Assembly: GCF_001006325.2 (NCBI RefSeq)
Contig: NZ_LBIA02000001.1
Span: 2,233,501-2,297,500 of the forward strand
Reading direction: 5' to 3'
DNA from: Afipia massiliensis
GTDB lineage: Bacteria > Pseudomonadota > Alphaproteobacteria > Rhizobiales > Xanthobacteraceae
Length of the DNA stretch: 64,000 bases
Positions 1-64,000 of this stretch are shown here, piece by piece. The translations under genes and the position numbers were made by a program. Each line of letters opens with the position of its first letter. Positions within the stretch are counted from its first letter, which is position 1. The notes beneath the pieces were generated by a model that worked only from the letters and a program-made list of their open reading frames with translations, had not been told where the DNA came from and did not search any database.

Positions 1-404
1 TGCGCGAGCCGTTCGGTGAGCGGCGCCGGACGGCCGACCGGGTCGGCGGCGGCGATGAGAATGCCTGCTGTGCCATCGGCGAAGGTGAGCCGCGCGCAGG
101 AGCATGTCAGGAGGCGGCCGAGCGGCGCGCCGAAACCGCGCAGCCGTTCCAGCCGCGGCGCGCCGGATGGCGACAGCCGTGCCGCGAGCTGCGCGGCCTG
201 CCGGCGATGCGGGTCCGCGGGTCCGATGATTTTTTCCGCGAGCACGGCGGCGTTGCGTGCGCCGAACAGTTGTGCGCCGATGGTGTTGGCCCAGAGAATG
301 TGCGCGCCGTCGAGCGACCAGACCCATGCAGGCAGGCCGCTTGTCGCGTGAACCGCAAGGCGCGGATCGCGGATGCCGTGAAGCTGGAAGTCGGCTTCGC
401 TCAT
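1..404 (-). CDS. PAS-domain sensor protein, N-terminal part (runs off the window)
   Basis: The reverse strand is open from an ATG at 404 to the window edge, so only about 134 N-terminal residues are visible. The text begins MSEADFQLHGIRDPRLAVHA and continues with SGLPAWVWSLDGAHILWAN, a typical PAS-fold opening in which a sensory domain compares a signal before the catalytic part. In this family such openings usually belong to large PAS histidine kinases of the PdhS/DivL/CckA type; that is inference, because no kinase domain lies inside the window. It is divergent from the phasin genes. Confidence 0.6.
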   Translation of the reverse strand, partial: MSEADFQLHGIRDPRLAVHATSGLPAWVWSLDGAHILWANTIGAQLFGARNAAVLAEKIIGPADPHRRQAAQLAARLSPSGAPRLERLRGFGAPLGRLLTCSCARLTFADGTAGILIAAADPVGRPAPLTERLA

Positions 405-737
405 ATCGGACAACGTGCCTTTGACTCGCTTTCGCCGCGCCGGATTTCGGCGCTGGAAGTGGGATCGGACAGCCTTAACAAATGATTAGTATGGCGCGGT
501 TGCCGCAAGGTCCACCAGTGCGGTGTGAGACTACCCGTCCAAACCCGCGATAACGTTAATTCCCCGACGCGCTGAACCCCAACGCCGTTCAGGCGTTGGG
601 TGTTGCAAAAGCTATTCAAACGTTCACGATGAGCGGGCAGGAACTGTCGTTGCGCTGCGTCAAATGTGGTGTCACCCGGCGGTGAATTGCGGACTCGGGT
701 CCGGCAGACGGGCCCGGATGTAACAGGAGGGTGCGAC
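405..737. other. Intergenic region with a strong hairpin upstream of phasin 1
   Basis: No convincing gene is seen here. A near-perfect hairpin lies at 578-600 (CCCAACGCC / GGCGTTGGG with a five-base loop). It lacks a T-run on either side, so it does not read as a simple terminator. A TGC-rich stretch (TTGCGCTGCG) at about 650 precedes the phasin ribosome site and could be part of a PhaR-type operator, but this is only a suggestion. Confidence 0.4.
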
Positions 738-1112
738 ATGGCAGGCAATCAGTTCGAGATTCCGAAGGAAATGCGGTCGATGGCGGAAGCGAGTCTGGAT
801 CAGGCGCGCAAGGCCTTCGAATCCTTCATCAGCAGCGCGCAGCAGACAGCGTCTGCTTTCGGCGGATCGTCGTTCGGCGCCCCCGGCGAGGCGGCCAAGG
901 ATATCAGCACCAAGGCCATCGCCTTCGCGGAGAAGAACGTGCAGTCCTCGCTGGCCTACGCCCAGCAGTTGATTAATGCCAAGGATCTGACCGAGGTGAT
1001 GCGCCTGCACACCGAATACGTTCAGGGCCAGATGCGCGCGCTGGCGGAGCAGGCCAGCGAAATGGGGCAGGCCATGACCCGTGCGGCGATGGACGCCACC
1101 AAGCAGAAATAG
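738..1112 (+). CDS. Phasin family protein (PHB granule-associated), 124 aa
   Basis: A small, Ala/Gln-rich, mostly helical protein beginning MAGNQFEIPKEMRSMAEAS. The core (DQARKAFESFISSAQQTA, then AFAEKNVQSSLAYAQQLINA) has the amphipathic heptad character of phasin_2 proteins, which coat polyhydroxyalkanoate granules. The ATG at 738 is chosen over an upstream in-frame start because AGGAGG stands at 725-730 just before it. It is followed by a second phasin on the same strand, so the two form a phasin pair. There is no signal peptide, consistent with a cytoplasmic granule protein. Confidence 0.88.
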   Translation: MAGNQFEIPKEMRSMAEASLDQARKAFESFISSAQQTASAFGGSSFGAPGEAAKDISTKAIAFAEKNVQSSLAYAQQLINAKDLTEVMRLHTEYVQGQMRALAEQASEMGQAMTRAAMDATKQK

Positions 1113-1210
1113 TCTGCTTCCGGACGCTTGCGCAGTCAGCACGGCAGATCCGGCCCGGCAGATCCGGCCCCGGGGCCGGCTCGGCTGGGCTCCCGGCCCG
1201 GCGTTTCTTG

Positions 1211-1238
1211 TTGCAATGCACAATGTCCAGCCTATAGT
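1211..1238 (+). promoter_or_regulatory. Candidate promoter/operator of phasin 2
   Basis: TTGCAA (1211-1216) and TATAGT (1233-1238) are spaced by 16 bases. The -35 overlaps a dyad-like TTGTTGCAATGCACAA (1208-1223), which might bind a PhaR-type repressor. The promoter call rests on consensus similarity only. Confidence 0.35.
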
Positions 1239-1335
1239 GCCAAATAGAGACTGATCTTGCGCCGGGCTGTGAGCCTCGCGCGGCCGGCTTTCTCGTCCCG
1301 GCCATTCAATTCCAGACACCACAAGGAATCTCCAC

Positions 1336-1761
1336 ATGAGCGCGAACGATCCGTTTTCCGTCGTCCCCTTCAAGGTTCCAGAGCAGTTTCGCGCATTCGC
1401 GGAGATGGGCGTTTTCCAGGCGCAGGGCAGCTATCAGAAGCTCAAGGACGCGGCGGTTTCCAACAACGGGGCGCTGGAGGCGATGGTGACGTCGGCCACC
1501 AAGGGTGCAGGTGACTTCACTTCGAAGGTGATCGGGATGGCCCAGACCAACACCGAGGCGGCCTTCGCCTTTACCCAGAGCCTGATGGGCGTGAAGTCGC
1601 TGCCGGAAGCGTTCGAACTGATGAACGCCCATGCCCGCAAGCAGTTCGAGGTTTTCAGCGCGCAGTCGCAGGATCTCGCCACCCTGACCCACAAGGTTGC
1701 GGCCGAGGCGGTCGAGCCGATCGCCACCGGCGCGGCAAAGGCCTTCAAACCCGCTCTCTGA
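1336..1761 (+). CDS. Phasin family protein, 141 aa
   Basis: Second phasin (MSANDPFSVVPFKVPEQFRA), with the usual hydrophobic N-terminal patch followed by a long helical region (GAGDFTSKVIGMAQTNTEAA, SLMGVKSLPEAFELMNAHAR, VFSAQSQDLATLTHKVAAEA). Such proteins bind the surface of PHB granules and control their number and size. It is 223 bases downstream of the first phasin with its own candidate promoter. The sequence is clearly related to, but not a recent duplicate of, its neighbour. Confidence 0.9.
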   Translation: MSANDPFSVVPFKVPEQFRAFAEMGVFQAQGSYQKLKDAAVSNNGALEAMVTSATKGAGDFTSKVIGMAQTNTEAAFAFTQSLMGVKSLPEAFELMNAHARKQFEVFSAQSQDLATLTHKVAAEAVEPIATGAAKAFKPAL

Positions 1762-1952
1762 CCAAGTCCCGGTCACGGAACAGGCGCACCCGGATGAACC
1801 TTTTGCTCTTCCGGGGCGACCCACTAACGAGCTGTTCGCGACGCCCGTTCGGCAGGTCAAAGCGTCTTGCAAAAGCGCGGCGTTGCACCTAGTTTCCCGC
1901 GAAATCGCCGCCCTTGGCGGGGCCGCCTCCAGGCGGCCGTTCGATTGAAAAT

Positions 1953-2029
1953 GCAGTTGTAGCTCAGCTGGTTAGAGCGCCGGATTGTGGATCCGGAGGT
2001 CGGTGGTTCGATCCCACCCAACTGTACCA
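1953..2029 (+). tRNA. tRNA-His (GTG)
   Basis: A complete 77-nt cloverleaf with anticodon GTG at 1987-1989 (stem CCGGA/TCCGG), D-arm, T-loop TTCGATC and encoded CCA at 2027-2029. The acceptor stem is GCAGTTG/CAACTGT, giving a G1:U72 pair and A73. There is no C73 opposite a -1 G (position -1 is T). This matches the known loss of G-1 from tRNA-His in a large alphaproteobacterial clade, so it is expected rather than degenerate. Confidence 0.97.
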
Positions 2030-2058
2030 CTTCCATCCCTTGCAGAGATTAGAACCCG

Positions 2059-4470
2059 TCAGGCCGACTGCGCCAGCAGGACGCGAACGTCGTCGCCTGT
2101 GGCGAGCGCGCTGTCGGCATGCGTGAGCATCGCAAAGGTTGCGATCGGCGCGGGGCGTCCGACCAGATAGCCCTGAACCTCGTTGCAGAGTTCGGATTGC
2201 AGGAACGCCAGTTCAGCCGGCGTCTCGACGCCTTCCGCTAGCACCGGCAGACCGAGACCGCGCCCCAGACCCAGCACCGCGCGCACGATGGTCGCGGCCT
2301 GTGCATTGGTGTTGACCGATTTGATGAACGAGCCGTCGATCTTGATCTTGTCGAACGGGAAGGCGCGCAGATTCGAGAGCGAGGAATAGCCGGTGCCGAA
2401 ATCGTCCATCGCGATATGGACGCCGAGCGCCTTGATGCGCCGGAGCGTGTTGAGCGCGCGGTTGAGATCGCGGACCAGCGCGGTCTCGGTGATTTCGAGT
2501 TCGAGCCGGTCCGGCGTCAGGCCGGTTTCGAGCAGCACTTCGTGCACCAGCTGCACGAAATTCTCGCTGTAGATCTGCACGGCAGAGACATTCACCGCGA
2601 TCGTCAAGGGCTGCGGCCAGCTCGCCGCCTGCTGGCAGGCCTCGCGCAGCACCCACTCGCCGATGCCGAGAATGGCGCCGGTTTCTTCGGCGATCGGAAT
2701 GAACACGGCCGGAGAGATCGACCCGCGGGACTTGTGGGTCCAGCGCAGCAGGGCTTCGAAACCGACCACGCGGCGGGTCTGAATGTCTTCCTGTGGCTGA
2801 TAGACCAGATTGAATTCACAGCGGGCCACGGCCTGGCGCAGGTCGTGCTCCAGCACCCGGCGGTCATGCACTTCCGCGCCCATCCTCGCCTCGAAGAAGC
2901 GATAGGTCGAGCGGCCTTCCGTCTTGGCGCGGTAGAGCGCCGTGTCGGCGTGGGTGAGCAGCGCTTCGCGGTTGTCGGCATCGTCCGGGCAGATCGCGAT
3001 GCCGATGCTGCACGAGGTCAGATTGTCACTGTCGGATTTGTTCGCGCCGGGCTGCAATGCCGCGAGAATAGCGTCGGCCAGCCTTCCCGCCGCCGCGGGG
3101 TTGGACAGTTCGGGCATCAGCACCGCGAATTCGTCGCCGCCGAGGCGCGCGACCATGCAGGTGTTGTCGAGAAGCGCGGAGACGCGCGAGGCGACGGTCT
3201 GAAGCACCTTGTCGCCTGCTGCGTGCCCGAACAGGTCGTTGATCTCCTTGAACCTGTCGAGGTCGAAACACAGCACCGCGCACTTTTGTCCGTTGGCTTT
3301 CGCCGTCGCGATCTCGTGATCGAGCCGTGCATGGAAACTGCCGCGGTTCGGCAGCGACGTCAGCGCGTCGTGATGCGCGAGATAGCGGATGTGCTGCTCG
3401 GCTTTCTTGCGCGCCTGCAGGTTGCGGACGGCGATGACGTGATGCGCCTGTCCGCCGAAATCGATCGGACGCAGGATCAGCTCGACCGGAATCATGGATC
3501 CGTCGACATGGCGCAATTCGGCCTCGACCGGCTGGTTCGGCGCGGCCAGCAGTTTTGCGCGCGCCTCCGCGTTCGGAATGTATGTTTCCAGCCTGGCGCC
3601 GATCAGTTTGTCCGACGATGATCCGACAAGCTGGGCAAAGCTGGTGTTCGCTGTCACGGCGGTGTCGCCGTCGCAGACCAGCAGGCCTTCGATCGCTGCA
3701 TTGGCCAGACCGCGCATCCGGTCGGCTTCAAGCACAGAGCGGCGCTGGTCGTGGATGTCGAGAGCGGCGGCGCCCAGCGCCAGCAGAATGATGGTGAAGC
3801 TCGAGACGGCGACGCCGATGGCGAGCCATCCGGCGGGGATCGCGGCGGGAGGAATCGTGACGGTGGGATCGGGGATGATCGCCACCGCGCCCATCGCCGT
3901 GAAATGATGGCTGCAGATCGCGAGCGTCAGAAGCAGCGCGCCGGCAATTCGCCAGCGCTGCGAACTGGCGTGCAGGCCCGAAGGCAGGGAGGTCGCGCCA
4001 ATCATCGTGCCGAGCAGGATCGAGACCGCGACAAGGGTTGAATCCCACAGGATAACGCCAGCGATCTGAAAGGCCGCCATGCCGAGATAATGCATCGTGG
4101 CGATGCCGCCTCCGACAACGGCGCCGCCGAGCCAGGGTCCGGCCCGCCATTCGGGCCGCATGGCCATCGCGAGACCCGCGCCGGTCAGCAACACAGCGGC
4201 GGCGAGCGACAGGATGGTGAGGGCGATGTTGTAGCCGCTTGGAATCCCGGGCGAGAACGCGAGCATCGCGATGAAATGGGTGGACCAGATGCCGAAGCCG
4301 GTGGAGATCGCGGACACCGCGAGCCAGGCCGGGCGCATGCGGCCGGCCGACCGGCGTGCATGTCTCAGCAGACTGATGGCGGCGAACGAAGCCAATGTAC
4401 AAATGACGGCCGCGAGACCCACGAGCCACAAATCATGGGCGGTGGCGATACAATTGTAGACCTTGAGCAT
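2059..4470 (-). CDS. MHYT-PAS-GGDEF-EAL bifunctional c-di-GMP protein, 803 aa
   Basis: An integral-membrane N-terminus carries three MHYT repeats with the diagnostic HFIAM, MHYLGM and HHFTAMG motifs, proposed to bind copper or sense oxygen/NO. It is followed by a PAS domain, a GGDEF domain with an intact signature (ARLGGDEFAVLMP) and an EAL domain with EALLRW, EITETAL, DDFGTGYSSL and AEGVET. Both cyclase and phosphodiesterase residues are therefore present. The ATG at 4470 (MLKVYNCIATAHDLWLVGLA) is preferred to an upstream TTG because family members start there. It is a single gene, convergent with tRNA-His. Confidence 0.93.
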   Translation of the reverse strand: MLKVYNCIATAHDLWLVGLAAVICTLASFAAISLLRHARRSAGRMRPAWLAVSAISTGFGIWSTHFIAMLAFSPGIPSGYNIALTILSLAAAVLLTGAGLAMAMRPEWRAGPWLGGAVVGGGIATMHYLGMAAFQIAGVILWDSTLVAVSILLGTMIGATSLPSGLHASSQRWRIAGALLLTLAICSHHFTAMGAVAIIPDPTVTIPPAAIPAGWLAIGVAVSSFTIILLALGAAALDIHDQRRSVLEADRMRGLANAAIEGLLVCDGDTAVTANTSFAQLVGSSSDKLIGARLETYIPNAEARAKLLAAPNQPVEAELRHVDGSMIPVELILRPIDFGGQAHHVIAVRNLQARKKAEQHIRYLAHHDALTSLPNRGSFHARLDHEIATAKANGQKCAVLCFDLDRFKEINDLFGHAAGDKVLQTVASRVSALLDNTCMVARLGGDEFAVLMPELSNPAAAGRLADAILAALQPGANKSDSDNLTSCSIGIAICPDDADNREALLTHADTALYRAKTEGRSTYRFFEARMGAEVHDRRVLEHDLRQAVARCEFNLVYQPQEDIQTRRVVGFEALLRWTHKSRGSISPAVFIPIAEETGAILGIGEWVLREACQQAASWPQPLTIAVNVSAVQIYSENFVQLVHEVLLETGLTPDRLELEITETALVRDLNRALNTLRRIKALGVHIAMDDFGTGYSSLSNLRAFPFDKIKIDGSFIKSVNTNAQAATIVRAVLGLGRGLGLPVLAEGVETPAELAFLQSELCNEVQGYLVGRPAPIATFAMLTHADSALATGDDVRVLLAQSA

Positions 4471-4743
4471 CGAACGACCTGCAATGCGCGAGAACAAGCG
4501 ATTGCTTCGGCAGGTACCGGGGAATTGCGTAAGAACACGTAAATACCCCGGTGCACGTTCGACCTATGCGTTGAGCGGGCCTTGCGATCAGCTGGACGAC
4601 CAGCGTGTGCGCTCAGCGAACAAATAACGAAAGCCGCTGTGGCGCAGGTATTTCTTGCATGCATGGCGCATCAGTCGACGCACCGTTGCAAGCTAACGCG
4701 CAATCAACCATGTCGCGAAGTGGTAACCCGGTGATCATGCCGC

Positions 4744-5019
4744 CTAACGGTCCGCGCGGCTGACCACATCCATCAGCTCGGCGATTTTGCGGCGCTGATC
4801 GGCCTTGTCGCCCGACGTGATCGCATGCTCGACGCAATGAGCGACATGGTCGCGCAGGATTTCTTCCTCGACCCGACGCAGCGCCGTGCGCGCCGCCGCG
4901 ATCTGCGTGACGATATCGATGCAATAGCGATCGTCATCGACCATGCCCGCGAGACCGCGAACCTGGCCTTCGATCCGTTTCAACCTTTTCAGGCATGACG
5001 TCTTGATTTCCTGGCGCAT
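4744..5019 (-). CDS. csoR: CsoR/FrmR-family metal-sensing repressor, 91 aa
   Basis: A DUF156 four-helix repressor (CLKRLKRIEGQVRGLAGMV). Cys33, His58 and Cys62 fall at the spacing of the Cu(I) ligands of CsoR (C-x24-H-x3-C), so copper is the likely inducer. An additional Cys9 occupies the position used in FrmR-type sensors. It is divergent from the copper ATPase, and the 47 bases between the two starts contain a near-perfect operator. Apo-CsoR should repress both genes and release them on Cu(I) binding. Length is normal for the family. Confidence 0.92.
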   Translation of the reverse strand: MRQEIKTSCLKRLKRIEGQVRGLAGMVDDDRYCIDIVTQIAAARTALRRVEEEILRDHVAHCVEHAITSGDKADQRRKIAELMDVVSRADR

Positions 5020-5022
5020 GAC

Positions 5023-5053
5023 GACCTATATACCCCCATAGGGTATATAGGTC
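5023..5053. promoter_or_regulatory. CsoR operator between csoR and copA
   Basis: A perfect inverted repeat, GACCTATATACCC (5023-5035) and GGGTATATAGGTC (5041-5053), around a five-base spacer. It contains the TACCCCC/GGGTA core characteristic of CsoR-type sites. It ends one base before the copA ribosome site (AAGGAGA, 5054-5060) and three bases from the csoR start, so one bound repressor would block both genes. Confidence 0.88.
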
Positions 5054-5066
5054 AAGGAGAGCGATC

Positions 5067-7469
5067 GTGGTTGCGAACACAAACGGCGGGAAAAGTTGCT
5101 GCGGCGGCCATGGTCACGCGGGCCATGATCACGCCGGTCATAGTCATGGTCATGCGGACCATGCACCCGCCGATGCCGATGGTCGCGTCACCGATCCGGT
5201 CTGCGGCATGCAAGTCGATCCGCTCACGACGAAGCATCACCTCGACTACAAGGGGCAGGATTACTTCTTCTGCTCGGGACGTTGCCGCACGCGCTTTGAG
5301 GCCGAGCCGGAAAAGTTCTTGGCGCCGAAGTCATCCGCGCCTGAAGAGAAGCTGCCGGAAGGCACGATCTACACCTGCCCGATGCATCCCGAAGTGCGTC
5401 AGGTCGGGTCGGGAAGCTGCCCGATCTGCGGCATGGCGCTGGAGCCGGAGACGGTCTCGCTCGACGACAAGCCAGATCCCGAACTGATCGACATGACGCG
5501 ACGCTTCTGGATCGCGCTGGCGCTGACGCTGCCGGTGTTCGTCATCGACATGACGGCGCATCTTGGCGGCATACACCTGTTACCGGCGCAGACATCCAAC
5601 TGGCTGTCGTTCGCGCTGGCGACCCCGGTGGTGCTGTGGGCCGGATGGCCGTTCTTCGAGCGCGGCTGGCAGTCGCTCAAGACGCGCAACCTCAACATGT
5701 TCACGCTGATCGCGATGGGCACCGGCGTCGCCTATGTCTACAGCGTGGTCGCGACCCTGGCGCCGCAGCTGTTCCCGCAGGCATTCCGCGATCACCACGG
5801 TGCGGTCGCGGTGTATTTTGAAGCGGCCGCAGTGATCACCGTTCTGGTGCTGCTCGGTCAGGTGCTTGAACTGCGCGCCCGCGCGCAAACCTCCGGCGCG
5901 ATCCGCGCGCTGCTGGGCTTGGCACCAAAGACCGCGCGTCGCATCACGCCAGCGGGCGACGAGGACATCGACATCGACGTCATCGCGGTGTGCGATCTGT
6001 TGCGCGTGCGGCCGGGCGAGAAAATTCCGATCGACGGCGTCGTCACCGAAGGCTCGTCGCTGGTGGACGAATCCCTCGTCACCGGTGAATCGATGCCGGT
6101 GAAGAAGACCGAGGGTGCGCAGGTGATCGGCGGCACGGTCAATCAAAGCGGCGGCCTCGTGATCCGCGCCGAGAAGATCGGCCGCGACACCATGCTGGCG
6201 CGGATCGTCGATCTGGTGGCGCGGGCACAGCGCTCGCGCGCGCCGGTGCAGCGCCTGGCCGATCAGGTCGCGGGCTGGTTCGTACCGGTCGTGATCGCGG
6301 TGGCGCTTGCGGCATTCGCGGCTTGGGCCGTGTTCGGTCCGGAGCCGCGCTTCACCTACGCGCTGGTCGCCGCAGTGACTGTGCTGATCATTGCGTGCCC
6401 CTGTGCGCTTGGTCTTGCGACCCCGATGTCGATCATGGTCGGCGTCGGCCGTGGTGCGCGCTCCGGCATCCTGATCCGCGACGCCGAAGCACTCGAGCGG
6501 ATGGAGAAGGTCGACACGCTGGTGATCGACAAGACCGGCACGCTGACCGAAGGAAAGCCGAAAGTGGTGGCGATTGTCGCCGCCGATGGATTCGAGCGTA
6601 ACGAACTGCTGCAGCTCGCCGCCAGCGTGGAACGCGCCAGCGAACACCCATTGGCGTTCGCAATCCTGAACGCGGCGAAGGAAGAGAGCATCGAGCTTCG
6701 CGACGTGCAGAACTTCGATTCCCCGGTCGGCAAGGGCGCCATCGGTACGGTCGATGGCCGCCGTATCGTGATCGGCAATGCCGTGATCATGCAGCAGTCG
6801 AACGTCGACATCGCGGCGCTTGAGGCCGAGGCACGGACGCAGCGCGAACGCGGCGCGACCGCGATCTATGTGGCCGTCGATGGCCGCGCCGCCGGCGTCA
6901 TCGCCATCGCCGATCCGGTCAAGCCGAGCGCGCAGGACGCGCTCCGGCAGTTGCGCAACGACGGGCTGCGCATCGTCATGCTGACCGGCGATAACGTCAC
7001 CACGGCGCAGGCGGTGGCGAAGACGCTCGGCATCACCGAGGTCGAAGCCGACGTGCTGCCCGAGCGCAAGGGCGACGTGGTCACGCGGTTGCGCGGCGAA
7101 GGCCGTGTGGTGGCGATGGCCGGCGACGGCATCAACGACGCGCCGGCGCTGGCAGCCGCGGATGTCGGCATCGCCATGGGCAGCGGCACCGACGTGGCAA
7201 TCGAAAGCTCCGGCATCACACTGCTGCGCGGCGATCTGATCGGCCTCGTGGAAGCACGGCAGTTGTCGCGCGCGACCATGCGCAATATCCGTCAGAACCT
7301 CGTGTTCGCGTTTCTCTATAACGCGGCGGGCGTTCCGGTCGCGGCGGGCGTGCTGTATCCGGTGTTCGGGATCCTGCTGTCGCCGATGCTGGGTGCCGCT
7401 GCGATGGCGCTGTCGTCGGTCAGCGTCATTGGCAATGCGCTCCGGCTGGCGCGGGCGCGGTTGCACTAG
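5067..7469 (+). CDS. copA: Cu(I)-exporting P1B-1-type ATPase, 800 aa
   Basis: The His/Cys-rich N-terminus is followed by a YHS domain (DPVCGMQVD) and a heavy-metal-binding domain (YTCPMHPEV ... CPICGM); no CxxC-type HMA domain is seen. The ATPase core is complete: TGES, transport motif CPCALG, DKTGTLT phosphorylation site, SEHPLA and [10 protein letters not shown]. The last helices carry N-x6-YN-x4-P and M-x2-SS, the signature of Cu(I)/Ag(I) exporters. It starts at GTG 5067 behind AAGGAGA. The 3' end overlaps the convergent lyase gene by 44 bases. It pumps Cu(I) from the cytoplasm. Confidence 0.96.
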
Positions 7470-8361
7470 TGCGGGCTGCGATGTCCCGGTCGAGCCGCGC
7501 CGCCAGTTCGGAGCTGACTTCCGTCATCGGCAGGCGCAGCTCCGGACTGTCGATCAATCCGGTGCGCCACAGCCAGTACTTGATCGGCGCCGGGCTCGGC
7601 TCGGAAAACAGCAGCTTCGTTAAATCCGAGATGGTGCGCCAGTGGATCAGCGCCCCGTCTCGGTCGCCCGCCGCCAGCAACTTGACGACCGACGCAAATG
7701 CTCCGGTTTCGATATGCGCCGATGCGAGAATGGCGCCGTCCGCGCCGTCGGCCAGCGCATCCCAGGTCTGTGCATCCTCGCCGGTCAGCACGGCAAACCG
7801 GGCCGGACGCCTGCGCAACAACTCGATGAATTGCGCGCGGTCCGCACAACAATCCTTGAGCCCGACGATGTTGTGATGGTCCGCCAGTTGCAGCATCGCC
7901 TCATTGCCGAGATTGACGCCGGTCCGGTACGGAATGTTGTAGATCAGGACCGGGTGCGCGGCCTGGTCGGCAAGCGCTCTGAAATGCCTGATCATCCCGT
8001 CTTGCGTTGGTCGCGAATAATAGGGACAGGAGATCAGGTAACCGTCGATCGGCCATGCAGCCGTTCTCCGCAGCGTGTCCAGCAACGCCCGCGTATCGCT
8101 GCCGGACAGGCCGAGGCAAACCGGAAGGTCCTTGCCACTGCTGGTGAGTTCGTCGCGCACGATAGCGACCAGCCGCGCAGTTTCCTGCGGCGCAAGGGTG
8201 AGACCTTCGCCGGTGGTGGCGGTGAGGATCATTCCGTTGACCGGCAGGGCGGCGTAGTGCCGCACCAGGCGCCGCAACGATGCGTCGTCGAGTTCTCCGT
8301 CATGAAACGGCGTGACGAGCGGCAGCCACAGGCCATGCAGGCGTGATCGAAGGTTGGTCAT
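7426..8361 (-). CDS. Dihydrodipicolinate synthase (DapA)-family lyase, 311 aa
   Basis: A TIM-barrel class I aldolase of the DHDPS/NAL family: [13 protein letters not shown] near the N-terminus, TATTGEG for the substrate carboxylate, [10 protein letters not shown] with the catalytic Tyr, and GLKD with the Schiff-base Lys. It could be a DHDPS paralogue or another pyruvate/oxo-acid aldolase; sequence alone does not settle the substrate. The ATG at 8361 has GGAG eight to ten bases upstream; an upstream TTG start lies inside a hairpin and is rejected. The leader carries a terminator and an SD-masking hairpin. Confidence 0.85.
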
Positions 8362-8363
8362 TG

Positions 8364-8397
8364 GTCCGTCTCCATCAGGTAAAGCCGGAGACGGGAC
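8364..8397 (-). promoter_or_regulatory. Hairpin masking the ribosome site of the DapA-family gene
   Basis: On the minus strand the arm at 8387-8397 (GTCCCGTCTCC) pairs with 8364-8373 (GGAGACGGAC), with one bulge and a 13-base loop. The downstream arm contains the Shine-Dalgarno GGAG of the 8361 start. Directly upstream sits an intrinsic terminator (8404-8428), so the layout resembles a leader with both transcriptional and translational control. Confidence 0.45.
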
Positions 8398-8428
8398 AAA
8401 CAAAAACCCCGTCCTCGCGGCGGGGTTT
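8398..8428 (-). terminator. Intrinsic terminator in the leader of the DapA-family gene
   Basis: Read on the minus strand, AAACCCCG/CGGGGTTT (plus-strand arms 8404-8411 and 8421-8428) is followed by a T-rich tail (TTTTTGTTTG). It lies upstream of, and in the same direction as, the lyase gene, so it is a candidate attenuator rather than the end of a visible gene. Confidence 0.6.
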
Positions 8429-8474
8429 CGGGATCAAGCTTGAGCGAGACAATTATCGCGCGCGTCGATCTCCA

Positions 8475-8497
8475 GTCCCCGGATGGGGACCTTTTTT
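8475..8497 (+). terminator. Intrinsic terminator, plus strand
   Basis: GTCCCC (8475-8480), loop GGAT, GGGGAC (8485-8490), then C and TTTTTT (8492-8497). No plus-strand gene precedes it in this gap, so it may end an unannotated short RNA or act as insulation against antisense transcription. Confidence 0.55.
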
Positions 8498-8575
8498 CGA
8501 CAGCGTTGCGCACGAATTCGCGATCATGCGCCGAGAGTGATTTGAGGTCGCCGCGTTGTCAACGTACGGGCAGAA

Positions 8576-8599
8576 AAAAGACCGGGCTAAAGAGCCCGG
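8576..8599 (-). terminator. Terminator of the trxB-lysR transcription unit
   Basis: CCGGGCT (8582-8588), loop AAAG, AGCCCGG (8593-8599). On the minus strand the hairpin is followed by TCTTTTTTCTG, a good intrinsic terminator downstream of the LysR gene. A TTGACA (minus strand, 8562-8557) just beyond it could be the -35 of the lyase promoter. Confidence 0.7.
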
Positions 8600-8811
8600 C
8601 CTGTTTAGTTTTTTGGCCACGTGAGGCCGACACAATCACCTTCCAAGAGGGATAACTGAGCGCGCGTTCCGCTGGAGGAGGGGGACAATGCGCAGAACGC
8701 TCAATCAGTGTGGGGAGAGTATGGGCCGCGACTTCCCATCCGGACAACTCCGATCCCGGTATGTCAGTCATGCTCAGAATGCGGGCTCAAACGTCCGTTT
8801 GAACCCGGGGC

Positions 8812-8976
8812 CTGGTGATCCGGTTCTGACATTCGTCCGGTATCCATCGCAGGTACTTTGACGAATGTCAGAACCAAAGGATCACCAGAATTATGGTGTT
8901 GCTAGTGTCCTTTCGTATCCGACGTTTGCACAGGCGACGCTGCGAAACGAAGCAAACGTCGGATACGGGACACTAG
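8812..8976. repeat. Composite multi-hairpin repeat, copy 1 (165 bp)
   Basis: Two adjacent long dyads. The first has arms around GGTTCTGACATTCGT, the second around CGTATCCGACGTTTG. Both are bounded by short GTGATCC/GTGTCC half-sites. Each dyad carries one arm with an extra TTT, and these bulges lie facing the centre, where AAAGGA and TCCTTT can pair to form a third stem. Near-identical arms recur at 14522-14685 (opposite orientation) and 37321-37482. The terminal CTAG supplies the stop codon of the adjacent LysR gene. Confidence 0.9.
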
Positions 8977-9896
8977 GACGGCCAGCGTTGCGCCTTACTC
9001 ACGATAAAATCACGGAAAACCTGCACGCGCGCCACCGACTTCAATTCTTCGGGATAAACAAAATATGTATCCAATTGAATCGAGTCGGCCTCGCTGAACA
9101 GCTGCACCAGCCGGTTATTGTCCTCAACGAGGTAGTCCGGCAGCGCGGCGATGCCCAGGCCCTGCTGGCAAGCGCGCACCAGACCCAGGATGTTGTTGAC
9201 CTTGAACACGGCTTCGCGCGGGCCGGAGCCGTTGCGGTTGGCGTCGACCAGCCAGTTCCGGTTTTGCAGGTGCTGCGGCACGTTCTGGTCGCTGAGCACG
9301 ATGATCCGGTGCGCATCCAGTTCGTCGAGCGTGCGCGGCGTGCCGTGGCGCTTGACGTATTCCGGCGAGCAATAGGCGTGGAAGCCCATCGAGAACAGTT
9401 TGCGCTGAATGAGATCCGGCTGGGTCGGCTTGCGGGTGCGGATCGCCACATCGGCTTCGCGCATCGACAGGTCGAGTTCCTCGTCGGTCACGATCAGTGA
9501 AATGCGGATGTCGGGGTAAAGCGCGGTGAATTCGCCAAGCCGCGGAATCAGCCAGTTGATGCCGACGCCCGGTGTGGTGGTGACCTTGAGGTCGCCGCTC
9601 GGCCGCTCGCGGCTGTCGGTGAGTTTTGCGCGCGCCGCCTGCAACTGCATGAACACGTCATGCGCGGTGCGGAACAGGAGGTCGCCCTGCTCGGTGAGGA
9701 TCAGTCCGCGGGCGTGGCGGTGAAACAGCGAAACCGACAGTTCCTGCTCCAGCGCGCTGACCTGACGGGAGACGGCCGACTGCGACAGCCCGAGCTGTTC
9801 GCCCGCATGCGTGAAGCTTCCCGCTTCCGCAGCCGCGTGGAAGACCTTCAGCTTGTCCCAATCCATATCGCTTAATCCGTCGCGTGTTCGTGCCAT
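8973..9896 (-). CDS. LysR-family transcriptional regulator, 307 aa
   Basis: N-terminal winged helix-turn-helix (DKLKVFHAAAEAGSFTHAGE, QLGLSQSAVSRQVSALEQEL) followed by a periplasmic-binding-like effector domain. The start lies two bases after the trxB stop, with GGAG inside the end of trxB, so it is co-transcribed with thioredoxin reductase and may relate to redox control. The C-terminus ends QRWPS. Its TAG stop is formed by the edge of the composite repeat, so the natural terminus may have been altered by the repeat's arrival. The target and inducer are unknown. Confidence 0.92.
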   Translation of the reverse strand: MARTRDGLSDMDWDKLKVFHAAAEAGSFTHAGEQLGLSQSAVSRQVSALEQELSVSLFHRHARGLILTEQGDLLFRTAHDVFMQLQAARAKLTDSRERPSGDLKVTTTPGVGINWLIPRLGEFTALYPDIRISLIVTDEELDLSMREADVAIRTRKPTQPDLIQRKLFSMGFHAYCSPEYVKRHGTPRTLDELDAHRIIVLSDQNVPQHLQNRNWLVDANRNGSGPREAVFKVNNILGLVRACQQGLGIAALPDYLVEDNNRLVQLFSEADSIQLDTYFVYPEELKSVARVQVFRDFIVSKAQRWPS

Positions 9897-9898
9897 GG

Positions 9899-10864
9899 TT
9901 ACTCCGCAGCTGCGCGTTCGGTGGCGCTGTGAGCGATAAATCGTTCGGCTTCCAGCGCTGCCATGCAGCCAAGACCGGCCGCTGTCACCGCCTGGCGATA
10001 GGTTTCATCCGCGACGTCGCCCGCGGCGAAGACGCCGGGCACCGAGGTCGCGGTCGAATGGGGTGCGATCTCGACATAGCCGGTGGATTTCAGTTTCAGC
10101 TGGCCGGTGACGAGTTCGGTCGCCGGCGCATGGCCGATGGCGATGAACACGCCGTCGGCGGCGTGCTCGGTCACGGTGCCGCTCTTGAGATTCTTCAGGC
10201 GGATGTGGGTGACCTTCGAAGGATTCTCGGAGCCGCGGATTTCGTCGACCTCGCTCTCCCAGATCACGCTGATCTTGGGGTGCTTGAACAGCCGGTCCTG
10301 CAGGATGCGTTCGGCGCGCAGGCTGCCGCGGCGGTGGACCAGCGTCACCTTCGAGGCGAAGTTGGTCAGGAACAGTGCTTCCTCGACCGCGGTGTTGCCG
10401 CCGCCGACCACGAACACTTCCTTGTTGCGGTAGAAGAAGCCGTCGCAGGTGGCGCAGGCCGATACGCCGAAGCCCTTGAACTTCTCTTCCGAGGGAATGC
10501 CGAGCCAGCGCGCCTGGGCGCCGGTGGAGAGGATCACGGCGTCAGCCAGATAGACATCGCCGCTGTCGGTGGTGATGCGGAACGGGCGCTGGCTGAGTTC
10601 GAGCTTGTTGACGTGATCGGTAACGAGCTTGGTCCCGACATGCGCCGCCTGCTTTTCCATCTGCTCCATCAGCCAGGGACCTTGGATGACGTCGGCAAAG
10701 CCCGGATAGTTCTCGACGTCGGTGGTGATGGTGAGCTGGCCGCCAGGCTGGATGCCCTGGATCAGCACGGGTTCAAGCATGGCGCGGGCGGCGTAGATCG
10801 CCGCCGTGTAGCCTGCGGGCCCGGATCCGATGATGACAACCTTGGCATGAATGGGAGCGGCCAT
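9899..10864 (-). CDS. trxB: Thioredoxin reductase, 321 aa
   Basis: FAD/NADPH-dependent flavoenzyme that reduces thioredoxin. It shows the FAD-binding GSGPAGYTAAIYAARA, the redox-active CATC (ACATCDGFF), the NADPH-binding VVGGGNTAVEEA and the C-terminal FAD motif GVFAAGDVAD. Length and motif order match bacterial low-molecular-weight TrxB. It is first in an operon with the downstream LysR gene and divergent from an Lrp/AsnC regulator, 265 bases away. Confidence 0.97.
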   Translation of the reverse strand: MAAPIHAKVVIIGSGPAGYTAAIYAARAMLEPVLIQGIQPGGQLTITTDVENYPGFADVIQGPWLMEQMEKQAAHVGTKLVTDHVNKLELSQRPFRITTDSGDVYLADAVILSTGAQARWLGIPSEEKFKGFGVSACATCDGFFYRNKEVFVVGGGNTAVEEALFLTNFASKVTLVHRRGSLRAERILQDRLFKHPKISVIWESEVDEIRGSENPSKVTHIRLKNLKSGTVTEHAADGVFIAIGHAPATELVTGQLKLKSTGYVEIAPHSTATSVPGVFAAGDVADETYRQAVTAAGLGCMAALEAERFIAHSATERAAAE

Positions 10865-11129
10865 AGCGCGACCTTCGGTATTCTGTTGCAGGGATGATCA
10901 GCGACGAGGCGGGACTTGCCCGTAAAGGCATCGCTGGGCTGTTAAAAGTGCATGCTCCGAATGTAGGCCATCCTGCGAGCTATGCAAGATATGCAACCCC
11001 TATCATGAGATTTTCCCCAGCTAGCCATGACATAGCATGCTGACGAAATAAAATTGCGCGAAACGCTGCGGATGGCTAGAACAGTCCCGAAACCGGCCGG
11101 ACCATCCGGCCGCCAAGGATTACCTGCCC

Positions 11130-11612
11130 GTGTCAAAAACCCTCGACGAAATCGATCTGAAAATTCTGAACGAGATTCAGGCCGACGGCCGAATCACCAA
11201 CGTGGAACTGGCCAAGCGGGTCGGGATTTCGCCGCCACCGTGCCTGCGCCGGGTCCGGACGCTGGAAGAAGACGGCTACATCACCGGCTATCGCGGGTTG
11301 CTCAATCCCTCGTCGCTCGGCTTCGACGTCACGGTGTTCGCCTCGGTGCATCTGTCGAGCCAGGCCGATGCCGATTTGCGCGCGTTCGAGGAATTCGTCC
11401 GTCACGAGCCGCTGGTGCGCGAATGCTGGATGCTGTCGGGCGAGATCGATTTCATCCTCAAATGCGTCGCGCCGGACATGGTGACGTTTCAGAATTTCGT
11501 CTCGCACCTCACGGCTGCGCCCCATGTGCGCAACGTGCGAACCTCGCTGGTGCTGCACAATTCCAAGGATGCGCCGGACGTGCCGCTCGAACTGAAAGTC
11601 CCGCAGGGCTGA
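11130..11612 (+). CDS. Lrp/AsnC-family transcriptional regulator, 160 aa
   Basis: N-terminal HTH (LDEIDLKILNEIQADGRITN, ELAKRVGISPPPCLRRVRTL) and a C-terminal RAM/AsnC ligand-binding domain. It begins with GTG 11130, with AAGGA ten bases upstream. It is divergent from trxB, an arrangement seen elsewhere in Rhizobiales, suggesting it may control trxB or itself. The ligand cannot be read from the sequence. Confidence 0.93.
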   Translation: MSKTLDEIDLKILNEIQADGRITNVELAKRVGISPPPCLRRVRTLEEDGYITGYRGLLNPSSLGFDVTVFASVHLSSQADADLRAFEEFVRHEPLVRECWMLSGEIDFILKCVAPDMVTFQNFVSHLTAAPHVRNVRTSLVLHNSKDAPDVPLELKVPQG

Positions 11613-11635
11613 AAGTGCGCTGCTCGCCGTAGTTG

Positions 11636-11728
11636 GTCGTCCACGCGAAAGCGGGGACCCATGCTTGGAGAGTTCACGAGAACCTCATTTATTTTGTGCT
11701 TCTGGGTCCCCGCTTTCGCGGGGACGAC
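11636..11728. repeat. Inverted pair of 26-bp palindromic repeats (family P1)
   Basis: Two copies of a unit built on GTCGTCC and CGCGAAAGCGGGGACCCA face each other (11636-11661 and 11703-11728) around a 41-base spacer. The same unit recurs as inverted pairs at 13482/13822, 42585/42667 and 56948/57046. These are intergenic REP-like elements common in Bradyrhizobiaceae. No gene lies between the arms here. Confidence 0.9.
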
Positions 11729-11826
11729 ATGGAGGCCATACGAGACGCAGCGTTCTCCCGGGCGGCGGCATGCTCTAAAAGCCGCGTGCCGGGCGCTTCC
11801 CCGCCCGATTGCGTGATGGGGCTGAC

Positions 11827-12585
11827 GTGACTTTATTCCAGATCGTTGTGCTGGCGGTGGCGGGCTTCGCCGCGGGCACCGTCAATGCTGTCGCCGGTGG
11901 CGGCACGTTTATTACGTTCGCCGCGCTCGTCGTCAGCGGCTTGCCGACGCTGGATGCCAACGCCACCAGCGCGGTGGCGCTGACGCCCGCCAATCTCGCA
12001 AGTGTCGCTGCCTACCGCTCCGAGGTTCGCACTTATCATCGCGAGATGATTCCGTTCGCGATCATCGGACTGATCGGCGGCGGTGCCGGTGCGCTGCTGC
12101 TGATCGGGCTGGGCGACAGTGGTTTCCGTCCGCTGGTGCCGTGGCTGCTGTTGCTGGCCACTTTGCTGTTCGCATTCAGCAGCCAGATCCGCGCTTTCGT
12201 TGAACCATGGTCGCGCGGCCAGCATGCAGGTGCGCGGATTGCCGCCTACGGGTTCATGATGCTGGTGGCGATTTATGGCGGATTCTTCGGAGCCGGCACA
12301 GGCATCATGATGCTCGCGGCGCTGGCCATCCTCGAAAGCGGTAATTTTCACAAGGCCAACGCGACCAAGATCGTTGTCGCGTTTCTGATTCAGATCATGT
12401 CGGCGGCGTTGCTGATCGCCGGCGGTCTGGTGCACTGGCCGCACGCGCTGGTGACGATCGCCGCGTCGGCCATCGGCGGCTATTACGGCGTCAGTCTCGC
12501 GCGCCGCGTCCCGGAAAAAATAATCCGCGCCGTGGTGGTGGCCATCGGCGCGGGTTTGACTGTTGTGTTCTTTGTCAGGACATGA
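11827..12585 (+). CDS. TauE/SafE (DUF81) sulfite-exporter-family membrane protein, 252 aa
   Basis: A polytopic protein with seven or eight hydrophobic segments and the family's N-terminal GFAAGTVNAVAGGGTFITF and mid-protein GGFFGAGTGIMMLAALA motifs. Members export sulfite, sulfoacetate or other small organic anions; the substrate here is unknown. GTG 11827 is chosen because an earlier TTG would add residues before the first membrane segment. Confidence 0.9.
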   Translation: MTLFQIVVLAVAGFAAGTVNAVAGGGTFITFAALVVSGLPTLDANATSAVALTPANLASVAAYRSEVRTYHREMIPFAIIGLIGGGAGALLLIGLGDSGFRPLVPWLLLLATLLFAFSSQIRAFVEPWSRGQHAGARIAAYGFMMLVAIYGGFFGAGTGIMMLAALAILESGNFHKANATKIVVAFLIQIMSAALLIAGGLVHWPHALVTIAASAIGGYYGVSLARRVPEKIIRAVVVAIGAGLTVVFFVRT

Positions 12586-12615
12586 TCGGAAATCATGCCT
12601 TGAGGGCTTGAGCGA

Positions 12616-13020
12616 TCAGGCCTTGCCGCGCGAGGCGTCGACGCTCCACGGACCCGGGCCTGCGCTCGCCAGATAAAGGCATGCGAAGCAGAACATTGCC
12701 GCCAGCGTGCCGCCGTTCAGAAGCGGATGAAAAACGGCGCTGCCGGTCTTGAACATATGGCCGATGAAGTAGGCGAGGGCCATTTCGCCGGCCAGAAGGA
12801 ACGCCGACAGGCGGGTGAACAGGCCGACGATCAGCAGTGCGCCCAGCACCAGTTCGATTCCGCCGGCGACGAGACTGAGTGTCGGCGGGTTGGCGAACAT
12901 CGGCACCGCCGGAAATTTCAGAATCTTGGCGACGCCGAACTGAAACAGCAGCAGGCCGGTCATGATGCGCAGCACGCTGAGAAGCTGCGGCCGGTATGGC
13001 GCGAGAAACCCGAAGTCCAT
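12616..13020 (-). CDS. DoxX-family membrane protein, 134 aa
   Basis: Four predicted membrane helices with the DoxX-like start LLSVLRIMTGLLLFQFGVAK and central GGIELVLGALLIVGLFTRLS. DoxX proteins are small quinol-linked or redox-associated membrane proteins whose exact role is usually unassigned. It is convergent with the TauE/SafE gene, 30 bases apart. Confidence 0.9.
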   Translation of the reverse strand: MDFGFLAPYRPQLLSVLRIMTGLLLFQFGVAKILKFPAVPMFANPPTLSLVAGGIELVLGALLIVGLFTRLSAFLLAGEMALAYFIGHMFKTGSAVFHPLLNGGTLAAMFCFACLYLASAGPGPWSVDASRGKA

Positions 13021-13184
13021 GGAAAACTCCCCCTGTTTGATTCCACGTGATTTGATATCGCGCCGGACAGGGAAGCAATAGTGTTGCCCCTTGGAAATCC
13101 GATGACGATTTCGTGGGGCGATCCGGAATAAGTCGAAGGTGACAGTGTTGTGCGTGTGCCCTGGTTTCCGGTTGGAAACTGCCG

Positions 13185-13466
13185 CTACTTCTTCTGGGGT
13201 TCGCCCTGCGGAATGTCCGCGGCGGTGCAGCGGATCGCCTTGGGCTGACAGGCAACCCCGATGTTCGAGCAGGTCGGCGCCTCGCCGCTCGCTCCGCGCG
13301 CGCAGTTCACGCAGTCATCGGTCCAGCGCTGGCAGTTCGGCTGGTTGACGTAGACCGAAAGTTCTTTCGGCTTGCCGGGCGGGGGAATGTCGATTTCGGC
13401 GGCGCGTGCGCCGGTGGTGGCGATGACCACCATCAGCAGCAACGTCATGATGTGAGAACGCGGCAT
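13185..13466 (-). CDS. Small exported cysteine-containing protein, 93 aa
   Basis: Not recognised. A signal peptide (MTLLLMVVIATTGARA|AE) is followed by a short mature domain with six cysteines, including NCQRWTDDCVNCARG, which suggests disulfides in the periplasm. A longer reading would start MGPRLRGDD, which is translation of the P1 repeat and is rejected. The start at 13466 (MPRSHIMTLLL) has a purine-rich GGTTGGGA upstream. Confidence 0.65.
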   Translation of the reverse strand: MPRSHIMTLLLMVVIATTGARAAEIDIPPPGKPKELSVYVNQPNCQRWTDDCVNCARGASGEAPTCSNIGVACQPKAIRCTAADIPQGEPQKK

Positions 13467-13481
13467 ATCCCAACCATCGTC

Positions 13482-13848
13482 GTCGTCCCCGCGCAGGCGG
13501 GGACCCATCTTCCTTTTAAGCTAGCATGTCGGTCAGGTCCCGCCACTCGGGATTGTCCTGTTCAATCAGCCTTATTTTCCATGCTCGATTCCATTTCTTC
13601 ATCTGCTTCTCTCGTTGGATGGCTTCTTCTGCTCTGGAATAGGTTTCGACATAGACAAGGCGATAGACGCGATATCGCTTCACGAATTCTGAGCCTTGGC
13701 CAAGACGATGCAATTCGAGCCGCGCCGCGACGTTGTTGGTTACGCCGATGTACAGCGTTCCATTGCGGGCACTGGCGAGGATGGTAGACGTGGAACAAGA
13801 TTAGTCCTCACGCATAGCGAGATGGGTCCCCGCCTGCGCGGGGACGAC
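13482..13848. repeat. P1 repeat pair enclosing a GIY-YIG gene
   Basis: Perfect 27-base inverted repeats (13482-13508 and 13822-13848, unit GTCGTCCCCGCGCAGGCGG and onwards) flank a 313-base interior that is almost entirely a GIY-YIG nuclease reading frame. At the other P1 pairs in this window the arms enclose only 41 to 73 non-coding bases. The element therefore looks like the same shell carrying a gene. Confidence 0.85.
13516..13798 (-). pseudogene. GIY-YIG nuclease gene, frameshifted
   Basis: Small UPF0213/UvrC-N-type GIY-YIG proteins usually begin with HVYILAS and continue NGTLYIGVTN. Here FHVY is in one frame (TTG 13798), while ILASARNGTLYIGVTNN through to the C-terminal half (RYRVYRLVYVETYSRAEEAI) is in another. 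One extra base at about 13783-13784 (GG where one G is expected on the plus strand) explains this. The remainder is intact to the stop at 13516. It is either a true frameshift or an assembly error. Confidence 0.75.
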
Positions 13849-13856
13849 GCTGAGGA

Positions 13857-13887
13857 TACAAAAATGGCCGGGGAAAAACCCGGCCAT
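13857..13887 (-). terminator. greA terminator
   Basis: ATGGCCGGG (13864-13872) and CCCGGCCAT (13879-13887) form a nine-pair stem. On the minus strand it is followed by TTTTTGTAT, 33 bases beyond the greA stop codon. Confidence 0.75.
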
Positions 13888-13919
13888 CTTGCTTAGGCGC
13901 AATCGAATTAGTGGGCGTC

Positions 13920-14396
13920 TTACTTCCAGTCCACCCTGGTGATCTCGTAAGCCTTGGCGCCACCGGGAGCCACGACTTCCACCGAGGAGCCCTTCTTCTT
14001 GCCGATCAGCGCGCGCGCCAGCGGCGAGGTGATCGAGATGCGGCCCTTCTTGGCGTCGGCCTCGGGCTCGCCGACGATCTGCCAGACAGCCTTCTTCTCG
14101 GTGTCCTCATCGACCAGCGTCACGGTCGCGCCGAACATGATGGTGTCGCCGGACAGTTTCGAGACGTCGATAATTTCGGCGCGCGCAAGCTTGTCCTCGA
14201 GTTCCGCGATGCGGCCCTCGTTATGCGACTGCGCTTCCTTCGCGGCATGATACTCGGCGTTCTCCGACAGGTCGCCATGCGAGCGCGCTTCGGCAATCTG
14301 CTCGACGATGCGCGGGCGATCCACCGACTGGCGCTGCTTCAATTCAACTCCCAGGGCGTCGTATCCGCCTTGGGTCATCGGTACCTTGTCAACCAT
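13920..14396 (-). CDS. greA: Transcription elongation factor GreA, 158 aa
   Basis: N-terminal coiled coil with the acidic tip motif [20 protein letters not shown] and a C-terminal FKBP-like domain ([38 protein letters not shown]). GreA rescues backtracked RNA polymerase by stimulating transcript cleavage. ATG 14396 ([20 protein letters not shown]) is the family start; upstream in-frame residues are not conserved-looking. It sits downstream of carB on the same strand, separated by a composite repeat. Confidence 0.97.
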
Positions 14397-14521
14397 TTCG
14401 TCGTCCTTGCATTTCGTGCGGCGGGCTGTTGCCGTATGCACGAAACATCTTGTTTGATCCCGTTGGCTACGGCCGCGGGGCAACGAATGAGAACACGATT
14501 GCGGCTGGGCGGTTCCCGCCG

Positions 14522-14685
14522 CTAGTGTCCCGTATCCGACGTTCGCTTCACTTTGTAGCGCCTTCCGAGCGAACGTCGGATACGAAAGGACACTAGTAAA
14601 CTATAATTCCAGTGATCCTTTGGTTCTGACATTCGTAAAGGTGCCTGCGAAAAACGAGATACGAATGTCAGAACCGGATCACTGG
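14522..14685. repeat. Composite multi-hairpin repeat, copy 2 (164 bp, reversed)
   Basis: Same element as 8812-8976, in the opposite orientation, lying between carB and greA. The CGTATCCGACGTTCG dyad comes first and the GGTTCTGACATTCGT dyad second. Arm sequences match the other copies almost base for base, whereas the hairpin loops differ (for example CTTCACTTTGTAGCGCCTTC here). It is bounded by CTAGTGTCC and GGATCACTG. Confidence 0.9.
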
Positions 14686-14727
14686 TTCCACTTATACTAC
14701 TCCGGTCGGGATGACCGGCTACCAATT

Positions 14728-17700
14728 TCAGAGATCGGGGAAGTAACCTTGCAGGGTGCGGACCTCGAGATCCCCGCCCAGATAGGCCCGGATGCCCTGC
14801 GCCGCCGCCAATGCACCCGAAAGAGTGGTGTAATATGGCACTTTATGCAAGAGGGCAGCGCGCCGCAACGAGCGGCTGTCGGCGAGTGCCTGCGGCCCTT
14901 CGGTGGTATTGAAAACCAGTTGCACCTCGCCGTTGGTAATGGCGTCGACGATGTGCGGGCGGCCTTCCAATACCTTGTTGATCTTCTCGGCCGGAACACC
15001 GTTTTCAGCGAGAAAGCGTTGCGTGCCGGATGTCGCGATCACCTTGAAGCCGAGCGAGCTCAGCAGTTTCACCGCGTCGAGGATTCGCGCCTTGTCGGTT
15101 TCGCGCACCGACACGAACACCGTGCCCTTGCGTGGCACGCGGGTGCCGCCGCCGAGCTGGCTCTTGGCGAAGGCCACCGCGAACGAGCGATCGATACCCA
15201 TGACCTCGCCGGTCGATTTCATTTCCGGCCCGAGCACGGTGTCGACGCCGGGGAAACGCGCGAACGGAAACACCGATTCCTTGACGCCGACATGGTTGAG
15301 CTTGGGCGGCTTCAGTTTGAAGTCGGCGAGCTTCTCGCCCGCCATGATCCGCGCAGCGATCTTCGCGACCGGAATCCCGACCACCTTGGCGACGAACGGC
15401 ACCGTGCGCGAGGCGCGCGGATTGACCTCCAGCACGTAGATATCGCCGTCCTTGATGGCGTACTGCACGTTCATCAGGCCGACGACGTCGAGGCCGAGCG
15501 CGAGTTCGCGGGTCTGGCGCTCGAGTTCGGCGATCACCGCCGGCTCAAGCGAATGCGGTGGCAGCGAACAGGCCGAGTCGCCGGAATGAATACCGGCTTC
15601 CTCGATATGCTCCATGATGCCGACGACGAACGTATCTTTTCCATCGCACAGGCAGTCGACGTCGACCTCGGTGGCGTCCGACAGGTAGCGGTCGAACAGC
15701 AGCGGGTTCTTGCCGAGCACCGTGTTGATCTGGCCGGTCTTGTCGTTCGGATAGCGCGCCTTGACGTCGGCGGGCACCAGTTCCGGCAGCGTGCCGAGCA
15801 GGTAATCGCCGAGCTGGAATTCCTCGCGGATGATCTGCATGGCGCGACCGCCGAGCACGTAGGATGGACGCACCACCAGCGGCAGGCCGAGATCGGCGGC
15901 CACCAGCCGCGCCTGCTCCACTGAATAGGCGATGCCGTTCTTGGGCTGCTTGAGCTTGAGCTTGTCGAGCACGCGCTTGAAGCGGTCGCGGTCTTCAGCG
16001 AGATCGATCGCGTCGGGCGAGGTGCCGAGGATCGGCACATTGGCTTCTTCCAGCGCGCGCGCGAGCTTCAGCGGGGTCTGGCCGCCGAACTGCACGATGA
16101 CGCCGTGCAGCGTGCCGTTGCTGCGCTCGGTGTCGATGATCTCGAGCACGTCTTCTGCGGTCAGCGGTTCGAAGTAGAGGCGATCCGCGGTGTCGTAGTC
16201 GGTCGAGACGGTTTCCGGATTGCAGTTGACCATGATGGATTCGAAGCCGGCATCATGCAGCGCGAAGCAGGCGTGGCAGCAGCAATAGTCGAACTCGATG
16301 CCCTGGCCGATCCGGTTCGGACCGCCGCCGAGGATGATGACCTTGTTCTTGTCCGAGGGCGCGCTCTCGTCGGCCATCGCGCCAGCGAACGGGGCTTCAT
16401 AGGTCGAGTACATATAGGCGGTGGGCGAGGCGAATTCGGCGGCGCAGGTGTCAATGCGCTTGAACACCGGGCGCACGTTCAGCGCACGGCGTGCAGCTTT
16501 CACCTCGGGTTCGGTGGTGTTGGCGAGCACGGCGAGGCGGGCGTCGGAGAAGCCCATCGCCTTCAGCATACGCATGCTGTGGGCGTTGCCGGGCAGGCCG
16601 TTCGCCCGGACCTTGGCTTCCATCTCGATAATGCCGCGCATCTCGGCGAGGAACCACGGGTCGATCTTGCACGAGGTGAAGATCTCTTCGTTGGACCAGC
16701 CGAGCCGCATCGCCTGCGCGACCTGCAGCAGGCGGTCGGGCGTCGGCGTGCCGAGCGCGGCGCGCACCGCGTTCTTGTCGTCGCTCTGGCCGAGGCCTTC
16801 GATCTCGATTTCATCGAGGCCGGTGAGGCCGGTCTCAAGCCCGCGCAGCGCCTTTTGCAGGCTCTCCTGAAATGTGCGGCCGATCGCCATGACTTCGCCG
16901 ACCGACTTCATCGAGGTGGTCAGCGTGGTCGAGGCGCCGGGGAATTTTTCGAACGCGAAGCGTGGAATCTTGGTGACCACGTAGTCAATGGTCGGCTCGA
17001 ACGACGCCGGCGTGGCGCCGCCGGTGATGTCGTTGGCGATTTCATCGAGCGTGTAGCCGACCGCGAGCTTGGCCGCGACCTTGGCAATCGGGAAGCCGGT
17101 GGCTTTCGAGGCCAGTGCCGACGAGCGCGACACGCGCGGATTCATCTCGATGACGACCATGCGGCCGTCGGCCGGATTGACGCCGAACTGCACGTTCGAT
17201 CCGCCGGTCTCGACGCCGATCTCGCGCAGCACCGCCAGCGAGGCGTCGCGCATGATCTGATATTCTTTATCGGTCAGCGTCAGGGCAGGAGCGACGGTGA
17301 TGGAGTCGCCGGTATGCACGCCCATCGGATCGAGGTTTTCGATCGAGCAGACGATGATGCAGTTGTCCTTCTTGTCGCGGACAACCTCCATCTCGTATTC
17401 TTTCCAGCCGAGAACGGATTCCTCGATCAGAACTTCGTTGGTCGGCGAGGCATCGAGACCGCGCTCGATGATGTCGAGAAATTCTTCCCGGTTATAGGCG
17501 ATGCCGCCGCCGGTGCCGCCCATGGTGAACGAGGGGCGGATGATCGCGGGTAGGCCGATCTCGGACAGCGCCATCAGCGCCTGGCCGAGCGCGTGCTCCT
17601 GATAGCGCTTGCGCCGGTCGCCTTCATGCAGCACCCACTGCCGCTCGTGCTCGGCAAGCGCCTCGCCGGAGAGCTTTTCCTTCTCGGCAAGATACTGGTC

Positions 17701-18192
17701 GCGGTACTGCTTCTTCAGCGCCGAGGCATTCGCCAGCCGCGATTTGGGGGTCTCGAGGCCGATCTTGGTCATGGCCTCGCGGAAAAGCTGACGGTCTTCC
17801 GCCTTGTCGATGGCGTCCGCAGTGGCGCCGATCATTTCGACGTCGAATTTGTCCAGCGTGCCCTGCTGGCGTAGCGACAGCGCGCAGTTCAATGCGGTCT
17901 GGCCGCCCATGGTCGGCAGCAGCGCGAACCCGCCGGGGAGCACATGGCGCTCCTTCTCGATGATCTTGGCGACGATTTCCGGCGTGATCGGCTCGATATA
18001 GGTCGCGTCCGCCAGTTCCGGGTCCGTCATGATCGTGGCCGGATTGGAGTTGACCAGAACGATGCGATAGCCCTCTTCGCGGAGCGTCTTCACGGCCTGG
18101 GTGCCGGAGTAATCGAATTCGCAGGCCTGGCCGATCACGATGGGGCCAGCGCCGATGATGAGGATCGTCGAGATGTCTGTACGTTTAGGCAT
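14728..18192 (-). CDS. carB: Carbamoyl-phosphate synthase large subunit, 1154 aa
   Basis: The two tandem ATP-grasp halves are both present ([20 protein letters not shown] and [20 protein letters not shown]), followed by the C-terminal allosteric MGS domain ([20 protein letters not shown]). With CarA it makes carbamoyl phosphate for arginine and pyrimidines. It is longer than the E. coli protein, mainly because of a charged helical insertion at about residues 158-201 ([20 protein letters not shown]) inside the first ATP-grasp. carA lies 2.6 kb upstream on the same strand, separated by other genes. Confidence 0.98.
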
Positions 18193-18393
18193 TAAGTCTC
18201 ACGGCAGGAATTTGGGCACAAAAAAAGGGCGCGCATCCGCGCGTCCCTCGAGCCAAGCGCCAGGTTGCCCTCGCGCGCGCCGTGTCTTTAGACCAGATTC
18301 CGTGACGGTGAAAGGCCTTAAAAGCCGCGATCAACTGCGAATTTCAGGTAGTTTCCGGGACTTGCGGCCCGCAGGATCGCGGACCAGAGAATT

Positions 18394-18468
18394 TGGAGGC
18401 TCGGCCTGGACTTGAACCAGGATATGAAGCGTTTGCGGCGCCTCCGCGTAACATTCCGCCACCGGGCC
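18394..18468 (-). tRNA. tRNA-Cys-like gene (GCA), aberrant structure
   Basis: The minus strand folds as a 75-nt tRNA: acceptor GGCCCGG/CCGAGCC with one C-A mismatch, D-stem GCG/CGC, T-arm CCTGG-TTCAAGT-CCAGG, U73 and encoded CCA (18394-18396). The anticodon is GCA (18434-18436), and U73 also fits tRNA-Cys. Oddities: position 33 is C rather than the near-universal U, the anticodon stem is six pairs (GAGGCG/CGCTTC), and the D-loop (GAATGTTA) lacks the GG pair. It could be a tRNA pseudogene, a divergent tRNA-Cys or a tRNA-like RNA. Confidence 0.6.
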
Positions 18469-18545
18469 ATGGCAGGAGAGTACCGCGGCGTTACGTGGAG
18501 TCCACGAGGGCTTCGGCTTAACCTTAATGTGTGCAGTTGTATCGA

Positions 18546-19241
18546 TCAGGCACGCGGTGTCGCGACGAAAGTCATGCGCGCGGGATTGTAGCCGATATTG
18601 GTTTTTGCGCGCGATGCCTGGAACCCCGCGGCTTTCAGCTTCGCCAGCATGTCGGCTTCGGCGTAGCGCTGCAGCCCGATGCTTTTGCGCAATTGCCAGT
18701 AGTCCGACAGCGCCGTGCGGGCCAGCCCCCACAATGCGTCGGTCAGGAAGCCGTTCTTGGCCGCAAGCCTGAGCAACGCCATCACGTCGGTCGCAGCACC
18801 GACTTCGGGGCGCAGGATATCGCCCAGCACCAGCCGGCCGCCGGGCTTCAACACGCGGCGCATCAGGGCGAATGCCGTATCGAGTTCGGCCGGCGTCATG
18901 TACTGCGCCACTGAAATCATCACGGCGAGATCGACCGACCTGTCCGGCAACTGTTGAAGGTCATCGAGCGAGCGGACCGCGATTTTCGGGTTCGGGCCGA
19001 ACCGGGCGGTGAGACGTCCGCGCACACCGGGGGCAGGTTCGGCAAGGATCAGCTTCTGGCAGGCGGCCGCGACCTGCGCGGCGAACAGCGCCTCGCCGCA
19101 GGAATAATCCAGCACCACGGCATCCGGAGAGGGGACGTATGCGAGAATGTCATTGGCGATCACGCGGAAATGCACGTCGCGATGCAGCTTGCTGACATAA
19201 ATCGTGTGGGTTGAATCGTAATAATCGATCCAGTCGTCCAT
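18546..19241 (-). CDS. Class I SAM-dependent methyltransferase, 231 aa
   Basis: A Rossmann-fold methyltransferase with motif I VVLDYSCGEA, acidic LAEP, the motif IV region SVDLAVMISVAQYMT and the post-motif VLKPGGRLVLGDILRP. The substrate is unknown. ATG 19241 (MDDWIDYYDSTHTIYVSKLH) is preferred because the alternative ATG at 19262 is part of a palindromic repeat. It is upstream of the tRNA-Cys-like gene and carB on the same strand. Confidence 0.85.
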   Translation of the reverse strand: MDDWIDYYDSTHTIYVSKLHRDVHFRVIANDILAYVPSPDAVVLDYSCGEALFAAQVAAACQKLILAEPAPGVRGRLTARFGPNPKIAVRSLDDLQQLPDRSVDLAVMISVAQYMTPAELDTAFALMRRVLKPGGRLVLGDILRPEVGAATDVMALLRLAAKNGFLTDALWGLARTALSDYWQLRKSIGLQRYAEADMLAKLKAAGFQASRAKTNIGYNPARMTFVATPRA

Positions 19242-19257
19242 CGGCTTTGTCCGGACT

Positions 19258-19354
19258 GGCATGATCCCGAAAAGTGGGCCCGGTTTTCGGGAAGATCATG
19301 CCTCTATGTTAATGGCATGGTCCCGGAAACCTGCGGTTTCGGAACGATCATGCC
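19258..19354. repeat. Two tandem GGCATGATC palindromes (family P5)
   Basis: Palindrome one at 19258-19302 (GGCATGATCCCGAAAA ... TTTTCGGGAAGATCATGCC) and palindrome two at 19314-19354 (GGCATGGTCCCGGAAAC ... GATCATGCC). These are related dispersed elements seen in Bradyrhizobiaceae. They lie between divergent genes, and the first supplies a spurious upstream ATG to the methyltransferase. Confidence 0.85.
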
Positions 19355-19460
19355 TCCAAGGGAGGGGTTCCCGCCCGGGAACCGGCGGGCCTAGGATGCG
19401 TTAGTTGGTCTGGCGATCACTGTCCATCGCCTGATGTTATTTCCTACAGGAAGGCCCGCT

Positions 19461-19985
19461 GTGAGCAAAACCAAGAATGCCGTTTCGGCCGAACTCGACA
19501 CCCCCACCGATCTCGACAGTGCTGCCGTGACCAAGGTGTCGGCTGCACTCAACACGCTGCTGGCGGATGCCTTCGCGCTTTACTTAAAGACGAAGAATTT
19601 CCACTGGCATGTCAGCGGACGCCATTTCCGCGATTATCATGTTCTGCTCGACGAGCAGTCCGCCCAGATCCTAGGCTCCACCGACCAGTTGGCGGAACGT
19701 GTCAGAAAGATCGGCGGAAACACCATCCGCTCCATCGGCCACATCGCCAAGCTCCAGACCCTCGAGGACAACGACGAGAAGTTCGTGCCGCCGCGCGAAA
19801 TGCTGCGCGAACTGATGGAAGACAACAAGAAGGTCGCCGCGGCCATGCGCAAGGCGCACAAGGTTTGCGACGATGCCGAGGACGTTGCGTCCGCCAGTAT
19901 CCTCGAGGTCTTCATCGATGAGACCGAGCGCCGGACCTGGTTCCTGTTCGAGGCCACCCGCCAGGAAGGCGGCAACGAGGCGTAA
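19461..19985 (+). CDS. dps: Dps-family ferritin-like DNA-protection protein, 174 aa
   Basis: A ferritin-like four-helix protein with the intersubunit ferroxidase ligands of Dps: KNFHWHVSGRHFRDYHVLLD (His, His, Asp) followed by E. It stores iron, removes peroxide and binds DNA in stationary phase or stress. Translation starts at GTG 19461 with AGGAAGG upstream. A strong terminator follows. It is a single transcription unit. Confidence 0.95.
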   Translation: MSKTKNAVSAELDTPTDLDSAAVTKVSAALNTLLADAFALYLKTKNFHWHVSGRHFRDYHVLLDEQSAQILGSTDQLAERVRKIGGNTIRSIGHIAKLQTLEDNDEKFVPPREMLRELMEDNKKVAAAMRKAHKVCDDAEDVASASILEVFIDETERRTWFLFEATRQEGGNEA

Positions 19986-20025
19986 GCCTCGTGCAGCGTC
20001 TTCGACGCGATCGTTACTGGATCGA

Positions 20026-20058
20026 AAAACGCCCGCTTCGCGCGGGCGTTTTGTTTTC
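20026..20058 (+). terminator. dps terminator
   Basis: AAAACGCCCGC (20026-20036), loop TTCGC, GCGGGCGTTTT (20042-20052), then GTTTTC. A strong intrinsic terminator 41 bases after the dps stop. Confidence 0.9.
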
Positions 20059-20151
20059 GATTTATGCTCGCTGTCCCCGCAAAGAGCGCGAGCTGCTCGG
20101 CAACGATCCAGATGGCGCACCGGCTGGAAGAAGAGTTCGACTGGGCCGAAC

Positions 20152-20787
20152 TCAGCGCGGCGGAGTGAGGGCGGTGGTGATATCGTTCATGGTATGAAAG
20201 ATGAACTGCGGCCGTTGTGCTTGCAGCGCCTCTGGCAAGGTATACCCCCACGCCACGGCGCCGAAAGCGATGCCCGCGGTGCGGGCGGCGTCGATGTCGC
20301 GGATTTCGTCGCCCACCGCGAGTGTTTGTGCGGCTGAGATTCCGGTATGGCGCAATGCTTTCTTGAATTGGGCGGCTTTGCCGAAGACCGAGACGCCGCA
20401 GCCATAGTAATGCACGAGCGCCGCCGTGTCGGGGCCAAGAATGGCGCGGACATTCGCTTCGGAGTTGGAACTGACGATGGCGAGCGTTCGTCCGGCCTCG
20501 CGTACCTGCCGCAACATCCCTGCCGTTCCGTCGAACAGGCCGATGGCCGCGACGTCGCTCGCCTTGCGCGCGCGCATGTAGCTGGCGATGGCGGGCATCT
20601 TCCAGAACGGTACGCCGAGATGTGCGACGACCTCGCGCGCGCCTTTGCCGCGCAGCATGTCGATATCCTGCGGTGCAACGCGCCGGAATCCAAACCTGTC
20701 AGCGGCGTCGTTCACGACGTACGTGAACCATGTGAAGGAATCCGCCAGCGTGCCGTCGAAATCGAACAAGACGAGACGATAGTCCAC
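20152..20787 (-). CDS. HAD-superfamily phosphatase, phosphoglycolate phosphatase-like, 211 aa
   Basis: Motif I FDFDGTLADS, motif II SSNS, Lys in FGKAAQFKKAL and motif IV GDEIRDIDAA identify a class I HAD hydrolase with a helical cap. The substrate is unassigned; the Gph/PpaX branch is most likely. The GTG start lies only five bases after the carA stop, so it is probably translationally coupled to carA. Confidence 0.88.
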   Translation of the reverse strand: MDYRLVLFDFDGTLADSFTWFTYVVNDAADRFGFRRVAPQDIDMLRGKGAREVVAHLGVPFWKMPAIASYMRARKASDVAAIGLFDGTAGMLRQVREAGRTLAIVSSNSEANVRAILGPDTAALVHYYGCGVSVFGKAAQFKKALRHTGISAAQTLAVGDEIRDIDAARTAGIAFGAVAWGYTLPEALQAQRPQFIFHTMNDITTALTPPR

Positions 20788-20792
20788 GGGTG

Positions 20793-22001
<1,209 letters not shown>

Positions 22002-22076
22002 AAGTGCATCACATAACCCCTGTGCCGCGGCGCGTCAAAGGCAGAAGCGCCGGAAATTCATGTCATTTGCACATAT

Positions 22077-22104
22077 TTGACACCCGGCGAACGCTGCCTA
22101 ATCT
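22077..22104 (+). promoter_or_regulatory. Candidate promoter for the acyl-CoA synthetase gene
   Basis: TTGACA (22077-22082) and TAATCT (22099-22104) spaced by 16 bases, reading away from carA toward the ATG at 22221. This is a consensus match only. Confidence 0.4.
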
Positions 22105-22220
22105 GCGCCCCCGCGCGGCCACTGCGACATAACGAGCCGCGTCGCGCATGATCCGCCAAAGTGTAGGCGGTTTGGCGAACAGATCATGCGCTCTTGATGG
22201 GATTTAACAGGAGACACGCG

Positions 22221-23813
22221 ATGAATGTGGCGATTGGCGCGCCGGATCTGGCTCAACTTCATTCCGGCGGTACGATGGGAAGCCTCATCGTCAACGCGAT
22301 TGCGCGATTTTCCGACCAGCCGGCCATCGCCGACGGCCATCTTCGCTGGACCTATCGCGAGTTCGGCGGCCAGGTGGCGCGTTTCATCGCGGTGTATCGC
22401 TCGCTCGGCATGAAAAAAGGCAACGCGCTGTCCGTCGTGGCGAGCAACCGCGCCGAGTCCTGGGCGGCGATCTGCGCGGCGCTGGTGATGGGTATGCGCT
22501 ACACCGCGCTGCATCCGATGGCGGCGGAGGACGACCATGCCTTCATCGTCGATGACGCCGAGATCGATCTTTTGATCGTCGAGGGCGCGAAGTTCGGTCC
22601 GCGCGGTCTCGCCATCAAGGCACGCGCGCCGAAGCTGAAGCATCTGATGTCGTTCGGCCCGATGGACGGCGTGCGCGACATTCTCGCCGATGTGGCGCAG
22701 GCAACCCCAGCGCCGCTGGTGGACGAGAGTGCAAGCCATGAACTCGCCTTTCTCGCCTATACCGGCGGCACGACCGGACGCTCCAAGGGCGTGATGCTGC
22801 CGCATCGCGCATTGGTCACCATGGCGCTGCTGCTGCATTCGGATTGGGACTGGCCGCAGGATGTCCGCTTCCTTGCCGCGACGCCGATCAGCCATGCCGC
22901 CGGCGTGACTTTGTTCACGGTGATGATGCGCGGCGGGTTGATGCGTCTCGTGCAGGGCTTCGAGCCGGAAGTTTATGCCGGCGTTGTCGCCGCCGAAAAG
23001 ATCAACTCGACGTTTCTGGTGCCGACGTTGATCTACGCACTGATCGACAACGAGGACCTGCGCAAACGTCACGACATGTCGTCGCTGGAGATGATCGTCT
23101 ACGGCGCGGCGCCGATGTCGCCGGACCGTTTGCTCGAAGGCATCAAGATTTTCGGCAAGGTCTTCGTGCAGCTTTACGGGCAGACCGAAGCGCCGCAGTG
23201 CATCACCACGCTGCGCAAGATCGACCACGACGAGACCAAACCGCACCGCTTCGGCTCCTGCGGCCGCGCCAGCCCGTTCGTGGACGTGAAACTGTTCGAT
23301 GCCGAAATGCGCGAAGTTGCGATCGGCGAGCCCGGCGAGATCTGCGTGCGCGGGCCGCTGGTGATGGACGGCTACTGGAAGCGTCCCGACGCCAACGCCG
23401 AAACCCTGAAAGGCGGCTGGCTGCACACCGGCGACGTCGCGGTGAAGGATGAAGAGGGCTACTTCTATATCGTCGACCGTACCAAGGACATGATCATCTC
23501 CGGCGGCTTCAACATCTATCCGCGCGAGGTCGAGGATGCGCTGATGTCGCATCCCTCTGTCGCATCCGCTGCGGTGATCGGGATTCCCGACGACAAGTGG
23601 GGCGAGGCCGTCAAGGGATTCGTGGTGCTGAAATCCGGCGCGAATTCCGGCGCCGCTGAACTGCAGGCCCACGTCAAGGACAAGCGCGGCGCGCCATGGT
23701 CGCCGAAGACCATCGATTTCGTCGAGACCATCCCGGTCACGGGGCTCGGCAAGATCGACCGCAAGGCGCTGCGTGCGCCGTACTGGGAAGGCCGCAAGCG
23801 CGGCGTGGCTTGA
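22221..23813 (+). CDS. AMP-forming acyl-CoA synthetase (fatty-acid CoA ligase type), 530 aa
   Basis: An ANL-superfamily enzyme: P-loop [27 protein letters not shown], adenylate-binding [19 protein letters not shown], hinge [19 protein letters not shown] and the catalytic Lys in [12 protein letters not shown]. It activates a carboxylic acid with ATP and then CoA; a medium or long-chain fatty acid or aromatic acid is likely but not resolved. ATG 22221 has CAGGAGA nine bases upstream. It is divergent from carA. Confidence 0.92.
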
Positions 23814-23828
23814 TGGATCCTCAATAGG

Positions 23829-23918
23829 ATGTCATGCGCGGGCTTGACCCGCGCATCCATCTCAAGAGTAGAGTCTTTCAAGAAGGATGGATTGCCGGGT
23901 CAAGCCCGGCAATGACAG
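23829..23918. repeat. Inverted repeat pair of family P3
   Basis: Two facing palindromic units (ATGCGCGGGCTTGACCCGCG and ATTGCCGGGTCAAGCCCGGC) around a short spacer. They are related to elements at 28807-28895, 41660-41693 and 59227-59316. The second supplies an ATG (23912) in frame with the next gene. Confidence 0.85.
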
Positions 23919-23932
23919 AACTGGATGTTCAC

Positions 23933-24634
23933 ATGCCAACCTCGCTTCCCGTCGTGCTCGTTCCGGGCCTTGCGTGTTCGCCGCGCATCTATGATCCGCA
24001 AATCCCCGCGCTGTGGCGGCAGGGTCCGGTGGTCCTCGCCAACCATGCGCGTGGCGGCGACATGGCCGCCATCGCGCGGCGCATTCTCGCCGAAGCTCCG
24101 CTGCGCTTCGCGCTCGCCGGCCATTCGATGGGCGGCTACATCGTGCTGGAGATGTACCGGCAGGCGCCCGAGCGGATCGCACGGCTGGCGCTGCTGAACA
24201 CATCGGCGCTGCCCGAAGCGCCGGAAGTCTCCGAGAAGCGGCGGGCGATGATCAACGAAGTGAAGCAGGGCGGCTATCGTGCCGTGATGGATCGCCTGTT
24301 TGCGAACTTCGTGCACCCCGCACTGGCGCGCGACGAGCAACTGCACCGCATTGTCCTCGATATGGCGGACGATGTCGGTCCCGATGCCTTCGTCTGGCAG
24401 CTTGAGGCGATCACGGGGCGCATCGACTCCCGCCCGACGCTGGCGACCATCAAGTGCCCGACGCTGGTGCTGGCCTGCGACACCGACAACATGGTTCCGG
24501 TCGATGCATCGATCGAGATGGCGAACGGAATCGCGGGCGCGAAGCTGGTCACCATCCAGGATTGCGGTCACCTTCCGCAGCTCGAAAAACCGCAGGCGAT
24601 GACCGAGGCGTTGCTCGACTGGCTTGAGATGTAA
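23933..24634 (+). CDS. Alpha/beta-fold hydrolase, 233 aa
   Basis: An esterase/lipase-like protein with VVLVPGLACSPRIY, nucleophile elbow AGHSMGGYI (Ser), acid in LACDTDNMVPVD and the C-terminal His in DCGHLPQLEKP, giving a complete Ser-Asp-His triad. The substrate is unknown; proximity to the acyl-CoA ligase hints at acyl metabolism. ATG 23933 is preferred; ATG 23912 belongs to the P3 repeat. Confidence 0.88.
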   Translation: MPTSLPVVLVPGLACSPRIYDPQIPALWRQGPVVLANHARGGDMAAIARRILAEAPLRFALAGHSMGGYIVLEMYRQAPERIARLALLNTSALPEAPEVSEKRRAMINEVKQGGYRAVMDRLFANFVHPALARDEQLHRIVLDMADDVGPDAFVWQLEAITGRIDSRPTLATIKCPTLVLACDTDNMVPVDASIEMANGIAGAKLVTIQDCGHLPQLEKPQAMTEALLDWLEM

Positions 24635-24705
24635 CCCTGTTGGTTGTGCCGCGGCGAAAAACGCCCTAAATCAACGCAAAGCGATTTGCCGCGAGGGAGA
24701 GACCG

Positions 24706-25161
24706 ATGCTGCGCGATGACATCAACAATGCCGTCAAGGACGCGATGAGGGCAAAGGACGAGCGCAAGCTCTCGACGCTGCGCATGGTCAATTCGTCGCT
24801 GAAGAATGCCGACATCGAGGCGCGCGGCCAGAGCAAGCCGCCACTCAGCGACGAGGACATCCTCGGGCTGCTGCAGAAGATGATCAAGCAGCGCCAGGAA
24901 TCGGTCGAGCTTTACGACAAGGGCGGCCGTCCTGAACTCGCAGCCCAAGAGCGCGAGGAGATCGCGGTGATCTCGGCCTATCTGCCCAAGCAGATGTCGG
25001 AAGATGAAGTGAAGGTCGCCATTGCCGCCGTCATCACGGAAACCGGCGCCGCCGGCATGAAGGACATGGGCAAGGTGATTGCCGCATTGAAGGCGAAATA
25101 CGCCGGGCAAATGGATTTCGGCAAGGCCAGCGGGTTGGTGAAGGCCGCGCTGACAGGGTGA
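24706..25161 (+). CDS. GatB/YqeY-domain protein, 151 aa
   Basis: Stand-alone YqeY-like protein (MLRDDINNAVKDAMRAKDER, LSTLRMVNSSLKNADIEARG, AYLPKQMSEDEVKVAIAAVI, MGKVIAALKAKYAGQMDFGK). It resembles the tail domain of GatB and is thought to contact tRNA, with unproven function. In alphaproteobacteria this gene commonly sits between carA and dnaG-rpoD; here about 10 kb of other genes separates it from dnaG. The ribosome site is GAGGGAGAG. Confidence 0.93.
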   Translation: MLRDDINNAVKDAMRAKDERKLSTLRMVNSSLKNADIEARGQSKPPLSDEDILGLLQKMIKQRQESVELYDKGGRPELAAQEREEIAVISAYLPKQMSEDEVKVAIAAVITETGAAGMKDMGKVIAALKAKYAGQMDFGKASGLVKAALTG

Positions 25162-25175
25162 GATTCGAAGAACAT

Positions 25176-25304
25176 CACCCCACCCGGCTGACCTTCGGTC
25201 AGCCACCCTCCCCATCGAGGGGAGGGATAAGAGGTGCGGCGACGTTCATTTTCTTTTCCCTCCCCCTTGTGGGGAGGGTCGGCGCGCAGCGCCGGGGTGG
25301 GGGT
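25176..25304. repeat. Inverted pair of family P2 repeats, outward arrangement
   Basis: Two units built on CCCTCCCC...GGGGAGGG plus a GC-rich stem and a GGGGTGGGG end. Here the GGGGTGGGG ends point outward (25176-25228 and 25258-25304). At 26983-27430 and 60498-60626 the same units are paired with those ends pointing inward. Confidence 0.85.
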
Positions 25305-25361
25305 CTCCTTTACGAGACAGAATGAGTTAGCTCACGACGACGGATAACTCGAAGGCCCAAC

Positions 25362-26972
25362 ATGCTCACCGAAACCGACAACTACGACGACCTCTACCGC
25401 AATTTCCACTGGGACATTCCGGCGGTCTTCAATATTGCGACGGCTGCGTGCGACCGTCACGCCGACGGCTCAAACCGGCTTGCGCTGATTTACGCTGATG
25501 AGAATGGCAGCACACAAAAGCTGTCGTTCGATGAGATCAGCGCGCTGTCGAAGAGTTTTGCCAATGCGCTGAAGGCCGATGGCCTTGTGCGCGGCGACCG
25601 CGTTGCGGTGTTCCTGTCGCAGTCGGTGGAGCTGCCGATCGCGCATCTCGCCGCGTTCCGCTCCGGTCTGGTCTCGGTGCCGCTGTTCACGCTGTTCGGC
25701 GAGGACGCGCTGGAATTCCGGCTCTCCAACAGCGGCGCGAAGGCCGTCATCACCGACGAGGGCGGTTGGGAAAAGCTGTCGAAAATCCGCGATCGGCTGC
25801 CGCATCTGCAGGACATCTATGTGACCAGCGGCGCGATCCATGCCGGCGCGAAATCGTTCTGGCAGGCGATCGAGGACGCCTCGGAGAATTTCTCGACCGT
25901 CTACACCGGCCCGGATGATCCGGCGATCATCATCTACACTTCGGGCACCACGGGAAATCCCAAAGGCGCGCTGCATGCCCATCGCGTGCTGCTCGGCCAC
26001 TTGCCGAATGTCGAAATGGCCCACGACTTCCTACCGAAGCCGGGCGACCTGATGTGGACCCCGGCGGACTGGGCGTGGATCGGCGGGTTGTTCGATGCGC
26101 TGTTTCCGGCCTGGTATCACGGCGTGCCGATGCTTGGGCATCGCGCCAAGAAGTTCGAGCCGCAGGCGGCGATGCAACTGATGGCCGATCACGGCGTGCG
26201 CAACGTGTTCCTGCCGCCGACCGCGCTGAAGCTGATGCGTCAGGCCGACGTCAAACATTCCGGCGTGAAGCTGCGCAGCATTTTCTCAGGCGGCGAATCC
26301 CTCGGCGCCGAACTGATCGAGTGGGTGCACGCCACCTTCGGCGTCAACGTCCATGAGATCTACGGCCAGACCGAATGCAATCTGGTGCTCGCCAACAACT
26401 CGGCGCTGTTCCCGATCAAACCGGGCTCGATGGGCAAGCCGACGCCGGGCTTCGATGTGCGCATTGTCAACGAGCGCGGCGAGGAACAGCCGCGCAATGC
26501 ACGCGGCATCGTCGGCGTGCGCGCGCCGAATCCGTGCATGATGCTCGAATACTGGAAGAATCCGGACGCGACCGCGACGAAATATGCCGGCGGATTTCTG
26601 CTCACCGGCGATCTCGGCGTGCAGGATGACGACGGCTATTTCTGGTACGTCAGCCGCGAGGACGACGTCATCACCAGCGCGGGTTATCGCATCGGCCCGG
26701 CGGAGATCGAACACACTTTGATGAAGCATCCGGCGGTGGCGATGTCCGCCGTGGTCGGGATTCCCGATCCGATCCGCACCGAGGCGATCAAGGCGTGGAT
26801 CGTGCTGCGGCCGGGGTTCACGGCGAGCGATACGCTTGCGAAAGAAATTCAGGATTTCGTCAAGGTGCAACTCGCTGCGCATGAGTATCCGCGCCACATC
26901 CAGTTCGCGGACACCTTGCCGATGACCGCCACCGGCAAGGTGCTGCGGCGCGAGTTGCGAGGGTTGGGGTAG
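25362..26972 (+). CDS. AMP-forming acyl-CoA synthetase (acetyl/medium-chain type), 536 aa
   Basis: A second ANL enzyme, not closely similar to the one at 22221. It has IYTSGTTGNPKGALHAHR, YGQTECNLV, LLTGDLGVQDDDGYFWYVSR, the hinge SAGYRIGPAEIEHTL and the catalytic Lys in TATGKVLRRELR. The YxxR..DD and SAGYRIGP hinge resembles acetyl-CoA synthetase/ACSM-type medium-chain ligases. The preceding 57 bases after the P2 repeats carry no strong promoter. Confidence 0.92.
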   Translation: MLTETDNYDDLYRNFHWDIPAVFNIATAACDRHADGSNRLALIYADENGSTQKLSFDEISALSKSFANALKADGLVRGDRVAVFLSQSVELPIAHLAAFRSGLVSVPLFTLFGEDALEFRLSNSGAKAVITDEGGWEKLSKIRDRLPHLQDIYVTSGAIHAGAKSFWQAIEDASENFSTVYTGPDDPAIIIYTSGTTGNPKGALHAHRVLLGHLPNVEMAHDFLPKPGDLMWTPADWAWIGGLFDALFPAWYHGVPMLGHRAKKFEPQAAMQLMADHGVRNVFLPPTALKLMRQADVKHSGVKLRSIFSGGESLGAELIEWVHATFGVNVHEIYGQTECNLVLANNSALFPIKPGSMGKPTPGFDVRIVNERGEEQPRNARGIVGVRAPNPCMMLEYWKNPDATATKYAGGFLLTGDLGVQDDDGYFWYVSREDDVITSAGYRIGPAEIEHTLMKHPAVAMSAVVGIPDPIRTEAIKAWIVLRPGFTASDTLAKEIQDFVKVQLAAHEYPRHIQFADTLPMTATGKVLRRELRGLG

Positions 26973-26982
26973 GCGGTCTCCT

Positions 26983-27430
26983 CCCTCCCCCTTGTGGGGA
27001 GGGTCGACCGGCGTTAGCCGGTCGGGGTGGGGGTACTCAATTCCGAGAGAATTCTCTCCATCACACCTTCGAGATTTTGATCGATATCGGAATTCCAGAA
27101 ACGCAAGACGCGAAAGCCATGCGAAACGAGAAATCTATCACGCCGAATATCTCGCTCCATGCCCGGAGCTAAGCCGTGCTGGCCGCCATCTACTTCGAGT
27201 AGGAGATGTCGGCGCAAACACGCGAAGTCCACGATGTAGGCTCCTATCGGCGCTTGCCTACGGAAATGATAACCGAGCGGTTTCAGCGCGCGCAATCTGC
27301 TCCACAGTTTGATTTCCTGTGGTGTAAGTTGCTTTCGAAGTTTGCGCGCATTCTCGTTGGCCATCGGCGTTTGCCGCTCACCCCACCCGGCTGACCTTCG
27401 GTCAGCCACCCTCCCCATCAAGGGGAGGGA
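26983..27430. repeat. P2 repeat pair enclosing a DUF559 nuclease gene
   Basis: Left unit 26983-27034 and right unit 27379-27430 face each other in the same arrangement as the empty pair at 60498-60626, where only ten bases separate them. Here the interior is a DUF559 gene on the minus strand. Its stop codon (27014-27016) lies inside the left unit and its possible longer N-terminus is encoded by the right unit. Confidence 0.85.
27014..27364 (-). CDS. DUF559 (Vsr-like PD-(D/E)xK) endonuclease-domain protein, 116 aa
   Basis: A Vsr/very-short-patch-repair-like fold: MANENARKLRKQLTPQEIKL, LWSRLRALKPLGYHFRRQAP, then IGAYIVDFACLRRHLLLEVD with the catalytic Asp and Glu-x-Asp, followed by GGQH. DUF559 proteins are predicted nucleases with unknown targets. 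A longer reading adds MISLPLMGRVADRRSAGWGE, which is repeat-derived translation. It is entirely enclosed by P2 repeats and appears intact. Confidence 0.85.
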   Translation of the reverse strand: MANENARKLRKQLTPQEIKLWSRLRALKPLGYHFRRQAPIGAYIVDFACLRRHLLLEVDGGQHGLAPGMERDIRRDRFLVSHGFRVLRFWNSDIDQNLEGVMERILSELSTPTPTG

Positions 27431-27440
27431 GATCATCGCA

Positions 27441-27965
27441 TCATTTCGGCATTCCCGGAATCTTCACACCCATCTTCTTCAGCGCCTCCAGCATCCGTTT
27501 CGGCGGCTCCATCTCGATCGCGAGCGGCTTGCCGGTTTCCAGCACGCTCTTCAGGCTGGACAGAATCGCCGGCCAGCCCGCGCGGCCACCGGAGAGAATG
27601 TCCTCGCTGATCTCGCGGTCGTTGGCTTCGGTCATGGTCAGGCGGACGGAATCACCCGACTGTTCGATCTCGTAGGTCACCAGTGTCTCGCCAAGGGCCT
27701 CGACGAGACCGGGCCAGTTGACGTTGAAGGTGATGACCAGCTTGCGCGGCGGATCATAGGCGATGACTTCGCCGCCGATATGGACCGAGCCGTCCGGCGC
27801 GCGGAGAACGAACGCGCCTCCCACTCTGTCCTCGACCTCGACGCCGAAGCCCGAGAAATATTCCCTGCTGTACTCGGCCGATGTCAGTGCTTCCCAGACC
27901 TTCTCGGGCGTCGCGGCGATGTAGATCGTGTAGACGAGCGAAGGTTTGAATTTGCTGATATCCAT
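27441..27965 (-). CDS. SRPBCC/AHSA1-family protein, 174 aa
   Basis: Activator-of-Hsp90-like START-fold protein (SLVYTIYIAATPEKVWEALT, SGFGVEVEDRVGGAFVLRAP, HIGGEVIAYDPPRKLVITF). It ends in a helical extension rich in Lys/Pro. The start overlaps the previous stop as TGATG, so it is the last gene of an ArsR-SRPBCC-SRPBCC operon. Such operons commonly pair an ArsR repressor with ligand-binding SRPBCC proteins, but the ligand is unknown. Confidence 0.9.
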   Translation of the reverse strand: MDISKFKPSLVYTIYIAATPEKVWEALTSAEYSREYFSGFGVEVEDRVGGAFVLRAPDGSVHIGGEVIAYDPPRKLVITFNVNWPGLVEALGETLVTYEIEQSGDSVRLTMTEANDREISEDILSGGRAGWPAILSSLKSVLETGKPLAIEMEPPKRMLEALKKMGVKIPGMPK

Positions 27966-28426
27966 CACGCGCTCTCCGCATTGCGGGCCATTTCGAAATC
28001 CAGCGGCTGGCTGGTTTCGAGAATGCTCTTCAGGCTGGACAGCACGATCGGCCAGCCTTCGGAAATGCTGGGCAACGTCTTGCTGCCTTCCGCGAAATCC
28101 TCGTGCGTCACGGTCAGCTTGACCGCGCCGTTGCTTGGCTCAAGCACGAACGTCACGCGCGAAGGGCGTTCCTTGATCATGTCCGTGTCGTAAACCGACA
28201 GCCAGCTATAGGACAACCTGCGCGGTGGATCGGATTCGAGAACAAAGCCCTCGTTCATCACCTTGCCGCCAAGGTCCATATGCACGCGGGAGCCGACTTT
28301 CCAGTCCGAGTGCAGACTGCATCCGAACCAGTAGCTCAGTGTGAATTCCGTGTCGGTCAGGGCATGCCAGAGCTTGTCCGGCGTGGTCTTGATATAGGTC
28401 GTGTAGACGAATTCCGGCTTACGCAT
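27965..28426 (-). CDS. SRPBCC/AHSA1-family protein, 153 aa
   Basis: Second SRPBCC protein of the operon (FVYTTYIKTTPDKLWHALTD, CSLHSDWKVGSRVHMDLGGK, SDPPRRLSYSWLSVYD), clearly paralogous to the downstream gene, with a shared tail motif ILSSLKSxLET. ATG 28426 overlaps the end of the ArsR gene by eight bases. Function beyond binding a hydrophobic ligand is not predictable. Confidence 0.9.
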   Translation of the reverse strand: MRKPEFVYTTYIKTTPDKLWHALTDTEFTLSYWFGCSLHSDWKVGSRVHMDLGGKVMNEGFVLESDPPRRLSYSWLSVYDTDMIKERPSRVTFVLEPSNGAVKLTVTHEDFAEGSKTLPSISEGWPIVLSSLKSILETSQPLDFEMARNAESA

Positions 28427-28733
28427 CACGCTTCTCCAGTTGACGTTTTAGTTCGCTGAGCGCGGCGAGCTTGCCGCGCTCGAATTTTCTGATCCATCGT
28501 TCGCCGATCTCGTGGATCGGAACGGGATTGAGGTAGTGCAGCTTCTCGCGGCCGTGTTTGAGCGTGGTCACGAGATTGGCGTCTTCAAGAATCCCGAGAT
28601 GCTTGGTCACGGCCTGCCGCGTCATGGCGAGGCCATCGCAGAGTTCGAGCAACGTCTGTCCGTTGCGGGCATGAAGCCGGTCCAGCAATGAGCGCCGCGA
28701 TGCATCCGCCAGTGCCTTGAAGACGTCATCCAT
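28419..28733 (-). CDS. ArsR-family winged-helix regulator, 104 aa
   Basis: MDDVFKALADASRRSLLDRL, LLELCDGLAMTRQAVTKHLG and REKLHYLNPVPIHEIGERWI are typical of the metal-independent ArsR branch that heads SRPBCC operons. No metal-binding Cys cluster is seen. ATG 28733 is chosen over an upstream alternative giving six extra residues. It probably represses its own operon. Confidence 0.92.
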   Translation of the reverse strand: MDDVFKALADASRRSLLDRLHARNGQTLLELCDGLAMTRQAVTKHLGILEDANLVTTLKHGREKLHYLNPVPIHEIGERWIRKFERGKLAALSELKRQLEKRDA

Positions 28734-28806
28734 GGTCAGGATAATAGGCAACCAAATGGTTGCATGTCAAGCGCGTTGTAAAGTGAGAATGACTCAGACA
28801 AGAATT

Positions 28807-28895
28807 CGTCATGCCCGCGCTTGTCGCGGGCATCCACGTCTTTCTATTCTTGCTAGTAAGACGTGGATGGCCGGGACGAGCCCGGCCATGACGGT
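28807..28895. repeat. Inverted repeat pair of family P3
   Basis: Facing units ATGCCCGCGCTTGTCGCGGG and GATGGCCGGGACGAGCCCGG, with matching inner arms ACGTCTT/AAGACGT, so the whole can fold as one long imperfect hairpin between the divergent ArsR and LysE genes. Confidence 0.85.
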
Positions 28896-28913
28896 CATGG
28901 ACGGAAATCAATC

Positions 28914-29528
28914 ATGTCGCTTCAGGTTTATCTCGCCTACGTCGCCGCCTGCGTCGCGCTCGCGATCCTGCCGGGTCCGATCGTCACGCTGGTCATCGCC
29001 AACGGCCTTCGCTACGGCACGCGTGCGGCGCTCACCAACATTGCCGGGGCGCAGGCGGGCCTTGTGATCATCATCGCGATCATCGCCGTCGGTCTGACCA
29101 CGCTGATGGCGACGATGGGGTACTGGTTCGAGTGGGTCAGGTTCGCGGGAGCGGCCTATCTCGTCTGGCTCGGCATCAAGGTGTTCCGCTCGTCGGGCGC
29201 GATGTCGGCAACGGAAGCGCCGCCGCCACCGCGCGGCGGATTCTTCCTGCAGGGATTTCTGGTCCTGCTGAGCAATCCGAAGGTGCTGGTGTTCTTCGGC
29301 GCGTTCATTCCGCAGTTCGTCGATATGCAGCGGGATCACTTGCCGCAGGTGGCGTTGCTTGGCGTTACGTTCACGGTGATCGCGGCGCTGACCGACGGGG
29401 CCTATGCGCTGCTGGCCGGGCGCGCGGGCAAAATTCTCTCGGCCCGCCGCGTGCGGCTGGTGTCGCGCATCTCCGGCGGTTTCATGATCGGCGGCGGCAT
29501 CTGGCTCGCCCTGACGCGCGCGAGATAA
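28914..29528 (+). CDS. LysE/RhtB-family amino-acid exporter, 204 aa
   Basis: Six hydrophobic segments and the family landmarks LAILPGPIVTLVIANGLRYG, GAAYLVWLGIKVFRSSG and GFFLQGFLVLLSNPKVLVFF. Members export lysine, homoserine, threonine or related metabolites. ATG 28914; upstream in-frame residues come from the P3 repeat. It is two bases upstream of the DUF3592 gene, so the two are probably co-transcribed. Confidence 0.92.
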   Translation: MSLQVYLAYVAACVALAILPGPIVTLVIANGLRYGTRAALTNIAGAQAGLVIIIAIIAVGLTTLMATMGYWFEWVRFAGAAYLVWLGIKVFRSSGAMSATEAPPPPRGGFFLQGFLVLLSNPKVLVFFGAFIPQFVDMQRDHLPQVALLGVTFTVIAALTDGAYALLAGRAGKILSARRVRLVSRISGGFMIGGGIWLALTRAR

Positions 29529-29530
29529 CG

Positions 29531-30499
29531 ATGCTGCCGGATATTCCGTGGTTTGTGTATGCGATGTTGCTGGCGCCGGTCGGCCTCATCGTGTTTGCCG
29601 CGGGCTATAAATATCTGGAGGTCCGCGCCGCGAGCGACTGGCCCAGCACGCCGGGCAAGGTCGTCATCTCGAAACCCGAGACGAGACAGGTCAAGGTGAT
29701 CGACAGCGACCGCGCGAGAGGCCATCGCTTCGAGGAGCGCAATTTCGCCAACGTCACTTACGAATATTCGATTGCCGGACAGGTCTATCGCTGCAACCGC
29801 GTCACCATCGGTGAGGACCGCGGAAACTTCGAGGTCGCGGAAACCATCGCGCGCTATCCGGTCGGCAAGCCGGTGACCGTCTTCTACAATCCGAACAAAC
29901 GGAGCGAGGCCGTTCTGGAGCGCGACATGCCGCAAGGCATGTGGGGCTGCATCGGCTGGATGGTGGCGATCGCGGTCGCGCTGGTGTTCGGCTCCGCGAT
30001 CGGTTTCCACAAGCTGACCGATTTCGTTTCCTCCATGCCGGTTGCCAATGCGCCGATGACGGTGGCGCTCGGGGCGTTCGGGGCTGTTGCGGCGCTGATT
30101 GCCCTCGCCATCCAGCGGCATGCGCGTCAGGCCCGGCACTGGCCGGTGACCAGGGGCACGATTGCGACATCGGGGCTTGAAAGGTTCCGAAGCGCGGCGA
30201 CCGATACAAGCCGCGGGCAGATCAGGTTCAAGGCGCGGATCAGCTACACCTACAGCTTTAACGGCGTGAACTACACGGGCACGGTGGCGTCCCTCGGCGG
30301 CGAGGTGTCATCGACATCCGATCGCGCGGTGCAGCGTTGGGTGAAGCGCTATCACGATGGCCAGTCGGTGGATGTCTATGTCAACCCCGCCAATCCCTCG
30401 GAGTCGGTGCTGGAGCCGCGCGCGAAAGGAATCTGGGTTGTCTGGGCGATCGTTGCCGTGCTTTGGGCGCTGGCCGCCTTTGTCGCAACAAGAGGTTAA
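29531..30499 (+). CDS. DUF3592-domain membrane protein, 322 aa
   Basis: Two similar halves, each a transmembrane helix followed by a DUF3592-like beta domain (FANVTYEYSIAGQVYRCNRV ... VTVFYNPNKRSEAVLE, and ARISYTYSFNGVNYTGTVAS ... VDVYVNPANPSESVLEPRAK), with a closing helix. Function is unknown; the internal duplication is clear. ATG 29531 follows the LysE stop by two bases. A longer in-frame reading from 29132 is only the shadow of LysE. The stop overlaps the convergent amidohydrolase stop (TTAA). Confidence 0.85.
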   Translation: MLPDIPWFVYAMLLAPVGLIVFAAGYKYLEVRAASDWPSTPGKVVISKPETRQVKVIDSDRARGHRFEERNFANVTYEYSIAGQVYRCNRVTIGEDRGNFEVAETIARYPVGKPVTVFYNPNKRSEAVLERDMPQGMWGCIGWMVAIAVALVFGSAIGFHKLTDFVSSMPVANAPMTVALGAFGAVAALIALAIQRHARQARHWPVTRGTIATSGLERFRSAATDTSRGQIRFKARISYTYSFNGVNYTGTVASLGGEVSSTSDRAVQRWVKRYHDGQSVDVYVNPANPSESVLEPRAKGIWVVWAIVAVLWALAAFVATRG

Positions 30500-31305
30500 G
30501 CCGGCATCAGCTTCTTCGCGTGCAGCGTCTCCTCGATCTCGCGCAACAGACGCGCCAGCCGCTCCGCCCATTGATGCTGGCCGGACTGGTCGCCGATCAG
30601 GTCCTGACGAATCTCGACGCCGGTGTTCATCAGGCCGCGCCGCTCGCCGTGAACCGGGATGGTGTAGTCGGTGGCGTCGCTGACCGCATAGGGCTCGTTG
30701 TCGCCGACCACGAGATCGCCTTCGTGGCGCAGCAGGTCGCGCAAAAGATGCGGCAGCCGGTCGTCGCGATTGTACAACGTGCCGATGTGCCAGGGCCGCG
30801 CGATGCCGGCATAGACCGGCGTGAAGGAATGCAGCGACACCAGAATGGTCGGCAGCCCCTGCGTCTTGCGCGCATCCAGCGCCTGCGCGATCCGCGCATG
30901 GTAGGGCGCGAACACCGCCTGCCGGCGCGCGGTGACCTGTTCGTGGTTGAGCCCGCCATTGCCGGGAATTTCCGTCGCTTCGCTGATCAGAGGGATCGAG
31001 CCCGGGCTGTCGAACGGCCGGTTGCAGTCGATCACGAGGCGCGAGTAGCGCTGCGCAATCAGGTGAGCGTCCATCTCTCTCGCAAGCCAGGTCGCGACCT
31101 CGGCGATGCCGATGTCCCAGGCGATGTGCCGCTCCAGCTCGCCGGCATGCACGCCGAGATCGCCGAGCGCCCGCGGGATCAGCCGGCCGTAATGGTCGCA
31201 GGTGAAGACGAACGGCGAGCGGCTGCCCGCATTTTCCTCGAGAACGGGGGGAACTTCGTCGTCCTCAAGGAGTCGTCGTGTGTCGCTCGTTTCGTGCACG
31301 GTCAT
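30496..31305 (-). CDS. N-formylglutamate amidohydrolase (FGase family), 269 aa
   Basis: FVFTCDHYGRLIPRALGDLG near the N-terminus, ERHIAWDIGIAEVA, RLVIDCNRPFDSPGSIPLIS and LVSLHSFTP give the conserved His/Asp/Glu pattern of zinc-dependent HutG-type N-formylglutamate deformylases. Many such stand-alone proteins act on undefined N-acyl amino acids. ATG 31305 is used; the much longer open frame upstream is antisense to the transglutaminase gene. Confidence 0.9.
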   Translation of the reverse strand: MTVHETSDTRRLLEDDEVPPVLEENAGSRSPFVFTCDHYGRLIPRALGDLGVHAGELERHIAWDIGIAEVATWLAREMDAHLIAQRYSRLVIDCNRPFDSPGSIPLISEATEIPGNGGLNHEQVTARRQAVFAPYHARIAQALDARKTQGLPTILVSLHSFTPVYAGIARPWHIGTLYNRDDRLPHLLRDLLRHEGDLVVGDNEPYAVSDATDYTIPVHGERRGLMNTGVEIRQDLIGDQSGQHQWAERLARLLREIEETLHAKKLMPA

Positions 31306-31389
31306 CCGTCGATCATTGCCTAACGCTGAAGCATCCAAGCCCAACAATGAGCCGGAAGTGCAGCAAGATAGCATGTACGATTTGAACAC

Positions 31390-32307
31390 ATGAATATAGC
31401 CGCCGCGAACGCCACGATGCCCCTGCTGACGATTCATCACAAGACCGAGTATCGCTATGACCGCCCGGTGGCGTTCGGCGAGCATCGGATCATGCTGCGC
31501 CCGCGCGACGGCCACGATATCCGTGTGCTGTCGGAGAGGCTCGACATCTCGCCGCAGCCATCCTCGCTGCGCCGCATTCACGATGTGTTCGGCAACAGCG
31601 TCGCCATCGCCGATTTCGACATCGAGTCGGACCGGCTGGTGTTCGATTCGACCGTCACCGTCGAGCATTATCCGCTCGAGAACATCGACCTGACCCCCGA
31701 CGATGAGGCCTATTACTACCCGTTCTTCTACAACCAGGATGAATTTACGGATCTGACGCCATCGATGACGCCGCAATACAGCGATCCCGATGGCGCGCTG
31801 GCGGCATGGGCGCGGCAGTTTCTCAGCGAAGGGCGCCGGACAAGGACGCTGGATCTGCTGGTCGGCATGACTCATGGCGTGCGCCAGTCGTTCGGCTATC
31901 GCAGGCGCTACGAGCGCGGCACGCAGCATCCGCTCGATACACTCAGCATCGGCTCGGGCACCTGCCGCGATTTCGCGCTGTTCATGATGGAGGCGCTGCG
32001 CCGCCTCGGCATCGCGGCGCGTTTCGTCAGCGGTTACATCTTCATTCCCGGCGACGAGGCGCATGGTTATGTCGGCGGCGGTTCGACCCATGCCTGGGTG
32101 CGGGCCTATCTGCCGGGCGCGGGCTGGATCGAGTTCGATCCCACCAACGGCATTGTCGGCAGCCGCGATCTCATTCGCGTCGCGGTCGCGCGCGATCCGC
32201 ATCAGGCCATCCCGTTGTACGGCACTTACGTGGGACCCGCCGACGCCCATCTCGGTATGGATGTCACCATCCATGTCCTTTCCGTCGGCGAAGATATGAA
32301 GGACTAG
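31390..32307 (+). CDS. Transglutaminase-like cysteine peptidase-family protein, 305 aa
   Basis: N-terminal bacterial transglutaminase domain (LLTIHHKTEYRYDRPVAFGE) and a papain-like core with the full triad: Cys in GSGTCRDFALFMMEALRRLG, His in STHAWVRAYLPG and Asp in WIEFDPTNG. It is predicted to cleave or form amide/isopeptide bonds. It is first of three same-strand genes ending in a gamma-glutamylcyclotransferase. Its TAG stop is part of a degenerate copy of the composite repeat. Confidence 0.92.
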   Translation: MNIAAANATMPLLTIHHKTEYRYDRPVAFGEHRIMLRPRDGHDIRVLSERLDISPQPSSLRRIHDVFGNSVAIADFDIESDRLVFDSTVTVEHYPLENIDLTPDDEAYYYPFFYNQDEFTDLTPSMTPQYSDPDGALAAWARQFLSEGRRTRTLDLLVGMTHGVRQSFGYRRRYERGTQHPLDTLSIGSGTCRDFALFMMEALRRLGIAARFVSGYIFIPGDEAHGYVGGGSTHAWVRAYLPGAGWIEFDPTNGIVGSRDLIRVAVARDPHQAIPLYGTYVGPADAHLGMDVTIHVLSVGEDMKD

Positions 32308-32338
32308 TATGAGGCGAACTTCGAATTCAGGACACTAG
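32304..32338. repeat. Degenerate half-copy of the composite repeat
   Basis: CTAGTATGAGGCGAACTTCG followed by a short tail ending GGACACTAG keeps the outer CTAG...GGACACTAG ends and a GCGAACTTCG remnant of the second dyad, but has lost the rest. It lies between the two transglutaminase genes, starting at the stop codon of the first and ending two bases before the start of the second. Confidence 0.55.
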
Positions 32339-32340
32339 AC

Positions 32341-33171
32341 ATGCTGATCCGGGTCGGTTTCGAAATTTCCTATGGCGCGGTGGCAGAGACGCCGATGGTG
32401 GTCATGCTGCGGATTCATCCCTCGCGCGTGAAGGACATTGTCGGCGAGGAGACCATCGTCACCGAGCCGGATGTTCGCATCCGCTACTATCACGACACGT
32501 TCGGCAATATTTGCGGACGCCTTGTTGCGCCGCCGGGCGGCATCACGTTTCGCGGCGATGCGCTGGTGCGCGATACCGGCCTGTCCGATGCGATCGTGCC
32601 CGAGGCGCAGCAGTTGCCGATCGAGCAGTTGCCCGACGAGGTGCTGCTTTATCTGATGGCGAGCCGCTATTGCGAGACCGATCGCCTCACGGACTTCGCC
32701 TGGTCGCAGTTCGGCAATACGCCGCCCGGATGGGAGCGCGTGCAGGCGATCAATGCGTGGGTGCACAATCATGTGCGGTTCGACTACCAGCAGGCGCGTC
32801 CGACCAAATCGGCCTTCGATGTGTTTCAGGAGCAGCAGGGCGTCTGCCGCGACTTTGCGCATCTGGCGCTGACGCTGTGCCGCTGCATGAACATTCCGGC
32901 GCGTTACGTCACCGGCTACATGGGCGACATCGGCATTCCCTATGATCCGGCGCCGATGGATCTGTCGGGCTGGTACGAAGTCTATCTCTCGGGTAAGTGG
33001 TACACATTCGATGCGCGCCACAACAAACCGCGCATCGGCCGCATCCTGATGGGCACCGGCCGCGACGCGGCCGATGTCGCGCTATCGACCAACTTCGGGC
33101 CGATGGTGCTGAACAAGTTCGTCATCATCAGTGACGAGGTCACTGAAGCAAAGGCGAGCTCATCGCGATGA
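32341..33171 (+). CDS. Transglutaminase-like protein, second paralogue, 276 aa
   Basis: Related to the upstream gene but divergent. The nucleophile Cys is present (QQGVCRDFAHLALTLCRCMN) and the Asp region is WYTFDARHNKPRIGR. At the position where the neighbour has THAWVRAYL this protein reads SGWYEVYL, so the canonical catalytic His is not visible. It may use a different residue or be non-catalytic. The last four bases overlap the next gene (ATGA), showing translational coupling. Confidence 0.9.
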   Translation: MLIRVGFEISYGAVAETPMVVMLRIHPSRVKDIVGEETIVTEPDVRIRYYHDTFGNICGRLVAPPGGITFRGDALVRDTGLSDAIVPEAQQLPIEQLPDEVLLYLMASRYCETDRLTDFAWSQFGNTPPGWERVQAINAWVHNHVRFDYQQARPTKSAFDVFQEQQGVCRDFAHLALTLCRCMNIPARYVTGYMGDIGIPYDPAPMDLSGWYEVYLSGKWYTFDARHNKPRIGRILMGTGRDAADVALSTNFGPMVLNKFVIISDEVTEAKASSSR

Positions 33172-33560
33172 CCGAGCGTCTGTTTGTCTATGGCACGCTG
33201 AAGCGTGGCTCCCGGCATCCGTTTGCGGAGCAATTGGCGGCCAAGGCCAGCCATCTCGGCGAAGCGCGCTATAACGGCCGGCTTTACCGCGTCGCGCATT
33301 ATCCCGGCGCGGTCGCATCCAGCCTGCCGGGCGAGTGGGTGCAGGGCGACGTCTATGCCCTGCAGGATGCCGGTCTCCTGAAAGCGCTGGACAGGTATGA
33401 GGGCTGCGGCCCTGACGATCCAAAGCCGACGCAGTATCTGCGGCTGCTTCAGACTGTGAAGCTGTCCGATGGCACGGCCGTCGAAGCGTGGGTCTATGTT
33501 TACAACAGGCCGGTCGAGAAGCTCGAGCGGATCATGTCGGGCAGCTTCGACGAGGCGTAG
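33168..33560 (+). CDS. Gamma-glutamylcyclotransferase-like (AIG2/GGACT fold) protein, 130 aa
   Basis: ERLFVYGTLKRGSRHPFAEQ carries the substrate-binding YGTL loop, and LDRYEGC places the likely catalytic Glu. Family members release 5-oxoproline from gamma-glutamyl peptides or amines, including gamma-glutamyl-lysine isopeptides in the GGACT branch. Translational coupling to two transglutaminase-like genes makes isopeptide turnover an attractive but unproven role. Confidence 0.9.
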   Translation: MTERLFVYGTLKRGSRHPFAEQLAAKASHLGEARYNGRLYRVAHYPGAVASSLPGEWVQGDVYALQDAGLLKALDRYEGCGPDDPKPTQYLRLLQTVKLSDGTAVEAWVYVYNRPVEKLERIMSGSFDEA

Positions 33561-33612
33561 CCGCAGGTAAGTGATTTCGCGGCGCGCGCCTTTCTTGGCG
33601 TTGATTTTAGAA

Positions 33613-33930
33613 TCAGGCTCGCTTTTTAGGCTTGGCCTTCTGCTGCATGTAAGAACGCAGAACGGCATTCATGCGGCCCTGATAACCCTCACCTTCGCCT
33701 TTAAAATAATCGAGCACGTCTTCATCGATCCGAATGGAGATAGCCTTTTTCTTGGCAGGAATAACAAGCTCGGCTTTTGACCAGTCGATATCCTTGAACT
33801 CTGCCCAATCGGGATCGTTCGCCATAGCGGCGTTGATCTTCCGATCGGTGAGCTTGCCAACGCGGGACCAGTCAGTCTTTCCCTTTCGCCGGTCGCCCGA
33901 TTGACGTGTGACGATATGATTCTTTTTCAT
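33613..33930 (-). CDS. brnA: BrnA-family antitoxin, 105 aa
   Basis: Begins MKKNHIVTRQSGDRRKGKTD and ends with a ribbon-helix-helix domain (AISIRIDEDVLDYFKGEGEG, YQGRMNAVLRSYMQQ), as in BrnA. It should neutralise BrnT and repress the promoter. It is second in the operon, overlapping brnT by 59 bases. The basic KPKKRA tail is an extension. Confidence 0.9.
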   Translation of the reverse strand: MKKNHIVTRQSGDRRKGKTDWSRVGKLTDRKINAAMANDPDWAEFKDIDWSKAELVIPAKKKAISIRIDEDVLDYFKGEGEGYQGRMNAVLRSYMQQKAKPKKRA

Positions 33931-34201
33931 TCTTTCTCGCGGAGCGCGCTGAGATGATCCGGATGATGTCATTTCGTCGTGTGAAGATAACGGCAATGAC
34001 ATGATCGTTGGACTTCCCAATCGCGACCCAGCGCTCCTCAAGGTTGCGATCTGACCGATACAAAAGAATCGGGCCATCAAAGACTTCGACTGCATCGTCG
34101 AAATCGATGCCGTGCTTTTCTATGTTCCGATGATTCTTGTCGTCATCCCATTCAAATGAGCTAGCTGCGATAAAGGTGAGTTCCGGGCCGTTGTCCGCCA
34201 T
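33872..34201 (-). CDS. brnT: BrnT-family toxin (RelE-fold RNase), 109 aa
   Basis: FEWDDDKNHRNIEKHGIDFD is the BrnT N-terminal signature, followed by EERWVAIGKSNDHVIAVIFT and RIISARSARKNEKESY. Members are RelE-like ribonucleases. About 16 residues continue beyond the usual ESY end and overlap brnA in another frame. The toxin-first order is normal for BrnTA. Confidence 0.92.
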   Translation of the reverse strand: MADNGPELTFIAASSFEWDDDKNHRNIEKHGIDFDDAVEVFDGPILLYRSDRNLEERWVAIGKSNDHVIAVIFTRRNDIIRIISARSARKNEKESYRHTSIGRPAKGKD

Positions 34202-34275
34202 TCTCTGGTATCCCTATTGAATCTAGTTCGCTCCATCGGCGTCTCCTATTTGGCGGCCACAATTGGCCATACACA

Positions 34276-34306
34276 TGTATATACAGGTATTGCTTGCAGT
34301 TGTCTA
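34276..34306 (-). promoter_or_regulatory. brnTA promoter with palindromic operator
   Basis: On the minus strand TAGACA (34306-34301) and TATATA (34283-34278) are spaced by exactly 17 bases. The -10 is embedded in the perfect ten-base palindrome TGTATATACA (34276-34285), a plausible BrnA/RHH operator. Confidence 0.6.
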
Positions 34307-34344
34307 GATGGTTGACGGCATTTTAGGGTGATGCCCGTTGCGAA

Positions 34345-34968
34345 CTATGCCACCGCCTGCGCCGTCGCCGTCAGCGCCGCAGTGTCCTTCACGACAATCG
34401 CAAAGCGATCTGCCAGTTCGGACAGTGCCACGCGGTGCACGACGCTGGCCGGGATCGTGCCGCCGAGCGGATCGGGCAGGTCGCGCGTCGCGGTCGCGTT
34501 GGCGACGATGGTGGTGCGGTACTTCAGATCCGTCGCGGCGCGCGCGGTGGCGCTGACGCACATATGGGTCATGAAACCGGCGAGGATCAGTTCGGAGCGG
34601 CCGGTGCTTTTCACCAGTGCGTCGAGATCGGTGCCTGCGAAGGCGTTCGGCAGGGTCTTGCGCACCACCACTTCGCCGGCAGCCGGCGTCAGCAGTTGCA
34701 CGATCGGCGCGGTCGGCCCGTCCTCGGCGAACAGCGGGCGGCCCGATGGCGCGTGCTGCACGATATGGAACACCGGAACGCCCTGCGCGCGCGCCAGCTT
34801 CAGCAGTTTGGCGGCTTCCACGATGGCGGCGTCGACGCCGTCCAGCGGCAGGCTGCCCTTGGTGTATTCAACCTGGGCGTCGATGATGACGAGGGCGGAT
34901 TTGTCGAGCGCGCTCGGATGCAGCGGCGCGCCGGCGATCTGGAGCAGGGATTTCGGGGCAGGGGCCAT
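34345..34968 (-). CDS. Isochorismatase-family cysteine hydrolase, 207 aa
   Basis: Catalytic triad visible: Asp in ALVIIDAQVEYTKGSL, Lys in VVRKTLPNAFAGTDLD and Cys in LAGFMTHMCVSATARAATDL. Members hydrolyse isochorismate, nicotinamide, biuret or N-carbamoyl compounds; the substrate is unknown. ATG 34968 (MAPAPKSLLQIAGAPLHPSA). It is divergent from dnaG. Confidence 0.92.
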   Translation of the reverse strand: MAPAPKSLLQIAGAPLHPSALDKSALVIIDAQVEYTKGSLPLDGVDAAIVEAAKLLKLARAQGVPVFHIVQHAPSGRPLFAEDGPTAPIVQLLTPAAGEVVVRKTLPNAFAGTDLDALVKSTGRSELILAGFMTHMCVSATARAATDLKYRTTIVANATATRDLPDPLGGTIPASVVHRVALSELADRFAIVVKDTAALTATAQAVA

Positions 34969-35127
34969 TTTTCTTGCTTTCGTTGAGGAAAAGGACGACT
35001 TCGAAAGGGTGCCGGACAATAAGGCTTGTGGTCAGTGGGGACAATCCGGCGGGGATTGGGCCAAACGCCACGCGGTCTTATATGGATGATCGGTTGGCAA
35101 CCCCCGAGTCCCGAACCTTCAAGGCTC

Positions 35128-37152
35128 ATGCGTTTTACGCCTCAATTTCTCGACGAACTGCGCGCCCGGCTTCCGGTTTCGGAAGTCGTGGGCAAGCGCG
35201 TGAAGTTGAAGCGGGCGGGCAAGGAGTGGAAGGGGCTGTCGCCGTTCCATCAGGAGAAGACGCCGTCCTTCACGGTCAACGACCAGAAGGGTTTTTACCA
35301 CGACTTCTCCAGCAACAAGCACGGCGACATCATCTCCTTCGTGATGGAAACCGAAGGCGTCGGTTTCCCCGAAGCGGTCGAGCGCCTCGCGTCGATGGCG
35401 GGGATGTCACTGCCTGCGGTGACGCCCGACGCTGCGCGGCAGGAGCAGCGCCGCAAGACGCTGCACGACGTGATGGACCTCGCCGCGAAATTCTTCGCCG
35501 ACACGCTGGCGTCGCGTAACGGCGCCAAGGCGCGCGGCTATCTCGGCGACCGCGCCATTTCGCCGGCGACGCAATTGCAGTTTCGTCTGGGTTACGCGCC
35601 CGCAGAGCGGTTCGCGCTGAAGGAGCATCTGGGCGGCCTCGGCATTCCGGTTCCGGACATGGTCGAGGCGGGACTTCTGATCGGCGGCGACGACATTCCG
35701 GTGCCGTATGACCGTTTTCGCGATCGCGTGATGTTTCCGATCACCGACGCCCGCAATCGCGTCATCGCCTTCGGCGGACGTGCGTTAGAGAAGGACGTGC
35801 CCGCGAAGTATCTCAATTCGCCGGAAACGCCGTTGTTTCACAAGGGCGACAATCTCTACAACCTCGCCACCGCGCGGCAGGCCGCGCATGAAGGCGCGCC
35901 CCTCATTGCAGTGGAAGGTTATGTCGACGTGATCGCGATGGTCAGCGTCGGGTTCAACGCCAGCGTCGCGCCGCTCGGCACCGCGCTGACCGAGAACCAG
36001 CTCACACTGCTGTGGAAGATGGCGGACGAGCCGATCCTGTGCTTCGACGGCGACGGCGCCGGCCAGCGCGCGGCGTTTCGCGCAGCCGATCTGGCGATGC
36101 CGCATCTCAAGCCGGGAAAAAGTCTGCGCGTCGCGCTGCTGCCGGAAGGGCAGGACCCTGACGATCTGGCGCGCTCCGGCGGACGCGGCGCGATCGAGGA
36201 AGTGATCGCGCAGGCAAAGCCGCTGGCGGAGATCGTGTGGTCGCGCGAGATCGAAGGCGGCAGCTTTGCCACGCCCGAACGCCGTGCGGCGCTGGAAGCA
36301 CGCATCAACGAACTCACCAACGGCATCCGCGACGAAGTGGTGCGGCGTTATTACCGGCAGGATTTTTCCGAGCGGCTGCGCAATGCCTTCGCGCCTCAAT
36401 CCGGCTACCGCGACGGTCCGCGCGGCGGCGGATTCCGGGGACAAAATCAGGGCGGGTTTGGCCGCGAATCAGGGCCGCGTTTTCAGCAACGCCCCCCATT
36501 TGCCCCCGGTGGAACCGGGCGGAACGACGGCCGGGGTGGCCTATCCACAGGTCCGCGCACCATCAACCGCTCGCCCTATCAGGTCGCCAGCCCACAGATG
36601 GCAGGCTCGTCGATCATGCGCGGCCAGCGCAGTTCCCTGTCCCGGCGGGAGGCTTTGATCCTGCTGTCGCTGATCAATCACCCTTGGCTTTTGCACGATC
36701 ATCTCGAGGAAGTTGCCGCCTTGGAGCTGGCCCATCCGGAGGCCCACAAACTGCGGGCCGGGATCATCGGCGCGTTCTCAAATTATTCGCACACCGACGA
36801 TCCGGCGGCGGAAAGTGCGCGGCTGCGGGCGAGTTTGGATCGGGCGGGATATTCCGAGCAAATTCAAAAGGTTGAGCGATCGCTCACAACCAAGAACGTG
36901 TGGGGGGCCCAGCCGGGCGCCGCGGAGGAGGATGTTCTGGCCACCTGGCACCAGCTCGTTGCCTTGCATCGCCAATGGCACTCCTTACTTAGAGAACTCA
37001 AGGATGCCGAACTGGCGCTTGGGCAAGACAGCAGCGAGAGAAACCTTTCCTGGCTGCGCGATGTGAAAGCCCGGCTTGCCGAAGTGGACGGCCTTGAGGC
37101 GCTGATCGAGGGTTTCGGCGAATCGTCGGGCCGGTTCCAGCGCAGGAGTTGA
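35128..37152 (+). CDS. dnaG: DNA primase DnaG, 674 aa
   Basis: N-terminal primase domain, TOPRIM core (IAVEGYVDVIAMVSVGFNAS, LCFDGDGAGQRA) and C-terminal helicase-binding domain (LSRREALILLSLINHPWLLH). In the N-terminal domain the Zn ligands of other primases (Cys, His, Cys, Cys) read Ser38, His41, Asp59, Ser62 (GLSPFHQEKTPSF, FYHDFSSNKHGD), so the zinc ribbon is apparently lost. A Gly/Arg-rich linker precedes the C-domain. ATG 35128 is the conserved start. rpoD follows, the usual macromolecular-synthesis order. Confidence 0.97.
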   Translation: MRFTPQFLDELRARLPVSEVVGKRVKLKRAGKEWKGLSPFHQEKTPSFTVNDQKGFYHDFSSNKHGDIISFVMETEGVGFPEAVERLASMAGMSLPAVTPDAARQEQRRKTLHDVMDLAAKFFADTLASRNGAKARGYLGDRAISPATQLQFRLGYAPAERFALKEHLGGLGIPVPDMVEAGLLIGGDDIPVPYDRFRDRVMFPITDARNRVIAFGGRALEKDVPAKYLNSPETPLFHKGDNLYNLATARQAAHEGAPLIAVEGYVDVIAMVSVGFNASVAPLGTALTENQLTLLWKMADEPILCFDGDGAGQRAAFRAADLAMPHLKPGKSLRVALLPEGQDPDDLARSGGRGAIEEVIAQAKPLAEIVWSREIEGGSFATPERRAALEARINELTNGIRDEVVRRYYRQDFSERLRNAFAPQSGYRDGPRGGGFRGQNQGGFGRESGPRFQQRPPFAPGGTGRNDGRGGLSTGPRTINRSPYQVASPQMAGSSIMRGQRSSLSRREALILLSLINHPWLLHDHLEEVAALELAHPEAHKLRAGIIGAFSNYSHTDDPAAESARLRASLDRAGYSEQIQKVERSLTTKNVWGAQPGAAEEDVLATWHQLVALHRQWHSLLRELKDAELALGQDSSERNLSWLRDVKARLAEVDGLEALIEGFGESSGRFQRRS

Positions 37153-37320
37153 CGAAACCGCCGCGATGGGCCTTTAAAGCCTCCGCCAAGGCCTTAAAAA
37201 GACTCGCCAAACCGGGTTTTTACCCGCAAAAACAGGGTTAATCGAAGCTTAACGGCCTTCGGCCATACCTACACCTTCGGCCCGGGTGGTGCCCTCAAAA
37301 GCGCCGCCCTTTCCGCATCG

Positions 37321-37482
37321 CAGTGATCCGGTTCTGACATTCGTATCCGACCCTTCGCGGGCACTCTTACGAATGTCAGAACCAAAGGATCACTAGAATC
37401 TTAATTTGCTAGTGTCCTTCGTATCCGACGTTCGTACAGAGAGCTCCGCAGAGTGAAACGAACGTCGGATACGGGACACTAG
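37321..37482. repeat. Composite multi-hairpin repeat, copy 3 (162 bp)
   Basis: Between dnaG and rpoD, same orientation as copy 1. It is bounded by CAGTGATCC and GGGACACTAG, with both dyads and the central AAGGATCACTAG / CTAGTGTCCTT pairing segment very clear. The loops differ from the other copies. The rest of the 390-base dnaG-rpoD gap shows no gene. Confidence 0.92.
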
Positions 37483-37542
37483 CGGTTTCAAATTCCACGC
37501 GGGCCACCGGCCCACGTCGTGAGCGTGTTTCAGGAGCAGTGA

Positions 37543-39681
<2,139 letters not shown>

Positions 39682-39716
39682 CGATCAACCAGTCGATCGT
39701 CCTTTGAGCAATTTGG

Positions 39717-39746
39717 ACCCGGTGCGTGCGCGCGCCGGGTTTTTTT
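39717..39746 (+). terminator. rpoD terminator
   Basis: ACCCGG (39717-39722) pairs with CCGGGT (39735-39740), with a GC-rich upper stem and a run of T to 39746. It is 36 bases after the rpoD stop. Confidence 0.9.
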
Positions 39747-39796
39747 ATGCGTTTGATCAGGCTTTTCTCAACCCGATTTGAAAAGGAGATATTTCC

Positions 39797-40207
39797 ATGA
39801 GCGCCAGCGATCCGATGTTGCTCAGTCAGCGTATTGCCCAAGTCTGTTTGTTTCTGGCAGGCGCCATCGCCGTCTTCGGCGGCACGTTGCAGATGTATCT
39901 CGGGCAGCCGGAAACCTCGCCGCGGCTCGACAATGTGCATCGCTTCATGGGCGGGATTTATCTGATGTCGGGTGTGGTCGGCCTGTGGGCCGCGGCGACC
40001 ATCCGCCAGCACAACGCGCTGGTCTTCCTGCTCGCGCTCACCGTGCTTGTGGGCGGCATCGGCCGGGTGATCTCGATCAGCAAGGTCGGCTTGCCCGAAC
40101 CGTCAGCGGTCTGGCTCGGTTATCTCGTTCCCGAGCTGGTCCTTCCGTGGATCATCATCGCGGCCCAGATCGTCACCAACCGCGCCATCAGCGGGGCACC
40201 GAACTGA
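39797..40207 (+). CDS. DUF4345-family membrane protein, 136 aa
   Basis: Four hydrophobic helices (VCLFLAGAIAVFGGTLQMYL, FMGGIYLMSGVVGLWAAATI, LVFLLALTVLVGGIGRVISI, YLVPELVLPWIIIAAQIVTN), with the conserved N...H.F.GG.Y pattern of DUF4345. The function is unknown. The ribosome site AAAGGAG is strong. Confidence 0.85.
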   Translation: MSASDPMLLSQRIAQVCLFLAGAIAVFGGTLQMYLGQPETSPRLDNVHRFMGGIYLMSGVVGLWAAATIRQHNALVFLLALTVLVGGIGRVISISKVGLPEPSAVWLGYLVPELVLPWIIIAAQIVTNRAISGAPN

Positions 40208-40228
40208 TAGCGATCTTCCTTTTGTTGC

Positions 40229-40681
40229 CTAGTATCCGCACGCGGTGCTGACTTTCAGCGTGAACTTGTCGAGATCGAAAGCCTGCTCCAGATTGCTCCC
40301 GAATAGTCCCAGCCATTTGTCCTGCGCCCGATAGGCAAGTTCCTCACGCGCCGCCGGACATTCGTATTTCAGGCGGCCGATGTTCTGCAGGTGATGCACC
40401 ATTTCATGCACCAGCACAGACAGGTCGGCCGGCGCGGCGCTGGTCCACGAGACCGGAAGATAGATGGTCTGGGTCGCGTCGTCGTAGACCGCAACCGTCG
40501 CGCGCGAATTGCCTTCGGCATTGCCGGCGATGTCGTGTTGCTGCCACGCGGCGAAGGCCTGATAGCGAATGGCGTTAATCTTCGCGGGCGAAACAAGCTC
40601 GACCTTCGGCGGTTCATGCGTCGCCGGAAGATCGAAGTTCACCGACAGCCACATCGCGATTGCGGTCAATAGGGCGGTCAT
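40229..40681 (-). CDS. HExxH zinc-protease-like protein (DUF6647 type), paralogue 1, 150 aa
   Basis: N-terminal hydrophobic segment (MTALLTAIAMWLSVNF), likely a signal or anchor, then a compact domain with VLVHEMVHHLQNIG (HExxHH), a conserved YECPAAREELAYRAQDKWLG helix supplying a third acidic ligand, and a C-terminal STACGY. It resembles minimal gluzincin-like domains. The function is unknown. A close paralogue lies at 42758-43213 on the same strand. Confidence 0.8.
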   Translation of the reverse strand: MTALLTAIAMWLSVNFDLPATHEPPKVELVSPAKINAIRYQAFAAWQQHDIAGNAEGNSRATVAVYDDATQTIYLPVSWTSAAPADLSVLVHEMVHHLQNIGRLKYECPAAREELAYRAQDKWLGLFGSNLEQAFDLDKFTLKVSTACGY

Positions 40682-40897
40682 GATGACACTCCTGTCTGCG
40701 GTTCTGTCGCCGTGTTTTCAGCGCTGAAGCCGGACCGGAGCGCGACGTGCGGATTGCTTCACGCGCGCTCCGTCCTTTTCGCGTTAAGGGCGATTTACGC
40801 TTTTAGGTGATGCTGTTTCTTGTTCGAATGAGCTTTATGCAGGAGCCATGGCAGAGTACAGTCACTCGCCGGTATACTTCCGCTTGCGGAACGCAAC

Positions 40898-41578
40898 ATG
40901 GTCAGATCGCACATGGTCAGATCGTCTGCCGAGACCAAGGCCAGAATTGTGAAGGCGGCCTACGCATTGTTCTGGCGCCACGGCTTTGTGAGAGCTTCGC
41001 TCGACGATATTGCCGAACATGCAAACGTCACCAAGCGCACGCTCTACCAGCATTTCCGCAGCAAGGATGATCTGATGGCCGTTGTGCTTGCGGAGGCAAG
41101 CGCGCTCGGAGTGGAGCGGGTGCGGCGATATTTCGAGGGGCCGCCGGAAAGCGCGGATGCGATTATCGATGCGATGTTCGCCGAGCTGATCGAATGGGCA
41201 TCGCGGCCGCATTGGGCCGGCACCGGCTTCACGCGCGTCGCATTCGAACTTGCCGATCTTCCCGGTCATCCCGCGCGCGCGATCGCCAGGCATCACAAGA
41301 CCTCGATGGAATCGTTATGTGCCGACTTGTTCGACAGGGCCGGGCTCGCGTCGCCCCTTGAACGGGCGCGTCAGGTGATGCTGGTGTGGGAAGGCGCGGT
41401 CACCCTGATGCTGGTTCACGGTGACCGCAGTTATGTCGAAGCCGCTGCGAAGGCTGCAAAGCAGTTTATCGACGTCCCGCGCGAGCGCCCGGCATCGATT
41501 CCATCCCGCAGGAATTCAGGCGGCAATTCCCGCAAGCACAACGCTGCCGGTGGAATCAAGGCGGCTTCCTCACGGTGA
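40898..41578 (+). CDS. TetR/AcrR-family regulator, 226 aa
   Basis: N-terminal HTH (TKARIVKAAYALFWRHGFVR, ASLDDIAEHANVTKRTLYQH, FRSKDDLMAVV) and a C-terminal ligand/dimer domain. The first 15 bases (ATGGTCAGATCGCAC) are almost repeated immediately, offering two starts at 40898 and 40913. It is divergent from the HExxH gene and 150 bases upstream of a lytic transglycosylase. The inducer is unknown. Confidence 0.9.
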   Translation: MVRSHMVRSSAETKARIVKAAYALFWRHGFVRASLDDIAEHANVTKRTLYQHFRSKDDLMAVVLAEASALGVERVRRYFEGPPESADAIIDAMFAELIEWASRPHWAGTGFTRVAFELADLPGHPARAIARHHKTSMESLCADLFDRAGLASPLERARQVMLVWEGAVTLMLVHGDRSYVEAAAKAAKQFIDVPRERPASIPSRRNSGGNSRKHNAAGGIKAASSR

Positions 41579-41659
41579 TCGAATCGACTGCTCCGGCCGG
41601 TGTAGATTAGCGCGGCGCATGGATTCGATGCTGTTTCGTTTAAAAGCGTAAGAACTAAG

Positions 41660-41693
41660 GCGTGGATGGCCGGGACAAGCCCGGCCATGACAG
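41660..41693. repeat. Single unit of family P3
   Basis: CGTGGATGGCCGGGACAAGC plus CCGGCCATGACAG, the right-hand unit of the P3 pair. The matching left unit is not seen upstream, so this is a solo copy. Confidence 0.75.
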
Positions 41694-41728
41694 TGTAGAA
41701 TCGCGGAATATTTGAAACGGAGTTCGTG

Positions 41729-42535
41729 ATGTCCAGACTTCGCCTCGCGATCATTCTTTGCGCCCTCACTCTTTCCACCCCCACCTTCGCCGCGCGCTGC
41801 GGCGGCGATTTCCAGACCTTCGTCTCCGCCATGGCGCAGGAGGCTCAGGCGGCGGGGATTTCGCGCGGCGTGATCGACAGCGCGCTCAATGGCGTGACGC
41901 AGGACCCCGGGGTGCTGGCGTTCGACCGCCGCCAGCGCGGCACCTTCAACAAGACGTTTGAGCAATATATCGCCACCCGCGTGGGGCCGGGGCGCATCAA
42001 GACCGGACAGGCGATGCTGCAGCGGCATGCCTCGCTGCTGTCGCGCATCGAGCAACGCTTCGGTGTGCCGCCGCAAATCATCGTCGCGATCTGGGGGCTG
42101 GAATCGGATTTCGGCAAGGGTGATCTTGGCAGAATGCCGGTGGTGCGCACGCTCGCGACCATGGCGCATGATTGCCGCCGCACCGAACTGTTTCAGGGCG
42201 AGCTGCTGGCGGCCCTGAAGATCGTCCAGCGCGGCGATCTCCCGCTGCGCGATCTGGTCGGCGCCTATGCCGGCGAACTCGGCCAGACCCAGTTCCTGCC
42301 GTCATCCTATATCAAGTACGGCGTGGATTTCGACGGCAACGGCCATGTCGATCTGCGCCACAGCATTCCGGACGTGCTGGCCTCCACCGCCAATCTTCTG
42401 AAGACCGCCGGCTGGCGGGCGGGCGGCGATTATCACGAAGGCTCGGCGAATTTCGAAGCGATGCGCGAATGGAATCGCGCGACCATCTATCGCAAGACCA
42501 TCGGCTATTTCGCCGATCGTCTCGCGGGACGGTGA
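41729..42535 (+). CDS. Lytic murein transglycosylase (MltB/SLT2 family), 268 aa
   Basis: Signal peptide (MSRLRLAIILCALTLSTPTFAA|RC) then the GH103 domain with catalytic Glu in IVAIWGLESDFGKGDLGRMP, plus YAGELGQTQFLPSSYIKYGV and FDGNGHVDLRHSIPDVLAST. It cleaves peptidoglycan glycan strands, leaving 1,6-anhydroMurNAc. ATG 41729 follows an overlapping GTG. No peptidoglycan-binding domain, unlike the homologue at 60755. Confidence 0.94.
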   Translation: MSRLRLAIILCALTLSTPTFAARCGGDFQTFVSAMAQEAQAAGISRGVIDSALNGVTQDPGVLAFDRRQRGTFNKTFEQYIATRVGPGRIKTGQAMLQRHASLLSRIEQRFGVPPQIIVAIWGLESDFGKGDLGRMPVVRTLATMAHDCRRTELFQGELLAALKIVQRGDLPLRDLVGAYAGELGQTQFLPSSYIKYGVDFDGNGHVDLRHSIPDVLASTANLLKTAGWRAGGDYHEGSANFEAMREWNRATIYRKTIGYFADRLAGR

Positions 42536-42584
42536 ATTCGACCGCCGTCGAAGTGTGAAAAATCGACGCGAATCCTAAACCCCG

Positions 42585-42693
42585 GTCGTCCCCGCGAAAG
42601 CGGGGACCCATGATCCCTGCGGTTTCATTTATCAACGTTGCGCAGGAGAACGAGCGGCCATTGGGAATGGATCCCCGCTTTCGCGGGGATGAC
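42585..42693. repeat. Inverted pair of family P1 repeats
   Basis: Facing 27-base units at 42585-42611 and 42667-42693 (unit core CGCGAAAGCGGGGACCCAT) around a 55-base non-coding spacer. Confidence 0.9.
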
Positions 42694-42757
42694 CCGTTGA
42701 GAGATGTCTCGCGGGGCTGTGACGCTCCTGCTGCCGCAAGGCTGATACGTCCTGCGG

Positions 42758-43213
42758 CTAGAATCCGCAGGTCGTGCTGACTTTCAATGTGAACTTGTCG
42801 ATGCCGAATGTGTGCTCGAGGTCCTGTCCGAACAGGCCGAGCCATTGGTCCTGCGCGCGATAGGCAAGCTCCTCGCGCGCCGCCGGGCATTCGTAACTGA
42901 TGCCGCCGATGTTCTGGAGGTGATGCACCATCTCGTGCACCAGCATCGACAGGTCGGCCGCCGTGCCGCCGGTCCATGTCAGGGGAAGGTAGATGGTCCG
43001 GTTGGGGTCATCGTAAACGGCGACGGTGTCGCGCGGGTCGGAGACAGGTGGCATGGCGGCGATGTCGTGCCGTCGCTCCACGTTGAAGGCCTGATGGCGG
43101 ATGGCCATGATCCTGGCCGGGGAGACCAGTTCGATTTTCGGTTGTTCGCTCAGGGGCGGCAGGTTGAAGTTGGCTGAGAGCCAAAGCGCGATTGCGGTCA
43201 ACAGGGCTGTCAT
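42758..43213 (-). CDS. HExxH zinc-protease-like protein, paralogue 2, 151 aa
   Basis: Near-copy of the protein at 40229-40681: MTALLTAIALWLSANFNLPP, MLVHEMVHHLQNIGGISYEC, AREELAYRAQDQWLGLFGQD and STTCGF. Divergence is concentrated in the middle (residues about 45-60). The two genes flank the TetR regulator and the lytic transglycosylase. ATG 43213 is chosen by alignment with the paralogue. Function unknown. Confidence 0.8.
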   Translation of the reverse strand: MTALLTAIALWLSANFNLPPLSEQPKIELVSPARIMAIRHQAFNVERRHDIAAMPPVSDPRDTVAVYDDPNRTIYLPLTWTGGTAADLSMLVHEMVHHLQNIGGISYECPAAREELAYRAQDQWLGLFGQDLEHTFGIDKFTLKVSTTCGF

Positions 43214-43336
43214 ATCGGGCGCTCCTGTCAGGGGTGAGGACGGGCGCACGCTATTCCCTGTTTCGGTCTCCGGATGTGGCGTGCTTCACGCGCGAGCGTC
43301 ATCCTTACGGGTAGCTTGCACTACCGGATGCAGTAA

Positions 43337-43373
43337 CAACAAAAAAGAAAAGGGCAGCACGCATGCTGCCCTT
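43337..43373 (-). terminator. Terminator of the ArsR-SRPBCC operon
   Basis: AAGGGCAGCA (43350-43359), loop CGCA, TGCTGCCCTT (43364-43373). On the minus strand the tail is TTCTTTTTTG. It stands 28 bases past the SRPBCC stop. Confidence 0.85.
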
Positions 43374-43400
43374 GGTTGTTCGATGCGCTGATGAAATCGC

Positions 43401-43874
43401 TCACATCGTCTTGGCGTGCGCCACCAACTGATCGAGCGCCGTGCCCCAGCCGCTATGGAAGCCCATCTCTTCGTGGGTCTTCTTCCCGGCTTCGTCCTTG
43501 TGGATCGCCCAGGCGGTGTACTTCGAGCCGCCCTTGATGGGGTCGATGAGGACGATAGCGGTGAAGAAGCCGTCATCGCGCGGGCGGAAGCCCGGCAGCA
43601 GCGCATCGGTGAACACCAGCTTGCGCTTCTCCACAACCTCGAGGCAGCAACCGAGGTTGGTCATGTCCTGCCCCTCGGGCGAGCGCATCACGGTGCGGAA
43701 GATGCCGCCCGGACGAAGGTCAATCTCGCACTCCACCGTTTTCCACGGCGCAGGCGTGAACCATTTCATCAGGTGCTGCGGCTCGGTCCATGCCCTCCAG
43801 ACCAGTTCGGGCGGCACGTCGATTTCACGTTCGAGGACGAGATCGAGGTTGGGGTCGGTTTTGTACGCTGTCAC
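43401..43874 (-). CDS. SRPBCC-family protein, 157 aa
   Basis: AHSA1/START-like protein ([75 protein letters not shown]). GTG start overlaps the upstream ArsR stop as GTGA; a longer reading in the same frame is only antisense of ArsR. Operon partner of the ArsR gene; ligand unknown. Confidence 0.9.
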
Positions 43875-44215
43875 TTCGCTGTCTCCGTGGCGTTGAGGTG
43901 TCTGAGATAGTCGTCGAGCTGGTCGAGCCTTTTGGTCCAGAGCGTGCGCTGCGCGCCGATCCAGTCCTCCGCAGCCGCCAGTTGCTTGGGCTTGAGGTGG
44001 CAGGTGCGGACCCGTCCCACTTTTTTCGACCTGACGAGGCCACATTCCTCCAGCACCTTGAGGTGCTGAAGAAACGTCGGCAGCGCCATGCTGAACGGCT
44101 GCGCGAGATCGCTCACCGTGGCAGGGCCGGATGTCAGCTTTGCCAGCACCGCGCGCCGGGTCGGATCGGCGAGGGCGTGGAACGTGTCGTTGAGGCGATC
44201 TTGTTGGTTAGTCAT
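43871..44215 (-). CDS. ArsR-family regulator, 114 aa
   Basis: [40 protein letters not shown] and [20 protein letters not shown] are those of the ArsR branch that controls SRPBCC partners. ATG 44215. It is translationally coupled to the SRPBCC gene and probably autorepresses. Confidence 0.92.
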
Positions 44216-44352
44216 ATGGCTAACTATAATCCCGCAAAAAGTTAGGTCAACGCCTAAGTGTTGCGGCAAGCGGACGCAGGGCGTGTGCTGCGGAATTTGC
44301 GGAAACAGCCGGGAAAAGGCCGGTTTTGCGGCCGCCCTTTCTCCTTGGGACG

Positions 44353-44622
44353 TCAGGCCGCGGCGGGCGGCGCGACCACCACCGCCACGATCCGCCGCAC
44401 CAGCGGCAGCACCGCGAGCAGGGTCGGAAACGCGACCAGCCAGGAAATGCCCCAGGCTGCTGGCCATGTCGCGAGAAAAGCCTCTGTGGCACCGAGACTC
44501 TTCAGCGTCGAAATCCCCGAGACCACGAAGGTCATCAGGATCGACAGCACCAGCGGCATCACGACCGAAGCATAACGCGCGGGCAGCTTGCCGCGTGTGC
44601 GGGATTTGGGAAGCGTTGTCAT
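44353..44622 (-). CDS. DUF2798-family membrane protein, 89 aa
   Basis: Two transmembrane helices (VVMPLVLSILMTFVVSGIST and WGISWLVAFPTLLAVLPLVR) matching the DUF2798 pattern, with a basic N-terminus (TLPKSRTRGKLPARYASV). Function unknown. Confidence 0.82.
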   Translation of the reverse strand: MTTLPKSRTRGKLPARYASVVMPLVLSILMTFVVSGISTLKSLGATEAFLATWPAAWGISWLVAFPTLLAVLPLVRRIVAVVVAPPAAA

Positions 44623-44980
44623 CAGGTCACTCTTTGAAAAACGGCTGCCCGGTCATCAGAGATGCGCGATGACGGTTGCGGGGCAATGATCGCAAGCTTG
44701 CCTCGTGGTGTGAGGGGCTGGGCGTTCTGCTCGTCATGGCATTCCTCCGGGCCGGCGGCCTCGGTTGAATGCGTTGCCTGACGTGAGACGCTTACGGCGC
44801 GATCAGCGCGGGGCCGTTCTAGCGAGAATGGAATTGGGATTCAAGCGTTGCAGGGATGAGGCAATCGCTAAGGGAGAGGTGAGTAAGCGCGGATGGCGCG
44901 AGGGAAATTATTTGGGGAGCCGCCCTGAACCGGCGGCTCGGGCGAAGCGACTCCGCCCGAGCCACTTCAAATAAACAAAA
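44623..44980. other. Intergenic region without a convincing gene
   Basis: A 69-codon frame starting from TTG at 44765 is open but has no ribosome site and no recognisable features. A GC-rich palindrome (CCGCCCTGAACCGGCGGCTCGGGCGAAGCGACTCCGCCCGAGCC region, about 44922-44963) could terminate transcription of the small lysine-rich gene, whose minus-strand reading ends at 44981. Confidence 0.35.
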
Positions 44981-45058
44981 CTACTTCTTCTTCGCCTTCT
45001 TGGCCTTCTTCACTGTCTTCTTCGCCGCCTTCTTCGCCTTCTTGGCTTTCTTCGCCAT
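44981..45058 (-). CDS. Lysine/alanine-rich histone-like peptide, 25 aa
   Basis: Encodes MAKKAKKAKKAAKKTVKKAK followed by KAKKK, an almost pure Lys/Ala peptide resembling the tail of histone H1 and bacterial Hc1-like proteins. GAGG lies before the ATG at 45058. Codons alternate GCG/AAG/GCC, not a simple DNA repeat, which supports translation. Likely nucleic-acid binding, but function is inferred only from composition. Confidence 0.6.
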   Translation of the reverse strand: MAKKAKKAKKAAKKTVKKAKKAKKK

Positions 45059-45529
45059 GGCATCCTCATGGGTTCGAGTTGACGTCAACGTCACGAGGCA
45101 TGCTCGGCGATAGGCCAGTGCGCAGCCTCGAATCCGATCCGAACCGATTCGCTGAAATTTGTCGCCTGTTTTTCAGCATTGTGCCGTCTCGGTGACATTG
45201 CCGGTGTCTTTTTCTGTGGACGGTGGCGTGCGCGCTCAGGGTTAACATCGGGCAAAGGCTTTCGTTTTGCTTTCGCGATTGCCGGTGCGCGCGCCACAAC
45301 GGCTTTCGTTTGGGCGTGCGCCCCGCATCTTCATCAAATCCCAACCACGGCGCGGTTTATCCGAAGCCGGTCAGACTCCGTTAAGAGCGCCCCTGCAAGG
45401 ATGCATCCGGCTTCGGGGGAGGCGGAATTCCGGGTGATCCGGAATCGGGAGTGGGTCTATGCAACGGGCAGCGATCAATCACAGGGACAGGGCAGAAGAC
45501 GCGGTCAATCGCGCGCCCTTGGCCCGGTC
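45059..45529. other. Upstream region of the diguanylate cyclase
   Basis: A frame in phase with the cyclase gene stays open back to 45179, but its residues are not membrane-like or conserved-looking, and no ribosome site was found. I see no RNA gene, repeat or clear promoter here. Confidence 0.35.
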
Positions 45530-46744
45530 ATGCTGAGCGTCCCAACCCTCTGGATCGTTTTCGTCGTCAACTTCGTCGCGATCGGGATCGTGTGGACCTT
45601 CGTCGTCCGCAGCTATCCGAATCTCGAGGCCACGCGGTACTGGTGCGCGGGCGCGCTGGTCGCGGCCCTGGGCGCCGCGACTGCGATGACCCGCAGCTTC
45701 ATCGATCCGCAGCAGACGACTCTGCTGCTCATCCCGCTGCTGATCGGCGGCTCCATCCTGATTCTGGCGATCTGCCTTGCCGCGATGGGCATTCGCAAGT
45801 TTTACGGCGTCCCGGTGTCATGGCGCTTCACCATGGCGATGGTCGCGATCAACTTCGTCGGCCTGGCGTATTTCGTCTGGCACGACAACATGGCGATGCG
45901 CATCCTGATCTACTCGACGTGCCAGGCCGTGCCGATCGCCATGACATTGCCGCTGTTGTTCTCGCGCAAGAACGGCCATGCGCATCCCGGCGCGCGGATG
46001 GCCGGCTACATCGCCGTTCTGATGGTCGCGGTCTACGTGGTGCGCTCCGTGGCGGCGCTGTTGAAGGTCGGCGGGCCGGTCTCGCTGGTCGACTTCAACC
46101 AGTTTCAGGCCGTCGTGATCCTGATGCTGGTGTTCCTGTCGATGATGTGGAATTTCGGCTTCCTGCTGATGGCGATCGACCGGCTGCGCGCCGAGGTCGC
46201 GGATCTGGCGCTGTTCGACGATCTCACCGGCGCGGCCAACCGCCGCCAGTTCCTGGCGCGGCTGAACGAGGAATGCACGCGCTCCGGCCGCAGCGGCGAG
46301 GCATTCGCTCTGCTGATGATCGATCTCGACGAGTTCAAGGAAGTCAACGACAACCACGGCCATGCCGCCGGCGACGAATGCCTGAGGCGGTTCACCCGCG
46401 CGGCCGAAAGCCGGCTGCGCACCGGCGATCTTCTGGCGCGCATGGGCGGTGACGAATTTTGCGTGGTGCTGCCTTCGACCACCCTGCGCGAGGGCGCGAT
46501 GGTGGCTCGTCACATTCTGGAGGCCTGCCAGGGCGAAGTCGTGCAGGGCAACGGCGTCTCGTTGGGGCTGTCGGCGTCGATCGGCGTCGCGCAGTGGCGG
46601 CCCGAGATCGGGCTGCATGCGGAACGGCTGATCGCCGCGGCGGATCGGGCGCTCTACACCGCCAAGAAGGACGGCAAGAACGGCTATGCGGTGTTCGACG
46701 CGACGCCGCTCGAAGCCGAGCCTGTGCTGCGCAAATCGGCCTGA
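45530..46744 (+). CDS. Membrane-bound diguanylate cyclase, 404 aa
   Basis: Six or seven N-terminal membrane helices (LWIVFVVNFVAIGIVWTFVV onward) form a likely sensory module, followed by a GGDEF domain with LMIDLDEFKEVNDNHGHAAG and an intact GGDEF signature (LLARMGGDEFCVVLP). The inhibitory I-site RTGD sits five residues before it. It makes c-di-GMP; no EAL domain. ATG 45530. The signal is unknown. Confidence 0.93.
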   Translation: MLSVPTLWIVFVVNFVAIGIVWTFVVRSYPNLEATRYWCAGALVAALGAATAMTRSFIDPQQTTLLLIPLLIGGSILILAICLAAMGIRKFYGVPVSWRFTMAMVAINFVGLAYFVWHDNMAMRILIYSTCQAVPIAMTLPLLFSRKNGHAHPGARMAGYIAVLMVAVYVVRSVAALLKVGGPVSLVDFNQFQAVVILMLVFLSMMWNFGFLLMAIDRLRAEVADLALFDDLTGAANRRQFLARLNEECTRSGRSGEAFALLMIDLDEFKEVNDNHGHAAGDECLRRFTRAAESRLRTGDLLARMGGDEFCVVLPSTTLREGAMVARHILEACQGEVVQGNGVSLGLSASIGVAQWRPEIGLHAERLIAAADRALYTAKKDGKNGYAVFDATPLEAEPVLRKSA

Positions 46745-46756
46745 GCCCGCGCGGCG

Positions 46757-46996
46757 CTACTTCTCTTCCTCGAACGTCACGGCGACGTCGGCATTGGCTG
46801 ACAGGCGCACCTTCTGGCCCTCGACGCCGGCGACAAGCCCCTGATCGATATAGTGATGGTGGCCCTTGTGGCTGCCCTGGCCGCTGTCGGCCTTGGTCAG
46901 CTTGATCCGGCCGCCCTCGACCCGATCGACAGTGCCGATATGCACGCCGTCGGCGCCGATGACTTCCATATGCTCCTTGATCTGGCTCGCGCTCAT
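46757..46996 (-). CDS. DUF2171-domain protein, 79 aa
   Basis: Small soluble protein, MSASQIKEHMEVIGADGVHI, then GTVDRVEGGRIKLTKADSG and HHHYIDQGLVAGVEG, a PRC-barrel-like DUF2171 domain. Function unknown. Convergent with the cyclase gene. Confidence 0.88.
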   Translation of the reverse strand: MSASQIKEHMEVIGADGVHIGTVDRVEGGRIKLTKADSGQGSHKGHHHYIDQGLVAGVEGQKVRLSANADVAVTFEEEK

Positions 46997-47177
46997 ATGA
47001 GTTTCCTTTTGGGATGTTCGTTTGGGGGATGTGTCGTGACGCCCGTTAACGCGCGGACGGCCAAAGCGTTCAGGTCGCCGCGCGCTTATCCGCCTGCGCG
47101 CGAGATGGATCGCCCGCGGACAAGGTGGTAATGTTGTTCAGGCCATGCATCGGCCAGCACGGCAACAGGAGGACGCG

Positions 47178-47291
47178 ATGGCAAAAGGCAAGGACAAGGG
47201 CAACAAGGAAAAGAAAAAGCCCAAAGCGGACAAGAACGCGCCGAAGAGCGGCGGCTCCAGCTATCAGCAGAGCAAGGGCGGCAAGAAGTAG
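47178..47291 (+). CDS. Small lysine-rich protein, 37 aa
   Basis: MAKGKDKGNKEKKKPKADKN then APKSGGSSYQQSKGGKK. AGGAGGA at 47167-47173 is an excellent ribosome site, so translation is likely. Highly basic and probably disordered, suggesting nucleic-acid or ribosome association. Too short for family assignment. Confidence 0.7.
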   Translation: MAKGKDKGNKEKKKPKADKNAPKSGGSSYQQSKGGKK

Positions 47292-47422
47292 CCCGCAAAT
47301 CCCCGCTGTTGAGACATCGAACCTGAGGTCTCAATTCCGGGCGCGGGACATGATCGCCGGGCCGCGAGGTCCGGCGATGCGGTGTTGGCTTTCGGGCGGG
47401 CGCTGTTTGAGCGAACCCCATT

Positions 47423-47677
47423 TCAGTCGAACCAGTCGGCCCTGCTCGCGGGCAATTGTCCGCGCGTGCCGTTGGTCACCGCCTTGAACATCTCGCACAG
47501 TTCGTACTCCAGAAATTCGTTCGCCAGGATCAGCGCGCGGATCGTGCTGCGCATGTCGCCGCCGCATGCCGCGATCGCCTGATCCGCTGCAATATCCAGC
47601 CGCTCCGATTCCGACTGAGGGTCGGAGGCGAGATTGTCCAACATGCCGATGTTCCGTATTGACGGGGTGGCGCGCAT
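47423..47677 (-). CDS. Hypothetical protein, 84 aa
   Basis: Not recognised. Helical and acidic (SESERLDIAADQAIAACGGD, MRSTIRALILANEFLEYELC). The start could be 47677 or the internal ATG at 47644. A 17-bp tandem repeat array begins 23 bases upstream of the longer start, possibly within its promoter. Confidence 0.6.
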   Translation of the reverse strand: MRATPSIRNIGMLDNLASDPQSESERLDIAADQAIAACGGDMRSTIRALILANEFLEYELCEMFKAVTNGTRGQLPASRADWFD

Positions 47678-47699
47678 GTTCTCTTTTTGTTCTCAAAGA

Positions 47700-47783
47700 G
47701 TCAAGGCGGCAATCACGTCAAGGCGACAATCACGTCAAGACGACAATCACGTCATGCGACAATCGCATCAAGACGACAATCAC
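47700..47783. repeat. Tandem 17-bp repeat array, five units
   Basis: Units read GTCAAGGCGGCAATCAC, GTCAAGGCGACAATCAC, GTCAAGACGACAATCAC, GTCATGCGACAATCGC (16 bases) and ATCAAGACGACAATCAC. It lies upstream of the 84-aa gene on the minus strand. Nothing similar was seen elsewhere in the window. Confidence 0.85.
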
Positions 47784-47935
47784 CATGCCGTATTGAAACG
47801 CCGCGCTGAAAACAGATCCAGAAAACGCGCATCAACGAAACGCATCAAGCGAACGCGCTGCATCGGCCCGGCACGCAGAGACAAACCTGTGACGTCACAC
47901 GCAGCCGCAAGCCGTGGTGCAAACCGGCGCGCGGG

Positions 47936-47961
47936 AAAGCCCGGAGCGCGCTCCGGGCTTT
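47936..47961. terminator. Perfect 26-base palindrome, possible terminator
   Basis: AAAGCCCGGAGCG / CGCTCCGGGCTTT without a loop. It is 49 bases past the stop of the gene at 48010-48342 on the minus strand, so it could terminate that gene, but the T-tail is short. Confidence 0.45.
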
Positions 47962-48009
47962 GCATGTGTTCGTGCCTTGAAGTGTTGATCCGTGAGATCG
48001 CGTGTCCCG

Positions 48010-48342
48010 TTACCAGGGATTGTACGGATTCATATCGACAGGGTTCGGATCGTTCCTGTGATTGCGCTGATAGGCGCGCGCGCGATAGTAGCCCGGCCCG
48101 TAGACGGGCTCGGCATAATAGACAGGGCCGCCGTAACCGTAACCATAGGCCGGCTCGCCGTAATAGGCTGGCCCGCCGTAATAGGCGTAGGAGTTGGAGG
48201 CGGCGGCGCCGGCAATGAGCGCGCCGGCGGCAATGCCGAATCCGATCGCGGCCGCGTTACGGCCGCTGCGGGCCTCGGCGGCGGGAGCGGACATCACGGC
48301 GACGGTGGCGACCGTCGCCAATGCAACTGCAATCTTTTTCAT
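48010..48342 (-). CDS. Exported Gly/Tyr/Pro-rich protein, 110 aa
   Basis: Signal peptide (MKKIAVALATVATVAVMSAP|AAEA), an Ala/Gly-rich hydrophobic stretch (IGFGIAAGALIAGAAASNSY), then repeats of YYGGPAYYGEPAYGYGYGGP. Such small exported proteins are frequent in Rhizobiales with no known function. AGGAATTAGG precedes the ATG. Confidence 0.82.
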   Translation of the reverse strand: MKKIAVALATVATVAVMSAPAAEARSGRNAAAIGFGIAAGALIAGAAASNSYAYYGGPAYYGEPAYGYGYGGPVYYAEPVYGPGYYRARAYQRNHRNDPNPVDMNPYNPW

Positions 48343-48515
48343 GACCTAATTCCTTTCGTAACCTCGCAATCAACAGGCGAGCCCGGAGAATGTTCCCGCG
48401 GCCTCGTCGCGGCGGATGGGCAACCTGCCGGAAATAAGATGAACGGCGGTGGAACGAAACCGGTGCCTTCGTTTTGTCTTTTTTGACGGGGCCTGAGGGC
48501 AAAGAGGGCAGAGCC

Positions 48516-48611
48516 ATGAAGCTTATCGACAAGATCGTGGAAGACCGTCCGCTGCGCTATGCCTTCGCGGGGCTGGCGGTCCTGCTGATGTTCGGCATGG
48601 TGCTGAACTAG
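48516..48611 (+). CDS. Small single-helix membrane protein, 31 aa
   Basis: MKLIDKIVEDRPLRYAFAGL then AVLLMFGMVLN: a short cytoplasmic start and one transmembrane helix. GAGGGCAGAG precedes the ATG. Position divergent from the exported protein gene; translation is plausible but unproven. Confidence 0.5.
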   Translation: MKLIDKIVEDRPLRYAFAGLAVLLMFGMVLN

Positions 48612-48754
48612 CTGAAACCAGCGCGCGCCTGCTGCGTTGATGGAGTCGGGGCTTCACGGTTGTCAGGACCATCAGCCTTCGGACTTTCGAGTCGTCAGGA
48701 TTTGCAGTCTTCAAAGCCAATCGTGTTCCGGACATGCGTCCGAAGGAGCAGTTC

Positions 48755-48982
48755 ATGCCCTATGCGCTTTTTGTCGAGGACCACCAGATCAGCCGCGCGC
48801 TGCCGACCGAGCACGACGTCTGGCACTATGCCGACGACGCCGGCCTTGTGGTGGATTCGCTGATTCAGGATTCGACCGGCAAGCCCGAGCGCGTGCTCGA
48901 GCAGGGCTACAGCATCCGCGAAGCCGAGCCGGAAGAAGCCGCGCCGCTGCCGGGGCTGGAGATGCCTAAGCGCGTGGCGTGA
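48755..48982 (+). CDS. Hypothetical protein, 75 aa
   Basis: MPYALFVEDHQISRALPTEH, DVWHYADDAGLVVDSLIQD and a Pro-rich tail. AAGGAG lies before ATG 48755. A small acidic soluble protein, likely a conserved Bradyrhizobiaceae hypothetical; function unknown. The AT-rich OLD gene begins 31 bases downstream. Confidence 0.75.
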   Translation: MPYALFVEDHQISRALPTEHDVWHYADDAGLVVDSLIQDSTGKPERVLEQGYSIREAEPEEAAPLPGLEMPKRVA

Positions 48983-49013
48983 GGGGGCGTTAGAAAGTGG
49001 AAACTAAGTCTCG

Positions 49014-50837
49014 CTACAGAAGTCGGGAGCTTATTTCTTCTACCAGCTTGGTGATCTTTTCTTGGCTTTGAGGGCTAAGCTTTTTCAGTTTTAGTGTTCC
49101 ATCAGAAACCTTGATCCAGAACTGATAGGCTAGCATGGTTTTGGATTTTTGTGCGTCCTTTACGTATTGCGAGTTCTCACATTTGTAAGAAAGCGTAGTG
49201 TCATTGAGGACGATACTTTTGAAGTCCGATATATCAAGGATATCTTCAATTCCCTTTCCGCCTATCTTCAGTAGTTTGGATTGTGCAAGAGATTCGTCAT
49301 CTGCGAACATGTGCCGCTTGATGCTATTATACACTGCACGTCCCGTTGGATCGTCATCAACCGCGACAATAAAATCGAGCCCCCATCCCACAAACATGTT
49401 TGCAAGGCTCTCGACGTTGTTCGCTCCTGTCGCAGCAATGAAATGAGCTTCTTTTTCCTCAGAAAGAAGTTTCCAAAACGCCTTCAGGTAGTAGAAGCCG
49501 CTCATCTCCTCTAATATGACGTTGTTGTGTTTCTTTATAACGGTTTGCTGTGAAAAGTCGGCACCCATGGCAGTTAGTACTGGCGACAAGGTATCTCTAG
49601 AGGCGCCGCCTATTCGGTGTGCGTGAATGATTACTGTTGGCGTATCATCTAAGTCCCCCTCGCGCTGAACTGCGAGTACGCGATACAGTTTGTCATATTC
49701 GATCATGTGGGCGCTGTGGGTCGAATACATAATTTGCTTCTTGTCACTCAATCTATTGATTAGTTTTAGGACATCGTCCTGCGCCTTCGCGTGCAAATTA
49801 GCGCCTGGTTCGTCCAGCAAAAAAAGCGTTCCGCTGGAATATTCGTCAGAGGATTTAAGCTGTAGATAGAATGAAACAAACCACCGAACACCCGAACTGC
49901 GTTGTTTGGGGTAAAGGTGGTTCTGTCCATCAGAAATCCAGAAAACCAGATATGGTTTGCCCGATTTTCCAGAAGCATCTTGTCCGTAAAAGCGTAGATC
50001 GCATTTTAAAAGGAGTCTGTCCTTCTTTCCGATGGTCTGACTCCAGAATGTGGTGAAATCTGATGTAACTTTCTGATTGCCGCGATGAAGGATACTTTCG
50101 CGGGCTCGTGCATCGCCGTCTATAAGTTCTTGCAGGTTGATGCCGGCTATTTCCAAGTAATTCTCGGCGGCGGTCTCTCCTTCGCCTGAGAGTGTGTAAG
50201 AACCGTCCTTGACGACGACATCAATACTGTTCGGAAGCAATCCGGTCTTTTCGTCAAACAGAACAGTTAGAGGGGCTTCAGTATACACGGCATTAGCCAC
50301 TAACTCAGCTGTTAGCTGAATGATCTTACCTGAATCGTCACCTTCCTCGTCGGAGGTTTTCTCTTCTTCCTCCTCTTCTGGTTTTTCTTTTCTCGGTACT
50401 GGTTTACTGGCGGGCCAATTTTTGTTGAGCATTTCCGCCAGCAAGGGATCTTCAATTGAGTCTATATCTTCATAACGCTGATCTTTGTTTGTTGTACTGC
50501 GGACCCAGGATTTTGAGAATTCGAGTCGCCCCTTCGTCTTAGTGAGATACTTTTCGAGAGCGTCCAATTGTTCTTTCGGGGAATTTGAGAAAGAGTTCTC
50601 TAGTTCATTGAAGCTCGTAATCAATCGGATGATCACGCGGGGCAATGGCTCTCCCGCCCGAACGTCGTCGTCCTCAAGGTTGATGCCGTTGAAGCTCTTT
50701 TCGAGCGCAGCCAAAATGGAAGTCTTTCCGCTTTCGTTCTGACCTATGAGGACGGTTGTTCCGTCAGCTGAAAAAGAACACCACCCGCTGTCTTTGATGG
50801 AACGGAAATTCAGTATTCGAAAATCTGTAAGCTTCAT
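49014..50837 (-). CDS. OLD-family ATPase/TOPRIM nuclease, 607 aa
   Basis: N-terminal SMC/RecF-like ATPase (FRILNFRSIKDSGWCSFSAD, Walker A GQNESGKTS at residues 32-40; Walker B TLFLLDEPGANLH; STHSAHM switch) with an internal Glu-rich segment, then a TOPRIM domain (NVILEEMSGFYYL and DFIVAVDDDPTGR acidic cluster). This is the OLD/GajA-like architecture linked to anti-phage defence. No adjacent UvrD/GajB helicase is seen. Base composition is clearly AT-richer than neighbours, suggesting transfer. Confidence 0.88.
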   Translation of the reverse strand: MKLTDFRILNFRSIKDSGWCSFSADGTTVLIGQNESGKTSILAALEKSFNGINLEDDDVRAGEPLPRVIIRLITSFNELENSFSNSPKEQLDALEKYLTKTKGRLEFSKSWVRSTTNKDQRYEDIDSIEDPLLAEMLNKNWPASKPVPRKEKPEEEEEEKTSDEEGDDSGKIIQLTAELVANAVYTEAPLTVLFDEKTGLLPNSIDVVVKDGSYTLSGEGETAAENYLEIAGINLQELIDGDARARESILHRGNQKVTSDFTTFWSQTIGKKDRLLLKCDLRFYGQDASGKSGKPYLVFWISDGQNHLYPKQRSSGVRWFVSFYLQLKSSDEYSSGTLFLLDEPGANLHAKAQDDVLKLINRLSDKKQIMYSTHSAHMIEYDKLYRVLAVQREGDLDDTPTVIIHAHRIGGASRDTLSPVLTAMGADFSQQTVIKKHNNVILEEMSGFYYLKAFWKLLSEEKEAHFIAATGANNVESLANMFVGWGLDFIVAVDDDPTGRAVYNSIKRHMFADDESLAQSKLLKIGGKGIEDILDISDFKSIVLNDTTLSYKCENSQYVKDAQKSKTMLAYQFWIKVSDGTLKLKKLSPQSQEKITKLVEEISSRLL

Positions 50838-50936
50838 CTAACGTACCATTTTCCTATGAATAGGATCATTATCCACCCTTTGAGTTCCCAATCCAAGTTC
50901 CCCTAGTTTTTTGTTGACTCTTTTCTGTACTGGGCT

Positions 50937-51185
50937 TATATTCCTATTCATCCCGCCTCACTTGAGGGGCGTGTCCTAGGACGCTTCGATGCGCGGGGCG
51001 GGATGCGGCGCCTGCGTGCGCGAGAAGGGACGTCCTTCTCCGCTCCCGGGAGGCCTCGGGTCACCGTCCGGGCTCACTATGGGGCTCTGCCGTTCGCGGC
51101 TGGACGTCGGTGAGGACGAAGGCGGCGAAAGCCGGCCGGATCAGGGGTCGATACTTCCCCCATCCTCACCCGGAAGTACGGTCCC
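50937..51185. repeat. Large dispersed repeat P6, copy X (about 249 bp)
   Basis: Starts TATATTCCTATT (50937-50948), then TGAGGGGCG with a CCTAGG palindrome, then long blocks shared with the inverted copy at 57439-57675, such as GCTCTGCCGTTCGCGGCTGG, GTGAGGACGAAGGCGGCGAA and CATCCTCACCCGGAAGTACG. The remaining 51186-51414 shows no gene. Confidence 0.85.
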
Positions 51186-51414
51186 GAGGACAGAAATCGC
51201 CGCGGCGGAGCGCTGAAAGGCGTTTCGCGGCCAGCCTCTCGTGGCGACACGAAGCCGGCCGCGCACTTAACTACCAAGGCGCGTCTTTCGGCGCTCCTCC
51301 TCCCTCTCTTCACTGAGAGGCGGCACACGGTTTGAAGACATCGCTGATTGGGCATCCGCGTTTTTCACGCGGGAAAGCGATCACGCACGGCAAAAATCAG
51401 GAAAGGAGACAGGC

Positions 51415-51747
51415 GTGGGCAAGACAACAAAAGAGGCGGCACAACAGACGACGAAAAACACCGATGACACGCAAGACGAACTCATCGAAATCTCCGACGA
51501 GACGCGGGATTATCTTCTGTCCGACGCCGGCATCGCACGCATCATGCGCGGGTTGTCGGACGGTTACGAGAACTGGCGCGATTGTCCGGTGAAGCGTTGT
51601 CGCCGTGCGCGCCGTTGCCTGGGACCAGACATGGTGTGTCAGCTCAAAGAGCCGCGGCTCAATGCGCCACGTGAGGAAATCGCGGACGTCAACGATCGCA
51701 TGCGACAGATCGCCCTGCGGCGGCTGGAACGGCTCGGTGTCTGGTGA
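51415..51747 (+). CDS. Hypothetical Cys-containing protein, 110 aa
   Basis: ISDETRDYLLSDAGIARIMR, GLSDGYENWRDCPVKRCRRA, RRCLGPDMVC: four cysteines and a basic patch suggest a small metal-binding fold. GTG start with AAAGGAG eight bases upstream. A conserved-looking family with unknown function. Convergent with the Gre-family gene. Confidence 0.72.
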   Translation: MGKTTKEAAQQTTKNTDDTQDELIEISDETRDYLLSDAGIARIMRGLSDGYENWRDCPVKRCRRARRCLGPDMVCQLKEPRLNAPREEIADVNDRMRQIALRRLERLGVW

Positions 51748-51782
51748 CGGGCTGCATGACCATGGGCGCGCTGTGGCGCGCC

Positions 51783-52247
51783 TCAACGGATGTCGAGAAT
51801 TTCAAGTTCGTGCTCGCCGGCGCGCACGGTGTCGCCGACGCTCTTGCCGAACAGCGCGCGCGCCAAGGGCGCCACATGGGACAGCGTGCCCTTGGCGGGA
51901 TCGGCTTCGTCCTCGCCGACGATGCGGAATATCTGCTCGCGGCCGTCGTCGCGCTTAAGCTTCACCGTGTGGCCAAAGCGAATCTGCGAAGTGTCCTCAT
52001 TGGGCGCGACCACATGCGCGGTCCCGCGCCGCGCGTCCCAGTAGCGCATATCGCGCGAGGCGCTGGCGATGGCGTCGCGGTCGTGCGCCGCCTGTGCCGC
52101 CGCAAGCGCTTCCTGCGCGCGCGCCAACTCGGCCTCGATCATCGCGAGCCCTTGCGCCGTCACGTCGTTCGGGTGCTCCGGGATCACGCGGGCCGGCAGG
52201 TCGATGACGCTGTCGGCATCCTGGTCCTTGACGAAAGCTCTGCTCAT
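51783..52247 (-). CDS. GreA/GreB-family elongation factor-like protein, 154 aa
   Basis: N-terminal helical part (GLAMIEAELARAQEALAAAQ) and C-terminal Gre domain (KLKRDDGREQIFRIVGEDEA, PLARALFGKSVGDTVRAGEH). It lacks the DLSENAEY acidic tip of canonical GreA, so it may be a Gre-like competitor such as Rnk/Gfh1-type rather than a cleavage factor. Distinct from greA at 13920. Confidence 0.85.
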   Translation of the reverse strand: MSRAFVKDQDADSVIDLPARVIPEHPNDVTAQGLAMIEAELARAQEALAAAQAAHDRDAIASASRDMRYWDARRGTAHVVAPNEDTSQIRFGHTVKLKRDDGREQIFRIVGEDEADPAKGTLSHVAPLARALFGKSVGDTVRAGEHELEILDIR

Positions 52248-52387
52248 GGGACCTCATATATGGCCAGTGGTTGCGATTTTAAGCCGCGCCACCTTGACGC
52301 AACTTGCGGACGGCCTGCTCGTTCCTATGTAGGGGAGCTTGCGCGAAACAATTTCCTGCGCAAAGGGACAATGGAGCCGACGCCACC

Positions 52388-52972
52388 ATGACGAGCGCCA
52401 AAATGACCGACGACATCTTCGACCGCACGGCGAGCCGTCGCAGCGGTACCAAGCGGCCGCCGATCATCGATCAGGACGGCAACGAGGTGCATCCCGGCGG
52501 CTTCGGCGGGCGCGGGCCGTTCGACGCTGGCGCCCGCACGTCCGGCTTCGAGTTTCAGGGCGCGGATTTCCAGAGCGCGCTCGGCGGGATCTCGTTCGGC
52601 CCCAATTCTTTCTTTGGTGTCATGACGCGCGAGCAGCGCTTCGCGCGGATCGATGCGCTGTCGAAGCTGCTCGACGTCGCCTTCGTCGTGCCGGGCACCA
52701 AGATTCGCTACGGCATCGACGGCCTGATCGGCCTCGTGCCGATCTTCGGCGATATTCTAACCACGGCGATCTCGCTGTGGATCGTGCGCGAGGCGAGGGC
52801 GCTCGGCGCGCCGAAGTATCTGGTGGCGCGGATGCTGGGCAATGTCGCGGTGGACGGCGTGGTAGGGCTGGTGCCGTTCGCCGGCGACGCCTTCGACGTC
52901 ATGTTCCGCGCCAATGTGCGCAACATGCGGATGCTCAAGCGCTGGATGGACAAGCAGCCAAGGAGTGCTTGA
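52388..52972 (+). CDS. DUF4112-domain protein, 194 aa
   Basis: A Gly-rich N-terminal segment precedes the DUF4112 core (LDVAFVVPGTKIRYGIDGLI, GLVPIFGDILTTAISLWIVR, GVVGLVPFAGDAFDVMFRAN), with two hydrophobic membrane stretches. Function unknown. ATG 52388 is used; no strong ribosome site. Confidence 0.85.
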   Translation: MTSAKMTDDIFDRTASRRSGTKRPPIIDQDGNEVHPGGFGGRGPFDAGARTSGFEFQGADFQSALGGISFGPNSFFGVMTREQRFARIDALSKLLDVAFVVPGTKIRYGIDGLIGLVPIFGDILTTAISLWIVREARALGAPKYLVARMLGNVAVDGVVGLVPFAGDAFDVMFRANVRNMRMLKRWMDKQPRSA

Positions 52973-53014
52973 GACGTGAGAACCGGCGCGATGAAAAGAT
53001 CAGCCGGTTCGCGA

Positions 53015-53308
53015 TCAGCCCGTCGCAGTCTGCTTTTCTTCCTCGGGCGCAGCCACAGGCTCCGGCCGGTTGCGTTCGAGCGGAAACGCTTCGCTTTCAT
53101 ACAGCGTGCGGATGCCGCTCTGGTCGAAGCGGGCCTCGTCCACCTGGAGGTACGCGCCGTTCAGACTGTCGGCGGGAAGTTGCTCGATGGCGAACTGCAC
53201 GGCCTCGGCTGCGGTCGGGAACCGGCGGTACGCAAAGCCGGCGCGCTTTTTCTTGCGGATCGCCGCAGGAAAGAGTTCGGCTTCGGTGTTGTAATTGAAC
53301 GCAGCCAT
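53015..53308 (-). CDS. Hypothetical protein, 97 aa
   Basis: [20 protein letters not shown] and [20 protein letters not shown], with [20 protein letters not shown], a compact alpha/beta protein. A conserved-looking Bradyrhizobiaceae hypothetical; no catalytic motif seen. ATG 53308 is chosen; upstream in-frame text lacks conserved character. Confidence 0.75.
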
Positions 53309-53650
53309 GATCTCGGCCTTCTTGATTTGGGATTCGATGGAAACAACGCCGGAGTGCGGCCTCCCGGGGAGCGCCGCTCGGCACGTGTCATTCATTCCAG
53401 AACAGACTCTAATATAGGCCTTTTTTCGCCAATTGCGACCTGTCATACGCCCTATGATGAATGGCATGACGCAATCGCATGCGGACCGAATAAGTGCTTG
53501 AATTTCAATGCACTAGCGGGTGCTCAAAGTTGCGCCGCAGGGTCCGCCGGTTCGCGCGGCGACCGATTGGTTTTGCGGGGGCGGATTTTACCGGATTTTG
53601 TCCGGCAAACGCACGACCACGAATACCCTCAGAACTGCGCGCCGGACGCG
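53309..53650. other. Intergenic region, nothing recognised
   Basis: 342 bases between two minus-strand genes. No repeat family described here, no terminator and no coding frame stands out. Confidence 0.3.
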
Positions 53651-54043
53651 CTACTGGATCGCTTCGGTCATGATTTCGTCGGCGATCGACACGACCTTGA
53701 GCGGCGAGAGATAAGACTCGATGTGGGTGGCGGGATCGGCGGCGATCTCGATCTTGCGCACCGGGGCCTGCTCCATCACGCCGCTGACGCCGCGGCGGAC
53801 GCCGTACTGCCAGACCTGGAGCGCGCCGGCGCTGCGCAGCGCCTTTTCCACGGCATCGGGGGTCTTGCCCGGCATTTGCGCCAGTTCGGCCTTGGTGAGG
53901 CCGATCACGATTTCGTTTTGCGGCGAGACGACTTTGAACAGGGTCACTCTGCCGACGGCGAAGGCGGGGTGCGACACCACGGCCTCGACAAGAAGGCCTG
54001 CAAGGCCGAGAGCCAGCACGGTCTGGCGCGATCTGGTGGACAT
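53651..54043 (-). CDS. Exported hypothetical protein, 130 aa
   Basis: Signal peptide (SRQTVLALGLAGLLVEAVVS|HPAFA) followed by a soluble domain (IVIGLTKAELAQMPGKTPDA, GALQVWQYGVRRGVSGVMEQ, HIESYLSPLKVVSIADEIMT). Not recognised. ATG 54043 follows an overlapping GTG. Periplasmic. Confidence 0.78.
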   Translation of the reverse strand: MSTRSRQTVLALGLAGLLVEAVVSHPAFAVGRVTLFKVVSPQNEIVIGLTKAELAQMPGKTPDAVEKALRSAGALQVWQYGVRRGVSGVMEQAPVRKIEIAADPATHIESYLSPLKVVSIADEIMTEAIQ

Positions 54044-54190
54044 CACGAATTCCTTGGCGGGAAAGTTGTCTGGAAGCGTTTTTTGTTGGCCGTTTCGTGT
54101 CGTTCGTATGCGAACGAGAAGCGACAGATAGGGTCCGCGTGGCCTTTGACAAGCCGCACGGATCTAAATTTTCTGGAAAGAAAGACGAGT

Positions 54191-54610
54191 TTACTCGGGC
54201 AGAAGTTTCAATGCCGCGGAATTGATGCAGTAACGCAATCCCGTCGGCCCCGGACCGTCCGGGAAGACGTGGCCGAGGTGGCCCTGGCATTTCGAGCACA
54301 GCACTTCGGTGCGCACCATGCCGTGGGTCACGTCGCGCTCCTCGGCGATGCTGCCCTCTGTGGCGGGCGCAGAGAATGCCGGCCAGCCGCAGCCGGAATC
54401 GAACTTGTCATCCGACGTAAACAGCGATTGACCGCACCCGGCGCAGACATAGGTGCCCGGATCGAACGAATGATCGTACTCGCCGCTGAATGGCCGCTCC
54501 GTCGCCTTCTCGCGCAGCACGGCGTACTGCATCGGCGTCAATTCCTTGCGCCACTCGCTGTCGGACTTCTCGATGGCGCCGGAGCCGGTCTTCGTTTTGA
54601 TGTCGGTCAC
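54191..54610 (-). CDS. msrB: Peptide-methionine (R)-S-oxide reductase MsrB, 139 aa
   Basis: Zinc CxxC pairs (CAGCGQ, CSKCQG), catalytic Cys in [13 protein letters not shown], with [10 protein letters not shown]. Reduces Met-R-sulfoxide in proteins. GTG start. No signal peptide, so cytoplasmic, unlike the MsrA next door. Confidence 0.97.
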
Positions 54611-54705
54611 TCGCTAGCTCTTTCGCTGGTTCTCACATCAAAGCGGCGAACCTGTTTCCGGTCCGCCGCCTTGAGTCTGGGTCGTCAACGCCGTGTGACA
54701 GGCGT

Positions 54706-55422
54706 TCAGTTGCTCGCTTTGGCCGCGCGCACCAGCGCGGGCTTCTCGCGATAGTTCTCGGCGAAGATCTTCTTCAGGCTCTCGATCTTCGGCAAATCGT
54801 TGAACACAATATAGGGCTGGTTGGGGTGCCGCGTCAGGTAGTCCTGATGATAATCTTCCGCCGCATAGAAGCCCTGCAACGGTTCGAGCGTGGTGGCGAT
54901 CGACTTCTTGTAGACCTTCGCGCCGTTGAGCTGCGCGATGTAGTCCTGAACCAGCTTGCGCTCGGCCGGGTCCGACGTGAAGATCGTGGAACGATACTGC
55001 GTGCCGGTGTCCGGGCCCTGGCGGTTGAGCTGGGTCGGATCGTGCACCACCGAGAAGTAGATCTGCAGCAGCCTGCCGAGCGTCACCTGCTTCGGATCGT
55101 AGGTGATCTGCACGGCTTCGGCGTGGCCGGTGGTGCCGCGCCCGATCGCTTCGTAGTTCGCTGTCGAGGCCTTGCCGCCCGCATAACCCGACACCGCGTT
55201 GGTGACGCCCTTGGTGTGCTGGTAGACGCCCTGCACGCCCCAGAAACAGCCGCCCGCGAGTACGAAAGTCTTCAGGCCCTCGGCGGGCGCGATGTCGGCG
55301 GCCGGCGGCGGAATGATGAAGGCTTCCTCGGAGGCGCGGGAGGGCGCGGTGAACCAGCCGAGCGCCAGCACGCCGGCGGCGGTCAGGGCAAGAGCGATGC
55401 GGCGGAACTGGGTGCGATCCAT
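54706..55422 (-). CDS. msrA: Periplasmic peptide-methionine (S)-S-oxide reductase MsrA, 238 aa
   Basis: N-terminal signal peptide (RRIALALTAAGVLALGWFTA|PSRA) then the MsrA domain with GGCFWGVQGVYQHTKGV, SGYAGG, GHAEAVQITYDP and YHQDYL. The catalytic Cys is in GCFWG. With MsrB downstream it repairs oxidised methionine, this one probably in the periplasm. Confidence 0.96.
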   Translation of the reverse strand: MDRTQFRRIALALTAAGVLALGWFTAPSRASEEAFIIPPPAADIAPAEGLKTFVLAGGCFWGVQGVYQHTKGVTNAVSGYAGGKASTANYEAIGRGTTGHAEAVQITYDPKQVTLGRLLQIYFSVVHDPTQLNRQGPDTGTQYRSTIFTSDPAERKLVQDYIAQLNGAKVYKKSIATTLEPLQGFYAAEDYHQDYLTRHPNQPYIVFNDLPKIESLKKIFAENYREKPALVRAAKASN

Positions 55423-55633
55423 GATGGTCCTCTTCGTCGGCAGGGCGTTTCCGCCAGTGCCCTAGATACGCGGATAAGACCCCGCCGTTACGGCAAAATT
55501 CCACACAAAAATGTGAACCTGACGCCTGATTTTCCGCGCCCGCCCGGCGATGGAACGCGCGCCATCGGGGCGCGTTGGCTCTGACGTTACGCAATGCATT
55601 GCCAGGCCAGACATTTCCATCGGGGTCTTTCCA

Positions 55634-56710
55634 ATGGCCGACATCGACATTCGCAAAGGCATGCCGTCGGCGCAGATATCGAAAGACGAATTCGCCAGAC
55701 GCTACCGCGCGCGCTTTGCCGATCCGGCGTTCGCACCGCTGGAGCGGGAAATCTCGGCGATCATCGACGCGGCATGGGATGGCTATGACCATTCGCGTAA
55801 AGCACCGGGCACGCGGAAAGCCGGTCCGGGCTTTTCCGATCCCGATTACGATCTCTCGCTCGACTGGCTCGCGGCGCGTGACGAAATCCATGCCGCGCAG
55901 CGCCGCCACGACGATCCGAACGAGACCCCGCGCATTCTCCTCATCAACGGCTCCTCGCGCAGCGAGCATACCTGTCCCGGCGAGATGTCGAAGACCTGGC
56001 GTCTGGTGAAATTCGCGCAACCGGAATTCGAGGAGCGGGGGCTCGCGGTCGATATCCTCGACCTGTCGCGGCTGACGTCCGAATTCGGCCGCGCGATTCA
56101 TCCGTGCAAGGCCTGCGTCTCGACCGCAATGCCGCTGTGTCATTGGCCATGCAGTTGCTACCCGAACTATGCGCTGGGCCAGACCGGCGACTGGATGAAC
56201 GAGATCTATCCGCTGTGGGTCGCGGCGCACGGCATCATGATCGTGACGCCGGTGAACTGGTATCACGCGCCGGCCGGCCTGAAGGCGATGATCGACCGGC
56301 TGGTCTGCGCCGACGGCGGCAATCCCGATCCGACCACGACGCACGGCAAGAAGCCGGCGGAAGCCAAGGCGCTCGAGTTGAAGGGCTGGCATTATCCACG
56401 GCATCTCGACGGCCGTCACTTCGCGGTGGTGGTGCATGGCGACACCGTCGGCGCCGAAACGCTGCGGCGCACGCTGTGCGACTGGCTGACCGACATGTCG
56501 CTGGTGTCCGCGAGCCGCACCGCCGAGCACGACGGCTACATCGGCTACTTCGAGCCTTACGCGACATCGCATCAGGCGCTCGACAAGAACGAGGACTTTC
56601 AGGAGGAAACCCGCAATGCCGCCCGCGCGCTGGCGAACGCCGTGAAGCTCGCCCGCGCCGGAGAATATCAGCGGCCGGACGACGATCTGGAAGACCCCAA
56701 TCCGAAGTGA
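55634..56710 (+). CDS. NAD(P)H-dependent FMN reductase/flavodoxin-like protein, 358 aa
   Basis: A charged N-terminal part (about 90 residues) precedes a flavodoxin-like domain with RILLINGSSRSEHTCPGEMS (FMN phosphate loop), IHPCKACVSTAMPLCHWPCS, MIVTPVNWYHAPAGLKAMID and DWLTDMSLV. Multiple Cys in the centre suggest a metal or redox site. Substrate unknown. ATG 55634. Confidence 0.85.
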   Translation: MADIDIRKGMPSAQISKDEFARRYRARFADPAFAPLEREISAIIDAAWDGYDHSRKAPGTRKAGPGFSDPDYDLSLDWLAARDEIHAAQRRHDDPNETPRILLINGSSRSEHTCPGEMSKTWRLVKFAQPEFEERGLAVDILDLSRLTSEFGRAIHPCKACVSTAMPLCHWPCSCYPNYALGQTGDWMNEIYPLWVAAHGIMIVTPVNWYHAPAGLKAMIDRLVCADGGNPDPTTTHGKKPAEAKALELKGWHYPRHLDGRHFAVVVHGDTVGAETLRRTLCDWLTDMSLVSASRTAEHDGYIGYFEPYATSHQALDKNEDFQEETRNAARALANAVKLARAGEYQRPDDDLEDPNPK

Positions 56711-56814
56711 GGCGAGGAGAACCGTTCAGGCCTCCGCGCGTTATCCCGCGCATGCGCCGGGTGACAACCGGCCGCAACGGGGATGATGGACGCAGCTGAT
56801 TTTGCCGGTTTCTG

Positions 56815-56863
56815 GCTGCGGCACCAACGCATCGGTACGCGTTTTGTCTAACCCGTTCCCGGC
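56815..56863 (+). repeat. 49-bp imperfect direct repeat, left copy
   Basis: GCTGCGGCACCAACGCATCG then GTACGCGTTTTGTCTAAC and onward. It matches 59148-59196 at 40 of 49 positions by my count, same strand and same length. The two copies bracket the P1 pair, P6 copy Y and the split nuclease module. The 56711-57694 stretch otherwise lacks genes; open frames there are translations of repeats. Confidence 0.75.
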
Positions 56864-56947
56864 GTGTGCGCTTCCTCTCCGATTCGATTTTCAAACAGCC
56901 ACGTTCAATAGCCGCGCAGGAAGGCTTCCCCTCGCACACTTCTCCGG

Positions 56948-57072
56948 GTCGTCCCCGCGAAGGCGGGGACCCATACTCCCTGAGTTGTCGATTTGAGGGA
57001 GATGTCGGAGCAGTGTTCTCGCCACCATTATGATGTTCGGTGGTTATGGGTCCCCGCCTGCGCGGGGACGAC
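56948..57072. repeat. Inverted pair of family P1 repeats
   Basis: Facing units 56948-56974 and 57046-57072 around a 71-base non-coding spacer. Same unit type as the GIY-YIG shell at 13482-13848. Confidence 0.9.
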
Positions 57073-57438
57073 ATTGAGTGTGATGCGACAGCGTGGGTCA
57101 CTTCGACTTCATTCAAATTTCAAACAGCCACACACATCCGTTCCCGCGCGCCGAATTGCGCGGGTTGGGCTTTGGCTCACCCCTCGAAAGCGCGCGCGAG
57201 GCCTGCCTCGTTCGCGCCCTCATAAAATGAGGGGAGATGGAGCGCCGCCAGGCGCAACATCGTTGTCGTCGCTCGATCGTTCGCCGCTTGCGACGGCGGC
57301 AAACAAAAGAGCGCATCGCCTTGCGGCGCTCCATCGACGCTGCGTGCGGACGCCTCCGAAGAGGCCGCGAACCGCAGCGCGCGGATTCTCGCCACAGCGA
57401 ACGCTGCGGCAACCATCCGCTGCGGCGTCTCAGGCGTA

Positions 57439-57675
57439 GGGACCGTACTTCCGGGTGAGGATGGGGGAGCAACTCGACCCCTGATCCGGACGGCTTTCGC
57501 CGCCTTCGTCCTCACCGCGTCCAGCCGCGAACGGCAGAGCCACGTAGTTGGCCCGGACGGTGACCCTCAGCCTCCCGGACGTGTGGGTGCGAACCACGCG
57601 CGCGGGCGCCGCGCTTCATTCCACTTCAAGAACGCCTCTAGAAGCGCCCCTCATGAATGGAGCAATAGGAATATA
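57439..57675. repeat. Large dispersed repeat P6, copy Y (about 237 bp, inverted)
   Basis: Reverse complement of copy X at 50937-51185, from AATAGGAATATA (57664-57675) to GGGACCGTACTTCCGGGTG. Its TATATTCCTATT end faces the split nuclease gene, as copy X's does the OLD gene. Sequence between about 57113 and 57438 is GC-rich and non-coding. Confidence 0.85.
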
Positions 57676-57694
57676 GGCCTATGATGGGGATATG

Positions 57695-58663
57695 TCAATC
57701 AGCTAACTTCAGTTGTGATTTTACTTTTGATTCGAGGCCCGCCATTGGAAACTGAACGACCGAACCTGCCTGTTCGAAGATAGCGTGACGGAAAACAGCT
57801 TTTAGTTCTGGACTAGGATTTTCCCTAACCGCTTTAACTGCGAAAAAAAGATCGGTTGTTCTAACAAGGCGCGCACCGTTTCGCTGTGCCGCCGTAGCGA
57901 CCTTAGCAGTAAAAAAATCCCCTCTTTCTTCTAACGGCTTCAGCCTGAAAGCGTTTCCAAAGAGCACGCCTAAAGCGTGTTCCGATACTTCATCTCTTTC
58001 AAAATCCTCGCTGATGTTTCGCTCCAATTGCGACATCTTATCTATGTTAATCGCTTTGCCATCCTTGCCTTCAATCTCGCCAAGGAACCGGTTTCCGTCC
58101 GCTGTGAAAATGACGTCGAATTCGCTTTCGCCATCGCTCAAGGCGCTGACTTCAAATCCCAATTCGGTCAATGCGGCGCGAACTATTGCTTCCAGCGATT
58201 TTCCTTGGTCATAAAGAAGGGATTTTAGTTCTTTGTACTGATCTAATTCATCCAGTTGTTTGTCATGTTCTGTTTGTAGGTTTGCGATCTCGTTTGAGAT
58301 TTCGCTTATCCGTTTTTCGAGTGCGTCCTCTGCAGGCAATCGGAAAACATCGGAAGTAACCCAATCAGGTTCAGAGGTTTTCTCGCTTGTATTTCTGCAT
58401 TCGTTATCAATTTGAACTAACGCAGCTTCAAATTTCGCCGCGAACGAGCGAGCTACTTTTGTCCAGTCTTCCTCTCCGTCGGTATCGCTTTCTGCTTCGC
58501 CTTCATCGTCGAATCCGTCCGGATAAATAAAATCGGGTATGAAGATGAAGTTACCCTTCGTTTGAACTGAAGCCGCGATGGTCGTGTTGTTGTCTGAGGT
58601 TGTCAGTAATGGTGTCGTTTTTCCTGCCTCAAACGTAACGACGTACTGAGAGTGCGCCTCCAT
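57695..58663 (-). CDS. PD-(D/E)xK restriction-endonuclease-like protein, C-terminal fragment, 322 aa
   Basis: A coiled-coil segment (EDALEKRISEISNEIANLQT) leads into a nuclease-like core: LEAIVRAALTELGFEVSALS, EFDVIFTADGNRFLGEIEGK with Asp and Glu-x-Lys at PD-(D/E)xK spacing, as in Mrr-like or restriction_endonuclease_3-type domains. It is AT-rich. The frame stays open upstream of the ATG 58663 without a stop to about 58763, and those residues look natural (RLFYQLTNIRNATGSKFRRE), so this is probably the second half of the gene at 58603. Confidence 0.7.
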   Translation of the reverse strand: MEAHSQYVVTFEAGKTTPLLTTSDNNTTIAASVQTKGNFIFIPDFIYPDGFDDEGEAESDTDGEEDWTKVARSFAAKFEAALVQIDNECRNTSEKTSEPDWVTSDVFRLPAEDALEKRISEISNEIANLQTEHDKQLDELDQYKELKSLLYDQGKSLEAIVRAALTELGFEVSALSDGESEFDVIFTADGNRFLGEIEGKDGKAINIDKMSQLERNISEDFERDEVSEHALGVLFGNAFRLKPLEERGDFFTAKVATAAQRNGARLVRTTDLFFAVKAVRENPSPELKAVFRHAIFEQAGSVVQFPMAGLESKVKSQLKLAD

Positions 58664-59067
58664 AGATTGCCAATAGCTTTCAATAGGTTTGATTTGCTTC
58701 TCGCGCCGAAACTTAGAGCCAGTAGCATTCCGTATGTTTGTGAGCTGATAGAATAGTCTTTTTGACCTGTCGCGATGTAAAAGTCTTCCCGCTCTACAAG
58801 TATGACAATGATTGTCTTACCAGCGTTAAAGGCGGCCGTAATTTGGTTTTTCCAGTGCTGAGCAAGCTCTCTTATCGCAAACGAGTCAGAGTCATTGTAG
58901 GAAGGTTTGCCGTGATACTGATCATAAGTGTAAAATTGGCCACTCAGCACAGGATGGACGACGATAATGTCGCCATCTAAGAGGCTGCGTCGCGAGTTTA
59001 GCTGCACGTATTCAGCATTCGGCCACGGCATATCTAGGCCAACCATCATAATTGTGCGCTTGCTCAT
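58603..59067 (-). CDS. N-terminal fragment of the same split protein, 154 aa as read
   Basis: MSKRTIMMVGLDMPWPNAEY, LLDGDIIVVHPVLSGQFYTY and TIIVILVEREDFYIATGQ form an unrecognised alpha/beta domain; after about residue 102 the reading becomes unlikely. AGGGG precedes ATG 59067. A one-base deletion in an A5 run (58759-58763) would shift it from the 57695 frame; restoring one A gives a single protein of about 457 residues. Confidence 0.65.
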   Translation of the reverse strand: MSKRTIMMVGLDMPWPNAEYVQLNSRRSLLDGDIIVVHPVLSGQFYTYDQYHGKPSYNDSDSFAIRELAQHWKNQITAAFNAGKTIIVILVEREDFYIATGQKDYSISSQTYGMLLALSFGARSKSNLLKAIGNLWRRTLSTSLRLRQEKRHHY

Positions 59068-59147
59068 AAAATTCCCCTGAATATAAATCTGGCAATTTTT
59101 TATCCTATCCAATCACGAGCTTTCTGACCGCCATTTTATTGCAACTA

Positions 59148-59196
59148 GCTGAGGCACCTAGGCGTCAGTACGCGTTTCGTCTAACGCGTCTCCGGC
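59148..59196 (+). repeat. 49-bp imperfect direct repeat, right copy
   Basis: GCTGAGGCACCTAGGCGTCA then GTACGCGTTTCGTCTAAC and onward; partner of 56815-56863. It lies just upstream of the split nuclease gene. Confidence 0.75.
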
Positions 59197-59226
59197 AGGC
59201 GCTGACAAAATGTGATGCAAATGCAC

Positions 59227-59316
59227 GTCATGGCCGGGCTTGTCCCGGCCATCCACGTCTCTTTTAAGATTGCGAAGCGAAGTCGTGGATCACCGGGTCA
59301 AGCCCGGTGATGACAA
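59227..59316. repeat. Inverted repeat pair of family P3
   Basis: CATGGCCGGGCTTGTCCCGG ... and GGATCACCGGGTCAAGCCCG face each other, like 23829-23918 and 28807-28895. Confidence 0.85.
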
Positions 59317-59372
59317 TCGAGGGTGGTGTGCGCTCAGCGGCCTGCCCGACAAGGGTAGCGGAGAACCATCAA

Positions 59373-59450
59373 CGTCATTGCGAGCGTAGCGAAGCAATCC
59401 ACTCTTGAGAAAAGCTGGATTGCTTCGTCGCTACGCTCCTCGCAATGACG
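59373..59450. repeat. Inverted repeat pair of family P4
   Basis: CGTCATTGCGAGCGTAGCGA ... GATTGCTTCGTCGCTACGCT and GCAATGACG fold as one long hairpin just after the galU stop, a very common Rhizobiales intergenic element. It could also stop galU transcription. Confidence 0.85.
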
Positions 59451-59462
59451 GAGTGGTATCCC

Positions 59463-60335
59463 TCAAATATACTTCTTCATTTCCATGAGTAGGTCGCTGC
59501 GCAGGTCCTCGCGGTCCATCGCATAGGCAATGTTCGCGGCCAAAAATCCGGACTTCGAGCCGCAGTCGTAGCTCTTGCCCTTGAACTTGAAGCCGTAGAA
59601 CGGCTGTGACTTGGCAAGGCCGAGCATCGCGTCGGTGAGCTGGATCTCGCCGCCCGCGCCCTTCGGCTGGGTCTCCAGCACCTTGAAGATTTCCGGCTGC
59701 AAAATGTAACGCCCGGTGATCGAGAGGTTCGAGGGCGCTGATTCCTTCTTCGGCTTCTCGACCATGCCGTCGAGTTCGAACAGGTCGCCCTTGGCCGGGC
59801 CTACGCCGACCACGCCGTACATGTGGACCTGATCCATCGGCACTTCTTCCACCGCGATGATGTTGGCCTTGTCCGCGCCTGCCGCGTTGGCGGCGTCGAT
59901 CATCTGCTTCAGCCCGCTGGGTTTGTTTTTCACCAGCACGTCCGGCAGCAGAACCGCGAACGGCTCGTTGCCAATGATGTCGCGCGCACACCACACCGCA
60001 TGGCCGAGGCCGAGCGGCGCCTGCTGCCGCGTGAACGAGGTCGCGCCGGCGTCCGGCTGGTCGCGCTCGAGGATGTCCATTTCCTTCAGTTTGTTGCGCT
60101 CGCGCAGCGTGTCCTCAAGCTCATAGGGCCGGTCGAAATGGTCTTCGATCACGCCCTTGTTGCGGCCGGTGACGAACACGAGATGCTCGATGCCGGCTTC
60201 CAGCGCCTCGTCCACCACATGCTGGATCAGCGGGCGGTCGACTACGGTGAGCATTTCCTTCGGCATGGCCTTGGTGGCCGGGAGAAAGCGGGTGCCAAGA
60301 CCGGCGACGGGAAACACAGCTTTACGGATTTTCAT
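59463..60335 (-). CDS. galU: UTP-glucose-1-phosphate uridylyltransferase, 290 aa
   Basis: MKIRKAVFPVAGLGTRFLPA with the nucleotide-binding loop, PKEMLTVVDRPLIQHVVDEA, PLGLGHAVWCARDIIGNEPF and GEIQLTDAMLGLAKSQPFYG. Makes UDP-glucose for exopolysaccharide, LPS and osmoregulated glucans. Normal length. Confidence 0.97.
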   Translation of the reverse strand: MKIRKAVFPVAGLGTRFLPATKAMPKEMLTVVDRPLIQHVVDEALEAGIEHLVFVTGRNKGVIEDHFDRPYELEDTLRERNKLKEMDILERDQPDAGATSFTRQQAPLGLGHAVWCARDIIGNEPFAVLLPDVLVKNKPSGLKQMIDAANAAGADKANIIAVEEVPMDQVHMYGVVGVGPAKGDLFELDGMVEKPKKESAPSNLSITGRYILQPEIFKVLETQPKGAGGEIQLTDAMLGLAKSQPFYGFKFKGKSYDCGSKSGFLAANIAYAMDREDLRSDLLMEMKKYI

Positions 60336-60497
60336 GAGGCTCTTTGCAGGCTGAGGGAGAGTTGAGGGGTGTTAGCAGGTTTTATCGGGCTGAAAAACGG
60401 CGGGGCGGGCCCAGAATAGACATGAGTTCCGTAAAGGTTATCGGATGAACGGAAGCTGAGCGGGCTGGGGAAATTTTGTGGCGGGGTGTTGCTTCAT

Positions 60498-60626
60498 CCC
60501 TCCCCCTTGTGGGGAGGGTGGCGCGTTGCGAGCGCTAGCGAGCAACAAGCCGGGTGGGGGTGATTTCGCAGACCCCCACCCCGGTCTCGCTGTCGCTCGA
60601 CCGACCCTCCCCACAAGGGGGAGGGA
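60498..60626. repeat. Inverted pair of family P2 repeats, inward arrangement
   Basis: Left unit 60498-60561 and right unit 60572-60626 meet with their GGGGTGGGGG ends ten bases apart. It is the empty equivalent of the DUF559-bearing pair at 26983-27430. The rest of the 60336-60754 gap has no gene. Confidence 0.85.
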
Positions 60627-60754
60627 GAAGAGGGCTTCGCGCGAAACGATAAGCCGCGTCATCTCGCCGCCGAAAAATGCTGCGTTGTTAATCGGGTGGA
60701 AACCCTGTCCGGGCCTCCTGTATCCGGGATAGTCTTGAGCGGGTGTGGAGTACA

Positions 60755-62182
60755 ATGACACGGATCGAACGTGAAGAAAGCGCGTGGCTGATGGTCGCGG
60801 GCGCGGCGCTGACCATGTCGGTGGTCGCGGTGGTCTCGCTGATGGCCGGTCCGGCCCATGGTCAGACCGCGTCCGGCCGCGGCGGCCTGGTCCAGCGCGG
60901 CGATGTCACCGGCTCGATTCAGCAGCAGCTGCAGGCTCCGCGTCAGGTTCGGCCCGCGCCGCGCCGCATGGCGCAGGCGGCGCCGCCGAAGGAATGGAGC
61001 GGCGAGGACGGCGCGTCCGGTCACCCCTTGATGACAGCGGACGCGATCCGCCGTTCGGCTGCGAATTTCGACCGCTGCGTCGCCGGGTTCTGGCCGGAGG
61101 CTCATCGGCGCGGCATCTCGCAGCAGAGCTTTACGCGCTTCACCGCGGATCTGTCGCCCGACCTGCGCATCATGGACCTGATGGACTCGCAGCCCGAGTT
61201 CACCAAGGCGGTGTGGGATTATCTCGACATTCTCGTCACCGACGCGCGGCTCACGCGCGGCCGCGAGGTGCTGGCGCAACACGCGGCGACCTTTGCCGCG
61301 GTCGAAAAAGCCTACGGCGTCGACCGCTACATTATCGCTGCGATCTGGGGCATCGAGTCGAACTACTCGACGCAGGGCGGCGATCGCAGTGTGCTCAATT
61401 CGACCGCGACGCTGGCCTGCATCGGCCGCCGTCAGGGTTACTTCAAGGACGAGTTTCTCGCAGCACTTGAAATCCTGCATCACGGCGATCTGACCCCGCA
61501 GCAGTTGCGCGGCTCATGGGCCGGTGCATTCGGCGCGACGCAGTTCATGCCGACCGCGTTCAAGCGCTTCGCGGTGGACTTCGACCGCGACGGCAAGCGC
61601 AACGTGGTCGACGACGTGCCGGACATCATCGCCTCCACGGCGGCGAAGTTCAAAAAGGACAACTGGCAGCCGGGGCAGACCTGGGGCTATGAGGTCGAGG
61701 TGCCGCAGGGCTTCAACTACCTGCATGCCGACCGCGCCAAGAGCTACACCATCGCGCAGTGGGAGCAACTCGGCGTGAAGCGCGCCGGCGGCAAGCCGTT
61801 TCCGCGCAACACCGACAAGGCGTTCCTGCTGGCGCCTGCCGGCGCGGACGGGCCGGGTTTCCTGATGCTGGGGAATTTCCGCTCGATCATGCGCTACAAT
61901 CCGTCGGAGGCTTATGCGCTCGCCATCGGCCATTTCGCCGACCGGCTGCGCGGCGGCGGGCCGTTCCTGCAGGAATGGCCGCGGCAGGAGCGGGTACTGT
62001 CCCGCACCGAGCGGCTCGAGTTGCAGCAGCTTCTGGCCCAGCGCGGGTTCTATCGCGGCGAGCCGGACGGCAATCTCGGCGGCGAAACCAGGAAGGCGCT
62101 GCGCAGCTTCCAGGCCTCGATCGGGGCTCCGGCCGACGGGTTCGCCTCGTCCGGCGTGCTGGACCGGCTGCGCCGGCGGTAA
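60755..62182 (+). CDS. Lytic murein transglycosylase with peptidoglycan-binding domain, 475 aa
   Basis: N-terminal hydrophobic segment (LMVAGAALTMSVVAVVSLMA) as signal or anchor, a Pro/Arg-rich linker, a GH103 domain with catalytic Glu in IIAAIWGIESNYSTQGGDRS and GSWAGAFGATQFMPTAFKRF, and a C-terminal PG_binding_1 domain (ELQQLLAQRGFYRGEPDGNL, GETRKALRSFQASIGAPADG). ATG 60755 behind GGAG. Divergent from galU. Confidence 0.95.
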   Translation: MTRIEREESAWLMVAGAALTMSVVAVVSLMAGPAHGQTASGRGGLVQRGDVTGSIQQQLQAPRQVRPAPRRMAQAAPPKEWSGEDGASGHPLMTADAIRRSAANFDRCVAGFWPEAHRRGISQQSFTRFTADLSPDLRIMDLMDSQPEFTKAVWDYLDILVTDARLTRGREVLAQHAATFAAVEKAYGVDRYIIAAIWGIESNYSTQGGDRSVLNSTATLACIGRRQGYFKDEFLAALEILHHGDLTPQQLRGSWAGAFGATQFMPTAFKRFAVDFDRDGKRNVVDDVPDIIASTAAKFKKDNWQPGQTWGYEVEVPQGFNYLHADRAKSYTIAQWEQLGVKRAGGKPFPRNTDKAFLLAPAGADGPGFLMLGNFRSIMRYNPSEAYALAIGHFADRLRGGGPFLQEWPRQERVLSRTERLELQQLLAQRGFYRGEPDGNLGGETRKALRSFQASIGAPADGFASSGVLDRLRRR

Positions 62183-62369
62183 AACATGTGATTTAAGAAG
62201 GGGTTCCCGGCCTGTCGGGCCGGACTGGTCACCTTCAAGTTGACATTTTCCGGGCGCACTTGACGGATGCGGCCGGACCCCGGTTTATGGGCCGATTGCC
62301 GGAGTTTTTGGGCGGATGATTTTGCGTCCCGCATGCAAACCGTGGCCACCGGGCGAGCGACCAAGATCC

Positions 62370-64000
62370 ATGTCGAACAGGCCGAAACCGAAATCTTTCC
62401 TGAGCGTGTTCACCGATCGTGGGCCGCTGACGGTACTCGCCGTCGCGGGCGCGATGCTGTTCGGGATCGTCGCTCCGGCCTCGGCGCAGTTCTTCGATTT
62501 TGGCTTCGGCCGTCCGCAGCGGCCCGCGCCACCGCCGCAGCGCGGCGGCGGATTCTTCGCGCCGTTCTCGGACAGCTTCGGTCCCGCGCAACAGGCGCCG
62601 CGACCGGTGGATTCCTCGCGCGCCCCGGCCGCCGCCAAGCGCGAGGCCCCCGCCGACCGCAATGTGCTGGTGCTCGGCGACGCGATGGCGGACTGGCTCG
62701 CCTATGGCCTTGAAGATGCGTTGTCGGAAACGCCGGATCTCGGCGTGATCCGCAAGCACAAGACCGTGTCGGGTCTTTTGAAGTATCAGCCCAAGGGCGA
62801 TCCGGCGGACTGGGCCGCGGCGGCAAAGGGAATTCTCGCCACCGAGAAGCCCGACGTCATCGTGGTGATGCTCGGCCTGCACGACCGTATTCCGATCCGC
62901 GAGCCCGTGGTCGAAAAGAAGGCCGACGCCAAGCCGGGCGAGAAGCCCGGCGACAAGGCCGACAAGAAAAACACCAAGAAGGATTCCCGCGCCAAGCCGA
63001 ACGAACCGGATGCAGCGGCGAAGCCGGGGGACAAGCCTGCCGATACCAGCGCCGACAACAAGACCGCGGACAACAAGCCTGCGGAAGCGGATGCTGCTGC
63101 GGACGACGACGATCAGCCACAAATCATGGCACCAGACAAAGCGCAGCGCTCCGGCGGCATGCACGATTTCCGCGAGGAGCGCTGGGTAGAACTGTACGCG
63201 AAGAAAATCGAGGAGATGATCGCCGTCCTGAAGTCCAAGGGCGTGCCGGTGCTCTGGGTCGGTCTGCCTGCGGTGCGCGGCGCCAAGGCCACGTCGGACA
63301 TGCTGTTCCTCGATGCGCTGTATCGCGACGGCGCCGGCAAGGCCGGCATCACCTATGTCGATGTCTGGGACGGCTTCGTCGATGACGCCGGGCGCTTCGC
63401 GCAGCAGGGCCCGGACTTCGAGGGCCAGATCCGCCGCCTGCGCTCAAGCGATGGCGTGTTCTTCACCAAGGCCGGCGCGCGCAAGCTCGCGCATTACACC
63501 GAGCGTGAAATCCGCCGCGTGCTCGCAGCCCATACCGGCCCGCTGGCCGTGCCGAGCGAGACCTTCGCGCCGGATTCCAACATCCGCCCGGGCGAAGCCG
63601 GCCCGCGTCCGTTGATGGGGCCGGTGATGCCGCTGGTGGCGTCGCAGGTCGGCACCGATGAACTGCTCGGCGGTGTCGGCACGCGGCCTGCATCGGTGGA
63701 TGCGCTTGCCGCGCGGACGCTGGTGAAGGGTGAGCCGCTCGCCGCGCCCGCCGGCCGCGCCGATGATTTTGCATGGCCGCGCCGCGAAGTGGGCGCTCTC
63801 AGCGCTCCGCCCAGCGATCCGGTGGTGGCCGCTGCGCCGTCCGACGGGACCGCCGCGCCGCCGAAGCCGAAGCCGAAGAAGCAGCAGGTCGTGGTGCAGG
63901 GACTGTTCAATCCCTCCGCGCCGCCCCAGCAGCAGCGTCAGCGCGCCGGCCCCGGCCCGCGTGACGGGTACCAGCGGCCGCCGGGCTTTTTTGGGCAGTC
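62370..64000 (+). CDS. DUF459/SGNH-hydrolase-like exported protein, partial at 3' end
   Basis: Signal peptide (LTVLAVAGAMLFGIVAPASA|QF), a Pro-rich stretch, then DRNVLVLGDAMADWLAYGLE (SGNH block I with Asp in place of the usual Ser), VIVVMLGLHDR (block III-like) and FFTKAGARKLAHYTEREIRR. A Lys/Asp/Ala-rich low-complexity insert (about residues 185-250) interrupts the fold. The reading is open to the window end; the tail is Pro/Gln-rich. Substrate unknown, periplasmic. Confidence 0.85.
   Translation, partial: MSNRPKPKSFLSVFTDRGPLTVLAVAGAMLFGIVAPASAQFFDFGFGRPQRPAPPPQRGGGFFAPFSDSFGPAQQAPRPVDSSRAPAAAKREAPADRNVLVLGDAMADWLAYGLEDALSETPDLGVIRKHKTVSGLLKYQPKGDPADWAAAAKGILATEKPDVIVVMLGLHDRIPIREPVVEKKADAKPGEKPGDKADKKNTKKDSRAKPNEPDAAAKPGDKPADTSADNKTADNKPAEADAAADDDDQPQIMAPDKAQRSGGMHDFREERWVELYAKKIEEMIAVLKSKGVPVLWVGLPAVRGAKATSDMLFLDALYRDGAGKAGITYVDVWDGFVDDAGRFAQQGPDFEGQIRRLRSSDGVFFTKAGARKLAHYTEREIRRVLAAHTGPLAVPSETFAPDSNIRPGEAGPRPLMGPVMPLVASQVGTDELLGGVGTRPASVDALAARTLVKGEPLAAPAGRADDFAWPRREVGALSAPPSDPVVAAAPSDGTAAPPKPKPKKQQVVVQGLFNPSAPPQQQRQRAGPGPRDGYQRPPGFFGQ

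Follow-up and report, generated by a model that had tools for sequence, protein, structure and literature searches.

DUF559 nuclease genes between facing triplex-motif repeats as candidate REPtron-like mobile units of bacteria

The window, a 64,000-nucleotide stretch of the Afipia massiliensis genome (G000:C1:2233501-2297500), carries on its minus strand a 140-codon open reading frame (ORF; 27014-27436) that matches the nuclease family DUF559 (PF04480; E = 7.8e-36). The domain spans 27038-27358 on the same strand, and translation probably starts at an internal ATG at 27364. As the first-pass annotation had proposed, the gene lies exactly between two facing units of a palindromic repeat, P2. 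The unit on its 3' side (26983-27034, plus strand) consists of an outer hairpin (26983-27003), a second hairpin, and a gene-facing tail, GGGGTGGGGGT; the last residues of the DUF559 protein, STPTPTG, are encoded within this left unit. The unit on the 5' side (27379-27429, minus strand) has its hairpin at 27409-27429. Two end types are represented, i.e., type B at 26983-27034 (linker TCG..., four G before T) and type A at 27379-27429 (linker TGGCTGACC..GGTCAGCC, three G before T). The gene-less facing pair that had also been claimed for the window is indeed present at 60498-60625 (hairpins 60498-60518 and 60605-60625) and is, by eye, likewise A plus B. A second P2 pair in the window (25176-25306; hairpins 25206-25226 and 25258-25278) faces outward, and a further DUF559 unit (L004) lies approximately 3 kb beyond the window end.

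The inverted repeat across the DUF559 locus scored 19.5 in a 320-bp interval test. The null, obtained with a 320-bp interval at 1042 positions in the window, had a 99% quantile of 14.8 and a maximum of 17.0; a score of at least 17.5 was reached at 0 of the 1042 positions. The window also contains a composite palindromic repeat of approximately 165 bp (GGTTCTGACATTCGT..., TTCGTATCCGACGTT...) in three dispersed copies (8815-8976, 14519-14684, and 37321-37485) and a pair of 150-bp inverted copies (51046-51194 and 57430-57578; 89 to 98% alike) that are 6 kb apart.

A second repeat family, P1, shows the same arrangement with another nuclease. A GIY-YIG nuclease domain (13573-13782, minus strand) is enclosed by P1 units at 13482-13507 (left end, plus strand) and 13823-13848 (right end, minus strand), and gene-less facing P1 pairs occur at 56948-57072, 42585-42693, and 11636-11728, the last with a degenerate left arm. 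The claim that two unrelated repeat families each have an empty and a nuclease-holding form was therefore confirmed, including the P1 case at 13482-13848. The CGTC tag, palindromic stem, CCA tail, and head-to-head dimers described in the text of PMC3733652 for CGTC-tagged REPs were all found in P1, which we accordingly identify, by these features, as a CGTC-tagged REP. Those repeats were reported to lack a dedicated transposase (Di Nocera 2013, PMC3733652), in contrast to the GIY-YIG genes that fill dimers in the present data.

An exact pattern search detected 47 P2 hairpins in the 4.5-Mb genome of the window, 42 of which formed 21 pairs less than 800 bp apart. The gaps were 31 to 124 bp in 17 pairs and 390 to 464 bp in 4 pairs, with none in between, and all four long pairs enclosed a DUF559 gene. 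Because the P2 hairpin pattern is its own reverse complement, the search reads the 17 short pairs alike whether they face inward or outward; at least one (25176-25306) is outward-facing. Six DUF559 matches were found in this genome. Five lie between facing P2-kind units, one of these genes being in decay (in-frame stop). The sixth is the end part of a long ORF with a counterpart in 27 of the 29 genomes of the genus, and no repeats were found around it. Of P1, the genome holds 140 units, and pairing was analyzed among the first 100 of these: 40 of the 42 neighboring units less than 800 bp apart faced each other, giving 37 pairs with gaps of 36 to 82 bp and 3 with gaps of 315 to 399 bp, and the three long pairs all enclosed a GIY-YIG gene.

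P2 also belongs to a repeat type with an earlier history. The TM_ECO elements of Escherichia coli go by the other names boxC and PIT. TM repeats, i.e., a G/C-rich hairpin plus a G-rich third strand, are on record for E. coli as well as for more than 260 genomes of bacteria (PMC4666352). P2 follows the TM plan of a G/C-rich hairpin and then a mirror third strand when compared by eye with Table 1 of that article, in which TM_ECO has the hairpin CCCTCTCCC-GGGAGAGGG and the third strand AGGGTGAGGGG (Holder 2015, PMC4666352). Judged by sequence plan, P2 is this known intrastrand-triplex repeat (TM); triplex formation was demonstrated for the E. coli sequence (PMC4666352), which P2 resembles in sequence plan. 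Strain MG1655 has 23 TM with five facing pairs, each made up of one type A and one type B unit (5/5; PMC4666352), the same pairing that P2 in the window shows by eye. No mobility genes close to E. coli TM are reported by Holder 2015 (PMC4666352), whereas here a DUF559 gene fills the TM pair, and does so across phyla.

To place the locus in a wider context, PF04480 matches were collected from 61 related genomes. The 120 matches comprised 83 of at least 80 bits, referred to here as single-domain (mostly short ORFs), 33 of a long type (50 to 73 bits), and 4 fragments. All 83 single-domain loci were scored for an inverted repeat spanning the gene, with thresholds of 17.5 and 15. The association was near obligate: 72 of 83 scored at least 17.5 and 76 at least 15, and among the 7 scoring below 15, L255 is flanked by eye. 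No control PIN gene (0/30) reached 15, and 12 of the 33 long-type DUF559 genes used as a control yielded 0/12 at 17.5 and 1/12 at 15. Homologs in the lineage are hence not mostly outside such repeats; a majority outside would have spoken against the first-pass proposal.

The association extends beyond these relatives. In 80 named loci from all bacteria, which rank highest against a five-row alignment among the matches listed and therefore are not a random sample, 57 scored at least 17.5, 64 at least 15, and 16 below 15; control intervals elsewhere in the named loci scored at least 17.5 in 0/128 and at least 15 in 1/128 cases. By record title, a score of at least 15 was reached by 30 of 39 alphaproteobacterial and 34 of 41 other or unassigned loci, including Desulfobacterales, Nitrospira, Chloroflexi, Gastranaerophilales, and candidate phyla. 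Among those below 15 were Enterobacter (L161), Labrys (L167), and two loci of Mesorhizobium (L178 and L180). A script assigned a TM-like arm to 60 of the 64 scoring loci. Of the other four, L121 has an unrelated inverted repeat of great length, L163 has a run of C, and L145 and L169 both have TM-like arms by eye. Chance association of DUF559 with the repeats was ruled out by the census and its controls (null positions, PIN genes, and intervals elsewhere).

Some loci depart from the common layout. DUF559 genes of Legionella anisa (L151) and Bipolaricaulota (L121) have inverted repeats of approximately 150 bp, compared with the short TM units elsewhere; the biggest scores, e.g., that of L151, come from long arms that include TM units, and the arms of L121 do not look TM-like. 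TM units are reversed (tail outward) around the DUF559 genes of L110, L129, L150, and L155. In E. coli, the DUF559 gene is ycjD, with a match in 3365 of 5426 genomes. Only one of its sides bears an intact TM, at a distance of 167 nt (sapF-fabI; L242, L236, and L243), and in three ycjD-less E. coli strains an efflux operon replaces it at the same place (PMC12817139). With its one-sided TM and the efflux operon in strains that lack it, ycjD was rejected as a clean filled/empty case.

Each nuclease keeps to its own repeat family. At least one TM-type arm was assigned by script in 75 of the 76 scoring DUF559 loci, and the remaining one is TM-like by eye. The GIY-YIG sample combined 40 loci retrieved by searches with the 40 rows listed next; 79 of these 80 were testable, and UvrC and other long ORFs were included. 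Of the sample, 45 scored at least 17.5 and 49 at least 15. CGTC-type arms were assigned by script in 41 of the 49, seven were left unclassified, some of which by eye contain CGTC units in reverse, and the sole TM flag (L342) was a pattern error, the arms being CGTC-tagged by eye. Among the 76 scoring DUF559 and 79 testable GIY-YIG loci, we saw TM units enclose no GIY-YIG gene and CGTC units no DUF559 gene. Several CGTC-type families (CGTCATTGCGAG, CGTCATGGCCGGG, CCTCATCCTGAGG, and CGTCATTCCGG) hold GIY-YIG genes (L007-L014, L047-L075, and L304-L343).

Repeat subtypes also match nuclease clades. For 69 of the 76 loci (arms of 24 to 120 bases), DUF559 protein identity was compared with repeat similarity; between genomes, the correlation was r = 0.557, a value reached by 0 of 1000 permutations and by 0 of 2000 within-genome shuffles. 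For sites without homologous outer flanks, r was 0.370 (permutation maximum, 0.165), a set in which a few pairs are actually same-site pairs, since L274 and L039 also lie at the glyQ|glyS junction described below according to a glyS search, their flank being hidden by contig ends. The nuclease tree, built from few columns and weak at several forks, shows 7 changes of repeat subtype and 11 of site. Flanking units varying in family at random would, according to the first-pass annotation, have made the association coincidental; they do not vary in this way, with DUF559 accompanied by TM and GIY-YIG by CGTC repeats and with subtypes that co-diversify with the nuclease. In the P2 subfamily, the unit upstream of the gene is unlike the one downstream, and each kept its side in 8 of 8 loci grouped by eye (L002, L004, L255, L264, L265, L273, L106, and L107, some being the same site in two species). 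A single end polarity for all loci held only in part: the G-run before T was shorter upstream in 32, longer in 11, and equal in 63 of the 106 loci in which both sides could be parsed (57 of 163 were left out). Among the 69 loci, no pair without homologous flanks exceeded 80% identity, i.e., there were no recent near-identical DUF559 copies at different sites.

The glyQ and glyS genes are essential. At their junction (glycyl-tRNA synthetase, alpha and beta subunits by Pfam; L344-L372), a DUF559 unit was present in 11 of the 29 genomes of the genus, and no TM repeat was found at the 18 empty junctions (18/18), where few bases separate the genes; the whole unit, repeats included, therefore moves. 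Filled and empty species are interleaved on the glyS tree, with at least 10 changes (gains and losses counted alike). Three nuclease/repeat clades occupy the junction within the genus, and G018 (T4) and G024 (T0), with glyS genes that are 93.1% identical, have different clades there. By eye, an older TM unit of another type is left over to the left of the unit in G002 and G018 and to the right in G022 and G024, and an older TM unit of the T4 type lies to the right in G014. These scars suggest that units replace one another. Outside the genus, the loci of G032 and G055 have outer flanks homologous to glyQ|glyS. The junction is a recurrent home of DUF559 units.

Two further sites were compared. 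At the window's own DUF559 site (12 loci read), the unit is also present in G019, one TM hairpin is found in G009, neither P2 nor CGTC repeats occur in G011 and G028, CGTC-type repeats are located in G026, G014, G027, G005, and G004, and the neighboring gene differs in G012 and G022. At the window's GIY-YIG site, P1 is absent in G026, G027, and G005, and one P1 is present in G014. In G019, the shell still retains, by eye, both ends of the GIY-YIG gene; empty shells can therefore come from internal deletion. The L004 site is occupied by an unrelated ORF of 107 codons in G026 and by similar sequence in G005, and the DUF559 unit therefore seems to have displaced DNA there. A search of 70 loci for target duplications revealed none; the shared substring averaged 3.24, compared with 3.30 in mispaired controls. 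The coming and going of the whole unit is well supported at one junction and was seen at two more sites. The comparison of empty and filled orthologous sites that had been proposed did reveal the whole unit as present or absent at glyQ|glyS, but the empty sites had no TM shell.

These sites bear on the reading in which the nuclease gene alone enters ready-made facing pairs, with cleavage of the empty pair and copying in by gene conversion. In its favor, gene-less P2 pairs are abundant (17 in the genome of the window), and newer units at glyQ|glyS sit beside what appear by eye to be single older-type TM units (G002, G018, G022, G024, and G014). The 18 empty junctions devoid of TM repeats argue against it, as do the joint changes of nuclease and repeat subtype and the GIY-YIG site of G019, which by eye is a filled unit minus its middle, i.e., the opposite direction. 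We regard homing of this kind as improbable as the full explanation.

The number of repeats follows the number of nuclease genes. Ignoring kinship, TM hairpins and DUF559 genes per genome had a Spearman correlation of 0.72 in the 61 genomes and 0.79 in the genus, and the median number of TM hairpins was 47.5 in the 38 genomes with DUF559 and 2 in the 23 without. Many TM hairpins without a strong DUF559 match were counted in G041 (35) and G016 (27). For GIY-YIG genes and P1-type units, the coefficient was 0.66 in the genus and 0.14 (no correlation) outside it, and the genus cross-correlations were weaker (DUF559 versus P1, 0.58; GIY-YIG versus TM, 0.51), again with kinship ignored. If the TM and CGTC repeats were moved by another enzyme, e.g., a RAYT or the transposase of an IS acting in trans, with the nuclease riding inside as a passenger, this linkage would not be expected, nor would the co-diversification of repeat and nuclease subtypes or the contents of the long pairs (only DUF559 in the four of P2, and only GIY-YIG in the three found among the 100 P1 units analyzed). 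Di Nocera 2013 (PMC3733652) also reported no CGTC-associated transposase. Cleavage of the repeats by the nuclease is something that we infer, which leaves the passenger reading some room, but we consider it somewhat less probable still.

The DUF559 protein is predicted to be a Vsr/EDxHD-homing-type PD-(D/E)XK nuclease, EDxHD being the name of a homing endonuclease type. Residues E15, D44, E55, D57, and H61 are invariant in an 18-row alignment, and the predicted structure (mean pLDDT, 88) matched PDB 3hrl (E = 4.6e-7), I-Bth0305I (3r3p; 8.9e-5), and Vsr (1cw0; 5.5e-3); 3hrl was also found in sequence by the DUF559 profile (E = 1.4e-32). The dN/dS ratios of 0.05 to 0.27 in 16 related DUF559 pairs, mostly same-site, indicate that the nuclease is under purifying selection. 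A host function would likewise be consistent with long persistence of the gene at fixed sites under such selection. In Caulobacter, the DUF559 protein VsrA is a proposed mismatch-repair enzyme, and a methyltransferase mutant requires it for its SOS response (PMC12907096), a requirement that fits, by analogy, a DUF559 nuclease active in cells. That DUF559 is a resident Vsr-like repair nuclease with TM units as its terminators or regulators, as purifying selection, VsrA of Caulobacter (PMC12907096), and a possible terminator role of TM hairpins might suggest, is very unlikely given at least 10 presence flips at one junction in one genus, the different nuclease clades holding that same site, and the excess of gene-less over filled P2 pairs (17 versus 4).

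We consider it likely, from the sequence comparisons, that TM-DUF559-TM is a single REPtron-like mobile unit, that a nuclease of the Vsr/homing type drives it, and that the gene-less pairs are its dependants. Such a unit would be approximately 0.45 kb long, with facing TM repeats as ends and one gene inside, each end having an outer CYCTCCC hairpin and then a G-rich third-strand tail directed at the gene. As the putative motor of movement, the nuclease would recognize and nick or cut its own TM ends, probably at replication forks when single-stranded DNA lets them fold, and the unit would be copied or re-inserted by host repair. Gene-less TM pairs may be non-autonomous derivatives that the enzyme moves in trans, in the way that RAYTs move REPINs, and GIY-YIG genes with CGTC-tagged REPs may constitute a parallel system of the same design. 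The earlier idea of small nucleases as dissemination factors is supported by the correlated copy numbers and by the filled and empty sites; homing into ready-made shells does not appear to be the main route at glyQ|glyS, the one junction surveyed. On a broader proposal we are evenly divided: TM-DUF559-TM and CGTC-GIYYIG-CGTC may have been assembled independently and belong to an undescribed, pan-bacterial class of mobile elements that lack a transposase and spread through host break repair, by means of one small nuclease recognizing the folded palindrome, in one case an intrastrand triplex, at the ends of its own gene. In that class, thousands of gene-less repeat pairs would spread in trans, and two widespread orphan repeat families of the bacterial chromosome would be remains.

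The first-pass annotation had likened the arrangement to REP elements with their RAYT transposases. The analogy of layout is a fair one, since REPtrons and REPINs share with TM-DUF559 a small enzyme gene between facing palindromes, many gene-less pairs, and enzyme-repeat specificity; REPIN copy number is tied to the RAYT enzyme, as that of TM is to DUF559. Membership fails because the DUF559 enzyme is not an HUH tyrosine transposase. REPtrons combine such a transposase with GTAG-tagged REPs, whereas the gene between the repeats here is Pfam DUF559 with a PD-(D/E)XK/Vsr fold, or GIY-YIG, and the repeats lack the GTAG tag, P2 (TM) ending in GGGGTGGGGGT and P1 being CGTC-tagged. DUF559 has its nuclease fold in common with free-standing EDxHD/Vsr-like homing endonucleases (I-Bth0305I), and the recurrent use of one conserved junction, with glyQ|glyS occupied repeatedly, would be compatible with their behavior. 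EDxHD- and GIY-YIG-type homing endonucleases, however, reside in introns, inteins, or phage genes and are not known to have terminal palindromes, whereas the unit described here has its own repeat ends and plentiful gene-less copies. MITEs and insertion sequences resemble the unit in their inverted terminal repeats and internally deleted derivatives but differ from it in that the unit has no known transposase and no target duplication (70 loci).

A literature search in which preprints were outside the scope and subscription journals were thinly covered, so that prior print is possible, returned no paper linking DUF559 or GIY-YIG genes to TM or CGTC repeats. Two widespread repeat families, TM and CGTC, have long been without a mobility partner, and a candidate enzyme can now be named for each, backed by specificity and, for DUF559, also by co-evolution with the repeat and by filled and empty sites. 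The question of mobility can therefore be addressed experimentally with short oligonucleotides and just two small proteins. If true, the proposal would give a biological role to the DUF559 family, which is still listed as function-unknown in Pfam. An evolution experiment detected mutation and recombination hotspots beside GIY-YIG and DUF559 genes (PMC12308824), and the proposal, if true, would also suggest a cause of these hotspots.
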